Shown: one piece after another, positions 1-64,000 of the stretch | How the letters are laid out: the number at the start of each line of letters is the position of its first letter | How positions within the stretch are numbered: position 1 is the stretch's first letter | NCBI GenBank assembly: GCA_026545225.1 | Contig: CM048853.1 | Span: 49,091,755-49,155,754, forward strand | Origin: Cornus controversa | Taxonomy: Eukaryota > Streptophyta > Magnoliopsida > Cornales > Cornaceae | Length of the DNA stretch: 64,000 nt | Direction of reading: 5' to 3' | Program-made: the position numbers and the translations under genes | Notes under the pieces: generated by a model | Database searches by the model: none | What the model saw: only the letters and a program-made list of their open reading frames with translations | What the model was told of the DNA's origin: nothing

Positions 1-943
1 AATACTCCTAATACAACCATCTATGTTTCATTAAGCCATACACAAAGACACGTGCATGTGTAGACATGCAAACAATCATGTATTGGCGTCCCATATAAGA
101 GATTCATAAATTAATAAATAAAATTCAAAGTCACTTTTCTACAATTTGATAGTTTTTTTTTTCAAGGGTAATTTTTTTTTTTGAAGGGTACATTTTGATA
201 GTTTCCAAGTAAGAAATCATGTGTCCACGTTGAAACACGTGTTCTTGTCTTCACAGATGACATGATGCCTCTATCTTAGATTTCATCATGTATCACACAA
301 CGAAATCTTATGCTTTCTGCATATGAACACATTAAATGATGAAACAGATTCCATCAAACTTAGAAAGCACCAAGATTTATATTTCAAGGCTATTCATTTC
401 TTGGTCATATCCTTCACCGGAACTTAGCTCATTAAAATCCAAAAAGACACAACACTACCAATTATACAACTAAGTACTTCAATTTTCTGTACCGCATTAT
501 AATATTTCCCCTGAAATGTTTTCATGCAGTCACATATAAAACTAACAAGTTTCAACCGTGAAACATTAGCACTGACACCACAACTAAAAAAAAATTCCAC
601 GAAGCAAATTAAAGCACATTGGTTGAGTATTTCTAATTATATACATCTCGCATAATTATAAAAGTTTGATGTCCCTTTGACATTGCTTTCGACATTAAAA
701 TCAAATATATGTCGGGCTAATCAGAACAGTTAAAAAAAAGGTATTTTCAAACTGAAATTTAACCCCCAAAGCTACATAAACTTCCAGATGATATCAAAAA
801 ACAGACTTAGAATATTTGTGAAAAAAAATGGTCATGCAGAAAACATTCACCGAAACTCACAGAAAATCTAACCAATCACTGTAAAATCAACACACCCAAA
901 AAGGAAACGATAGAGGCAAACAGATCCGCGAAGAGAGAAAATA

Positions 944-1490
944 CCTTGAAATGGCGTTGCAATCAAAAGTCAAATCCGCATTAAGATAGACCAAAAGTTG
1001 GACTCTTGTAGACTGTTCTGTAAATTGAAATCAGACACTCACCAACAAAAACCAATAAAAGAATCTGAAATCAGAAAATTTTCAAATTAAGAGAGAGAGA
1101 GAGAGAGAAAGAGGGGACAGGAGTGTAGGTAGTGTTGAAGATATATACAAGAAGGAAAGGTTTATACTTGTAGGGCCAAAATCTCTCTCGTCCCTCTCGG
1201 AGTTTTCAAAATGCGAGCATTTCTCGATACGAATCAAAACCCTAGAAAGTGATACAGTGCGTTGACGAATCAATTTGAATTAATTCTAGAGAGAGAGAAA
1301 GGAGAGAGATTAACTACTGGGCGCCAAGAGAGCGTGCAGTTAGAGAGAGAAAGAGAGACAAAAGTCCGGAAATTCTGACGACGGCATTAATACTCGGTTT
1401 CAGTGACTTTTGGAGATTTTCTCGGTAAATCGACGCGGAATCGATTGCGCGTCTTCTTCACGGTCGTAGTTTGAATTCCCTTCTCTTTAG
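944..1490 (-). other. Possible 5' leader exon of a gene running left out of the window
   Basis: Read on the minus strand, this stretch is CT/GA-rich, holds a (GA)n microsatellite near 1090-1110, contains no long ORF, and ends in a plausible splice donor (CAAG|GTATTTTC, donor at 943). Such pyrimidine-rich leaders followed by a leader intron are common in plant housekeeping genes. The coding part would have to lie left of base 1. No coding homology supports this, so it is inference only. Confidence 0.25.
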
Positions 1491-3673
1491 GACCCGTTTG
1501 GTGTGTAATTTACAAGAAAAGTATTGTTTATGAAAGATCAAATAAAATAGTGTTTCATAGTATCTAAAGCATTTTTATTAATATTCTTCAATGTAGAGAG
1601 ACTCTTTTATATATTTTTGAAAAATGATAAAATAACTGAATTGGTATTATTACATATATGTGTTCATTATTTATTTAAATATTTTGGAGGAAAGAGACAC
1701 TATTTTTATTTATTACTTATTAAGAGTTTTGTTAGACAATAGTGATTAGAGTGTGAAAAAAATTAGACAAATGTAGTATTACTCTATATTTTTAGCTCCG
1801 CTTACAAGTTGCAAAAAAAATTAAATTTGAGCTTTGATTAAAAACTCTACTTATCCAAAATCTCTAACATTTAAAAGAACTTTAATTTTACTACCAAATA
1901 GCAAATACAAGGTTTTTTTTAAGGTGTAGATAAATAGAACAATTTCTTTTTTTTATGTATCACAACAATTATGTTATCTACTAACAATAAATAGAGTATA
2001 ACAATTATGTAAACTAAGGTTGATGTTTTAACCTTGGTTTAAGGTGAAGCAAGCCTAGGTTAACGAAATGTTTCCACCTAATCAAATAAAAAGCACATGT
2101 ATATGTGTATACAATTTTTATGGTTTTGTTTGGATTTTTCGGTTTCTTGATTTCAAAATCATCAATCAAATCGAACTTAGTTGGTTGGATATGCAATGTT
2201 ATGGAACTGGAATCAAGCGGTTGAATAACAAAATCGAATCAAAGTGCCTTGTTTGGATTTATTCAAATCAATTATTTTTGTTTAAATAATAATAATAATA
2301 AACATATGGGCAATGCTACTCAGGCAAATGAATTCTGCTTGAGTAGCATTATCCTAAACATATTCATGTAGCTAAAAAGAGATAACACTCATATCAATGA
2401 TATATTGTGACATCACACATCACTCGAGAAAAAAGCTATCCTCCTTATACGGGGATGTCTATGTAGACACGTTTTGAAAATTAAGTGAGGAGAATGTGAT
2501 TGATGAGTCCTCATATCATAGTCAATCTCTTAAAAATGAAAAAAATATGCACAAGCTCATGAAATTCAGTACACTAAAGACGTTAGGTCTTAAAAGATGG
2601 TGATTATGACTTTTCAATTTGTCTAGAGGGATAAGTGTGTGACACTTCCGAAAACATGCACAAACCCATGAGATGGGCACATGGCGACTATACACAAGCT
2701 CCCGAGAGTCATGCCAACATTGCTGGAAAAAAATTCTTGACCCTTTATAAGGGGATGCGTGTGAAGCCTGGGGAGGAGTTTTTAACCCTTATAAAGAAGA
2801 CAGAGATTTACAAAAACTAGCATAGACTGATGTAATAATGAATGATTTTAGAAAAATAAATACAATAGAAGACATGACTTGTAATAGACTGAAAATAATA
2901 ATCTATATAGTCAATCTCATTCATATAGAATAAAAAAGGATGATCACAAATGACAGAAAAAATATATCTTTTAATTTGAACACCCATGTGATACTATCTT
3001 AATACTTTAAATGTGTATCCTATTATTCGTTTAAGTAATTGGTGGAGGGTTGTTTTATTCCATTCTCAGCTTCATCCCATTATTTGCATTAAGTCACATA
3101 ATAAAATAAGTTTTCTTTCTTTCTTTATGTCGTTTATTTATTTATTATTATTATTTTAGAGTCAATAAGGTGAACCAGAGGTGAAAATTCATGTTGGAGT
3201 GTCATATTCGTATCTTGCAGTTATATACGTAAACACAAACACTACACAATACATATGAACCATTTAATAAATAGATTAAGACTTGATACAATGTTACACG
3301 ATAAGACATGTTTAATTAAAATTTCATAATATTTGAATGAAATCAACGCGAACATGACACTCTTAGTTAAACAAAATGAGTAATTTATAACACGAAAATA
3401 TGACACATTAAGTTAAACGAGTCATTTCTGACACGAACATGAAACATTTAGCTAAACGAGTCTAAACGGATTGACAGGTCAAACACAAACACAATACATT
3501 GTATTAATTTGTCGTGTCTACTGTTGCGACTCGCTGTAAATGATACCCATATTATTTTGCATTGAGAAATTTGTTGTACTTTAATGAGCATTTAAATTGA
3601 GGATATAACTTCATTACATCAATTGATGTAATTTACATTTACTGTTATTGCACTGTTGTATTTGATGTCATTT
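1491..3673. other. AT-rich intergenic spacer
   Basis: No gene seen. At about 2406-2830 there are diverged stretches resembling the mini-LTR element at 59711-60105: a start like TGTGACATCACACATC, a segment like TGTAGACACGTTTTGAAAA, and CATGCACAAACCCATGAG. This is probably an old, decayed relative. The short ORFs here show no codon or family signal. Confidence 0.4.
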
Positions 3674-3681
3674 GTTGCATC

Positions 3682-4372
3682 TAGGGGTGCACACGGTACG
3701 GTTCCTCACGGTTCTTGGTGGAACCGGAACCGGAACCGTTACCAACGGTTCCTGATTTTTGGAACCGGAATCGGAACCGTTGGGGGTTGGAACCGTGAGG
3801 AACCGTACCGCGGTTCTCGGTACGGTTCCGGTTCCGAACCGCGGTTCCTTAGGATTTTTTTTTTTTTTTTTTTTTTAATGAAGCTTGAAAATACAAAATA
3901 TATATATATATATTCATTAAATAAATGTGAGTCCTACAATCTAAAAATGGCACCCTATATATATATAATTATTATATTATATTATAGATATATATACATT
4001 ACATATAATGTATATATATTATGTATAGTAATTATATTATAATATAATTATTATATATAATATATGATAATATAATTATTATACATAATATATATACATT
4101 ATATATAATTATTATATGTAATGTATATATATATATATATTATATATAGTTATTATATTATATATATATATACACATATTTAATATAAAACGGTTCCGGT
4201 TCCAAGGAACCGTTACCCCCAACGGTTCCGGTACGGTTCTACTGGTCCTGGAACCGGAACCGGAACCGTTGGTAACGGTTCCTAATTTTAGGAACCGGAA
4301 CCGGAACCGTAGCCACGGTTCGGTACGGTTCCGGTTCCGGTTCCGATTCCGACGGTTCTTTGTGCACCCCTA
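3682..4372. mobile_element. Non-autonomous hAT-type DNA transposon (691 bp)
   Basis: The ends are perfect 12-bp inverted repeats, TAGGGGTGCACA. They are flanked by a perfect 8-bp duplication, GTTGCATC (3674-3681 and 4373-4380); eight-base duplications are the hAT hallmark. Both subterminal regions (about 3690-3850 and 4190-4360) are dense arrays of GGAACC/GGTTCC/GGTACC motifs in inverted orientation. The core is a (TA)n-like stretch with no ORF that could be a transposase. It sits about 590 bp upstream of the eIF2B-beta start codon and directly abuts its promoter. Confidence 0.9.
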
Positions 4373-4526
4373 GTTGCATCCTATTCTCGTGAATTAAATA
4401 AAAAAAGAAGCAATCGGTAGACCAGAACATACATTTTACTGAGAGATGACTTCCATGTCTTGGAAGCACGTTCTGAGACCCCAAAAAGCCGACATTGAGA
4501 GCCAACAAAGCCGAGGGCGATAAAAA

Positions 4527-4544
4527 TGGGCCATGACTTGGGCT
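4527..4544 (+). promoter_or_regulatory. Paired site II (TGGGCY) promoter motifs of the eIF2B-beta gene
   Basis: TGGGCC (4527-4532) and TGGGCT (4539-4544) lie about 150 bp before the leader splice donor. A partial telo-box-like AAAACCCTTT sits nearby at about 4672-4681. Pairs of site II elements with a telo-box are typical of plant promoters for translation-machinery genes active in dividing cells. That fits the product; activity itself is inferred. Confidence 0.45.
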
Positions 4545-4695
4545 TTAGTGACCGAAATCGGATCAGACCCAGCCTAATTTTCTCGAATCTAATCCATGAC
4601 CCTAACGAGTCGGACTCAAATCTGACAAAGGTGACAATGAACAAAACCCAAACCCAAAAACCACACAGCAAAACCCTTTCGCATCGATCTCTGCT

Positions 4696-4935
4696 GTAAG
4701 TACGCAATCTCTCTCTATCTGTGAGAGAATCGAATTTCGAGTATTACAATTTAGTTTGATTTGCTGTTAGAAAAATTGGAAAACCCGCTTGAACTGAGCT
4801 TGATAGTTGAACAAGCTAAGTTGTTTCCAAGGTGATTACAGAATATGGAAAATTAGGCGTTATATGTTTCTTTCATTTTCTTGGCATCCAAACGGAGGAA
4901 TACTGATCGAGAATTGACGAATGATATAATTTCAG
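4696..4935 (+). other. Leader (5' UTR) intron of the eIF2B-beta gene
   Basis: A strong donor (GCT|GTAAGT, 4696) and an acceptor (TTTCAG, ending 4935) bracket 240 bp of T-rich sequence. Splicing would leave 26 nt before the ATG at 4962. Predicted from splice signals only. Confidence 0.5.
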
Positions 4936-4961
4936 GTGCTATTGTTGTGATTCTTGAGACC

Positions 4962-7900
4962 ATGCCGGACGTGCATGCCCTCGTAAATGAATTCACTATC
5001 AAGCTCAAGAAACGGTGAGTTCTTTGTTGTTGAATACTTTGTAAAATTGTTATATTTGTGTGTGTTTTCGATTTTTTTTGTTCCCCTTTTTTTGGGCGCA
5101 GTAAAGTTGAGGGTTCCAAGACTACTGCGAAGCAGACTGCGGAACTGCTTCGATCGGTGATATCGCAGCAGCGAATTCCCCACACAAACCAAGCTGGGGC
5201 TCTTACTAACGCTGTTTCGGCTGTCGGGAAGCAGCTTATTGCCGCGAATCCTGTGGGTATGCATTTTTTTTGTTGTTGCTAATTATGACAAAGAATTTAT
5301 GTGTTCTAGTGTTTGAATCCATAATTCAAATGAATGTCTATACTTTCAGTCAAGCAACTTTGGTGATGTGCAAATCGAAATTTTGATTAATGCTGTATAT
5401 ATATAGTCACCTACTTGGTTGGCTTACGAATATGAAAGTGATGCATAATGGTGTGGTGATGGTTTTGGATTATAATAGTTTTGGTTTGATGACTATGATT
5501 TGATTTTCATCTAGAAAATAGCTGGTATGTGCAGTAATGAAGTGGTAGAAATAGAAGAAGAATTAAAGAAGAAGATCATGTCAAAAAAAAATGGCAAATG
5601 AAATCATATTTTTATCTTAAAGCTTTTCCCATTGTGTATAAGTTCTCTCTAATCTAATTTGGTAGTAGGTCTTCTTATAGGTTCTTAGAGAACTTCTTAG
5701 GGTTTTGAAAAAGAATACAGGAGAAACCCATGTACTAACCAAATGGTTTTAGTTTTTGAAAAAGATAAAATATTTAACTATATTTAATGGTTTACTAACC
5801 CTAACAAGCTTTTAATTGGACTCAAACTAGGATCTCTGGGAAACAAAAACATCTAGAAAATTGAAAGTTAAAAAATAAAAACACTTCATAGTGAGAAAAT
5901 TCCAGCAAAGAAGACTTTCCTGGGTTTTCTAAGAGGATTTGTCTTCAATAGTGGAAGTGAAAAAACAATTTTTACCACGTCAGTTGAACTATGAAATAAC
6001 CTTAAATTTTGAATTAGGGCTGACTCTATTATTTTGGAGCACCACAATTTGCACGATAAACCTGGTGATAATTTATCTTTTACGCGAGAGTATAGCGAGA
6101 GTATAAGTTTAGATTTTAGGGAAGAGTTGCTCAACTGGTAGCTGTCTCCTACTTGTGTGGACATGTACCACATATTTTTCTCAATTAAAATGTCAAAATT
6201 CATGGGGTAGAATCCAAAGTGATCTATTTTTAATGGTTACAAAAATTGCAATAACATTGTGGACTCTTGCACCTGTATGATTCCCAGCGGAATGTCAAAT
6301 AATTGAGGATTAATTCTGTATGCAGGATTTGTATAGAAATAGGAGAAGTGTGAATCTTGTTGATGTTGTTTGTTGTTATATCAGTGTCATGGCTTTCAGT
6401 AGGCTGTGTTTTTTCTCTGGCATCAAGAAGCCAATCTTTATTTGGGAACAGTAGAAATTCAGATGCTTCATAGTGGCAATTTTATTGATTTAGCTATGCA
6501 ACTGTCCTTGAAATAACTAGTGGTCATGTGGGAAGGGGCATTAATACTACTGCTAAAGCCCCAAAAGTCAAACTACTGATACGTTGAATTTTCTACAGAC
6601 GACAGTGTAGGAAGGCATGTTTTAACCAGCTTCATGTTGCTATACGTCAGAAATTCATGCCAAATGTCTGGTAGGTTCCACTCAACGTTTGTGCAAATAC
6701 TGCCATGGCCCACGTGTCACAAATGAGCTGTCAAGGGTACAAGTTTTAAGCTTTAAGCACCGTCACTTGTTACCCACAACTTATGCAAGAGAATGAGAGT
6801 GTCATACATTAAGGTTCTGTCACATTATTGTGAGAAATGAAGAAAAGAATGATTCTTAGCTAGCACGAACACATTTCCTAACAAGTTAATGATTTCCTTT
6901 TGAGATATCTTCAATGAAGAAAAGTATGATTCTTAGCTAGCACAAACACATTTCCTAACAAGATAATGATTACTTTTGAGATATTTTTCTAGAAAGATTA
7001 TTCTCATAAAGAAACTCTCCCAGCCACAGCAGGCTCTGCTGGACCAGAAGCCTGAATTTAGTGGATTTATCTCTAAAGCACCAAATCTGAGGTAAGCTCA
7101 TCTTGAAACTCCTAGTATATAAGCTTGAAGTGTAGAGCATTTCATAAGGATTAATCAAACATTTTTTTGTGCTTTAATAGAAAGGTAGTGTAAGCCCCTG
7201 GTCTTAGCTTTTTAACGAAAGAATCAGAGAAAAGTTATTGTATGAACAACTGTAGAGATTTGCATAAGGGATTAATCAAATATCTCTTTTTTGTTGTTGC
7301 CTTAAATAGAAGCATGTCTAAGCACTGAGCCTCTAGCTCAAGTGATTTGTCCTCGTCTTCCCATATGATAGGTCGAGTGTTCAAGTCTCCTATGGGGCGT
7401 CATAGTGGGTGTATGCCTTGAGTTGGGTGCATCATGTGCGTGTGATCTTACATATCAGAAAAAGAAGGAAAACAACATGTCTAAGCTCCCAGGTCAAAGC
7501 TTCTTGAAGAAAGAATCAGATAACTATGATTAGATGAAGGATATTGCAAGACTGTATTCAACTATTGAAATAGAAGCACATGTGAAAAGAAAATTTTATT
7601 TCCTGCACTTCTTTTCTTTGGTTTACTTGTGTTATTTGAGGCTTATTTGCTGTGTTTCTTTTTTGGCAAGTATATTTGCTGTGTTTCTGAGACAAAATAT
7701 TGTGTGAACTGTATTGCAGAGCTTGCTATTGGTAATATTGTGAGGCGTGTTTTACATATAATTAGAGAAGAGGATCTTTCTCTTGCAACAGCTGCTATTG
7801 GTGGGTTGGGTTTAGCAACTGTAAGTGATGATGAAGATGATGCTGAGGAAGGTGATCACCCAGTTTTATCAGCTGCTGCTGTTGCTGCTGCTGCTAGAAG

Positions 7901-10900
7901 CACTCTGAGGCCTCCTTCCTTGCAAACCCTTCTTGAGGATCTGCCTCACTCAACAGCAGTTCCTCACACTTCGTCTTCCGGGGGAGATTCTGAAGGAAAA
8001 AGCAAATGTGAGCTCTTCATTGTTTTATTTATTTTTATTTTTAAAAACTCTTCTGATCAGATAATTAATGATATGTGGTTGTTTTTTAGTGCATGAATTC
8101 AATTGTGTCATCAATATTCTTTGAAGATGAATGTTACTACCGGTGGTTGGGAATTTAGAAATTGTTTTTTATTTTGTTTCATAGAATCATGAAAGCAGTA
8201 GTGTGGTTTATGTGCTGTACATCAAAGTGGTGTGTAGGTTGATTGTTAAGGATATATTGTTGTTAATGATATATTCTTTACAGCTGCTGATAGAAATTCA
8301 AGGACTCGGAAGCTAAAGCATAACGTCATTGAGGGGGTTAATGAACTTATTCAAGATATTTCCACTTGTCATGAACAGATTGCTGAGCAAGCAGTGGAGC
8401 ATATTCATCACAAGTACTTCTCTTGAACTTTGAGTAAATGTTTTGTTTTATAAGTACAAATTGCTTATCTGACTTGGAACACATTTTTACAAACATTATC
8501 CTGTGAATAGGTTTAATGTGATCTAAGAGAATTATATGTAATAGTCTTATATTTGGTTTATGACAGTCTTGAGTTCTTCTAGTTATATTGTGGCTACTGA
8601 GTCTAGTATGGTATATCAATTTGTTGTATAATATTCTATTTTTTTTTCTTTGCAAGAAACTCACGCACCCATTTGTCCCTTTGGGGACTTTAACCCTCAC
8701 CTTCCACTTTAGGAGGTAGAGGAGATACCACTAGGTTATAGCCCTTGGCAATTCACTAGGCTACAACCCTTGGTGATCCTATAATATGCTATTCTATTTT
8801 GAAGTTTTGATGTTAATGCGTTTAGGTTTGGTGTTGGTCCTCAAGTTCCTTTGATGGTTAATTTTATGTATTTTTTAGTGATTTATAGTGATTTTTAGTG
8901 ATTTTTTCATGCATTTAGAGGTTTTGGGGTTTGATTTTTATCTGATTTTTGGTATTACTTTTAAGATTTTGTAGTGGATAAAGAGCTGTATTTTTAAAGA
9001 TGGAACTAACATCATTCTGAGGGGTTGTGATGGGATGTTATCAAGTAATAAAACTCCTTGAGTTTTTATTTTTTATTTTTAAATTTTGGAAGAAGGTTCA
9101 TGAAATGGTTAATTGTTTGTGCCTTGAGGTGGAAAAAGTTAAAGACTTCTTTGGTTATTTGTCTTTTGGATGCTGTAGAAAGTACAACTCAGACCATCAA
9201 ATTTGGGGCATAAATTGTGTGCGATTGAGCAAAAGTTATATTACATCGTGAAGATATTTGATTAATATTACTTATCAAAAAAAATATTTGATTAATATTT
9301 TTGGAAAAAAATTCATGGCAATACTTGATATTGCTTTTCTGTGGATGAACTAATTCCATAGGATCAAATTAGGTTGGTCGATCTAGATTGAAGACAAGAT
9401 CCAAGATTCATCCATTGTTTATCAAAATTTACCTGGTCCTTAATAAAAATTCCTAATAATACCTATTAAAGATGCTTAATAAGGATTGTATTTGCTTCTA
9501 TGTACTCAACAATCAGCAGTGTTAGCAACAAGCGCCAGTTTTAGTTTGCGTGCAAAATGAACCAACTCATAGTTGAATCCTACTCTAACAATAGTTACAT
9601 CCCGGCCACTCGAATCCTTTAGAAGGAGAAAATGAGAATAATATACTACTAACACTCTGTCCTCTACCTCCATCCTTACTAGTCTAACTCTCTTCACTCC
9701 TCTCCGCAACAAGCCGCAACCGTCTACTGCTTACAATTCTGATGCCTCAGATGACTCAAACTCTCCACCTAATCTCAGTTCTCACATAGGCAAGCTATAC
9801 ATGGAATCCCAAAGAGGTACTTCCAAAAACCTTGTTCATCCCTCTTGAATCCGCTTTCATCCAATGATCTCTCTTTATACCTTGTTGATCCCAAAGTCTA
9901 TGAATCTGAGGACCTCCACTAAGAAACCCAGTCTTGATCATCACTTCCACTTAGGAATATGGCAAGCCACCTCCAAATGGTGGCTGGCGAAGAGCTGCAT
10001 TGACTTTAGAGTTGGGTTTTTGTGGTTTAGCAAGTTTGGCGGTGGAAACAGGTCATATGGTGTGATGTTCAGTGGGAGGGAGTTTTTAAAGTGGATACGA
10101 GTGCTTAGAGCTGGAGGTTTTGCTTGTTTGGGAGAAGATGTTAATGGAGGCAATTTGGAAGGGTTTTTTGAAATTTTGGAAGTCCATTGGAGTTATAAAA
10201 TGTGGTTCTGTTGACACTGATTTTGATATTTGTTCTGGCTTAGTAATGGGAGAGACTCAGATAATTGACGGGTTGGATAAGACATGGAAGAGAATGGCAT
10301 AGAATTGGGTATTGTTGGTCTTGGGGACATTGCGGATGAAGCCCCCTCAAGGAAATCAATGTCACTGGTTGAATCTGATCAGAAACTGAATGGTGAGAGA
10401 GAAATGGTTGCTCCAGCAAACAGAGCAAGAGCCGTTGATTAGTTCACATAATGGTGTTAGATTTTGTAGATTGACCAAGTCACAGCTTAGGGTCTGTGGA
10501 GGCTTTTAAAGCACTCATTTTATGGCAGAGATTGTCAAAGGCCCATGGATGCAAATCTTACTCTGTCATGTGCCAATAAATGCATTCTCTTTTGAAATTT
10601 AATACAAATCCTGTTGGAAAGAGCTGATGTCAGAAGATGGATTGTCCTAGATATTGTGATCTCTGCCATATACATGCATACAAAAATGATGAGGCAAATG
10701 AAAGGAGTTCTGGTGCTCATCTGGATGCCTTAACGGAATGTCTTCTCCCTAGGCCTCGTGCTTATCACTTACTGGCAAAACTATCATGCATCAAGAGATA
10801 AATTCACTTGTTGATGAACTGCACCAGGGGCATATTTCTGCTTCTTTTTATTTTATAAGTAATATATTCATAGAAATGCATCTAAACGGGGGACACAGCC

Positions 10901-13900
10901 CAGAAAACAGCACAAAGAGGCTAAAGCCTCAAACTATCAACAAAAGACAGAAAAGTCTCCACAGAATTACAATTAGACCCCTGGATCAAAAAAAATAGAG
11001 AACTAAGAACAGAGAATCTAAACACTTCCCAAGGAGATACCACCCCATCAAAGAATCTCCTATTTCTCTCTCCCCAAAGGGCCCACCAAAGACAGAGGGC
11101 GGCAGTCCTCCAAGAATCCCGAACGTGGGGCCTCACTGAACACCTTGCCCAAGCCTCGAACAAACTCAAGGAGGACTTAGACCATAACCCACTGGATCCC
11201 AAAGATGGCAAGCAGCATGCCCCATCCCTCTCTGGCTCTGGGGCAATGAAGAAGGAGGTGATCGACTCTTGGTCCCTCTTGCACATTGAGCCATGTTGAT
11301 TGGCCAGACTTATATGTCATTGATATCCTTTATTCCTTAGGAAAGCTAATATGACATTAATTAACAAAAATCTGGGATCTGCTATCTCTACTGAAATAGA
11401 GACTGATGAATGACCTTCTACTTTTCTTGCATGGATAACTATCTCCATTTTCTGTTTCACTTGCTTTTCTTGATGAATGACTTTTTACTTTTCTTGATGA
11501 ATGACATACATCACAAGATGGAGGTCTGTCTTTTTTCATTTTTCCTATCCGTCTCCCTCTTTATCTGTTTGTATCTGGGTTTGTCTTCACTTTACTATGG
11601 ACCTCTGGACCTTTTAGACTGATATATATACACAAACTATATATTCTTTTACAGTGAGGTAATATTAACTTTAGGCAGTTCGAGAACAGTAATGGAATTT
11701 CTTTATGCTGCAAAGGAGAAAAAGAGATCATTCAGGGTGTTTGTTGCAGAAGGTGCTCCAAGGTTTGTATGAGTGGCTAGCCCATTGTTGCAATGCAAAG
11801 GGACTGTTAGTATTTTTTATTTTTTTTGACTTTTTTTTTGTGGTATTTGTCAATGTCAAATGTCATTTGTTTTATGCTTTTTGTTCTTGATATGTTATAC
11901 TTGTGTTTCGATTAGATATCAGGGGCATGTTCTTGCGAAAGAATTGGTTGCAAGAGGATTACAAACCACAGTCATTACTGATTCTGCAGTTTTTGCCATG
12001 ATTTCTCGAGTGAACATGGTATGCGACCTCCACAAGAGTTTTTCTCCCCCCTTCTGGTTATGGATTGCTTGATTCTTTCATCTTCATTTTGACATTTTCT
12101 ATTTAAAGGTTATAGTTGGAGCTCATGCTGTCATGGCCAATGGTGGGGTTATTGCACCTGTTGGTTTGAATATGGTTGCACTAGCTGCTCAAAGGCATGC
12201 TGTCCCCTTTGTTGTACTTGCTGGAATTCACAAGGTATTATAACATTATTTCAGATCTTAACTATCTCATAGCTTTCTAAAAAAGAAGAAAAGGCAAATC
12301 AATTCTATTTGACTGCACACAGTTTGCATTACTTTGTGGAATAATGATATTATATTGTTGCAATCAGGGACAAATGTTGCCAATTGAATGAATATAATGA
12401 TAATATGGTTATTGGTTACAGTTTCTCATCACAATAGAAAGCTCAAGCTCTTATTTGTATTGCCTGAGGTCATATTTTTGAAATTATTTAACTGTGAATC
12501 TTTTAACTGGGTATATATTCTTCTTCATGGTCTAATTGCTTTCTGAAACATTATTTGGGTATAATAATACTAAGTAAATGCAAAAGCAAACTCTTTTGCG
12601 CGTATGTGTTCAAGTTGCATTGCTTTAGGCACAGAGTATGATACACAGAACATCTGCTTCTTGGGCTTTCCCTACATGATTTCTTTATGTAAGTATAGCT
12701 AATATAATCAAATTTGTGGGTGAAAAAGGAGCCCTGCATTACATAATGTGTGTGGCTCAGGGCCACACCTTGGTAGCCTTAGCATAAGTCACCAAGCCAC
12801 GAAAAGCCCAAGTATACCAAGGAGGATTGTGACGTAGGGCTTTGTTTACTCCACAACTGCTAGTATCAAAATGTGAGGTATTGTAGATCACACTTTCATT
12901 GCTTGGATCACAGATAAACTGAGCTCAAGGAGCTTCCTTTGTATTGCCTCCACACTGTTGGTTCACTATAGTGTTACGATGGAAGAATCAAGGTATTGGA
13001 GGAGTCATTTTGTATATTATAGGAGAGTTTAGACATCTCCTCGAGTTGTGCATACCCAAGGCCAAGGAACCACATGCATTTGTCTCTTGTAATGTGCTAT
13101 CATGGCGGACTTTACCTTGGCAGCTTGTTTTGGGAGTCCACGTGTCACGATATCCATGGTTCAATGTCACTGTCGGAGGGGGTCCATGTGTCCAGTAGGG
13201 AGAGTCTTGTTGCTTCATGAGAACCGTACATCTATACCATGTAATCTTGATTTTACCCTCTGAAAAAAATCTAAACCTGGATAGGTAGGATTTAAGTCTG
13301 AAATATTCAATATCCTACAGCTTTCTCACCTTTGTTGCCCTCTTCTGCTGAGATTTTATGCAATATCTACCCACCTGACTTATTTGTGAGTGAATTGCTA
13401 AAAATATGTTAGGCTGCTTCCTGAAGGTGCAAATTCCATACTGCAGGCTCGCATGATGTGAAATAAAACCTTCCTTTTATCATTTTATGTCTTACGGCGG
13501 TTCTTAAAGAGCTTATTTAACCATTATAGTTACTCTGGATATGGGAGACAGGAACTTTGCAACACTGCTTAACATATCTAAGTACTTCAGGGATGTTTTT
13601 GTTGATGCTATTCTTGATCTCTTTGCACCTCCAATGTAGTAAAAAATACAAATACGAATTATTTGAGAGTTCACCCCACCTTTGGTTCAGAATTTCTTTA
13701 CTTGTTCCACAAACTCCTTTACACTGTCTAATATGTTCTTGCAAAAACCAAGCTGTTGCTGTCAATCATCATATATCACAAAAAAGCTGGGTAGGTAAAT
13801 TTATAATTGATAATAGTCTTTTGTCTGTATCATAAGAATATTGACTATTCAAGTCTTTTAAGCTGCATTAATGTGTATTCGCATGCAATGATCAAGAACG

Positions 13901-15061
13901 TCATAGCACGTGTGATCAGGGGTGGACCCAGAAACTTATACTTGAGGGTGCCGAACTAGTGTATAAAAATAAAATTAAATATATACAAGTAACCTATATT
14001 ATAATTTTTTTTACATAGAAGTCCTATATGATTTTAATATATATAAAACTAAGATAAGATCATGTATAAATAAAAAGTATCTGAGAATTTGTTATTTATC
14101 ACAGAAGGAAAAAGGAAAAAAGCAATCTCAAATTTGCTCCCCCTTCAGTTTTTGGATAACTATTTGTAGCCCTTCCATTTGAATGTCTTAACATATACCC
14201 AATGCTGATTGTTACTTCTTAGTTCTTACCTTACTAGTAGATGTGTGTTGTGTTGTCAAATATCTTGATGTACTAATTGTTGAACTGCTTCTTATTGGAT
14301 AATTTTTTTGCTGCAGAGTGTGTTTCTAATTTCTGTTTTGCTTACATGACAGTTGTGTCCATTGTATCCCCACAATCCAGAGGTATTACTTAATGAGTTG
14401 AAGTCCCCATCTGAGCTGCTTGACTTCGGAGAATTCTCAGATTGCATGGATTTTGGAAGTGGTTCTGGTTCCCCTCTCCTTCATGTTGTCAATCCTGCAT
14501 TTGATTATGTGCCACCGAGGCTTGTCAGTTTATTTATTACTGAGACGTAAGTTCACCTGACTATTATTTGTTAAGGATTGCATGGGCTTACAGAATTCTG
14601 AGATGAAACAATGATGTTTGCTTGCATAACACCTTTTCTTTTCAAGTATATGAAATAAGGAGACAAAACCCAAGTGACATTCAACTGAAGTGATGAAGTC
14701 TATCTCAGATTAAAATTTAACAGTCTGTTTTATGTTCTATGGGTTCAAACTAATAGACTCGTAAATTTCTTTATTGGGGTCATGTGATGGAACTTCTTCT
14801 ATAAGAGTGTTCTAGCTGTCCTTGATATTTTACATAGATGTCATTTTCTTTAGATCTTGCAATTTTGTTCATTTGTACTAAATTACAAAAATATTGTACT
14901 CTTTTATATGTTTTGCCTTTAGTTTTTTGAATTCTTGGTATTAGATGACAGTCATTGTTAATTGATCTTTACTTCTTTGCAGAGGAGGGCATAACCCATC
15001 ATACATGTACCGGCTCCTTGCAGATTATTACTCTGCTGATGATATGGTGGTGCAAGGGTGA
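4962..15061 (+). CDS. Translation initiation factor eIF2B subunit beta
   Basis: One of the regulatory alpha/beta/delta subunits of eIF2B, the cytosolic GDP/GTP exchange factor that recycles eIF2. Nine coding exons give 411 aa: 4962-5014, 5102-5256, 7720-8007, 8284-8413, 11655-11762, 11916-12018, 12109-12234, 14353-14546 and 14983-15061. All junctions are GT-AG and keep frame. The helical N-terminal half contains AVGKQLIAANPVELAIGNIV and ends near EQAVEHIHHNEVILTLG. The Rossmann-like C-terminal half contains VFVAEGAPRYQGHVLAKEL, VGAHAVMANGGV, VPFVVLAGIHKLCPLYP and GGHNPSYMYRL. Residues 105-115 are strongly acidic and 120-129 alanine-rich, giving a disordered loop that makes it longer than the roughly 350-aa animal protein; I recall plant homologues of about 400 aa. 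Introns 2, 4 and 7 are large and hold SINE, LINE and hAT remnants. The start is the only ATG ahead of the conserved N-terminus. Confidence 0.95.
6839..6990. repeat. Tandem duplication of a 77-bp unit in eIF2B-beta intron 2
   Basis: Unit 1 (6839-6915) and unit 2 (6916-about 6990) share most bases, including TTCTTAGCTAGCAC and ACACATTTCCTAACAAG. It is a plain head-to-tail duplication in an intron with no evident function. Confidence 0.8.
7324..7475 (+). mobile_element. tRNA-derived SINE in eIF2B-beta intron 2
   Basis: This 152-bp insertion is flanked by an 11-bp perfect duplication, CATGTCTAAGC (7313-7323 and 7476-7486). It carries an A-box-like TAGCTCAAGTG and a B-box-like GTCGAGTGTTCAAGTC, and ends in an A-rich tail. 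These are the marks of a pol III-type SINE copied by target-primed reverse transcription. Confidence 0.8.
8641..8779 (-). mobile_element. tRNA-related SINE, reversed, in eIF2B-beta intron 4
   Basis: On the minus strand it reads an A-box-like CTATAACCTAGTGG and a B-box-like GAGGGTTAAAGTCCCC, then ends in a poly(A) run (poly(T) on the plus strand). A near-perfect duplication, about TATAATATTCTAT and TATAATATGCTAT, flanks it (8627-8639 and 8780-8792). It belongs to the same broad family as the copies at about 19.8, 34.8 and 40.5 kb. Confidence 0.7.
10845..11290 (-). mobile_element. 5'-truncated LINE (L1-type) 3' end
   Basis: The minus strand encodes the C-terminal end of a plant L1 ORF2. It shows WSKSSLSLFEAWA, a tryptophan-rich core LCLWWALWGERNRRFFDG and SSLFFLIQG, followed by a stop and an A-rich tail ending near 10845. 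The same block occurs in the better-preserved copy at 58622-59492 (LCVWWCLWRERN). The element is dead and lies in intron 4 of the eIF2B-beta gene. Confidence 0.8.
13917..14050 (+). mobile_element. Fragment of a hAT-like element (left end only)
   Basis: CAGGGGTGGACCCAGAAACTT resembles the left terminus of the complete hAT element at 30480-30962 (CAGTGATAGATCCTGAAATTT). No matching right end or 8-bp duplication was found within eIF2B-beta intron 7, so this is a truncated copy or a chance partial match. Confidence 0.4.
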
Positions 15062-15110
15062 CCTGCTTCTTTAAATTGGGTTTGGCTACCTTTGCGTTTT
15101 AAAATGTTGC

Positions 15111-17151
15111 GTAAGTTATTATTTCATTAGTTTAACACCGATACATTACATTGATACAACATGTATTTGGATGATTTTGAAATTCAGTGCTGAACAAATG
15201 TAAGAGGCTCTTTGGTAAAGCTTGCAATATGCTACTAATGTATACTTCCATACCAAATTGCTTGGCCTAGCATTCGTGAAGCATGATGGAGCCATTTAAT
15301 TAGTTTTCAATTGTTCTGTTTTGAGCCAAAATTGGGTTGATTGTCCAATTTATGGTTGGTTTTGGATAATCAATTTTCCATTTTTTTTTATCAAAACACT
15401 TGGCAGCTCCCAACCCCAGCTCTCTCTCTATTATCTTATCTCCCCAATAGACCGTAGGGTGATTAAAACTATAAAAATAATATTAAAAAATTAGTAACTA
15501 CAAAGATATATAGGAATTATTGAATTAATAAATCTTAAGTAGAAATCATAGTTAGAATTATCTGAATGCCTAACACCCCTTAAACCCCTTTGTATCATTT
15601 TTCATTTTAGCTAGACTTGAAGTTCATGTACAAGCCCCCCTCTCCAGTTAATGCTGGATCTACAAAAAGTTACTGTTATTGCTGTTAATGTGCAACTATG
15701 CTTTTTGATGGACCCAAAGAGGAGCGCATGGAAAGATCATGACAATCTTATAAAAGAAGAGGTTTAAGACAAGGAATACATGCATGAATTTGGAGTCCCA
15801 TCTCAGATATGAGACATAAATATTGTCAATCACCTGACAGAAAGTATGGACCTCGATAAAATCCTTACCACTAGAATACCATATAAGTGCTGTAATGATA
15901 ATAGGATTAGGACCTAAGTTTTTCCTACGAAGCTTATATCCCTCATGTTCGTTTCCTTATTTTCTTATGTTATGGTGTAGGAAATTTATATTAGAAGGAC
16001 AAGGACACCCTCAACAAGACATTAACAATAGGGAAAGGAAAAGATGAAGTTGTTGAATGAAAAGCTAGAGGTAATTAGGAAATCACATAAATGGAATCAA
16101 CTACATTAGGAGACAAAAGCACCACCTAGGAATCACTGTTTTTTTCCCCTTCCCTTTTGGCGGGAGGGATGGGATGGTTTGGGAAGACCTCTAAATTGGT
16201 TTGGTGCCATCTTTTAGCAAAAAAATGTGCTTCCAAATTCATGATTCATGTAGTCAAGTAAAATCATCCTCCAACAGTTAAGCTAATTTGTGTTCTCCCT
16301 GATGAAGTGAAAATGTTCCAATTGCCTTGTGCTTCCGCTCATCCATCCAATAAGAACAAAAAAATTACCTCAACTCTAGCATAATGTTTCAAGAAAGATA
16401 GGCTTGATTCTGACAGAATCCCAGATCGTTCCATTGTGGGAGAAAGCAGGAGTTATCCCACTTAGCTTGAGCCTCCTTTAAGACCTTGTAACAAGCTTAT
16501 ATTTCAGCTTTGGTGACAACTGAGGGCTCCATCATGGCCCCTTGTAGTTCCTCATTCCTAACTGCCTTGGGCTGCTTGAAGAACATCCATCAAGTTAAGC
16601 TTTAACCTATTTAGTAGACGAGCTTCATCAGCTTGGCTTACCCAGCAATCTCTTTCCGAAGGAACAAACTAAAGCCCAGTCATACAAGAAAAGCCTTCGA
16701 GGACATTCTATCATACGCTGAATCTACTTCCATGTTCTTATCTTCACTGAAAGAGTGATAAGAAAGCACAAGACCTCTAATCTTTCCTTAAAACTAATGC
16801 CCCCAGAACTTGAACTGTTTCTCTGAAACAGAAGTAGCAAAATTTAGATTTGTTACCTTTCCCTTTGGCGATGATTATATTTTTGCAACAACTATTTTCT
16901 TCTTGTGTTTTTGCTCCATTTTGAAGGATGAATTGTTGTCCTTGGACTTCCGAAGACAAATGAAAACAACTACTGTATATTTTCTTAAACATCCAAATGT
17001 CGCCTCAGCTAATGAAATTCCTGTTACTTCTCAGATTAACATGTTTGCATGCTTTAAGTTTTCTTCTTTAGCTATATAAACAGTGATATGTGCTATATCT
17101 GTCTTATAATGCGATTGTGAGTCATTGTCACCGTGGTTGTCAATTTTCAGG
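15111..17151 (+). other. Possible 3' UTR intron of the eIF2B-beta gene
   Basis: Forty-nine nucleotides after the stop codon there is a strong donor, TTGC|GTAAGTTATT (15111). A matching acceptor, CAATTTTCAG, ends at 17151, and transcript-like sequence follows to an AATAAA at 17618. If spliced, this 2-kb segment is a 3' UTR intron. It contains an RNase H-like pseudogene fragment on the other strand. No transcript data are available, so this rests on splice signals alone. Confidence 0.3.
16430..16575 (-). pseudogene. RNase H-like retroelement remnant
   Basis: On the minus strand the frame reads AVRNEELQGAMMEPSVV, then TKAEI, a stop, ACYKVLKEAQAKW. This matches the pattern of plant retroelement-derived RNase H domains (RNEEG..GAM...VV.AEA.AC.KALQ.A). 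It is short and interrupted, hence non-functional. Identification is by motif pattern only. Confidence 0.45.
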
Positions 17152-17617
17152 CAGTTGAGGTAGCTACTTCCGAAGAAAATGTTAGCGAGGAGAACCAAAA
17201 TGTTTATTCAGATGGTAGTAGTGTGTGGAATTATGTTGACCATTTTTTAGGCTTATAGAAACTTGGGTGTTGAGGAAACTGCAGTTTGGAGATCTTGGCA
17301 TCCATGGTGAAGAAGACGAGGATAGAGGAAAATGTTTCAGTTATCTGTGACTCGTAGCTAAGAATTGTAATGAGAGGAACAAAGAAAGGCAGGACAAGTG
17401 AATTCTGCAATTGCGAGGTTGATTGATGTATTCTATAGCCAAACTTGTGGTATAGAGGCTTGTTTTACAAATGAGGAATTTGTGGATGTGTTGCTTTTCT
17501 CTGTTCAGTTTTTTATGGAAATTTATTCAAGAAATTGGGGACCTAATGACAGACACACAGTTTCTTTTTCATCATGGAATAGTTCTGTTTTTCTCAACTG
17601 AATATAGACCTTTGCTA

Positions 17618-17623
17618 AATAAA
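17618..17623 (+). terminator. Candidate poly(A) signal for eIF2B-beta
   Basis: A canonical AATAAA lies in a T/A-rich context after the putative last untranslated exon (17152 onward). It would be the gene's poly(A) signal only if the 3' UTR intron is real. Otherwise an earlier, less canonical site near 15.1-15.3 kb would serve. Confidence 0.3.
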
Positions 17624-17649
17624 AGAAAACTCCTTTTATATTATTAGAA

Positions 17650-18560
17650 TCTTTAGAGGCTATAGTCACTGTCTATTTCCTCTTCTTTTTCTTTTTTTTC
17701 TTTATTTTACCTCCATTCCATGGTAGTATGGTGGGTTAAGGTAGCTACTGTTTCATGTGCCAGAACATGCTTTTGAGGCTTTTCCTTCTAAGAAATTATT
17801 TGCCATGTCAAAAATCTCTGTACTAGAACTATTTGGTTGGTGCTTAATTCCATCCACAAATCAAAGTATGGCAATTTCCGTACTCTTACCATAAAAAAAA
17901 AAGAGGAAAAACCACACCAAAAAAATAAAATAAAAAAGAAGAAAAAAAGAGAAAAAACCATTGTGAATTTATTCCGTATGGCACTCATCATATATATATA
18001 TATATACTGAGTTATAGTCTAGAAACTAATCGAGAACAAAGCTAAAGCTCCTTCCACAGTCAATATGGGGTAAAATTTTATGAAAATTAATGATGAATTT
18101 CCACTTATTTCCAGCGGATTTTTTTTTTTTTTTTTTGGTAAGTGAAGCAGTAATGCACTCGTCTACATTTTTTTTTTAAAGAAAAAAAAAATCTTAAAAA
18201 AAATTGTTTTTGGCATCAGAAAAAGACTGAAAAATCATTTATTGTCCGACCTAAGAAAGAATTATCAATTGACTTTGTGTTCGAGTAACTATTTTGTGCC
18301 TAAAATTTTCGGTTCTTTAAGATGAAAGGTGCAGAATATATACATATAAAACCTGTTGGAGAAAAAAAAAAAGGAACAAGAAGAAGATTGAAGATATAGA
18401 AGAACAAACTAAATAAAACCTTTATCCAACCACAATGAAGCATAGTATTTTGCACAAACCTTCAGAACCAAGTATGGCATGAAATACTAAAATTAATACA
18501 ACACTTAGAATCAAATATACAACTAAAAGTTCATATTTTTATGGAATAGCTAAAGAATAA
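17650..18560. other. Intergenic spacer between two convergent genes
   Basis: It contains A- and T-rich runs (poly-T near 18120-18136) and a short (TA)n at about 17991-18005. No coding signal was seen. The 3' ends of the eIF2B-beta (+) and SKIP5-like (-) genes should both fall here. Confidence 0.5.
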
Positions 18561-18567
18561 ATTATTG

Positions 18568-21500
18568 TCATAGGTGCTCTACATCAAACCAGAAAAAGAG
18601 GGAAGTTCGAGCATAAATGACTCGAACACGCTGCAGAGCCAGGGTTCCACTTGTCATAACAGCCTTGGCACCTCCTTCAATTCGTGTTCGAGAAACAGTA
18701 ACACGATCACCTCGGCTTTTCACCAAGGATGGAAACACCTCAGGGCCACTGGCTGTGCTCACAATCGCATGGGAAAGATAATCTAAGGGGTTTGACTCGC
18801 ATTGAAGAACACACCCGTCGATTGTCAGTCTCCCACTCCTATGGAGCAAGCAGCAACCGAGCTCCGACTTCACTGTTAGGTTCGCCAATTTACAGGTTGA
18901 CAGGAACTCCAATGCACTGCTCAAACACAGAATATGATGTACAAAAATTTGTTGATCACAGTGAAAACAGCATTGGTGATTCTTCAGAAGTCAACTCCTA
19001 ATTGCTGGGCATGCATTTCAATGGTGAAGGCTTGGCAAGTTATCTTTATATCTATAAGAAAATTTCAGATTAAACTGCAAATAAAAATTCAACGTCTTAG
19101 ATTATTATTTTTAAAATAAACGATTTTTTTGGACAAGTACATTGGACAAGGGACTATCAAAGAATTTAAAGAATTTCTTCAAATCCTATTTATTGGGGTA
19201 ACAAGGGTAGCAAACTGTTGTTTCAAAATCTTTCACTGGAACAATCACAGGCACCTATAACAAGTAAAATCAAATCTTATGATGGGCACTGCAAGATTAA
19301 GCATGTTCTATTTTTCTGGGTGCTTGAGAGCTCATCATGCATGGGGATTAAAGTAAATGCACACCAGTTATTAGCTATCTGCCAATCCCAGCAGATTGGA
19401 GGTTCCAAGTTATTTTTACTGAGAATATTCCTATAGGATCACCATTCAACACAAAAGGAAGAACATGAATAAAATTTTACTAACCTGTCTGAACCCCGGG
19501 AACACAGAAGCGTTGTATCATCAGGAAGCTCCCCTCCGCCAATCTGAATAAATTAAGAAAAAAGAGAAATGGTGATATTTCTATCAAAAAAAGAATAATC
19601 TCCTTTCCTTGCTATAAGGTTCATGAGAGCAAGCTGGCGCCCCAGACTTAGACAGCATAACATAAGGGTGTTTGATCTTGATTCCTGACATGAAATGAGG
19701 AAGCCCAGTAAGAGTAAAAACTGTCTCAATTCGCACAACATTTCAAAAGCACTTTTGTAGGTCATGCATTGCTAGCTAGCTCCATCTAAAGGTGGTTTCC
19801 ACATGCATGGATTCATACAACCGTCATTGCTTTTCTTGGTAGGTAAGTGCGCGCACACAATTCACATGCACGCTATTGCCCCAATGGGGGCTTGAACCCT
19901 CAACCTGGGGAAAGAAGGAGGAGATTCCCCTTGAGCTGAAACCTTGGCTATACAACTGTTTACTAACACCACCATACTTGGATATAATAAACAAACACCA
20001 GCAATAATATAAGGATGACCTTGTTATGATATATTCTTAAATGAGTCTATCAATAAAAAATTGAAAACCAACTGCAACAAGATTTTGTGACTAAGAACCA
20101 TCACTGTTATTGTTATGTTATTTCCATAACACGATTATTAATAAATAATGCAAATGGAAGATTTGCTTTGATTGCAGTTGGTGAGAATCCGTATAAGCTT
20201 TCAAGTGCAAAGAAAGGAAGGAAAATGATTGACACAATCATACGGAGAAAAATGGCAGCCATTCTGAACTTTTGGATTATGTTATTCAAAAACTAGAATT
20301 TCCAGTATGTCCCAACTGTTTTCAATTTTAGAAAATAAGATACCCATAGGGTTCCAACCAACTAAAGTGACATTTACAGGAGAGGAGCTTTCAACATACC
20401 AAGCAAAGGGGCTTTTTAATCTGAATATTACAAGCAACATGACTCCCCCCTGCACCAATCAGAATAGTGTCACCAGGCCTACAACGCGCAAAGTCTTTGA
20501 TCAGGTTTACACGGCATACTTCATGATACAAGCATGAAATAGAAGCAAATGAAACTTTACCAACCTTGCAGCAGAGACAGCTGTTTCGATGTTGGGGAAA
20601 ACTCCAGGTTGAGATAAATCTTTGACAGACCGGTCTACGCGCAGCCACAGGCGAGGATGACATGCCAGGTAACTCCATCTGTGGCAAACGAGGGCGGTGT
20701 TATACCGATCTGCAACTCAACAGCAACTCGTGACAGAGACCAAACAAGATCATATATATATACATGCAACAAAGCTAACAGGTTTTTGACACTGTAGCAT
20801 GACCAAAAGAAACAATCCAGGCAGACATCTAAATTTCATTTTTTGGGAAGTAAATAATGGGCAGGGAGTGTGTGAACACAGGCTGCCACTACCACAAATT
20901 ATGACATAGGCTCCACCACTTGGGGTAGACCTTAGGCGGGCGCCCCTCCCAAGTGCAGTGAAGGTCGCCAACCTAGGTCATGGGTATTTTCTTTTTCATT
21001 CCATTCAACTCACAGTTTCTTTTTTTTTCTTTTTCCGGGTAATTAAGACTGCACACCCATTTTGTCCCATGGGGCTTCAACCCTCAACCTCCCATTTTCT
21101 AATTAAGACTGAGTGGACTCCCTGCACATTGTACTCAGTTGCAGCAAATGGTAATAAACAATTTCAAAATTTGTAACAATATTTCGCATGTCCATCATCA
21201 TTGATGTTCAAACGAAACAATTTTGGGGTCTCTGTTCAGACCTTTATTCAACCCACTATTCAGTGTCAAATCTTCAGCAATATTAATATTTTTCCCCAAA
21301 TTTACCAACAATATTATTGTTAGACCTTTTCTCATCACATCTACCTCAACTTCTACGAACATCAAAATAATTGAAGCACTTCACAGCTAATAGATCCCAT
21401 AAATACAACCAATCAACTGATACGATATTTTGGGACACCAAAGTGGTAGAACAAGGACTCAATATTAAACTTCAATTAAAACAAACAAAAAATTCCCAAA

Positions 21501-21941
21501 AAAATAAAAATAAAAATAACGAACTGATACAACATTCTAAAGACCGTTGAATGAACTAAGCTAGAAAAATGAAACAAGAAATCAAAAAAATCTGATCTTT
21601 ACACCGTTCAATGGACGTTCTTCAATTAATTACACCCAATTGTTCATTCTAAACTACAACAAGAGAAACTTACAAAAATTAGGGTTCTGTGTGCAGTTTT
21701 ATAAGAAAGGTTTCACCTTTAGATTTATAAATGAAATCCAATATTGGGTCTTCACAGAATCTGGGAATTGAACTAACAAAAAGAATTAAGGTTTCGAAAT
21801 GTGTGTGTATATATATATACCTGGAATAGGGGATAAGAAGCTGAAGATGTGCATGAGACAGCCATCGTCAAGAATGTTTATATGCAATCGAGAAGATGAT
21901 TGTTTGGAGAATCGCTTCTTCTCTTTTCCCTTCTCTTCCAT
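18568..21941 (-). CDS. SKIP5: F-box protein of the SKIP5 type
   Basis: Probable substrate adaptor of an SCF (SKP1-cullin-F-box) ubiquitin ligase. Five exons on the minus strand give 250 aa: 21941-21821, 20709-20565, 20478-20400, 19543-19485 and 18916-18568, all with GT-AG junctions in frame. The F-box covers about residues 23-65 (INILDDGCLMHIFSFLSPIP, then DRYNTALVCHRW), split by intron 1. The rest resembles a right-handed beta-helix carbohydrate-binding fold, with RPGDTILIGAGG, NIQIKKPLCLIGGGE, CKLANLTVKSELGCCLLHRS, GRLTIDGCVLQCE and RIEGGAKAV. The ATG at 21941 precedes a short basic leader and is the only start in frame with the F-box. The match to Arabidopsis SKIP5 (At3g54480) is from memory but very close in pattern. 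Its substrates are not evident from sequence. Confidence 0.92.
19832..19965 (-). mobile_element. tRNA-related SINE fragment in SKIP5 intron 4
   Basis: On the minus strand it reads a B-box-like GAGGGTTCAAGCCCCCATTG, preceded by AGCTCAAGGGGAATCTCC. It matches the 8641-8779 family in layout. Clear target-site duplications were not resolved, so the edges are approximate. A shorter relative of the same repeat lies at about 21040-21110. Confidence 0.5.
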
Positions 21942-22222
21942 TGGGTAGGACCTCTCACTGCTCTCTCTCTCTCACACACCCCTCTACTCCTCAACTCCTT
22001 CGTCTGACAAATCTTACCCCTAAAATCCAAGCCGACCTACTGGAGACATGTATACAAAATCAGATACATGTGTGTATAAAATGTATATACGGCCCAATAG
22101 TATAACCCGAACATTAATGAAGGTCGAACTCGTCATAATTGTCATTCGACTTCACAATTTGGTACACCTTCACTGGGCCCCACCAGAAGTTGTGAGAGAG
22201 GTTTGTTCCGCGAAATAGTACA

Positions 22223-23292
22223 GTGTAAATTACACTGGCCTCCCTTGAAATTTTGTCTAATTATACATAATATTAAATTAATAGATTTTATTACAATGAC
22301 CTCCTTTGAGGTTTGCTCCATTACGATAAAGACTCTCTCTGTCCAAAATTTCGTTAGTTTTGTCAAAAAAATTAGGATAAATTACACTGACCTCTCCTAA
22401 GGTTTGACCTAATTACAACCGGTGTCAAACTAATTGATTTTGTTACAATGACCTCTCTTGTAACAGAAATGGACTAACCGACGTTAACTTTTGGGTGAAA
22501 TGTCTATTATACCCTTAATATTATATTGATATAAAAATTAAAATATTTATATATATAAAATGATACTTTTGCCCATCTAATATAATAATATTTACTATAG
22601 TAAATATTATTATTATTATTACTATATATATATATGTAGGTATACATATACATATTCCCGCCTTCGGCTCAATCAACCTCACCATGGTAGTGGTCATGGC
22701 AACTAGGGTTTGCACGATGGTTGTGGTGGCTTATGGTGGCTCGGCTAATGGTGGTTCACGGCATGGCAGTTGTGAGTGGTGGGTCTGGTCTGTGGCATGG
22801 CGGTGGTCTTGGTGTGGTGTCAATGAGGGTGATGATGGTAGCTGGAGTTGTGCACGCACACACACACACATATATGTATATCTACATATATATAATAATA
22901 TTTACTATAGTAAATATTATTATATTAGATGGGAAAAATGTCATTATATATATATATATTTATATATATATATATTAATTTTTTATCAATATAATATTAA
23001 GGGTATAATAGACATTTCACCCAAAAGTTAACGTCAGTTAGTTCATTTCTATTACAGGGGAGATCATTGTAACAAAATCAATTAGTTTGATGCCAGGTGT
23101 AATTAAGTCAAACCTCAGGGAAGGTCAGTGTAATTTATCCTAATTTTTTTGACAAAACTAACGAAATTTTGGACGGATGGGGTCTTTGTCGTAACAGAGC
23201 AAACCTCAAGGAAGGTTATTGTAACAAAATCCATTAGTTTGATACTGGGTGTAACTTGGCCAAATCTCAGGGGAGGTCATTGTAATTTACCC
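22223..23292. mobile_element. Foldback / Mutator-like element with arms of about 430 bp
   Basis: The outer 433 bp (22223-22655) and the last 424 bp (22869-23292) are inverted copies of one another. They share AAATTACAMTGACCTCCC-type termini, TTCGTTAGTTTTGTC, GTTAACTTTTGGGTGAAA, and a small inner palindrome, ATATTTACTATAGTAAATAT. Each arm holds two internal sub-repeats of the terminal motif. The 213-bp core is rich in GGT on the plus strand and has no credible ORF. The flanks AATAGTACA and AACAATATA match at 6 of 9 bases, compatible with a decayed 9-bp Mutator duplication. Confidence 0.75.
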
Positions 23293-23330
23293 AACAATAT
23301 ATACCAACTCCAAAACCTCTTCTCTCCTGA

Positions 23331-23660
23331 AAATTATTAGATGGTCCGGGACCATGCGATCTCGACCATAGCTAGTGATTAGTCAAGACTAGACCATCTA
23401 ATAATTTCACCTCCTCTCCACACCAAAGTCATTTTTTTCACTAATTTGGATAATCATTTTTATAATTAAAACTGAGTTTGAATTGAAAATTTTTAAATCA
23501 AACCGGGACCATGCTATCTCGACCGCAGCTAGTGATTGGTCAAGACCAAACCATCTAATAATTTCCCCTCATTTCCACAGCAAAGTTCAGTTTTTTCACT
23601 AATTTGGATAATTATTTTTATAATTAAAACTGAGTTTGAATTGAATTTTTTTAAATCAAA
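23331..23660. repeat. Hairpin-forming segment plus 157-bp tandem duplication
   Basis: A perfect 16-bp inverted repeat (AAATTATTAGATGGTC at 23331-23346, complement at 23392-23407) encloses 45 bp. The block starting at 23348 is then repeated from 23505 (157-bp period), including CTCGACC..AGCTAGTGATT and ACTAATTTGGATAAT. Only the first unit has the left arm of the hairpin. Confidence 0.75.
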
Positions 23661-23727
23661 CTTAATTAGGGTTGAGGTGTCAACAACCCGATCAAACCCG
23701 AATTTTAATCTTATTTTTTTTATTTCA

Positions 23728-23763
<36 letters not shown>

Positions 23764-24306
23764 AACTATGATTATCCTTTTCTTTTCAATTTCCTTTTGT
23801 TTAAATCTTAATTTATTGTATATTAATACTTTAAAAAAATAATTTTTTTAGAATTTGTTTGTAATTTTTAAAAATTTAGAATCTTTTATGTTTATGATAT
23901 ATTTTAAATTTCTAATTAGTTGCATGCATGAAAATAGGTCATCCGCAAAGCACCATATCATTTCAAGATAAGCCACACCAATTTATCTCTCTATATTATG
24001 ACATCTCTCTCCCTCTCTCAATTGTTCCTGCAGTTGCTGACACTCTAAGTTGCATTGGAACATGTTTTAAAATTATATACATTTTTACTTTTCGGTGTGA
24101 CTTATCATCTTCTTTCATCGATTAAAAAATCAAATGGTCATAATTGTTGGGTTGCATGATTAAATATATAATCTAATCACCCATGAATAAGGAGACTCTT
24201 GGATTGCTTGTAACTCATTATTCTTGGGCCTCCGTAATTAAGTCCATTATTTAATCACCACAAATAACTTATAAATCATGACTCTTGAGTTGCTTGATTA
24301 AATATA

Positions 24307-25460
24307 GGGCAAATTACATTAACCTCCCTTCAAGATTGGCTTTATAACGCTTACCTCCCCTGTGTTTTGGCATATAACACTTACCCTTTCTAGTTTGTAC
24401 ATTTGTAACAAATACTCCATTCTGTCAGTCAAACTAACGGTTATTGCTAATGTCATCAAAATTTAATCTTAAAAGGACAATTATACCCTTAAAAATATTA
24501 CGGTTGAAGTTGGTGGGTCTCTGATTCAATGACAGCTCCAACATTGGGATGGTAGTGACTAGTGGTTTGGACGAAGCTAGGTCTTCTTGGCAGTGGTTTC
24601 AATGGTGAGTGTTGATGGCGTAGATGGTGAAGTTGGGTGGAGATAGAGGTGGGTGGTGGCTTGGTTGGAGGTGATGTTGCTATAATTGAAGGTCTGAAGT
24701 GGGTTTGCTCACAACGGTGGCTCATGGTGGGGGAAGTGGGTCTTCTCGGTTGTTTAGGTGTTGTTTGAATAATGGTTGTGGAGTCTGTGGTTTGGTGGGT
24801 TTGACCGACATTGAGTCTGTTTGGCCGAGGTGATGACGGCAATGGAGATATAGGTCATCTTAATTGGTGCGGCAATGGATGTGGTAGGAGTCTCGGTTGG
24901 CTATGAATGGTGGACATTGGAGCTTCAATGGAGGTGTGGCCGGGGAGTCGGTCTTGGTGGATGAAGATAGAGGAGCTTGCATGGTAGTGGAGATATAGGC
25001 ATGGTTAGCTTCAATAGTTGCTGACCATCATCTGGATCTCCATGCACAGATCACCGATCAGTACTAAAGCAAGCCAACACTCATCGGAGTACCTTCACAG
25101 ACCACTGCGAGCATGGTAGCACAAAGCTTGATAGTTATCAACTGCAAACCATCGAAGCTTCACCATAACATTGGGTCTCTATTTACCCGAAACTCAAACT
25201 CTGCTGCACAGAGCTCCACCGCCAATCAAGCTTCTCCATCAACCAAGACTACATCGTTGTTCGTCGCTAGAGCTATGGTGACTATGGAGCCTTCCCAATG
25301 GTGGTTGTTTATAGATGTAAGGGTATAATAGTAATTTCATAAGTTGTGTTAACATATATTAACGATTGTTACTAATAAGCAGGTAAGTGTTATATGCCAA
25401 AACACATGGGAGGTAAGTGTTATAAAACCAATCTAGAAGGGAGGTAAGTGTAATTTGCCC
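24307..25460. mobile_element. Non-autonomous Mutator-like element (MULE), 1154 bp
   Basis: The ends GGGCAAATTAC and GTAATTTGCCC open inverted arms of about 150-200 bp that share CCTCCCTTCWAGATTGG, TTTTGGCATATAACACTTACC and TTATACCCTT. A perfect 9-bp duplication, TTAAATATA (24298-24306 and 25461-25469), flanks the element; nine bases is the Mutator signature. The interior is compositionally skewed (GGT-rich to about 25020, then CA-rich to about 25280). Its ORFs are low-complexity, with no transposase signature. Confidence 0.92.
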
Positions 25461-25862
25461 TTAAATATATTATATTAAATTGTCTATAAATATGGAGCCT
25501 ATAAAAGGGCCTAAGGTTAACCCTATACACATACATTTCCAAACATTGAGGAGAGAGAGCTTCCAATGAAAATCTAAGGAAGTTTTCGGTAACCAAGTTT
25601 AAAATCTGACAAGATTCTCACAAAATTTTTGACAGTCAAACTCAATATTCCAGTGAAGGTTTGACAAAGGAATTTTAATTTCGATCAGAATTTGATAACG
25701 AAAATCTAGAAATTCCAATTTGGTAAAGTTTCAATTTCTATGTTGTATACATATATACTGATACACGAAATTAAATATAATTTTTTCAAAATTATATTTT
25801 ATTTTGGATGAATAGTAGACCTTTAAATTTTGTGATGATTTAGTCACCGTCTGGTCGATCAA
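25461..25862. other. Spacer with LTR-like promoter sequence
   Basis: No gene seen. TATAAATATGGAGCCTATAAAAGGGCC (about 25484-25510) resembles the TATA region of a retrotransposon LTR or an orphan promoter. The following 350 bp is AT-rich. It may be the left continuation of the repeat that starts at 25863. Confidence 0.3.
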
Positions 25863-26126
25863 GAAGTCAAACATTCTTGATCAATTAAATTCAATGAATA
25901 GGGGTCCTGTCAGTGACACGTGTCAAAATCCTAAAGCTTCAGACCTTTAAAGAATGTGTGTTTAGTTCAAATTTGAATTTGAATTTATTTTCATATAAAA
26001 AAAAGTCAAATATCTCTTATTTATAAAAATTATCACAATTATTGGAGAGTTACCAAATTAAACAACCCACTTTTTGGTCTATAAATACAAGGTCACCTTA
26101 CATATTCAGGATACATACAGATAGAT

Positions 26127-28771
26127 TGTAGAGACCGTGACCAATTTTGGTCGATTTTGCATTTTTCGCATCATAATTGCCATAGATGTGTTTTGAGTAG
26201 TGTTTAGCATGTTTTGAGTGTGGGGAACATGTTTGGAAAGTATTTTAAGGATTTTGGTAAGTTTTTGAAAGATTTGAAGAAATTTGACTTTTTAGTCAAA
26301 CTAGGGCCCGGGATGCGGTTTAAATGGGTCTGAGAATCCGGAAAGTTTTTGAAAAGATTTATTTTTGGAAATGACTTCCTTTAGAGAGTAAAGGAAGTGA
26401 TTCCGAGGTCGTAGGCATTTTTGAAATCGAAAACGGAGTCCGGGAAGATACATCAAGTGGCCCGGGGCGAAATAGTCATTTCACGCCCTAATACACTTTT
26501 AAAACATGTGGTTGAGAGAGATTCTAACATTCTCATGGTTCTATCTCTCTCTCTTCTTTTTCCCTCTTCTCTTCTCTTCCTTCTCTCTAGATTTCGGAAG
26601 CCTTCGGTTGTGATTCGTGTTTCACCAAAGAAGAGAGATACGTACGGGACGACTAGGGCTTCCATTTGAACCAAACATCTTCGCGGTTCGGCAAGGTAGA
26701 CGTCGCTGAAAATTTGTTTAAGTGCTTGGAAGGCCTTCAATTTTGAGGTAGGGGTTTCTTTTCTCATTTAATTGTCGATTATAGGGTTTCGGGAGAAACG
26801 GTGAGAGCTAGGGTTGTGTATTGCATGCTTTATAATGGTAAGAGGGGTGAGATGTGGTGAGTTTCTATCTCTCTTTAGTTTCTTAAATATAATTAGTATG
26901 TATATGTTATATACATGATATGAGGAGTGAATGAGTGAGAGAAAATGAGCATGTACACTTATATGCTAGGGTTTGGTACACTTTTGCGAAAATGTGTTAA
27001 ATGAGCATATTTGTGTTATGTGATTTTGTATGAGTTAGAATCCATGCCTTCTTTGTATAAAAAATGTATGCATTGGTGAAGAATAACAAAAATGTGCTTA
27101 AGTGAATTTTGTGAGCATATGCGATTTATGCTAGGGTTTACATGTATAGGAAATTGTATGTGTGGGTTAGTGGAGATGAAATGCATGCTAGGATTTTTTA
27201 TAACTAGCTCATGTATTGTAATGCATGAATTTTAAATGCTTGGACCATATACATTCGAAATACATGTATAGGGCCGTTGTGAGGAGAACGGGGGAAAATG
27301 AGAGAGTAATCTAATCACCTTGGAATATATGATGACTCGGTGATAAACCCATCTAATCACCTCGAAGTATGTGATGACTTGGTGATAAACCCATCTAATA
27401 ACCTCGGAGTATGTGATGACTTGGTGATAAACCATCTAATCACCTCGGAGTATCTGATGACTCGGTGATAAACTATCTAATCACCTCGGAGTATGTGATA
27501 ACTCGATGATAAACCATCTAATAACCTCAGAGTATGTGATGACTCAGTGATGAATTCGAAAACCACCCAACCACCTTGGAATATGTGATGACTCGGTGGC
27601 GGTGTTAAAACTGTGGTAAGTGTCTCGGTCGCATAGTTGGTCAAGAATCATGTTAGGGTATCGGGTTGAGTCTGAGAGAGAGAGACAAGTGAATGATGTT
27701 GCTTCCATTTTAGATTATCAAGCATGATATGTGTTTAAGGCATTCTTATATGTATATGTGTTACTTGTGAACGAACATGATACATATTGGATGATACGTG
27801 TAATGTAGTGATATGCATTCATATAGGTTGGTGTTGATTCGGCACTTCGGTGGGTTGGGGTATCTCTACTAAGCCGCCGTGGTGCTCACCTCTTTTTTCT
27901 AAACTCTTTTTACAAATAATGCGTCAATGACGGATGAGACTTGAGTGTCCAAGTGGGATTTTAATTACTTCTTGTTCTATTTTTGGACATTGTATATATT
28001 ATGGTTATCCATGTCAGCTTGTGACATGAGACTTCATTTCAAGTTGTAGTAATATTTTGGACAAATGTAACTTGATGCATGCTTGGATTATAAGCTTCTT
28101 GTATATGAAAAGACTTTGGATTTGGTCATGAGACACATGTTGTAGTATTTAGCTTATTTGATGAATGTCTCCAACATGAATGGATTATGGTTGTGAAGGG
28201 GAATGATTCATTTTGATGTATGAGTTAATCATGAGTATGATTGATGTCAGTACCTTTCATGTATGATTTCAAGGTTGTAAGATGGATTATGAGGGTAGAA
28301 ATGACTTAGAATGTCAAAAATGACCATTTGCATAGTTGTAGAATTTGGACACTTTGATGCATTAAAATGCCCATTTCGATCCATTGAAGCTTCGATGCAT
28401 CGAAATGCCCTTTTCGATTCATCGAAAAACCTGCAGGATTTTAGAATGTCAAAGTACCGAGAGTGAATTTTGGTTGATACATGTTCAATGCATCGAAACT
28501 TCGATGCATCGAAATCACTATTCACAACATGATCCAAAATTTGCCCAGACTTCAATCGGGCATAACTTCTTCATTTTGAATCAGAATTGAGTGTGGTTTT
28601 TTTTTAAATTGAGTATTTTTGGATCCTTTTTCTAATGGACTAAGTGTCACGCTCAAATTCTAAATTTACAGGAAGTTAGGTTCTGGATACTTAGCGGTTT
28701 ATGAACGTGAATCGGGTGGAACCTTTACTGTTCGCCCTCGGTTCCCGAGAGTAAAAAATTGGGGCATGACG
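26127..28771. mobile_element. 2.6-kb LTR-like insertion (candidate solo LTR)
   Basis: It begins TGTAGAGACCGTGACC and ends GGGGCATGACG. It is flanked by TAGAT (26122-26126) and GAGAT (28772-28776). Copy 2 of the surrounding repeat has an empty site (AAGAT at about 31668) at exactly this point, so the boundaries are well fixed. No gag-pol reading frame was seen. It contains a CT-rich leader-like region (26530-26590), a 42-bp minisatellite and TTCGATGCATCGAA palindromes. The 3' CA expected of an LTR is CG here. Calling it a solo LTR is inference; a non-coding large retrotransposon derivative is possible. Confidence 0.6.
27311..27600 (+). repeat. Minisatellite, seven units of about 41-42 bp
   Basis: Unit starts are at 27311, 27353, 27395, 27436, 27477, 27518 and 27567. 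The core is CTAATCACCTCGGAGTATGT followed by GATGACTCGGTGATAAACC. Periods are 42, 42, 41, 41, 41 and 49. It lies inside the 2.6-kb LTR-like insertion. Confidence 0.9.
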
Positions 28772-29214
28772 GAGATCAAGAGAACACCAAAGTTTTGGGA
28801 ACTTCTAACTCATACAATACTTATAAGTTTTGAAGACGAATGACATCAAACACACCACATCAGTGTCATCCCTCCTTGAAGACCTTCAACACACCGCTCG
28901 AGATCAATCTTCATCAGCTCTCGATTGGGAATTTATTTGAGTTCTCTTCAATATTGAAGAAATCGAATAGCTCTCAACAATAGGTTCAATATCAAACTCT
29001 TTGCAACCCTTGCGCCGACCAATTCAAGGAGATTTAATCAGAGGGAGATTTATTTGTTGTAAAAGAAATTAACCACAGAGGGCTGTACACATGTCTTTAT
29101 TATCAATAATTCGAATATTTGTTACACATGTTCGGTCCTAGTTTTTGGAACCGAAATTTGTGTGTACACGAATGGTTAGATGGAGATGAATAAATGAGTT
29201 TATAGAGGGTCTCA

Positions 29215-29966
29215 TGTTTGGAAAATTTATGCGTATATGATACTATTTAAGATATACAAAAAATTGTACGAACATGTTAAATCACATAAATTATATATAC
29301 TCTTAAACTTTATAAGAAAATCTCTTACAGTTCCACAATATATATAAAATCTTCTATAAGTTTCTATATCACATGTTATATAAACCATATGAAATATAAC
29401 ACAATCAAGTAATTCATGTTGATTTTATATTTTATAACTTAAAATACATAAATACGGAATAACCTATAGATCGAGGCTAGAGTTAGACCAACTGAGCTTC
29501 TGCAAACCACCTGTGTGTTAGTACTCTCTTGTACTTAACTCTCCTAAATTGTTGGTTCAAACCAGACTACTAAGACTCACTAGATTATAACTTGGTTAGC
29601 TATATAGGTTTTGTAGGGAAAAAGACCTCAGATGTGGAGAGAAGAAGAAGTCTGAATTGTATGTTCACAAATGAGAATTGAGAGACCTATTTATAGGTAT
29701 AGTGATACTCTTTCAAAAGTATCCGAATAGTCATGGGACATGTCCTTTGGTACAAAAGGTTGCAACTCGTACTGTTCAACTTTAAACAATACTAATTGTG
29801 TCTATTCAATACTAACAGACACTTTTGGTGTCTATTTAATGTGATTCACACTGTTTCACCTTCAACCAACAGTATTTATTCGCTTCGAATTAATAGTTAC
29901 GTGTCTGTTAAGTAATATCCTAGCCTAACTCATATAATATTCAATTTTCATTCAATTTTTCTAACA
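29215..29966 (-). mobile_element. Solo LTR, 752 bp
   Basis: It starts TGTTTGGAAAA and ends TTTTTCTAACA, with CTCA on both sides (29211-29214 and 29967-29970). The corresponding site in copy 2 (about 32090-32100) is uninterrupted. On the minus strand a TATA-like CCTATAAATAGG and leader sequence indicate LTR orientation. There is no internal domain, so it is likely the product of LTR-LTR recombination. Confidence 0.65.
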
Positions 29967-30479
29967 CTCACTCTATGGACATACAGATTGTTAAATCTGG
30001 CTTAGTTGAATCCCGAAGTTAATGCTACTATTTTGATATTTCAATTGCACCTAGAAAATGCTTCAACTCTCTTCAATAAGTGATTACACGTCTCTAAGTC
30101 TTGATTTGAAATTATGTGTAATTTCTTTAATTATGTGATTTTAGAATATTATTATTTCTTGCATATTATAATTTATGCATTAGCCATTTTTAATAGTCTT
30201 GTTCCAACAAAGACTACGTTTGTAATTTATGCTTTAGCCATTTTTAATAGTCTGGTTCCAACAAAGACTATGTGAAATTTTGACGGTTTCCAATGAGATT
30301 CTAGTCACTATTACCGATTTGCATTATGTCTCTCACCTTTATACTGCAAGCTGATACTCAAACTTGATTTTCTAGCCTGTTTTATAAGCCTAAGTTTAAA
30401 ATTTTGAATGGGTTGGCCTTGGGTTGATTAGCTCAGATTTGATCGGGTTAAGGTTAGATATTTCATACGTCGTGGTGAG

Positions 30480-30962
30480 CAGTGATAGATCCTGAAATTT
30501 TTGATAGGGGGGTGATCTTTAACAAAATAAAAAAAAAAAAAAATTCAAACCCCTAATAATTCTATTGAGTAAATTTATCATTGTTCATTGATAACATTTA
30601 CTTTATTTATTAAAAATTTTTGAAAATTTTTTTTACTTTATTATTTTTTAATTAATTTATTAAAAAATTAAATGAATTTATTATTTTAAAATTATTTTTA
30701 TAGATATAGAGAGATAGAGAGAGAAAGAGAGAAGATAGAGAGGGGACAAAGAGAGAGAAAGAGAGGGAAAAAGAGAGAGAAATTTAAATATATATATATT
30801 AAGGGGGCCTAGTGGGTTTTTTTATATGTATTTTTAGGGGGGGGGGGGGGCAAGTTCTCATATACAAGTATATAATACTAAAAGTATAAGTATATAATAC
30901 TAAAAATAAAAAATTGAGTTGGGGCGGATGCCCCCACTGGCCCTAGTGTAGGTCCGTCTCTG
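30480..30962. mobile_element. Non-autonomous hAT-like element, 483 bp
   Basis: The termini CAGTGATAGATCC and, inverted, CAGAGACGGACCT are imperfect inverted repeats. They are flanked by GTGGTGAG (30472-30479) and GCGGTGAG (30963-30970), an 8-bp duplication with 7 matches. Copy 2 of the host repeat shows the single-copy site GCAGTGAG. The interior is AT-rich with a GA microsatellite (30700-30780) and a G run near 30836-30850. No transposase ORF. Confidence 0.85.
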
Positions 30963-31316
30963 GCGGTGAGTCTAAGTTGAGCCTCCAACCTGTTGGAGTT
31001 ACACTACTTGTGGGGACCATTCTTTATGTAGAGTGTGATCTCCACCTATACACAGTATTTTGCCGTGCATATGATCGAAATTTCTTTATTTTCTTTTAAT
31101 GAAGAGACCTTTTGAGAAACTAAACTCTTGAGGATTTAGGACAAAAACATGTTTTTTTTTGTTGTTGATAATTAGTTAACCTCGTGCTTTGTTTGTTAGG
31201 AGGGAGGAAGGATCGAACAAGGAAATGACTATTCATCCTTATTTTTATCTAGTTAAATGAATGAGAGAGGCTATGTCATTCGAGTTACTTCATTTTTTTA
31301 AGAAGGAAATTTCTTT

Positions 31317-31395
31317 CCTGAAGTTGCTGAAGCACTGGCTTTCAGAGAGGGTCTGCAATTTCTGATTCATTGAGGGCTATGCCAGAATTGATATC
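31317..31395 (+). pseudogene. RNase H-like fragment, left piece
   Basis: The frame reads PEVAEALAFREGLQFLIH, a stop, then in a shifted frame GYARIDIE. This follows the AEALA.REGL.....G....I.IE pattern of plant retroelement RNase H domains. It ends exactly where repeat copy 2 begins, with a complementary piece on the far side (32905-33030). Confidence 0.5.
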
Positions 31396-32862
31396 GAAGT
31401 CAAACATTCTTGATCAATTAAATTCAATGAATAGGGGTCTTATCAATAGACACGTGTCAAAATCCTAAAGTTTCAGACCTTTAAAGAATGTGTCTTTAGT
31501 TCAAATTTGAATTTGAATTTATTCCATATAAAAAAAAGTCAAATATCTCTTATTTGTGAAAAATTAGCACAATTATTAGAGAGTTACCAAATTAAACACC
31601 CTACCCTTTGGCCTATAATTACAAGGTCACCTTATAAATTCAAGATACATATAGAAAGATCAAGAGAACACTAAAGTTTTGGGGACCTCTGACTCATACA
31701 ATACTTATAAGTTTTTGAAGACGAATGACATCAAACACACCACATCAATGTCGTCCTTCCTTGAAGACCTTTAACACATCGTTCGAGATCAACCTTCATC
31801 AGCTCTCGATTGAAAATTTATTTGAGTTCTCTTTAACATTGAATAACTCGAATAACTCTCAACAATCGGTTCAAGATCAAACTCTTTGAAACCCTAGCGC
31901 AGAACAATTCAACGAGATTTAATCAGAAGGAGATTTATTTGTTGTAAAAGAAATTAACCACAGAGGGCTGTACACATTACTTTATTATCAATAATTCAAA
32001 TATTTGTTACACATGTTCGGTCCTAGTTTTTGAACTGAAATTTGTGTATACACGAATGATTAGATGGAGATGAATAAATGAGTTCATAGAGGGTGTCACT
32101 CTGTGGACATACAGATTGTTAAATTTGGTTTAGTTGAATCTCGAAGATAGTGTGACTATTTTGATATTTCGATTGCACCTAGAAAGGGCTTCAACTCTCT
32201 TCAATAAGTGATTACGTGTCTCTAAGTCTTGATTTGAATTTATGTGTAATTACATTAATTATGTGATTTCAGAATATTATTATTTCTTGCATATTGTAAT
32301 TTATGTGTTAGCCATTTTTAATAGTCTGGTTCCAACAAAGACTACGTGAAATTTTGACGGTTTCCAATGAGATTCTTGTCACTATTACCGATTTGCCTTG
32401 TGTCTCTCACCCTTACACTACAAGTAGATGCTCAAACGCGATTTTCTAGCCTGATCTCAAACTTGAGTTCAAAATTTTGAATGGGTTGGGCTTGGGTTGA
32501 TTAGCTTGGATTTGATCGGGTTAGGGTTAGATATTTCATACCTCGCAGTGAGTCCGAGTTGAGCCTCCAACTCGTTGAAGTTACACTACTTGTGAGGACC
32601 ATACTATATGTAGAATGTGATCAATTTCTTTATTTTCTCTTAATGGAGAGACCTTTTTGACAAACTAAACTCCTGATGATTTAGGACAAAACATGTTTTT
32701 TCGTTGTTGTTGATAACTAGTTAATCTCGTGCTTTGTTTGTTAGGAGGGAGGAAGGATCGAATAGGCAAATGAAGGAATATCCATCCTTATTTTTATCTA
32801 GTTAAGTGAATGAGAGAGGCTATGCCATTCGAGTTACATCATTTTTTTAGAAGGAAATTTCT
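31396..32862 (+). repeat. Direct repeat copy 2 (uninterrupted)
   Basis: This 1467-bp copy of the unit at 25863-31315 is in the same orientation. It lacks all three insertions found in copy 1 and so serves as an empty-site reference. It lies between two pieces of an RNase H-like sequence, which suggests it entered or split that sequence. Confidence 0.75.
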
Positions 32863-32904
32863 CTTTAAATAAGAAGGCCCATCCCAGTTCCAGCCCTGTT
32901 TGGG

Positions 32905-33030
32905 CTCCTCAATACACTAACAACCTAACACATCTTCTCTCGCAATGGGCTGCAATGCAGTTATCCACAGATTGGTTTTGGGACTCTTGCCCTTCTTTTA
33001 TCAGCCTTGTGCTGATCTTTCTTTCGTTGA
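32905..33030 (+). pseudogene. RNase H-like fragment, right piece
   Basis: The frame reads NNLTHLLSQWAAMQLSTDWF, then WDSCPSFISLVL, typical of the C-terminal end of plant RNase H-like proteins (N..AH.LSQWA......WF.D..P.F). No complete domain can be assembled from the two pieces, because the middle is missing. Confidence 0.5.
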
Positions 33031-33049
33031 GCTATTTTGTATTGTCACG

Positions 33050-33086
<37 letters not shown>

Positions 33087-34069
33087 ATTAGAAAAATTGC
33101 AGATAAAATATTTTAGAGAGGAAATTTGTGAATACAGAAATACATATAACACATAAGATGTGATGAGAATATGCATGAGGAGTTAATACATGATCCAAAA
33201 AAGGATTTAAGGATATTTTAATCAATAAAAAAGAAATTATAGTGATTTCATAACAAGAATTGTACTTTTTTTTTCCTTTCCTTTTCTCAATAATCAACAA
33301 AGGGAAGGAAAAATTGCAATCTTTTCAAATAGTCTAACATTTTTTTTTTTTTTGGAATTAGAAGTTGAACTGCAAAACAAATGGAAGTTCAAGCGATTTT
33401 ATGCAATTTGCACATTATTATTTGGAGATAATATTCACACCCCATCAGTTGATCAATGCTCTCCACTTTTTGTTTTTTATTTATTTTTTCCCTTTATGTC
33501 TTGAAGCAAATGACAAAGGTTTTCACATTGCTTATTCTCTTATTTATGAAATTAAGAAAAAATTGTCATTTCTCTTAAAAGTGGGCAATGATCATATTCA
33601 TTAAATATATAAATTAATAATCTTAAACGAAAATTAACTACTTTTAAGTTTCTCAAACATATGTACTTTTTTTTTTTCTCTTTCCATTTTCTCACAATTC
33701 TGAATTCAAGCAAAACAATGGTCTTATATTCTTAGAAGAGGATTTACCATTCTCTCATCTTTTTCTTTTTCTCACCTCTCTGCCAAAACATATCTCAAAA
33801 TATTTTATTTTTCTCATTTATTTTCTTTTCTCTCTTTTTTTAGGCCCACAATCGACAGCTGTCAAAAAAAACAAAGTATATAAGCAATTACCTACTCGAG
33901 CGAGTACGTAACTATATTAGGCAATCTCCATATTGATGCTTCGTACCAGCGCGACTCGTATTCCCTCCATATATATCAACCAAACAACTTCACGCAGAGA
34001 CTCAGACACACACCCCTCGCACCGGAGCTACAAAAACACCGTACGGAGGAGAGAGAAAGTAGAGAGAGA
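33031..34069. other. Spacer and probable promoter of the NRPE5-like gene
   Basis: A (TA)n microsatellite lies at about 33053-33082, followed by AT-rich sequence without coding signal. GTATATAAGC at 33876-33885 is a plausible TATA box about 185 bp before the ATG. A second TATATA lies near 33970. Purine-rich leader (GAGAGAGAAAGTAGAGAG) directly precedes the start codon. Confidence 0.35.
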
Positions 34070-34494
34070 ATGTTCTCCACTGGCGACAGAACCACCACCA
34101 GCGGCGGCGACGCTTGGGGCTCCTGCATCACGAGCTTCGTAGACGATGGAACCGTCGAGAGCCACAGGTACTACCTGGCTCGTCGAACGGTTCTCGAAAT
34201 GCTGAGAGACAGAGGCTACATAGTCTCCGACGCCGAACTCACTCTTTCACTCACTGAGTTCCGTTCTGTTTTCACCGAGAAACCCGACCTTGAACGCCTC
34301 CGCCTATGCGTCTCTCTCCGCTCGAACCCCTCCAAAAAGGTATCGAACATTGATGAAGTAGTTTGTTGTTGTTCTGTTGTAAACATTAGGGTTTCTTATA
34401 TATATATAAGAGTTCTGTGATACTGTTTTTGCGTGTTTAGTGTTCCTTTGTTTTGTTTTGTAATTTCTGTTTTTTAAGGGCACTTGTTCGTATT

Positions 34495-34538
<44 letters not shown>

Positions 34539-37500
34539 GTATATGTATATGCATGCTTGTGTATATATCGGTGATTTTGAATGAGTGGCTGTAGTAGTAA
34601 TTTGTATTTAGGTTCATTTATGCTGAATTTAAGTAATGACTGAACGCTTGAGTTGTTCTATGTATACGATTTCATGATGATCGACTTAATGACTGGATTC
34701 TTTGTTGAGAAAATATTGGGAATGAAATGAAAACGAAATCGAATTTTGTTACTTTCTAGACCTTAGAAATTGATACCTCCATTCAAATAGGGTAGGACAA
34801 ATATTTGTCTAAATTGAGATGAGCATTCTTTTTGTTTGATTTTTTTTTTTGTTTTTTTTTTCCTTGGCAAAAAACTCGTACAAACATTGGGGAATTGAAC
34901 CATCACCTCTCACTTTGGGAGGTTGAGGAGATATCAGTAGCCTATTGGTGATCCTTCTTTTTGTTTTTTTATATTTATTTATTTTCCTTTTCTTCTTCAC
35001 ATGTGAATTACAATTTATTTTCTGTATTTTCTTCAAGTTTTTTTTGGGTTGACCAGAGGGTTAGGCGCATGAAAGAGCTGGTTGCGAGTTTAAGGTTTAA
35101 TGCACATGCTTTTCATGTTACTTAGTCTAGTAGGATTTTTCTCATCCAAATGATTATATGTATATATGTTTGTTTCACCAAAGATCGCGCTATGGTTAAT
35201 TGAAATGATTTCCCTTCTGCGAAGAACAAGATAGCATGTTGTGGTTGGCGTGTTTGTGGATAATCTGTGAATTTCACTTTTTCCTTTGCAAAGAGTATGA
35301 ACCACAACACGCAGCTATCTTTTATTTCCATTTCTTTTTAAAGATTTGGGGGATACTTTTGTTAAAAATATGAAACTTTGACACTTGACATGTTTTTGTA
35401 TTGTTGAATGTGATTTTAAATTTGTGGCAGTTGTTTTAAATCTCTTAAGTTCGTGTCCTCAAAGCTTTATATTTAATGTTAAAAGGATCATGTCTTTGGT
35501 ATCAGTTTGCTGTCTCTCTGTTTTACCTGTCTGGAACATGATTGAACTGCACTTCCTTAACTCATTTTCTTTTTGAGTAATGTATAAAATGATTTTTTCC
35601 CCCCAGATTCTGGTTATCTTTTGTGGAACTGAAGAGATCAGAAAACAAGATATGTTTGGCATTCTCCGTCAGATTGCCAACAAAGACAGCTTGCACCGGG
35701 TGTTGTTGATTTTGCAAAGCAAAATGAACTCCCATGCGAGGAAAGTAGTGGATGAGTATCCAATCAAAGTTGAGATTTTCAAAGTAAGTTAATTTATGGC
35801 CATCCAAAATTCTGCATTTCAGTTCTTTTAAAAGGTCTGAGGAATTTATGAAGTCAATTAGGCATTTCATGTTTGAATTTGTGAGAGTTATTGACTAGCA
35901 AATCATTATATCTGATAGAAGAAATGAAGATTCACGATAATTTGTTAGTCACTTCTTAGGCACTTGAAACTTTGAAATAATAGCTCTGCTACAAGGGAAA
36001 ATGTACATAAGTTTTGGTCAAGGACATTTCCATGACTTTCTTGATAGCTTAAGATTATAGTTGGCCGGTGTCCCCTTTTTTGTTGTCCCTCGGGTTCGCT
36101 CCCCTTTGAGCGTCTTTTAATGAAATTTTATTTATAAAAAAAAAAGGGACATTTCCATGAAAAGCAAATTGAGAAAATTGATAATCTCAAACTTAACTGT
36201 CAGTTAATGTCATGATTTCATGGTTGGTGGCAGTGAAAGTGTTTTCTGAAATATTGACAAGGGTGCGGAGTGCCAATCGTGGTAACTTGTAAGAGAAGAA
36301 TATTTAGGAGATTTATTGGAAATTTGGAATGATGGAAATCCAGAGGTGTTTGAAAATGATATTATTATCCTGGAGTAGAGGATGAGAACAATTTGGCATA
36401 ACATGACGTATGTGTTAGAAATTATTCTTTTGTCAGGAATAGTTTGGAAAGTCCTTGATTTGGTGGGTTCAAGTTATTGCGCCACTTGTTTTTGAGCATG
36501 CAATGGTGCCTCTCGTTTTGGTTTCGTGGAAGTCCCTGGCAGAGGAAAAGCTTGTAGGTGATGGCCGCCGATGCTGCCCCCTTCCCCCTTTCAATTATTT
36601 GATATATTAATACACAACTCTATATATCAAAAAAAAAAAAAAGAAAAAAACAAAAGCGAGATGAACTTTGGTCAATGAAGATGCTTTGTTGACCAGCTTA
36701 CAAGATTTGAGTAGCTACGAAAGCCTGAAGTCATTGAAGAATTTTGTGTTGGAAGCTTCACTTCTTCTCCTTCTTAATTTAACAACACAAAGTTCGGTTC
36801 TCCAGGTTTATCTTTAGTATTGAGGATTCAATGTGCTTTTTAAAGAAAAGTTGTAACTAACAGTTTGAAAGTAGTTTGTGAGCAGATCATTGGTAAAAAT
36901 GTCATTGCAGACAAATTACACATTGACAGCTTTAGTTTGTCTTTTGTTTTGGTTGTATTTTGATATGTGGAACAAGTAGTAAGAAAAAGGTAATAGGAAA
37001 AAAAGAAAGAAAAAAAGAGAGAAAAAGGAAATGACAGAAAAGAGAACAAGTAAAATTGTTAATTAACTTTAACTTTGTGATTTAGTTCTCTGCTTAGTTT
37101 GTGATATTAATTTATAGAATTCAAAATTCATTCAATTTTCAATATGCTTTTTAGCAACAATGATGATGACCAAAATTTTCCCTCTTATGAAAGGTGTTTT
37201 ACATTAGGTGTTTAAATCCTGTATTGTACTTGGTTCCTTGTTGACATGTTATCTTGTGACTAATAGTCAGATGGTACTACATACACAAATTTACTATATT
37301 CATGTGTCTGCCAGTACATAGAGTGTCATCTGTGACTTGTGAGGAAAACAATTCTAGAAGACCATCATTTGCAGGGACCTTCTCTCTTCCCACTATTGAT
37401 GATGGCTACGGTACTTTTTGCATGAACATGAACGTCTTGAACAAACCTATCCTTTTTGGAATATTACATCCTGAATAAATTTGCTCCAGCTGCTCTTGGC

Positions 37501-39905
37501 ACTAATTTCTGCATACTCCTTCAAAGATCATGTTGGAGCACACATTTTGTGTCACGTACCCACTGAAGACTATATTTTCCATACAATTTTCAAACTTACT
37601 TGATTGAATCCATTTCAAATATTATTTTTTGGACCAGCTGGCTTTGGTTGAGGAAAATAAAGTTTAAGAGAATCACAAAAGGTTATACGTATTCAATTAC
37701 CAGCGATTCAAAAATTACAGTAAGGTCAATTCTGTCAACAAGCTTTTAGCACAGGAAATTGAAATTGTAAAATACTCAAAAATTAGGAAATGGCTGTTCT
37801 ATCTTTAATAAATATGTTTGTCTTTAGTTTATGTGGATTCAGGTTTTATGTAACTTGATGCTACATTGTGGAATATATGAATTTTTAAATTGGCAAAGAT
37901 GAAATCTGGCAAATTAAGTGCTAGTATAAAATCCTCAAATTTAATGTTGTTTTGAGTTACATAAGTTTTGAAATTTATAAAATAAGAACTAATATTCACG
38001 ACTTGAGTCTCAAAAAGGATTTCAAGTCTTGGGTCGTGAAATATATCACTAATGCATACTATCATCTTGATAGTATGAATTTATGAAATGAAAATTTGTA
38101 TTGATTATATTCGTTGGCTATGAAATTGGGAAAATGAACTCATTTATCTTCTTCTCATTTGAGAATTGTTTACTCCATTTTAAGTTTTGACATCGTATCA
38201 TGAATTGGTTTTTCCAGATTACCGACTTGTTGGTCAATGTTACGAAGCATGTTTTAGAGCCAAAGTATGAGATACTAACCACTCAGGAGAAGCAAAAACT
38301 GCTAAAGAAATATAAAGTGGAAGACAAGCAGGTTATTATTATTATTTACAGAACTTGTCCTTAATTAAAGTGGTACTGACTATTTAGAAAAAAGTACTTG
38401 TTTGCTTCTTTTTAGCGAATGCTCAATTTTCATGGTGGACATTGGTGCTCGTTTGACCTTAATATGTGTTACGATGTAAAAGATCCTGACATGGTGCAGT
38501 GAATTTTCTCAATAAATTGACATTACTAGTAAAGAGTTGGGTTGAATATGGTAAGAATTTTTTTTAAGAAAATAATTTTTGGGATCCAGGATCTTGGTCA
38601 TCTTGGACAATGGTTCATGAATAATTTTCTTCGGTTTCTTTTAAAAGTAATGGATTATTCTTTTTTTTTTATTTATAAATAATTGAAAATTAGAGACTGA
38701 TATTAGGAACAGATCCAAGTTCTCCTTTATTAAATCACTAGTTTAACAGCCATTTGAACAACATGAAGTAAAATTTTTTTTTCTCTCTTTATTTTGAAAT
38801 GTACTTCAAGTTCCTACTTTCTTTTGGTGTGATTTTGATTGCCAAGACTAGAGTTGCTAGCTGATTCATAGATTATCATAGGATGAGAAAGGATTCTGGC
38901 ACTTAAGGTCTTTTTGTTCTGTTTTATTCTGTTTTATAGGTCAAATCTATGTGTTCCATGGATGTGGAAACTAATGGGATGATTCCAATCCTGTGGTATG
39001 TTAAACTTTTTAAATTGAGCCCCATGCATAGAGATTAAAACATTAAGCTCCTTAGGATGGAGAACAATATTACACATGTAATGAAACTTCTTCCACTCTT
39101 CTTTCAGTTGAAAGGAAAAGAAGAGTTTATAGAAATTTTTTCATAGTGAGGCATATAATATATAATGAAAGATTTGTGTTCCTGCTTTTGCTATTTTTGT
39201 CATTTTTTTGGCACCCAAAGACAAATAATTGCTCGGGAAGTGCAAATGGCACCCAAGGATGCCCTCATCTCTTTATATTAAGCTGCTTTAACAGCATTTG
39301 GGGTATAACTGATTCCTATGACTGGCTAGCTCCATTTCAGCTTGGTTCAAAATTTGGTTATAGAGAAATAGATCATTCCAAAAGTTAATAGTTAGAAACC
39401 ACTCTGTGCCTGTTACATTAAATTAAACTTATGTTCAGTTTCTCCTTTGTTTTACGTTGGTCATGTTTGAATATAACAGAGAAAAATGTGAATGTGAAAC
39501 GTCACACTTTATTCATTTTCAATTTAGTTTTAGTAACTATCTGTAGGTTTTGAGTGATTTCTTGAATATCTTTTACACTAGTTGCGGGAAATTAGCAAAG
39601 CTATTGCAGTAAATGTCTTAAGACTTGAAACTGCTTAGTCCTTGAACAGATGCAGCATGTATGCTTCCTTCAAGGACTGATGCTATCCTAAAAATATTGT
39701 CTTCACTTTTAGTGCATGAGATCATTCTTTATATAATTGATCTAACTATTGGCAGCCATTTTTATAATTTTTTGGTCAGTTTCCTCGAATGCTGGAGGAT
39801 GATGTGATTGCCAGGTACTATGGACTCGAGAAGGGGAGTGTGGTGAAAGTTACTTGCAATGGTGCTCTTACTGAATCACTAGTTACCTACCGCTGTGTAA
39901 TGTGA
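34070..39905 (+). CDS. RPB5-family RNA polymerase subunit, NRPE5 (Pol V) type
   Basis: Fifth subunit of a nuclear DNA-dependent RNA polymerase. The sequence is closest in pattern to plant NRPE5, the Pol V-specific form used in RNA-directed DNA methylation. Four exons give 228 aa: 34070-34339, 35607-35783, 38218-38331 and 39780-39905, all phase 0 with GT-AG junctions. The N-terminal jaw domain covers about residues 20-150 (FVDDGTVESHRYYLARRTVL, EMLRDRGY, ILVIFCGTEEIRKQDM). The C-terminal assembly domain has KHVLEPKYEILTTQEKQKLL, FPRMLEDDVIARYYGLEKGS and a final LVTYRCVM. Pol V-type marks are the extended N-terminus (GDAWGSCITSFVDDG), ESHRYYL and FPRML in place of LPRIQ. Introns hold a SINE and LINE tails. 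It could also belong to the divergent NRPE5-like group (At3g54490), as its position suggests; I leave the symbol blank. Confidence 0.9.
34839..34950 (-). mobile_element. tRNA-related SINE in NRPE5-like intron 1
   Basis: The minus strand shows a B-box-like GATGGTTCAATTCCCCAATG and ends in a poly(A) run (plus-strand poly(T) at about 34841-34861). Similar flanks, TTCTTTTTGTTT, occur on both sides and are compatible with a target duplication. Edges are approximate. Confidence 0.55.
36060..36147 (+). mobile_element. LINE 3' tail in NRPE5-like intron 2
   Basis: TTGAGCGTCTTTTAATGAAA then TTTTATTTATAAAAAAAAAA is the typical 3' end of plant L1 LINEs. Only the tail is present. A second poly(A)-ended segment of unclear origin follows at about 36430-36645. 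Confidence 0.55.
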
Positions 39906-40885
39906 TGCCATTTTATGTGGTGTAAACATGCTAGGAAGTATGCAAGTTTGATTCCAGTATTGAAATAGAAAAGAAAGGAACTTTTAGTTGACCATATTTT
40001 CTTAGCTAACCTGCTGACTGCATCAATATCGGAACATTCAAATTATGTTTATAAGACTGTTTACATATTGAAGGTTAAAATGATATTTAAAAGAAGGTTG
40101 ACAATCACATTTCCAGACTTAAAATTTTTCTGAATTGTTCTACTACTTGGTGTATGTCATGGAATATTATGGTCTGTCAATAGTTGTATGTTATCGGTCT
40201 CTGATTGATTCTGCATGAAATCTAGGTTTCTGAATTCTGGATGATGGGCATTTCAGATTATCAACGAAACCGTCATTTATCCCGGTATTGTTACTGGAGC
40301 TTTGTTTGGACTAATGTACTGAACTTGTCAAGAAACAGTACAATTAGTGTGATTTTGGGTATTCTCCTGAAAAAAATATGCATCTGGACAAACGAACTAC
40401 TGAATCAATTTGCTTTTCTGAGTAGACAGCATTGCATCTTTATAATGACCGAAAAGGGTAGCCTTATTGGTGATTGGAATTCCATTTCATTTTTAGCTTG
40501 TGGAAGTTCCTTTTTGACAAGGAAGTAATACGCATGCACTCATTTGTTGGGCTAGGAACTTGAACCCTCAACCTTCTATTTGAAAGGAAGAAGAGTTGTT
40601 ACTTGGACAAGTCATTGGTGTGGAACACATTTTTCAATTTTCTTGCACTCACATATAAGAGTAACTATAATTAGAAGTAGAGGGTCAACAGTGCAATATG
40701 AGTGTTGATTTTTTATTTTTTTATATATATATTTTGTAGGTAGGTTTGATTAAAACATCATATCTTTTGGAATTTTATTTCCCATGATATCTCCTACCTT
40801 ATAAAATCATGTTAACTCTTATATTTTTTCAATAGATGATACTTTATGATATACTTGATACTCTTCCCTCTTTTTTTTTTTTTTT

Positions 40886-40936
<51 letters not shown>

Positions 40937-41439
40937 TTATATAAATATAGCATAAGGTTACTAAAAATGCCAAAATGAGCTTAACACATGTACAAATCAA
41001 ATAAAATGCAAAGATCATATCTGACAAGATGTTGAGAGAAGAATCAATTAAAGAAAGGACTCATGCAACCCAAAAGTACTACTTTAATATATTCGCAAAA
41101 TATATGTTGAAATCTATAAATTGGAAACTCCTCCCTTTCAAGAACCATCCTATTCTTCTTTCACCAAATTAGCCGTGCAACTTGAGCGGGTTAAAACGTC
41201 AACCCTAGTTCAACCTGCATTATGAGTAATGTTGCTCAAGGTTGGGTTGAAGCCGCCTTTGGGTTAGGGAGCTGGCTAGAGTCCAAGTATGTGCGTTGGT
41301 TTAGATTGGTATCCAATCAAGTCAAATTGAAATGATTTTTACACGCCGAATTGGTCAGTTCGCAATGGTATCGGGAGGTTTGATACCTTTTTGCTGTTGG
41401 TCAAATTGGCATCCAATTAAGTCAAATTAGAAAGATATA
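39906..41439. other. Intergenic spacer after the NRPE5-like gene
   Basis: No gene seen. It contains a reversed SINE-like segment (about 40527-40612, with AACTTGAACCCTCAACC), a poly-T run and a (TA)n microsatellite (about 40871-40931). The ORF at 40241-40528 has no recognisable family and lies just past the gene's stop. Confidence 0.45.
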
Positions 41440-41441
41440 TA

Positions 41442-41541
41442 CTCCCTCCGTCCCAAAATTTTTGGGTACTTCGGGAACTGTGACTCACAACTTTGTGAGT
41501 CACAGTTCCCGAAGAACCCATATATTTTGGGACAGAGGGAG
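41442..41541. mobile_element. Stowaway MITE (Tc1/mariner), 100 bp
   Basis: The ends CTCCCTCCGTCCCAAAAT and its complement, TA duplications on both sides (41440-41441 and 41542-41543) and an almost perfect hairpin (GGGAACTGTGACTCACAA with its complement) are diagnostic for Stowaway MITEs. Confidence 0.95.
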
Positions 41542-42128
41542 TATTTTTTTTTTTACAAAAATTCAATTTTTACATATAAAGGACCATTGAAAGGCAAAGT
41601 AATGCATTTTGCAATGAGAAGTGGGTTTTAGGGCTTTTAGTCAAAAGGTTCATATTATGTTCAAAAATTAAATATTTCCTATATTTAGGAATGATATTTA
41701 AATTGAAAATGTAAAATCCATTAACCAACACAATTTATTTTTGTTTATTAATATTACTATAACATATTTATTTTTTATTTCTTTAAAAAATTTATTTTTA
41801 ACTTGTATTATATATTTGTTTAATTTTATTTCCTCTTCCCACATATTATATATGGTATGAATTTTAATTTATTTAATGCTTAAATATATTATTATTCATT
41901 AATTTAGTAAAAAATATTATTGCCATGTCTTTTTAATAAGAAGAATGTCTCAAAATTTATAAATTGGTCACTTTTTGTGTTAAATTATCTTACAAAATTT
42001 AATAAAATTATTAAAATTCACTAAAAATTCATATTTATTCATCATGTTGTAAAAAATAGCGTATGAGTATGAGAGTCATTACAACACATACGTTGACTGC
42101 GACCGCAAGTGCAAACATTGATTATAGC

Positions 42129-42822
42129 CTAAGAAGCATGGACACGGACACGGGACACAGGTACGACACGACACGGACACGGCGACACGGCAAATTTCAA
42201 AAAAATAGGACACGACACGGCGGGGATACGGCTATGAAATAATATATTAATATATATTCAACAAGTTAACCAATATCCACAATACCATAAATTTAACAAT
42301 AAAAAAATAATAAATCACACAAATACTTCAATTTATTATCAAGTAATTAATGTATTTTCAAAAAGGATGTTCATTATATTGGTTTTTTTATTTTTTTTTG
42401 TTTCTAAATTTATTATTTAGGAATTTTATCTAACTATTTTTTATTTTTAAAATTTTTTATTTTAGAAAATACTATATTTATATAGAAAAGGGCATAATAG
42501 TCATATTAAATGATATATGTCATTATAGTTATTTCAAGGGGTCAATATGTCAATTTTTAGAAGATGAGGGGCTGAAATGCTAAAAAAAATAGTTCAAAGG
42601 GGTCTTTTTGTAACTTTGCAAAAGTTCAGGGGTTTTTTTGCACTTTTAAAAATTACAAAATGTACCCCGCCGTGTCCCCCGCGTGTCCTTGCCGTGTCCC
42701 CCGCGTGTCCTTGCCGTGTCCCAGCCGTGTCCTAAAAAAAAAAATTCCAGGACACTTTTACGGAGTGTCCGAGTGTCCGACACGGATACGGCACCCCTAT
42801 ACGAAGTGTCCGTGCTTTCTAG
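42129..42822. mobile_element. Non-autonomous hAT-like element, 694 bp
   Basis: The ends are CTAAGAAGCATGGACAC and, inverted, CTAGAAAGCACGGACAC. A perfect 8-bp duplication, ATTATAGC (42121-42128 and 42823-42830), flanks it. Both subterminal regions are packed with GACACGG/CCGTGTC motifs in inverted orientation. The core is AT-rich without a transposase. A 9-bp duplication (GATTATAGC) would also fit because of an ambiguous flanking base, so a Mutator-like origin is not fully excluded. Confidence 0.85.
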
Positions 42823-43220
42823 ATTATAGCAATTCAATGACATCATTAGATTAGATAGGTAGGTATAAAAGCTATATATATATATATATATATTAGGTGT
42901 CCGAAAAAAGGTCAGTCTTACCTCGCACCAGCTGTTTACCGTTTCGAACTCGTAATGCTCAAGTGACCCATAACCAACACTACAAATTCATTGATAAGTT
43001 CCCTTCTTTAACCTTATCTGATAAATTGACTAATTAACTTGCAACCCTTTAATAGCCATATGCATATCTTGAGTGCCTTTTCCCCCCCTAAAATAGCTTC
43101 TAATATTTTAGGTTGCAATCTTTTTTGACAGATATGCAACCCCAAAATATGCATACCATGCTTATATACTTGTGTTGCATTCAGGTTTCTCTAACATCAC
43201 ACAAATTACAACATCAAATC

Positions 43221-43430
43221 ATGTATCCAACAAGCTTACTTTCCCGGTTTGTGCAAAGTCAGAACCGAATCCACTATGGTGCATCCAAGAGATTATTCCG
43301 ACATATGCAAGGAACGAGCTCAGGCTCGAGGAATGGTATGAAGAGCACATCAGGATACACATCCACCCTCGGTTCTCCAAACTTGTCAGAGGCATCAATG
43401 AAGCAAGATACAGTCGCACAATCAACCCAA
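43221..43430 (+). pseudogene. Ty1/copia polyprotein remnant fused in frame to the ADH ORF
   Basis: The frame upstream of ADH reads [20 protein letters not shown], then [12 protein letters not shown], later [14 protein letters not shown] and QDTVAQSTQ. These follow the reverse transcriptase / RNase H junction of copia elements (M..SLLSRF...P...H..AAKR.LRY..GT, then KSTSGY.F.LGS and QETVAQS). About 25 residues expected between the two blocks are missing. The segment is a dead fragment that happens to stay in frame with the ADH. Confidence 0.75.
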
Positions 43431-43478
43431 AAGTACTCCATTTACAAGTTCTTGAACAGGAATTGCCATTCGAGAACA

Positions 43479-44609
43479 ATGTCAACGAGCAGCTCACAAG
43501 TCATAAAATGTAAAGCCGCGGTGTGCAGGGCAAAAGGGGAGCCAGTAAGGTTGGAAGAGGTGGAAATACAACCACCAAAAGCATCAGAAGTCCGGATAAA
43601 GATGCTATACGCCAGTCTGTGTCACACCGACATCCTATGCTCCAATGGGCTCCCATTTCCGGTGTTCCCACGAGCTCTAGGACACGAAGGTGTTGGCGTG
43701 GTAGAGAGCGTGGGCGAAGGAGTTACAGAGTTTGAAGAAGGAGACCTTGTCATTCCCACATTTCTTGGAGAGTGCAAGGAATGTGAGAATTGCAAGTCAG
43801 GAGTGACCAATGTGTGCACAACATATCCTATGCATATGCATGGTCTAATGCCCGATAACACTACAAGAATGTCTATTGGAGGGCAAAAGCTGTACCACCT
43901 ATTTAGCTGCTCCACATGGTCAGAGTACACAGTTGCTAATGTTAACTATGTTGTGAAGATTGATCATCCAAGTATGCCATTGGCACATGCTAGCTTCATT
44001 TCATGTGGCTTCACAACTGGATTAGGGGCACCGTGGAAGGAATGCAATGCCGGAGAAGGCTCATCTGTTGCAGTGTTTGGTCTTGGCGCGGTTGGGTTAG
44101 GGGCGATACAAGGGGCTAGAATGCAAGGAGCATCCAGAATTATTGGAATTGATAAAAATGAAATGAAAGGTGTGAAAGGACAGGTTTTTGGGATGACTGA
44201 TTTTATCAATCCTGATAAATATGATATATCTGTCTCGGAATTGATTAGAGAGGTAACCGGAGGAAGTGGTGCAGATTACTGCATTGAGTGCACTGGAGCC
44301 GGACCACTGGTGTCCGAGGCCCTAGAAGCCATTAAACCAGGAAGAGGAACTTTGGTGCAAATCGGTGCAGGGGCTAAGCCGACTATGGAGGTCAATTTTT
44401 CAACCCTCTTGCTGGGTAGAACCTTGAAGGGTTCTGTTTTTGGAGGGATAAAAACCAAGTCTGAATTACCCATTGTGGTAGACAAATGTGCAAATAAGGA
44501 GATCCAGCTGGATGAGCTTTTGACTCATGAAATTTCCTTTGACGAAATAGACCAAGCATTTGACCTGCTCAAGAAACCGGATTGTGTCAAAGTACTTATC
44601 AAGATCTAA
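43479..44609 (+). CDS. Intronless zinc-dependent alcohol dehydrogenase
   Basis: Medium-chain NAD-dependent alcohol dehydrogenase of the plant ADH-like group, predicted cytosolic. The 376-aa body has the usual family length of about 380. Numbering from the ATG at 43479, catalytic zinc ligands are C48 (LCHTD), H69 (GHEGVGVV) and C176 ([12 protein letters not shown]). The structural zinc cysteines are C99, C102, C105 and C113 ([15 protein letters not shown]). The NAD-binding GLGAVG is at 201-206, with acidic D225. All key residues are intact. The frame stays open upstream to an ATG at 43113, but that extension is a copia remnant, so the start [15 protein letters not shown] is preferred. Plant ADH genes normally have many introns and this has none, which points to a retrocopy. 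Substrate and expression cannot be told from sequence. Confidence 0.88.
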
Positions 44610-46996
44610 CTCATCTTAATTAGCAACAACTGATTCACAGATTTTAATGTATAGATACAATGTAAACATTTTACAGAAAATGTGAAGGATCCAATTACAC
44701 TTTCTTTAATTGTGGTCATTTACCAAACGAGGCCTTGGAATTAGGGCAAACAGTCACCATACAAGGCCCTAGGGAAGCTTCACAGCATAGCCATAACATT
44801 CTACTAGGAACCCCATTAAGATAAGCACAAGATCGCCTTCATGAAATGTATATACACTTCTTGCTGCTGTGCTATAACTCCATTCACTTTTTTATTTTAG
44901 GAAGATGAACCATCCTCAAGACAAAAAAACATATTACTTGGAACATTATGGTGACAAACAAAAACACTTTTGTTATTGAAAATTATTTGACCTTCTTGAC
45001 CGGAGAAAGATAGCTCTCAACAACATTAAAAAACTGATTTTTCTATGCAAATAGCACTTCTCGAGAATGCATGATAATGGTCGTGTTTTCTGGAGAATAT
45101 AAATAATTAAAAGCTTAAAGAGGGACATTTTTAAATGTTAGTATTTTAATATAAGAGCTGATATTCGTATTCCACGCATAATCCTCTTGTGCTTCGGCTA
45201 TATGTTTTGATAAATATAATGACGATCATGACCTCTTAGTATTATATTTTAATTAGAAAATTTATACTTTTATGTGTAGATTTGTTTACTTTCTTTATTT
45301 TTTTATTATTAAAAATTCTCTCTAACTTAACTCTATATTAGTGTTAAAAAGTTTTTGAATCAAATATAGATGAAATTGAATTGCAGACTTACTGCTGCTG
45401 CAGAAGAAATCAAACTAATAATAAGTTTTTATATTTCTTTTTCTTTTCTTAATTCAAAAGCATTATTCTTTTGTTATATTTCATTGACTACTTTTCATAA
45501 CCCAAAAAGTGTAGAATGTACGAGAGGAGAGGAACTGATGTGAGACCCAAATTCAATTGATGTTAAAAATAAAACATATAAATTTCAAACTTTTGGTTTT
45601 GAAAGTACTTATTTTTCTCGTGAAATTTTTTTAAAAGTACTAATTTTAGTTCTAAAAGCAAAGATCGCTATGAATTTTGTTATAAGAAGCAATAGTCATC
45701 CGTTTAAAAAAGCCAACCAAACAAGACATACTTTGCAAATACTTTTGCAGGTTATATTGCTTCATTGATGCTAATGAGAAGATCCGAGAACCAACTGTGG
45801 ATGCGTGTATAATCTCTTTGATGTACTTTGCACAAGCCTAGATAGCAAGCTGCTTGTATATAGATATACATGATTTTAGGTTTTGATGTGTGTGATAGAT
45901 CAAAGTACTCCTAATTAATCAGTATTAATTCTTAAGAGATAATAGTCATACACTGATCACCCTCAATATATAGGTTTGATGGTTAATTGGTACCACTTTA
46001 TGCACATTTTGGGGTTGTAACTTTTGACAGCCCTTCCATGTCCTTTCTTCAATTCCCCAACTTCTGACCTTGACTGGAGAAAGATGGCTCTCAGCAACAT
46101 TAAAAAAATTGACTCTTCTATGCAAGTAACTTTTTCCAGGCTGCATAATAATGGTTGTGTTTGCTAGAGGATATAAATAATTGACTATATAACATTTCCA
46201 ATAAGGTGCTTCACTTGATTTGAGACTTTTATGTGCTTAAAAACATTTTCAAGTAACATCTTATGGAAAATTTCATCCCCCATAAGATAGTTGAGTTGGC
46301 ATAGATCCTTACTATCCGTGCCCCAAGCCCGAGCCCATGACGGGCTAGCCTGACCCTGTCCAGCCCTATAAGAGGATGGGTAAGGCCTGAGGTTTACTTG
46401 TCATTTATTAGATATGACAAATTCTATAACTACTCCTTGTGTAATTTCAGTTCTCACTCACTTAAGCACACAATGAGGGAACCAATTATATAATCTTGAA
46501 AATTTTCAAATCAGCATTATGTTTTGCTTTTTTCATTGTGTGGACCTAGTTTCATTACGGGTGGGCAGGGTCCGTGGACCTAGTTTAATTATATATTATA
46601 GGCAAATTTGTCTCTCCATTTCCATTGCTAATAGAAAATGGTGATTTATAATTGGTTGGGGTACTACATTACTGTGTTATCAAGAACTCACACTCTTAAA
46701 TGTATCAGTTTGAATGAGTGAGCTCACTACAAGAGTGTGATAACTTTTTTCATATTGATAATGTATGTTTAAGTTAATTGTTGAATTAAAGATTGAATTA
46801 CATGAATTCAAACCTATTATATATATAAAAAAATTACTTGAATCAAATAATTAACCTGTGATAATGCATTCCCAAGAAGAAGAAGAAGAAGAAAAAAGAA
46901 TAAACACGGTTACTCAAAAAGGAAATTATCATTTTTGGTTTTAAAGAAAATGTTATGATCTAAATATTGATAAAATTTTACAAAATATGACGTTTC
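44610..46996. other. Spacer with a dispersed direct repeat of about 130 bp
   Basis: No gene seen. Segments 44985-45118 and 46058-46185 are diverged direct copies. They share GGAGAAAGATRGCTCTCARC, AACATTAAAAAA, TTCTATGCAA and ATATAAATAATT, the last resembling a TATA box. The remainder is AT-rich. Confidence 0.5.
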
Positions 46997-47013
46997 AAAA
47001 CTTGAATGGTTAA

Positions 47014-47210
47014 ATTCAAAGACTATGGCATAATGGTAAGCTTCTCGCCTCACATCTTAAAAATTAGGAGTTTGAATTTTCTTGTACCACTTTCAATAAT
47101 TTTTTTCCGATAATTATCGATGTGCATGGGGCATGTACTCAATTATGAATTATAGAATGCCCTAAAAAATCTGAAATAATTATCACCCCGAAAGGAAAGA
47201 GAAAAAAAAA
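47014..47210 (+). mobile_element. SINE, 197 bp, with 17-bp target duplications
   Basis: It is flanked by AAAACTTGAATGGTTAA (46997-47013) and AAAACTTGAACGGTTAA (47211-47227), one mismatch. It has an A-box-like GGCATAATGGTAAG, a B-box-like GGAGTTTGAATTTTC and an A-rich tail. Its sequence differs from the SINE at 7324-7475, so a second family is present. Confidence 0.8.
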
Positions 47211-47227
47211 AAAACTTGAACGGTTAA

Positions 47228-47498
47228 TTTTGTCCATACCAAAATTCGGTTTCGATTGATGTATTTTTTCAATCATTGTTAGATATGGTAAATCTGATCC
47301 CATTTCAGACATCTAATTTGGGCAGTTTTGTAATTTTGCTTCTTGGGTTTGGTGTGTGAGATCATGAATATGAGATCGTGAAGAGGTCTGCTGGTTGTAT
47401 CTTCCACATAAAGGGTCTTGATCATACATTAACAGTTGAGCAAAACGTGGAACAATTTATTTATAGACTTCTATTTGTCTCGTGCTTTAAATTTCAGG

Positions 47499-47548
<50 letters not shown>

Positions 47549-48287
47549 CATTTCAAGTGCTTTTTAAATTGCCATGTCCAAAATTTAGGGGGTTTCTGTG
47601 GTAATGGTCAGTCTAATAATTTAAGAAAGTTTTCTGCAAATTGTCATTTTATTCTTATTTATATGATGTGACCCGGTCTGGACCGTTTATTGAATAAAAT
47701 GGACACATGTCCAATTATAACATTGCAACTTAGGATTATTTATAGAACTTTTAACTTGGGATAAGAAGGCACATTACAGTATGGAAAGAATTCAAACTTT
47801 TAACTTAAAACTCATCTTCCATGATAAAGCTAAATTGAGTAAACATAACTTGCACCATAAACCCTTATAATTACTCATCATTTTGTACCCAACCCAAATT
47901 TGAATAGTATCTAGTTTTCAGACAGCTATATTAAAAAAAAAAAATTCTGTTTTGGTGAAAATAATTTCCCTATACACGTGACGTTTGTACTGGCCTTAAT
48001 GGCACGTGTCAATTTTAATCAAGGGAAAATCCTTGTGAAGCTTGTCTTGAGGGCGAATCAAACTCAAGACCTCCACTTTAGAGTATCCATAATGTCAGAA
48101 TTTTCAGAATTTGACTCCACAACAGTTTTTTCAAATTTTTGCTAGCCAATGATAATAATATTTTTTAAATTATGTTAGAATAAGCGGTACTTAAATTTAA
48201 ACTTTCAGAATTATCTTTTTAACAGAAATTGTTTCATAAAAAAACTTAATGTGCAGAAAAAGTTATAGATATTTAAGTGAAAAAAAC

Positions 48288-48342
<55 letters not shown>

Positions 48343-48608
48343 CAGTTATTCCATGGGAAAACCAAAAAAATTATTAAAAAAGTACAAATACTTGACTAGT
48401 TGCTCGACCAGATTCAGCCAATCAACCAGCCAAGCAAGAGTGGTACTGCTTATTTAGCCAAGCTATTGTAAATGAATAGGAGGTTTTGCATATGGATGCT
48501 CTTACAAGTATAGTTCTTAACCAACCAGAATAAGTGTCTAAAACCAACACTAACAAATCTCTATTTTTCTTATTGAACCCTACATAGAACATGCATAAAT
48601 AACAACAA
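47228..48608. other. AT-rich spacer with (TA)n microsatellites
   Basis: Long (TA)n tracts lie at about 47502-47546 and 48294-48337. No coding or RNA gene signal was seen. Confidence 0.6.
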
Positions 48609-49578
48609 GGGTAAATTACTTTTACCTCTCATGAGGTTTTCTTAAATTACTTCTAAATTAAACTTTTTAAAAAATAATACTAACACCCTTGTCAGAGTTA
48701 GTTTTATTAATAAAAAATGTAAATTTACAAAACTATCCACTTGAATATCATCATTTTACTGTTACAGTAACTTAACCATTAATCACAAACACACCCTACA
48801 CCAGCACCCACCGCATCCTCCTACCACAACCACCCCTCTCACCCCACCACCATTAGTCCCCACTGCCCCCAACACCACCACTGACCTCTCTCCAAAGCTC
48901 ACCATCATGACCCAGCTAACCCCAATCGAACAACCAAACCAACTCCCCCCCACACCTTCTTCCGCTCCTGAATGTCTCTCTCCACCCCCACTTCATAAGC
49001 TAATAACACAAAAATCATAGAGACAACACATATTGGAGTGTATATTACACACATACACAAACACACTTTTGACGTCAAAATAAAAAATTCAATGAAATCC
49101 ACTATGGCCATTGAGAGAGAGAAACAACAAAATTGTCGTCCCTTGCCATCTCCAATCGATACAAAATTGTCGGCCCTTTATGTCTCCAATCTAAACCCTA
49201 AAGCAATTTTCAGAAACATTCAATTCAACCCTCGTCGATCCAATCTCTTTTCTCAAAACCCTAAATAAACCAACATCACCACCTAGTACTTCTGAGATTT
49301 CTGATAAGTTTGACAACAATGTTGAAATCATGAGAAAAAAATGATAAGATCAAACCTCGAACATAAAAAGTGACAAGAAAGAGATGAGTCACAGCTAGCA
49401 ACAGTGGTGATAGAAGATGTCGCTATCAAAGGTGAGATGAGGAGATTTCGGTGTCGATGGTGGGATGAGGGGTTTCAGTGCCAGCGCTGGGAGAAAGAGA
49501 TGTTATCGACAAGAGATGGTGGTGTTGACAACAACGGGGAAAGTTAGGGGTCAAATTCTGTGGTCAAATTCTGTGTTC

Positions 49579-49618
<40 letters not shown>

Positions 49619-49795
49619 GCTATATGTATATGTTTAAAATGAGAAATGTTAATTAATAGAAAGAGTAATTTTGAAATTTCAATTTATAAATTAATGGTAT
49701 GGGTGATCAAAGTTAAGTCAATCAAACCATAAATTAGAAAGTTTAATTTGTGGGTAATAAAGGCAAATCTCAAGAGAGGTAAGAGTAATTTGCCC
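48609..49795. mobile_element. Non-autonomous Mutator-like element, 1187 bp
   Basis: The ends GGGTAAATTAC and GTAATTTGCCC match those of the element at 24307-25460. Flanks TAACAACAA (48600-48608) and CAACAATAA (49796-49804) agree at 7 of 9 bases. The arms share TTACCTCTCWTGAG near the tips. The interior is C-rich on the left (CACCACC-type) and G-rich on the right, with a (TA)n at about 49579-49615. No transposase ORF. Confidence 0.75.
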
Positions 49796-50300
49796 CAACA
49801 ATAATAGGATTTCAATTGGCAGAAATTGAAAAACAAACAAAACAGATATACACATTGGAGCTTGCACAATTATTACAAATTTACATATGTAAGGTCTTCA
49901 CTTATTTAAGTTGAAGTTAAATAGCTTCACGCTTTCAGGCCTTCAACACAGCAATCACACATCAAAACACGCATGCACAAGTCGTCACAGAGAGAGTTCA
50001 TTAAAGACCTAGAAAGTTATCTCCTGACCAAAATGCATAAATACATTGACGGCAATGCTTCAACTGTGCATGCATGCAATCTTTTGCATACAAAGAGATA
50101 AAAACGCCCCAGTGGTAACGATTTCTGAACTTCCACAACCCCTGCTTGATGAGGATCTAGATGGCTGACAATGAAGAAAAAAAAAATCCTCATTTCCAGT
50201 GAATCCCTACAATTATTCATGAAATGCAAATCAAAGTGCATGGAGGAGATAAAGGAAGGAATTTTACCCTTCTGTAGTTTTTGAAACAACACAGCTTTCT

Positions 50301-51081
50301 TTAATGAGAGGCTTCAACTTCCATAGCCCCACCATCAGCTGGACCACTGTTGGATGCATTCTGGGAACTGTCTATGCAGGGGCTGTTTTTAGACTGATCC
50401 TCTTCAGCAAATAAGCAAGGAACTGATCCCTGGTGGGATAAATTTTGCTTATTTCGGGAACCCTCAGGGAAGAACCTCATTGGCATGCTTGTTAAACTGA
50501 TTGGTTTCCGTTCGCATTGGGACTTGGTAGATACAGGTGACTCTGGTGTCTCAGGATGTTTTCTTGACAGGTCCAGCGGTCTATGAAAGAGCAAATGAGC
50601 TATGCTTCGGTCTATGGGATTGGTCTCTGTTTCCACATCAGGCATTCTGAAAAAGTCGCAAAATAATGACATCAGAGGAATGAAGAGATAAAAGGAAACT
50701 ACGCTTGTCGTATAAAGTAATTAACTACCATTTTAACCAAGGTGCAACATGAAAGTCATCGATTTCCCTCACAAAAATTTGTTATAAATGAGATTTTAGG
50801 AAAGAAACACCATATGTTATAGGAAGGACAGCATGAAGATTTGTCTTGAACTGCTCTGCATAAGTGCATAGATATTCTGAATATTTGGAATCGGAAAATT
50901 TACGATTGTTTGACAAAAATCCGTAATTTATAATTCACAGAAGCATCTGAATTGACTTGAAATGTAGAAGTTCTAACTCAAACCTGTACAAGTTCGGGAA
51001 GCCCAAGTCCTGATTTTAGTGACTTTGCAAGATTTGCTAATTTTAAATTCAAGTCCCTTCTAATGAAAAAATTACTTTCTT

Positions 51082-51116
<35 letters not shown>

Positions 51117-54100
51117 TTTTTTTTTTAAATACTAGTTTTGACCAAAAAATGGTTGGATAACATAAACAAACATTTTGTACAGTACCATGTATGAGAAAAT
51201 CTGGGTAGAAGGCATACTTTGTTTAAATTAGTTAACTGAAAGAAAAAATGTCTTCAAAAGTCTGAGGATGTTGTTACATAGGTTAAATTACTAGTTTTGA
51301 TCAAAGAGGAAATAGAAGAATTATTAAAGAGATTCATGAAATAGAGTATATTTCCAACAAAATGTAGCATAATCTCAAGTAAGAATGATGAAAAAAGATT
51401 TTCTCCTTTCAGATTAGTGGTTTAGTGTTGAAAATTATGTATTGTAATCCTTCTATTTTAGAGTTATGTTTGTTTAGGTAACAAGGAATTTATGATTAGG
51501 GCTTTCAGGATAGAATAGATACGTAGTCTGGGTTGAGACAAATGAGAATAGAAGAGATTTAGTTTTATGATAGAGTTGGGTCTGTAAGGATATTATTGAC
51601 TCTAGCTCACAAAACAAATAGAGATGGTTGGTAGAGTGTGCACACTGATGGCCAACACGGAAGCATGATGCTTGAATGGCTGTGGACCCATCGCAAATGC
51701 TCGTAGACACCTGTCACTAATAGAAGTTCCCATAATTTAAAAATAAATTTCATTATTTCAGACGTTCCCTAACACAAACCTTATATAGCATAAACACATC
51801 TTAAAAGGAGTCATCTCCAACAATCTTAGAAACAAGATTAACAAATTAAAGAGCAAAACCTTTTCTTTAAGAAAATTTGAAATTATAAGCACAATCACTA
51901 CAAGTCAAGCATGTAAGCACACTTTTTTATATAGGATAAGAACATAATTAGAATGAAAAAGAAAATATAATAAGGACTACTATAGTAAATAAGGAAGCGT
52001 GATGCTCAAGTGTCTTGTGGACATGTATGAGAAGGGCTCAGATATTGACTACAAGGCATACAGAGCAGGAGTTTTAGTACTATGATAGTGGGTTCGGGGT
52101 ATCTTGTAGGTGTGGGAGGGAAGTGATTCGTTGTAATATAATGATGAGTGCCTTTTGGCGAGAGTGAGACTGGAAGAAGATTAGGACAGAATAAAGGACA
52201 GAACACAGGTAGTATCTCTGGGGGAGCTATACCTCTCTGATATTTCACTAATGCACTTGTAACAACCTCGGCATATGCCAATAGTTGAGGTACCCGATGG
52301 ACGCACTTGGGGCACCACATGTCTTGTCCTTTCATCTGGCCGAGGTGCGAATGAAGTATCCTCAGAGACAATATGAAAGTCATACCTCCTCAACTGCCTA
52401 ACCCCAACTAGCCCCTGATGAAATCCACCAAGCCACTGTTGTCCCATTAAGATTATGGTGCAATATCAATAATCCACTCATGCTATAACCATTGTGGTCA
52501 TGACGTTGTATGCGTAACATCATGACGCCCTGACATGGTTCCACAACAATCAGATCACCTTGTGGTAGCCAAGCTTTGGCCACGTTGCACCAAGATATGC
52601 AACTTCAAAGTGATACTAGAGAGTGATTCGGTTACTATTTTGACCGGTGTCATCACAATATGCTGCTTATGGACTGTGGGTCAAGACAAGTTACTGTGTT
52701 GACCATTCCTCTTATCTCCCCTCATCTTTTTTTTTTTTTTAGTTGAAGGAAAAGAGACTTGAGAAGGCAGAGGGACCCAGCGTCTGAGATGCTCTAGTCA
52801 TGTCCCCACATGGCTATAAGGGGTCAAACAGTGACCTACCTCAGTCACAAGGGGCTTGAGAGTCGTCCTTCCTCATTGTGATGAAACTGCATGCTCCCCT
52901 TTTTGTTAGTTCTGTCTTTTATACTGCTTCACACATTAAAGAGATGATCACTATAACCCAAATTCCACGTCCTCTTCTTTTAACAACCATGTAACAACTT
53001 TTGTATGATTGATATCTATACTCCATCTTGAGATGGAGTGATGATCAATAGAAGAAGTAGAGGAATAACCTTATATAAGTACTAATAAGAAGAAGGGAGG
53101 AGCAATTCTAGCCAAGCTCTCTCCCATATGCTTCATTCTCAATCTTGTTTTTAGTTAACCGAACAACAATCACAACTTAAATGGTGCTTTTATTTTCCAA
53201 CTTGGACTTTTCTCCATAAAATGATAAAAATTTGTGAGCAAGTAAAAATTAAAAACTCAATTCTTTGTAGTACTAAGTTTTTCTAATACAAAGTTTATTC
53301 TTGTTTGATTGACACTAAAATGTTTCCAACAGTCAAATCTTCTCTTAAAACCAATACAAAATTTTCTTAACTCAGTATATTTGACTCTCTATAAGTAAAT
53401 TTCTAATTGTCTAACTCGAAAACAACTTTCAAACAATAGAAACTCATAACAGATTATAATAACCTTTTTGGATTAAGTTTTAGATATAAATAATGATAAC
53501 ATCATTTAGTTTTACATACCTGCTATGACTAGTTATTTCTTCTTTTGTGAGAGCTTCATCTCTGCTACTTTTGTTGATGCTGCCTGTATCATTAGCATAA
53601 TGCCTTTGCATTGCACTTTGAGCCAATCTAAACAAGCTATCCCGTATGCAAAGTCTTATTCTTATGTCCAACTGCAAGAGAACATCGATTGGCATTGTGA
53701 TTTTAACCAATTTAATAATTCCACTGGGAAAAAAAACAACCTGGAAGTATGACAAACCTTTGCAATGACATCCTGCAGTTGATAAAGTATTGTGTCCTCC
53801 ACTGAACAGTCATCAATTGCCACAGAGTTTGTATTGGAATCATCCTGTTCTACAAGTGAGTTCTGGTCAAGAGGAGGAAGAGTGGTTAGATTTTCTTCTA
53901 CTTCAATGTTTCCTCCTTCAATAAGCTGCATTTGGCTTTCGATTGAACATTTTTGAGCGACAAAATTATTAGCACAAGAAACTTGATGAGTTAATTGTTG
54001 CTGTTGTTTCTGAATTGCAAGCATTGCTCGCATTTGCTGTCGCCGCCGTAATTTTTCAATTTTTTCCTGAGGTGTCATCATCAGAGGCTTCACCGGAGCG

Positions 54101-57100
54101 TCTGGTGATTTCTTTAAAATATTTTCTTTACCAGGTGAAACTTTACATCCTGAAAGCACAACTTGATGATCATCTTCCCCAGAATGAATCTTTGTTAGTA
54201 CTGGCATGGCAGGATACTGATTTGTCATATTCCTGTACATAGAAGGGGCTAAAAGTGTGTTGGAGAAATGATGGCACTGCAGAGACTCAGGTCCTTGAAG
54301 CTGCCTTTGCTGATGGAGCACTGGAGATGGACAAATTTGGCCCATTGGCGACTGAAATTGTCCATCAAATTGGTGGAATTGGTTTCCAGATGGAGACCAG
54401 GTAGTACACAAATCCTCTAATTGTCTCCTTCCACTTTTTTCATCTGATTTTTTGCGGCCTTTCAGCAATTTCTTTTGTCTATTCACCTGCACATATGAAA
54501 ACAACTAGAGCAACACTTTGACTTTTACATATACAAAAAAGAAGGGCTCTGAAAAGGACTGCTAAATTCTTTTCAAACTTCTAGTAACAGAAAAGTTCAA
54601 TGTGTTAATTTACCAACAAATTGATGTCCAGTTGTTGATAGCTAATGACTAACTGTTTGATAGGCAGTTAAAAAATCCCCAGTTTTCCTGAATTATTATT
54701 CATGAGATGTGTACAGGCATATAAAGGAAAAGAGGGTAGGGTTTCGTAAAAGATGCACACAGGTTCATACACTATTCTAAATTAGGAGTAGGTATTTGGT
54801 AAGCCGGGCATACCACGTCATTGGCATGCCCGGCCAATGAAGGTGCATCATTTAGTGAAAATGGTCCCACTTACATATGAAAATTGCTCTCAATAAATTG
54901 AAATAGTATATTTCATAGGTTGTGGCATACTAATGACATGGTATGCCCGCCTCACCAAATATCTACTCCTGAACTAGGGATGTCCATTTGATAACAACGG
55001 AGTAATCTACGCCAATTGTATTGGAGACTCTACATCATGGTAGGGGCAGGTTTGAGGAAAAGAACATAGAAAATATGAGGTTCTTACTCCCTTAAATTGA
55101 ATGATCTTTACTCGTAAATGTAATTGTTAAACACCATCTACTCCAAAAGTTTAAGCTATTAGAGGAGGTGCAATTTAAATATTTAAGTCCTCAACACGTC
55201 CCCTCATGTGTGACCTTTTTTTGGTCCAACACGTGCTTCAATTTTTAATTAGGGTGACGGTGAGGTTTGAACTCAGGTCCTTGCCTGCGGCAGAAACCTG
55301 CTCTGATACCATGTTAAACACCATCTACTCCAAAAGCTTAAGCTATTAGAGGAGGTGCAATTTAAATATTTAAATCATCAACAATAACATTCCACGTCAA
55401 CAAAGCCTTTTGGTATTAAATGCCATTGACTACAATTAATATTAAAAATATTATTGTTGTGGGTACATTTCGATGTTCGGAATGATAACAATATGCATAT
55501 TGCTTTTGAATGCCACATTGTATACCAAAATTTTTAAAAGATTTGCAACCTGATGGTATTACCAACTGTCCCAAAAAAAAAACAAAAGTTTTATTGTACG
55601 TTGCCCCACCCTTGAGTTTGGAATGAGTTTGAAAACAGTTTTCCTTTTCCGGGGTGTACATGGGAAGAGGATTCCCCATCCCAAATCTGTTCTACTGATA
55701 TCCCTATTCTGGATTAAACTAGTTTAATATAATAGACTTAAACAATAGATTCAGAATATAGGGATAATGACAAGTAAAAGGATGGAGTACATATACACGA
55801 GTGGAAGAAGGATGGTTAATATGACATGGCTCAACAAACTAATCTGGTAGGAAAGGAAAAGAAATTGAAAATATTGAATATAAACTTTTACAAAAATAGA
55901 AACAGAAAAAGTGGGGATAAAAATGGATAAAATTTAGAAGGATGGAGAAGCTGTAATTGCTTATAGAAAATGTGATAGGAATATTAATTGAACTCATACA
56001 GGGAGAAAATAATAGTTAATATAAGTAGCGGTAAATGTTTAAATACTCCAAGTAGGATTAGACAAGTGCATTAAGACAAAAAACTTGGAAACATATAGAT
56101 GAATTAATTCAAGGTACACGATGAAGAAAAGAAAATATTTCCAAAATATTTCCAGGTGGAGATTTTAATGGTAATGTAGAAAATGGAAACATGAAGCATA
56201 TGAGGAAATGAATAGTAGATATGGATTTCGAGATGAAAGGATATTATTTGTAAGAAAAAAAATTAAAGAATAACATCTAATAACCTTAAAAGAGCGAATC
56301 AAACAGAAGTCAGATATTCTTTCTTTATTAGATGAGTAGAATGAATGAAGTGTAAAGACTGTAAGGTCATCCTACAAGAGAGCTTGACCCTGCAACAGAT
56401 GTTTTAGATATGTAAGAGAGATAGAGAGAGAGGATTTTAAAAAGAGGAGACAATAAATTAGTTAAAAGAAAATACTAAAAGAATCAGCATGGGATTTAGA
56501 GGGCAAAACTACTATAATGTTAAATGCTATGATCTATTGTATTAAAAGAATGTCATAAATGATTATTGATAAATCAAAAGGAAAATTATTAAATGCTATG
56601 ATCTATTGTATTAAAAGAATATCATAAGAGATTCTTGATGAATCAAAAGGAAAATTATCATAAGTAGAGAAAACTTAGTGCTGCGTTGGGGAAGTCCAAA
56701 CTATATTAAAAATAGAGTGTTAGAAATTTTGATTAAAGAATGCTGAGAAAAACACTCACGAACCAAGCACAATCACGAAACATGACACAAAACAAAACAA
56801 GCACAACACACAAAATTACAAAAATTTACGTGGTTTGGCGATATACCTACGTCCACGGCGAAGATCCGGTGAAAGATTTCAGTATGCGAAAATCAGGAGA
56901 TCACAAGTTTCAACCCCAAACCCTAGCTCTCTCTCTCTCTCTCTCTTTCCGAGTTTTCAATGTTTTTTCTCTCGTTTTACACTCCAAACCCTTAGATGCC
57001 CTTATATATCGGGCTACAAGAGAATCTTAATTCGGGTCCAAAACCCGAAAGCAAAAACGGGTCATAAAAATTTTCAAAACCAGGTCGCAACATGACCCGG

Positions 57101-60100
57101 GACAAGAGAAAACTCGGGCCACAACATAACAAAGAAGAAACTAAAAAAAAAAGAAAATCTTCAATGATAAAAATATCCAAAGAAGGAAGTTCAGAAATTA
57201 GTATGAGACACTAAATAAACCATACAACAATTGCTAATCCAAGGAAAAATAAAACTAGAGATTTCAATGATGCTAATTGTACAAGGAATGAGGATCTAAA
57301 TGTTTTGGTAAAAAATGATGAAACTAAAGAAAGATGAAAATACTTTAGGATAATGTTGAATAAAAGCCATATAAGAAACAAACGTAGCCTTAGGGAGACT
57401 AGAAAAAATAATTTCTTTCTTTGTTTCTTTCTTTTTTAAATTTAAAATCAAGGTGTTGAGGTAAACAAAAATGCATTGGAGAAGACGAAACAAATAAGGG
57501 GTTATGTCTAGTATTCCTTTAATGTTTGGGTGAGTTTAGGGATCATGGCATATCTTGACTAACAAAATTGTTGAATAATATCATAATAAAGAAAATGTTT
57601 GCTGAGTGGTGAAGAAGAATTTTAGAACCTATATATAAAAAGAAAGAAATATTCAAAGTTGCACAGATTAAAAGTGGTACTAAATTAAGAGTCATAATAT
57701 CAAATTATGCTGGAGACTTGCCAAGTAAATTAAGACTGCACAACAATATATAAAAATCAATCTGAGTTTCTGTCAGGAGATCAATGCTGAAAACTATCTA
57801 CTTAGTTGAGACTGATAAAAGGGCATAAAGAGAAGAAGAAAGATCTTCTTATGATTCTTAGGCCCTGTTTGGATTAACTTTTGAAAAGTGGCTTTCGGCT
57901 TTTCAAGCTCAAAAGCCGTTTTGGAGAGTGTTTGGATTGGTAAGGCTGAAGAGAGCTTCAAAGTTCAAAAAGAGCGTTCAAAGGAAGCCGGTGGGTACCA
58001 ACTTCTTCATTTAGCTTTTGCTTCTCTTTTTTTTCTGCATAAAAGCCGAAGCAAAAGCTCTACCAAACAGGGCCTTATAGATTTATCTAAAAGGCTAAAA
58101 CATAACAAGATAGATTTAAAAAAGAAATGTGTCATGAACAGATATATTGATATGATATGTGGCATACTTGATAGAGCTTGGACCATAATAAGAATAACTA
58201 TAAGAGACACAAGTAGAGTTTCTATTGTTGTTCATCCATGTTAGGGATCAACGTTGAGTCTATAACTTTTTGCATTAAACATTCAAGACAAGATTCCACA
58301 TCGGGATATAGACTAAATTAGATGTTTTAGAGAGGCTCTAGCGTCGTGAGGGTTTAGCAAAACTAGGAACAAGAATAATAAAGAACTAGGAATATGAATA
58401 GGGATATATTGAAGATTGAGGGTTAAGAAATACCGAAAAGTGAAAATTTTCATTAGACAAGCTCAACAACTCACGAAGAAGAAATTTGAGATGATGTAAT
58501 AAAACAACACAAGATGACTTAAGTGGAGTGCTTCTAGCATATTGTGTAATCGACATATACCTCCAAAACAAAAAAAGTAAAATCAATAAAACAACCTTTA
58601 GACCAACCATGATTTATTGGTGGTGTGGCGACAGGCCTTTGGCTCAACTTTTTCCCAGTTTCTATCGGATCTCGCGTAATCGCCATACCTTTGTCTCTTT
58701 CTGCTACCACCTTGATAGTGGAAGAACAATATGGGATGTCGGGTTCACGAGAAATCTTCAGGACTGGGAGATTGAGGATGCCATTCGTTTTCTGGAGTCG
58801 CTCTATCTCCAAGTTGTGAATGTTGGGAGGGAAGACTCAATGACATGGACTCCTTCTCCGAAGGGCTTCGAGGTGAACTCCTTCTATAGGAGTATTTCTG
58901 GGTTTGAAGGGACGACTTTCCCTTGGAAGTCTGTGTGGCGCTCTAAAGCCCCCCCCAGGGTGGCCTTCTTCTGTTGGACCTCCGTTCATGGAAGAATTTT
59001 AACACTTGACAACTTGAGGATAAGACAACAGATCATCGTGAACTGGTGTTGTATGTGCAAGCAAAATGAGGAGACAGTTGACCATCTGTTACTCCACTGT
59101 TCAGTGGCCCGTGACTGTTGGAGCTTACTTTTGGGATTGTTCAGAGTTCAGTGGGTCATGCCCAGCTCCACCAGAGGTCTGATGGAAGCCTGGAGCGGTG
59201 GCCTTGTGGACACTCATGTCCGTAATTATTGGAAGGCAACTCCCCTTTGCGTGTGGTGGTGCTTGTGGAGAGAACGAAACTGAAGAACGTTTGATGACGA
59301 GGAGTCTTCTAATGGGACGCTTAAATTCTCAATTCTTTGTACCCTCTCTTACTGGGTTCAAGGTAGAGCTTGTAACTCCGTAGAAGCAATGGTTGACTTT
59401 TTAAGTTCCTTTGCTTTGTAATAGGTTCTTGTTCAAGGGTTGCCCCTCCCTTTTTCTGGGTGCTTTCTAATAAATCTTTACTTATCAAAAAAAAAAAGAA
59501 TTACAAAACAACATGTTTATAAATGAGTATGATTGAAATGTGGATGTTGATATGGATATGGTGATAAGAAAAGAAAAGATGAGATTAGGAATGATTACGA
59601 GACAATGAAAGTGGAGTCATCTGATAAGTCTGATATACATGAGAGAATGCCAATGAAGATGTTTAGCAATGAGCAACAAAGACCAGTAACTTTACTTGTG
59701 AGAAGAAGTGTGTGATGTCCCACAACGCCGGGGGGGGGGGGGGGGGAGATTGTTGAGACTTATATGTGTGGACACCTCCTAAGTATGTAAACGCGTTTTG
59801 AAAACTGTGAGCACCAAGTGTGCAGATCGGACAGTATCTACACAGTGCGGGTCGGGTTATGCAAAGTCAATCCTCAGCTGAAAATGGGGTGAGCATACAC
59901 AAGCCCATGAGGGTTTGGCTAGTGAGGATGCTTGGTCCCAAGAGGGGGTGATTGTGACGTCCCACATCGCCTGGAGGGATAGGTTGTTGAGACTTATAAG
60001 TATAGACACCTCCTAATTGTGTAGACGCGATTTGAAAACCATGAGTACCGAGAGGAGAGAGTGCAAAGCAAACAATATCTACACGGTGTAGTGCCGGTCG

Positions 60101-63088
60101 TGACAAAGTGACATACTCCATATAAAGGAGAGGCTAGAAGAAAGAAAAAACTAAAATTATTTCAAGTGAAATTGTTTTCTGCCTAGAAAACTTGAATGAC
60201 CAATCTGCGAAGATGGTCAAAGTCTTTTATATGGTTGCATAAACCTTTAGTTTGATTGTTCTTTCCAGTTATAGTGTTTTCCATGCCAAGAGAAATCATA
60301 TTTCGAGTGTCTAAAATTTGTTAATCACATGCTGGCGAGTGTCGATGAAGTGCCTGCTTAAAATTAAAAATTTTATTCTTAGATCATGAACAAGTCACTA
60401 TCCAAGCAACCTGAGAAGTGTCGATGTTCAACACCTTCTAGGCATGCACATGGTTCCTCTTTAAAAGTGTCCATGCTTCTAAGGTTGAAACTATATGTAG
60501 TACAAATCATAAGTTAGGATCACCTCAAAACAATTTGTGCCAAAGAATGTAGAAAGAAGAAAATGTGGTAATTGTTTATACTAACCTGCATTTTATATTA
60601 TTATCCCCACAAAAGCCTTGAACAATCTTTCAGTAATAGTTGCATTAAACTTTGGCTCCACAGTAGGACAAGCTTTTTATCTTTGATAGTACAATATCTC
60701 TAACAAGTTTGAATGAATAGTATTTCATAAAGCATAAATAAAATGAAAGAACAACTGAAACAAAAAAAGATTTTTACATCAATGATAAGTGTGCACAGGT
60801 TAGAATGAAAGATTCTTGTTTCTAGTCCTACTGTTTCCAATGGCTCTTGTTTCTATTACGACAAGTGACTACAACCAGCCTATCAAATGTTGAGCCCCAA
60901 GGCCGCAACAGAGGATTTGATTTTGGGAATTAAAAAGAGAATCATCGATAACTAGGTGATTCTCATACATGCACAAAGAAAGTCGGTCAAAATCAATGCT
61001 GTAAAATGTAGCAGCGTTACTCTTAGATAGTATGGAATTTATATATACATTAAAGTATGTTAATTTAGCTAGATTATATTTTGGCCTGCGTTATTCTTCT
61101 TTTTGTTTAATTTTTTTTTATTTTCTGCGGGCCCAGACCTAACTGATCATTGATTGAGTCCAAAAGTTTAACTCAGACCTGAATAACTAGAAGCTGTTGA
61201 CTGAGGAATAAAAAGTCAGTTTATTTTTCTAGAAACAGAAGATAAAAACGATTACCTTGTCCAGAAAATCATTTGAAGTTCCAACAGCATCAAGGTGAGA
61301 GTTGACGAATTCTGAAGTATCCCCAACCATATCCAAATCTGTCTGTGAAAGCCAACAAACAAGTAAATGCTTTCTTCATTGAACTCATTTAAATGAAAAA
61401 TAAGACTATGACTGGGACAATTTGACAGCATATGTTATCCCATAAAACACATATTAAATAACTTACACCATTCATCAACAGTTAATACCTTCTTCTCTAA
61501 GGTCTTACTTTCACTTCCAGCATATTCTCTGTGATTCATGCTTGCCTGTTCATTCTGTTGAGGATGAGAAGTGGGATGATTTATTTTCTCATAAGCTGGG
61601 GTAAGTGACTGGTCTGGATACAGCATATGTTCTGTTTTATCTGTTTTAATTTCAAAATTCTTGGTTTTGCTGTTCAATGCTCCTAACCCCAAATTTGGAG
61701 AGTCCATAGACAAGGGAAAAGACTTCTCTGGGGTATTAGTTACATCTTTGGATGAAGACCATAGCTCATCTGCATTAGCAAGGCTTACATGTCCAAACAT
61801 TGAGTCATCGTTGCTGCAAAATATCACTTGTGAGGATATTGCGTCAGATAGGTGCTGGTAGAACTGTTACATTAGTCACAAATGGGATTTAAAAATTAAA
61901 TGGATTGAAATAACTAAAACTAAATTTTCGGAGACATTTCTATAATATTATTTAAATAATATAATGGAGTTTTATTTCTTGCTGAATACTTATTGGTATT
62001 GAATGGTAATATGCACCGAAGCAAACAATCATACAGCCCACGTTGTTCAACTGAAATAGATACAATAGTTCTATCAAAATTGAAAGAGTAGAATGATGCA
62101 AACCTTTTTCAGAACTGAGATTATCTTAACTTTTGGTTTTTTTGTCTAAAACCTCTATGCAGAAGGCGCTGTTATAAGTCTAATAATTACCTTCCAAGAT
62201 AAAAAATAATTAAAAAATCACACCATAAGATATTTAAAATGTTGTTCATGTTTCAGCAGCTTCCAATCTTTCAAGGGTGACAAAGATCATATTCAAACAA
62301 AAGATCATTCTTTAAGCAGAAGGTGGAACCAATAGCCTGTTTGAGGAAGAAAAAATTATATAGTTTCCCTAAATCATGTTTGCAGGATTTGCCTTATGTT
62401 TGGGAGAGTATAATGATGTACACTGTTGCATCAAGAAAGAATACAAGGGTTCCAAATCAGAATATCGACATCGTGATGTTTCATAAGGTGAACCGAGAAG
62501 ATATGGAGACTAAAATTACCTGAAAATTCTATCAAGATCATCAAAGCTTCCAATATTAGCCCAGCCATAGTCAACAAAATCACCTTGCTCTCTATCTTCA
62601 TGTTGATTTTGGAATATCTCAGAATCACTATCTGCTAGAGCTACCTTGTCTGTCAAAAAAAAAATTTGCACAATCAGAACTGATAAAGTTAAGTTAGACT
62701 TTCTTTTTTTCTCTTAACGGATGTGTGCACCACCTCTTGAGGAATCATATTTGGCAATTTCAGTTACATTGTTAGATACTTCAGCATCCAAGGAATCCTT
62801 ATCAGTTTTGGCAGCATTTGATAAAGATAAAGCAGGCCATGAGTCAATGCCAAATCCTTCTGGAAGAAGTCCTTCATTTGTGTCACATTGGGAATTGCTC
62901 TCCCGTTTAACCCCATGAAATTCAGTTTTAGCAATAGGTTTCTTCTGCTCAGCTGGTCTAACGCTAGCAGCTTCCTGATTCACTTCCGTCTTAATTCGAT
63001 CTCCACATAAACCTGGAGGTTTCTCTTCATTGCCCTTGGGATAAGGCACAATATGATCATCACTCTCACCCCATATTATATTTTCTAG
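50301..63088 (-). CDS. LNK2: Clock coactivator LNK2 (5' end beyond the window)
   Basis: Night light-inducible and clock-regulated protein. LNKs are plant nuclear coactivators that bind REVEILLE MYB factors and raise evening clock genes such as PRR5 and TOC1. Seven minus-strand exons are readable: 63088-62731, 62649-62520, 61813-61467, 61338-61256, 54486-53758, 53671-53520 and 50646-50301, totalling 2145 nt, all in frame. Family marks in order are LENIIWGESDDHIVPYP, GDFVDYGWANIGSFDDLDRI, ADELWSSSKDV, MTPQEKIEKLRRRQQMRAML with a glutamine run (about 54014-54076), LDIRIRLCIRDSLFRLAQSA (53612-53671) and IDRSIAHLLFHRPLD near the end. The first visible exon starts at a codon boundary, and the family's short first exon (MFDWND type) was not found up to base 64000. 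Donor choice at 62731 is ambiguous by one codon. No known domain or DNA-binding fold. The 6.8-kb and 2.9-kb introns are swollen by repeats. Confidence 0.93.
50647..53519 (-). other. Last intron of LNK2 (2.9 kb)
   Basis: It contains a (TA)n tract (about 51089-51112) and two distantly similar segments (about 51480-51720 and 52000-52130) that look like retroelement debris. Several short minus-strand ORFs at 52000-52600 have no recognisable family and are not called as genes. Confidence 0.45.
54785..54969. mobile_element. MITE of unresolved class, 185 bp, in LNK2 intron
   Basis: Long inverted termini: GGAGTAGGTATTTGGTAAG at the left and GGAGTAGATATTTGGTGAG inverted at the right, with further matches in GGGCATACCAYGTCATT. 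No transposase. Flanks TTA and TGA do not form a clean duplication, so the class is left open. Confidence 0.7.
55125..55383 (-). mobile_element. Miniature LTR retrotransposon (TRIM/SMART type), 259 bp
   Basis: Two 72-bp direct LTRs (55125-55196 and 55312-55383) start TGTTAAACACC and end CAACA on the plus strand, differing at 3 of 72 positions. Reading the minus strand, the LTR ending TTTAACA is followed at once by TGGTATCAGAGC, the classic primer-binding site for initiator Met-tRNA. The other LTR is preceded by a purine-rich GAGGGGACG (candidate polypurine tract). The internal part is 115 bp and non-coding. Flanking duplication is weak (GTAAT and ATAAC). It lies in the sense direction of LNK2, in its largest intron. 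Confidence 0.85.
56735..57125. repeat. LTR-like fragment in LNK2 intron
   Basis: TTTACGTGGTTTGGCGATAT near CTACGTCCACGGCGAAGATC, followed by a (CT)n leader, resembles the transcribed part of plant Copia LTRs. No partner LTR or coding region was found. Edges are approximate. Confidence 0.35.
57861..58074. mobile_element. Tourist-like MITE (PIF/Harbinger), 214 bp, in LNK2 intron
   Basis: The ends GGCCCTGTTTGG and CCAAACAGGGCC are perfect inverted repeats flanked by TTA on both sides (57858-57860 and 58075-58077), the PIF/Harbinger target duplication. Subterminal parts also pair (AAAAGCCG.. with CGGCTTTT..). Confidence 0.93.
58622..59492 (+). mobile_element. 5'-truncated L1-type LINE with one in-frame stop
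   Basis: It encodes the C-terminal part of ORF2: GDRPLAQLFPSFYRISRNRH, DWEIEDAIRFLESLY, then the zinc-binding reverse-transcriptase module with WKSVWRSKAPPRVAFFCWTS, CCMCKQNEETVDHLLLHCSV and LCVWWCLWRERN. One TGA at 59281-59283 replaces an expected arginine codon (CGA to TGA), after which the frame continues to SYWVQGRACNSVEAMVDFLS. The tail TTTACTTATCAAAAAAAAAAA ends near 59492. It lies in LNK2's large intron, antisense to the gene. It is recent by its good coding state, but dead. Confidence 0.88.
59711..60105 (+). mobile_element. Miniature LTR retrotransposon, 395 bp
   Basis: Two 153-bp direct LTRs (59711-59863 and 59953-60105) start TGTGAYGTCCCACA and share GTTGAGACTTATA and GACACCTCCTAA. 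The right one ends GGTCGTGACA. A perfect 5-bp duplication, AAGTG (59706-59710 and 60106-60110), flanks the element. The internal part is only 89 bp; AAGAGGGGGTGAT just before the right LTR is a candidate polypurine tract, so it lies on the plus strand. No clear tRNA primer site follows the left LTR. The left LTR has a 17-G run (59730-59746). Confidence 0.85.
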
Positions 63089-63215
63089 CTGAAAAGGTTA
63101 ATAAGAGTATCAAATATCGTCAAGACACGAGAGTTGAACACTGCAACACTGTAAACATATGATCAAAGAACAATTACAATTTGGAGTGACACACATGCAT
63201 GGGAGCATGCCTGTT

Positions 63216-63246
<31 letters not shown>

Positions 63247-64000
63247 TGTTAGAGCTTGGTATATACTGTTGGGCCCACTACATAACAACTTAAGCTTTCC
63301 ATAAAATTGGTTTTCTATTAAGATATCTGAGGCAGGTTATAAAAGGTATTAATTATGTGGGTTGCACGTCAAGGCGGTCCAGTCACTCAAAATAACAGTG
63401 ATGGGAACACCATTGAACTCTTTTGAAGTAAAACATAAGAGAGAAGCAAGGAGATAAACTCTATTTCATATATCTTCATAAGAAAATTCTTTGCCATCAG
63501 AAACACCCTAGAATTCTTAAACCCAGATACCCAAAATCCCACCATGAGGTCTCAGGCAAGGAACAACTCAGAAGGGGACCACAATTTTTTTTCTCATGGA
63601 AGTGTAAACTCTAATAACAATCATAGCTTCTAAATCAAACAAATGCTGAACATGATGGTGATAAAATCAATATTAGCTTCCTGACATTTCGTGAATGACG
63701 TTACATTAAAAGAAAACTCAATAATATGCTACTATAGTTTCATGAACAACACCATGCCACAGTAGCTTCAAGAAGAACTAGCTATAATAATGTAAATGAT
63801 AATAAACATAAAACTTTCCCTGATCTAAGCTTTTAATTTTAGAATAATGATCAATCAACTCTAACATAAGATTCAACAAATAACTTAAAAACCCAAACAA
63901 CCAATATGAATGTTTGGAGAACCCAAACGACTATCATGAATGTTTAGAGCTTGATTAAATTGTTGAGCCTGTACAGCTTAATTTTTTGGGCCAATTGGTA
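63089..64000. other. LNK2 intron 1 (partial)
   Basis: AT-rich sequence with (GT)n/(GA)n microsatellites at about 63218-63245. No exon matching the LNK first exon was found on the minus strand, so the intron appears to run past the right edge. Confidence 0.55.

Follow-up and report, generated by a model that had tools for sequence, protein, structure and literature searches.

TRIMs, the class of LTR retrotransposons closest to the element described here, range from about 250 to 1500 bp according to a 2023 guide (PMC10741241). SMART (FRetro129) is described as 292 bp long, with 85-bp LTRs and a 122-bp internal region (PMC3281118), and the smallest TRIM given by Gao et al. 2016, CcaRetroS9 of pigeon pea, measures 233 bp, with 52-bp LTRs and 10 complete copies (PMC4717578). 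Which element acts as the helper is an open question for most TRIMs: Gao et al. 2016 report that a protein-coding relative was not found for 278 of 289 TRIM subfamilies, with four putative autonomous elements proposed for other TRIMs (PMC4717578), and the Copia element FRetro64 was proposed as the helper for SMART of Oryza brachyantha (PMC3281118).

The window, by which we mean the whole 64,000-nucleotide stretch of Cornus controversa DNA that was analysed, carries a 259-bp element at 55125..55383 on the minus strand, delimited by repeat comparison and by its copies elsewhere in the genome. It is almost certainly a non-autonomous LTR retrotransposon of the TRIM class and of SMART size. A sequence-only reading of the window had presented it as smaller than the smallest class known, naming SMART as slightly larger; SMART is indeed larger in both total and LTR length (292 and 85 bp; PMC3281118), and the claim to be the smallest known fails because CcaRetroS9, at 233 bp with 52-bp LTRs, already lies below it (PMC4717578). 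The size of the element is therefore no record among LTR elements, and the family is a TRIM, a new member of a kind already described, near the lower size limit and not at it. It shares with SMART the size class, TGT...ACA ends, 5-bp duplications, solo LTRs, a lack of coding capacity and a Copia candidate helper (FRetro64 in the case of SMART), and differs from it, in a comparison by description only, in having lengths of 259 and ~248 bp with 72–73-bp LTRs (PMC3281118).

Direct-repeat comparison placed the 5′ LTR (in the sense orientation) at 55312..55383 and the 3′ LTR at 55125..55196, both on the minus strand and 72 bp long, with the ends TGTTG...TTAACA and thus the TG...CA termini of short terminal direct repeats. 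The two are identical at 69 of 72 nt (3 differences), and their starts lie 187 nt apart. The repeat spacing leaves an internal region of 115 bp at 55197..55311 (minus strand), which is non-coding. This comparison returned the same coordinates as the sequence-only reading, which had described a 259-bp element with two 72-bp LTRs, 3 differences and 115 bp between them. The 5′ LTR contains a TATA-like sequence, TTTAAATATTTAA, at 55362..55374 (minus strand, by eye), a candidate Pol II promoter element, and an imperfect palindrome at 55328..55351 (minus strand); many of the other copies have it too, as 24 nt at 92%.

The primer binding site (PBS), TGGTATCAGAGC, occupies 55300..55311 and directly adjoins the 5′ LTR. 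In agreement with the reported match to initiator Met-tRNA, it pairs in the window copy with the 3′ end of initiator tRNA-Met, without interruption over 12 nt, and it is the sole match in the window at ≤1 mismatch, against a chance expectation of 0.18. Since the PBS lies on the minus strand, the element reads in that direction, from 55383 down to 55125. The contiguous PBS–tRNA match is also 12 nt long in the copies L014 and L012, and 11 nt in L009. The gene for initiator tRNA-Met is present in the same genome, with 15 exact copies among 29 matches, and ARAGORN called tRNA-Met(CAT) at all three loci scanned. At the other end of the internal region, a polypurine tract, GAGGGGACG, abuts the 3′ LTR at 55197..55205 (minus strand). 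The tract, already noted in the earlier reading, was identified by eye; it is short, and the two bases adjoining the LTR are CG.

The flanks of the window copy, GTAAT at 55120..55124 on the left and ATAAC at 55384..55388 on the right, agree at 3 of 5 positions and do not form an intact 5-bp target duplication. The description of the element as complete is therefore slightly too strong for this copy. The left 150 bp of flanking DNA is single-copy in the genome. A 280-aa ORF lies at 53662-54504 on the minus strand, ~620 bp from the TRIM; we take it to resemble a plant clock-output LNK protein, and it had no Pfam or NCBIfam match. With this LNK-like ORF so close, the TRIM could be inside a gene or close to one.

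We searched the 771.7-Mb assembly (61 contigs) with the 259-bp unit. The search returned 1,736 first-look candidates, of which 40 were scored, giving 48 matches; 42 of these 48 listed matches span at least 243 of the 259 positions at 79–100% identity, and the other six are shorter pieces. A strict 22-mer from the LTR start occurs 116 times in the genome (reversed control, 0), and a 31-nt LTR core at ≤3 mismatches has 2,227 matches (reversed control, 0), a number that counts LTR cores and not complete elements. Recurrence of the unit throughout the genome with unchanged ends puts its arrangement far beyond chance. CcaRetroS9, compared here by description only, is likewise a TRIM and even smaller (233 bp, 52-bp LTRs), and its 10 complete copies stand against the 2,227 matches found here, which are cores rather than complete elements (PMC4717578). 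Sequence words of the family had no match in the full-text literature, a weak result, since few papers print sequences.

Target duplications were scored in 39 copies besides that of the window, fetched with their flanks; these are the best-scoring copies and so are biased towards intact ones and towards those closest to the window copy. A perfect 5-bp duplication flanks 29 of the 39, four more agree at 4 of 5 positions, and six agree at 0–3 of 5, two of these six being units inside arrays (L044 and L045). The 5-bp duplication is thus a property of the family, as seen in these 39 other copies. The search therefore yielded what the sequence-only reading had expected of a genuine retrotransposon: a dispersed family with common LTR ends, 5-bp duplications and a conserved internal segment.

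Mobility is seen at L028, where the insertion sits in a dispersed repeat. Eight paralogues of this repeat were fetched from 42 matches to a query that held two insert sites joined; the insertion is absent from all eight, and the sequence runs through the junction with a single copy of the target, exactly CTATG in four and a variant of it in the other four. Together with the family count, these empty sites show dispersal by transposition. The LTR-retrotransposon reading has thus stood up within one genome to the tests proposed for it, including the empty sites at paralogues of the L028 locus. If the two repeats were a tandem duplication that arose by chance around a 115-bp spacer, the lack of a clean target duplication at the window copy would be in keeping with this; the dispersed family, its fixed ends, the duplications and the empty sites refute such an origin, and we give it practically no credence. 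This is a genuine family, and one that has been mobile.

The LTR pairs are consistent with the same history of the retrotransposon. The mean difference between LTRs is 0.045 within an element and 0.074 between elements, none of 10,000 random pairings in a permutation test was as low as the within-element mean, and 11 of the 39 copies have identical pairs. Three loci were checked as solo LTRs, two with perfect duplications (CACCG and CTATG) and one with 3 of 5 positions equal. Arrays behave as single insertions: the whole of L044 is flanked by AACTC/AACTC, the whole of L045 by sequences equal at 4 of 5 positions, and the four-LTR array L105 by AATGT/AATGT. In this respect L044 and L105 are like the tandemly arrayed TRIMs, L3I2 and longer, that lie within one duplication pair, and no essential difference from those described is seen (PMC4717578).

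A SINE or MITE that happened to carry terminal direct repeats could share the small size, the high copy number and a box-B-like motif (discussed below). Such an origin is refuted by the 5-bp duplications, the TG...CA ends, the PBS, the solo LTRs and the LTR-sharing arrays, and by eye there is no A-tail, and inverted terminal repetition is confined to the 5-bp LTR ends, so that it is as good as excluded. The target duplications, the empty L028 sites, the coherence of the LTR pairs, the solo LTRs and the arrays are all what insertion of an LTR retrotransposon leaves behind. An LTR element of ~250 bp, with 72–73-bp LTRs and ~102–115 bp inside, can therefore spread widely in a genome, which implies that the sequence requirement in cis is very small.

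The family is not uniform. We read the first 20 of 442 sites at which TTAACA is followed by the PBS and sorted them by eye. Eight were TRIM-like (L088, L089, L090, L095, L096, L102, L105 and L107), one was a chimera (L103), and 11 had other sequence ahead of the PBS; in six of these 11, the LTR end repeats 2.8–6.1 kb downstream, which is the pattern of an ordinary LTR element. The TRIM-like loci include a subfamily of ~248 bp with a 73-bp LTR (by eye). Also by eye, CTCGT flanks L090 and CTCTC flanks L107 on both sides, and a second LTR was not seen at L096. At L048 and L049, the same LTR is associated with other or longer internal regions. No autonomous element with the family LTR at both ends was present among the first 20 of the 442 sites.

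A TRIM of this type would pass through the usual LTR-retrotransposon cycle. Transcription would start in the LTR, probably with RNA polymerase II acting at the TATA-like box, and the RNA would be packaged in particles of a Copia-type helper, a lineage suggested by three PBS-fused loci. The 12-nt match points to priming by initiator tRNA-Met at the PBS; reverse transcription with strand transfers would then give two LTRs that are alike, and insertion by the integrase of the helper would produce the 5-bp duplication.

The three PBS-fused loci are L103, L116 and L117, where the family LTR is joined at the PBS to one common Copia internal region. The PBS is altered at one position each in L116 and L117, and the family LTR of L117 is shortened. 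With ≤3 mismatches allowed, a search for this junction recovered L103 and L117 alone, L116 differing more. Among 60 listed matches, 10 leave out the LTR and align from its end on (query 73-82 to 389-391), and the two of these 10 that were read, L118 and L119, have the same Copia internal region behind a different LTR of ~290 bp. Pfam identified Pol_BBD and gag_pre-integrs after the junction in one of four scanned pieces of L103 and gave no match in two later pieces. On its 3′ side, L103 carries the other (Copia) LTR as pieces of 26–178 nt at 80–96%; on reading this end, no target duplication was visible. L103 was considered as an autonomous partner with the same LTR and rejected, its 3′ LTR being that of Copia itself. 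Its 5′ flank is Copia gag-like (Pfam E 0.00065, below the cut-off), and a Copia piece lies ~2 kb from L116 in inverted orientation.

Judged by spacing and by eye, the interval from the PBS to protease is too short for gag in L103, and likewise in the relative with a different LTR represented by L118 and L120, the protease of L120 also being identified by eye. Since the space for gag is absent, the joined Copia region cannot supply particles alone, and Gag would need another source. An intermolecular transfer of plus-strand strong-stop DNA would be expected to give this arrangement, with the TRIM LTR 5′, the Copia LTR 3′ and the junction exactly at the PBS. The chimeras at the primer site thus suggest co-packaging and a Copia helper lineage. 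We tentatively propose, as a possible and somewhat speculative account, that plus-strand strong-stop DNA of the TRIM jumped at the PBS onto a gag-less Copia minus strand in a shared particle, giving insertions of the L103 type with the TRIM LTR 5′ and the Copia LTR 3′; in that case each of the two RNAs would rely on Gag from a third element, making the parasitism two-layered, and PBS junctions could serve as a general way to name TRIM helpers. The LTR ends of the TRIM and of Copia, together with the PBS, have ~18 nt in common, so recombination at the DNA level is also a possible origin of the junctions. The chimeras offer a sequence-based lead to the Copia lineage that may move this TRIM; the lead here is an LTR fused at the PBS, unlike that for SMART, which is shared internal sequence (PMC3281118).

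Past the PBS, the internal region holds GTTCAAACC at 55264..55272 (minus strand), recognised from the sequence and from genome-wide counts of the PBS/GTTCRAA pattern. By motif only, we take it to be a candidate resembling a Pol III box B or tRNA T-loop. GTTCRAA occurs 5–35 nt past an exact 12-nt PBS at 570 sites in the genome, compared with 46 for a permuted 7-mer. The motif or a one-change form of it follows the PBS in all eight TRIM-like copies among the 20 loci read (by eye), with a spacer shorter than in the window subfamily. Several different spacers between PBS and motif occur among 100 places listed, which suggests that more than one family carries the PBS with GTTCRAA.

These counts, the variety of spacers and the presence of the motif in every TRIM-like copy read are what would be seen if Pol III transcription were driven by a box-A/box-B-like pair that overlaps the PBS and continues past it, making the element a TRIMp3 variant with an internal promoter instead of one in the LTR. 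We consider this unlikely. Much or most of the GTTCRAA excess may reflect shared descent inside one large family, and transcription starting near the PBS would give an RNA without the terminal repeat R, from which LTRs could not form by the usual route. In four loci of other copies scanned with Rfam, there was no tRNA or 5S match at E≤10, and none of eight sub-threshold matches was to a tRNA; ARAGORN found no tRNA in the window. These scans accordingly revealed none of the tRNA- or 5S-derived LTR sequence that defines TRIMp3, and homology of the internal region to tRNA or another Rfam family was rejected on the absence of a tRNA match in the four loci. Helenus and Cassandra (TRIMp3) are similar as small LTR elements with a tRNA-like box-B motif, and as described they hold the small-RNA sequence inside the LTR, whereas the motif here is internal, past the PBS, with no tRNA model match at the four loci (PMC10886601).

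The T-loop-like motif might instead extend the contact with the primer tRNA and have no promoter function. A T-loop sequence is quasi-palindromic, which makes an antisense contact conceivable. For the 43 nt following the PBS, however, the pairing predicted with the remainder of the tRNA did not exceed that of shuffled sequences in the two copies tested, 13% of 300 shuffles being equally strong for the window copy and 71% for L014, and we regard such a contact as very improbable. The TRIM reading with transcription from the LTR is preferred over both.

Other features were recorded elsewhere in the window. An inverted repeat at 22225-23290, with 312-nt arms that are 87% complementary and 442 nt apart, is possibly a foldback element, and a tandem repeat with a 41-bp unit occupies 27388-27592. 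A zinc-type alcohol dehydrogenase ORF with Pfam ADH domains lies at 43113-44609, and an ORF with a zf-RVT domain at 58528-59283 is probably a LINE remnant.
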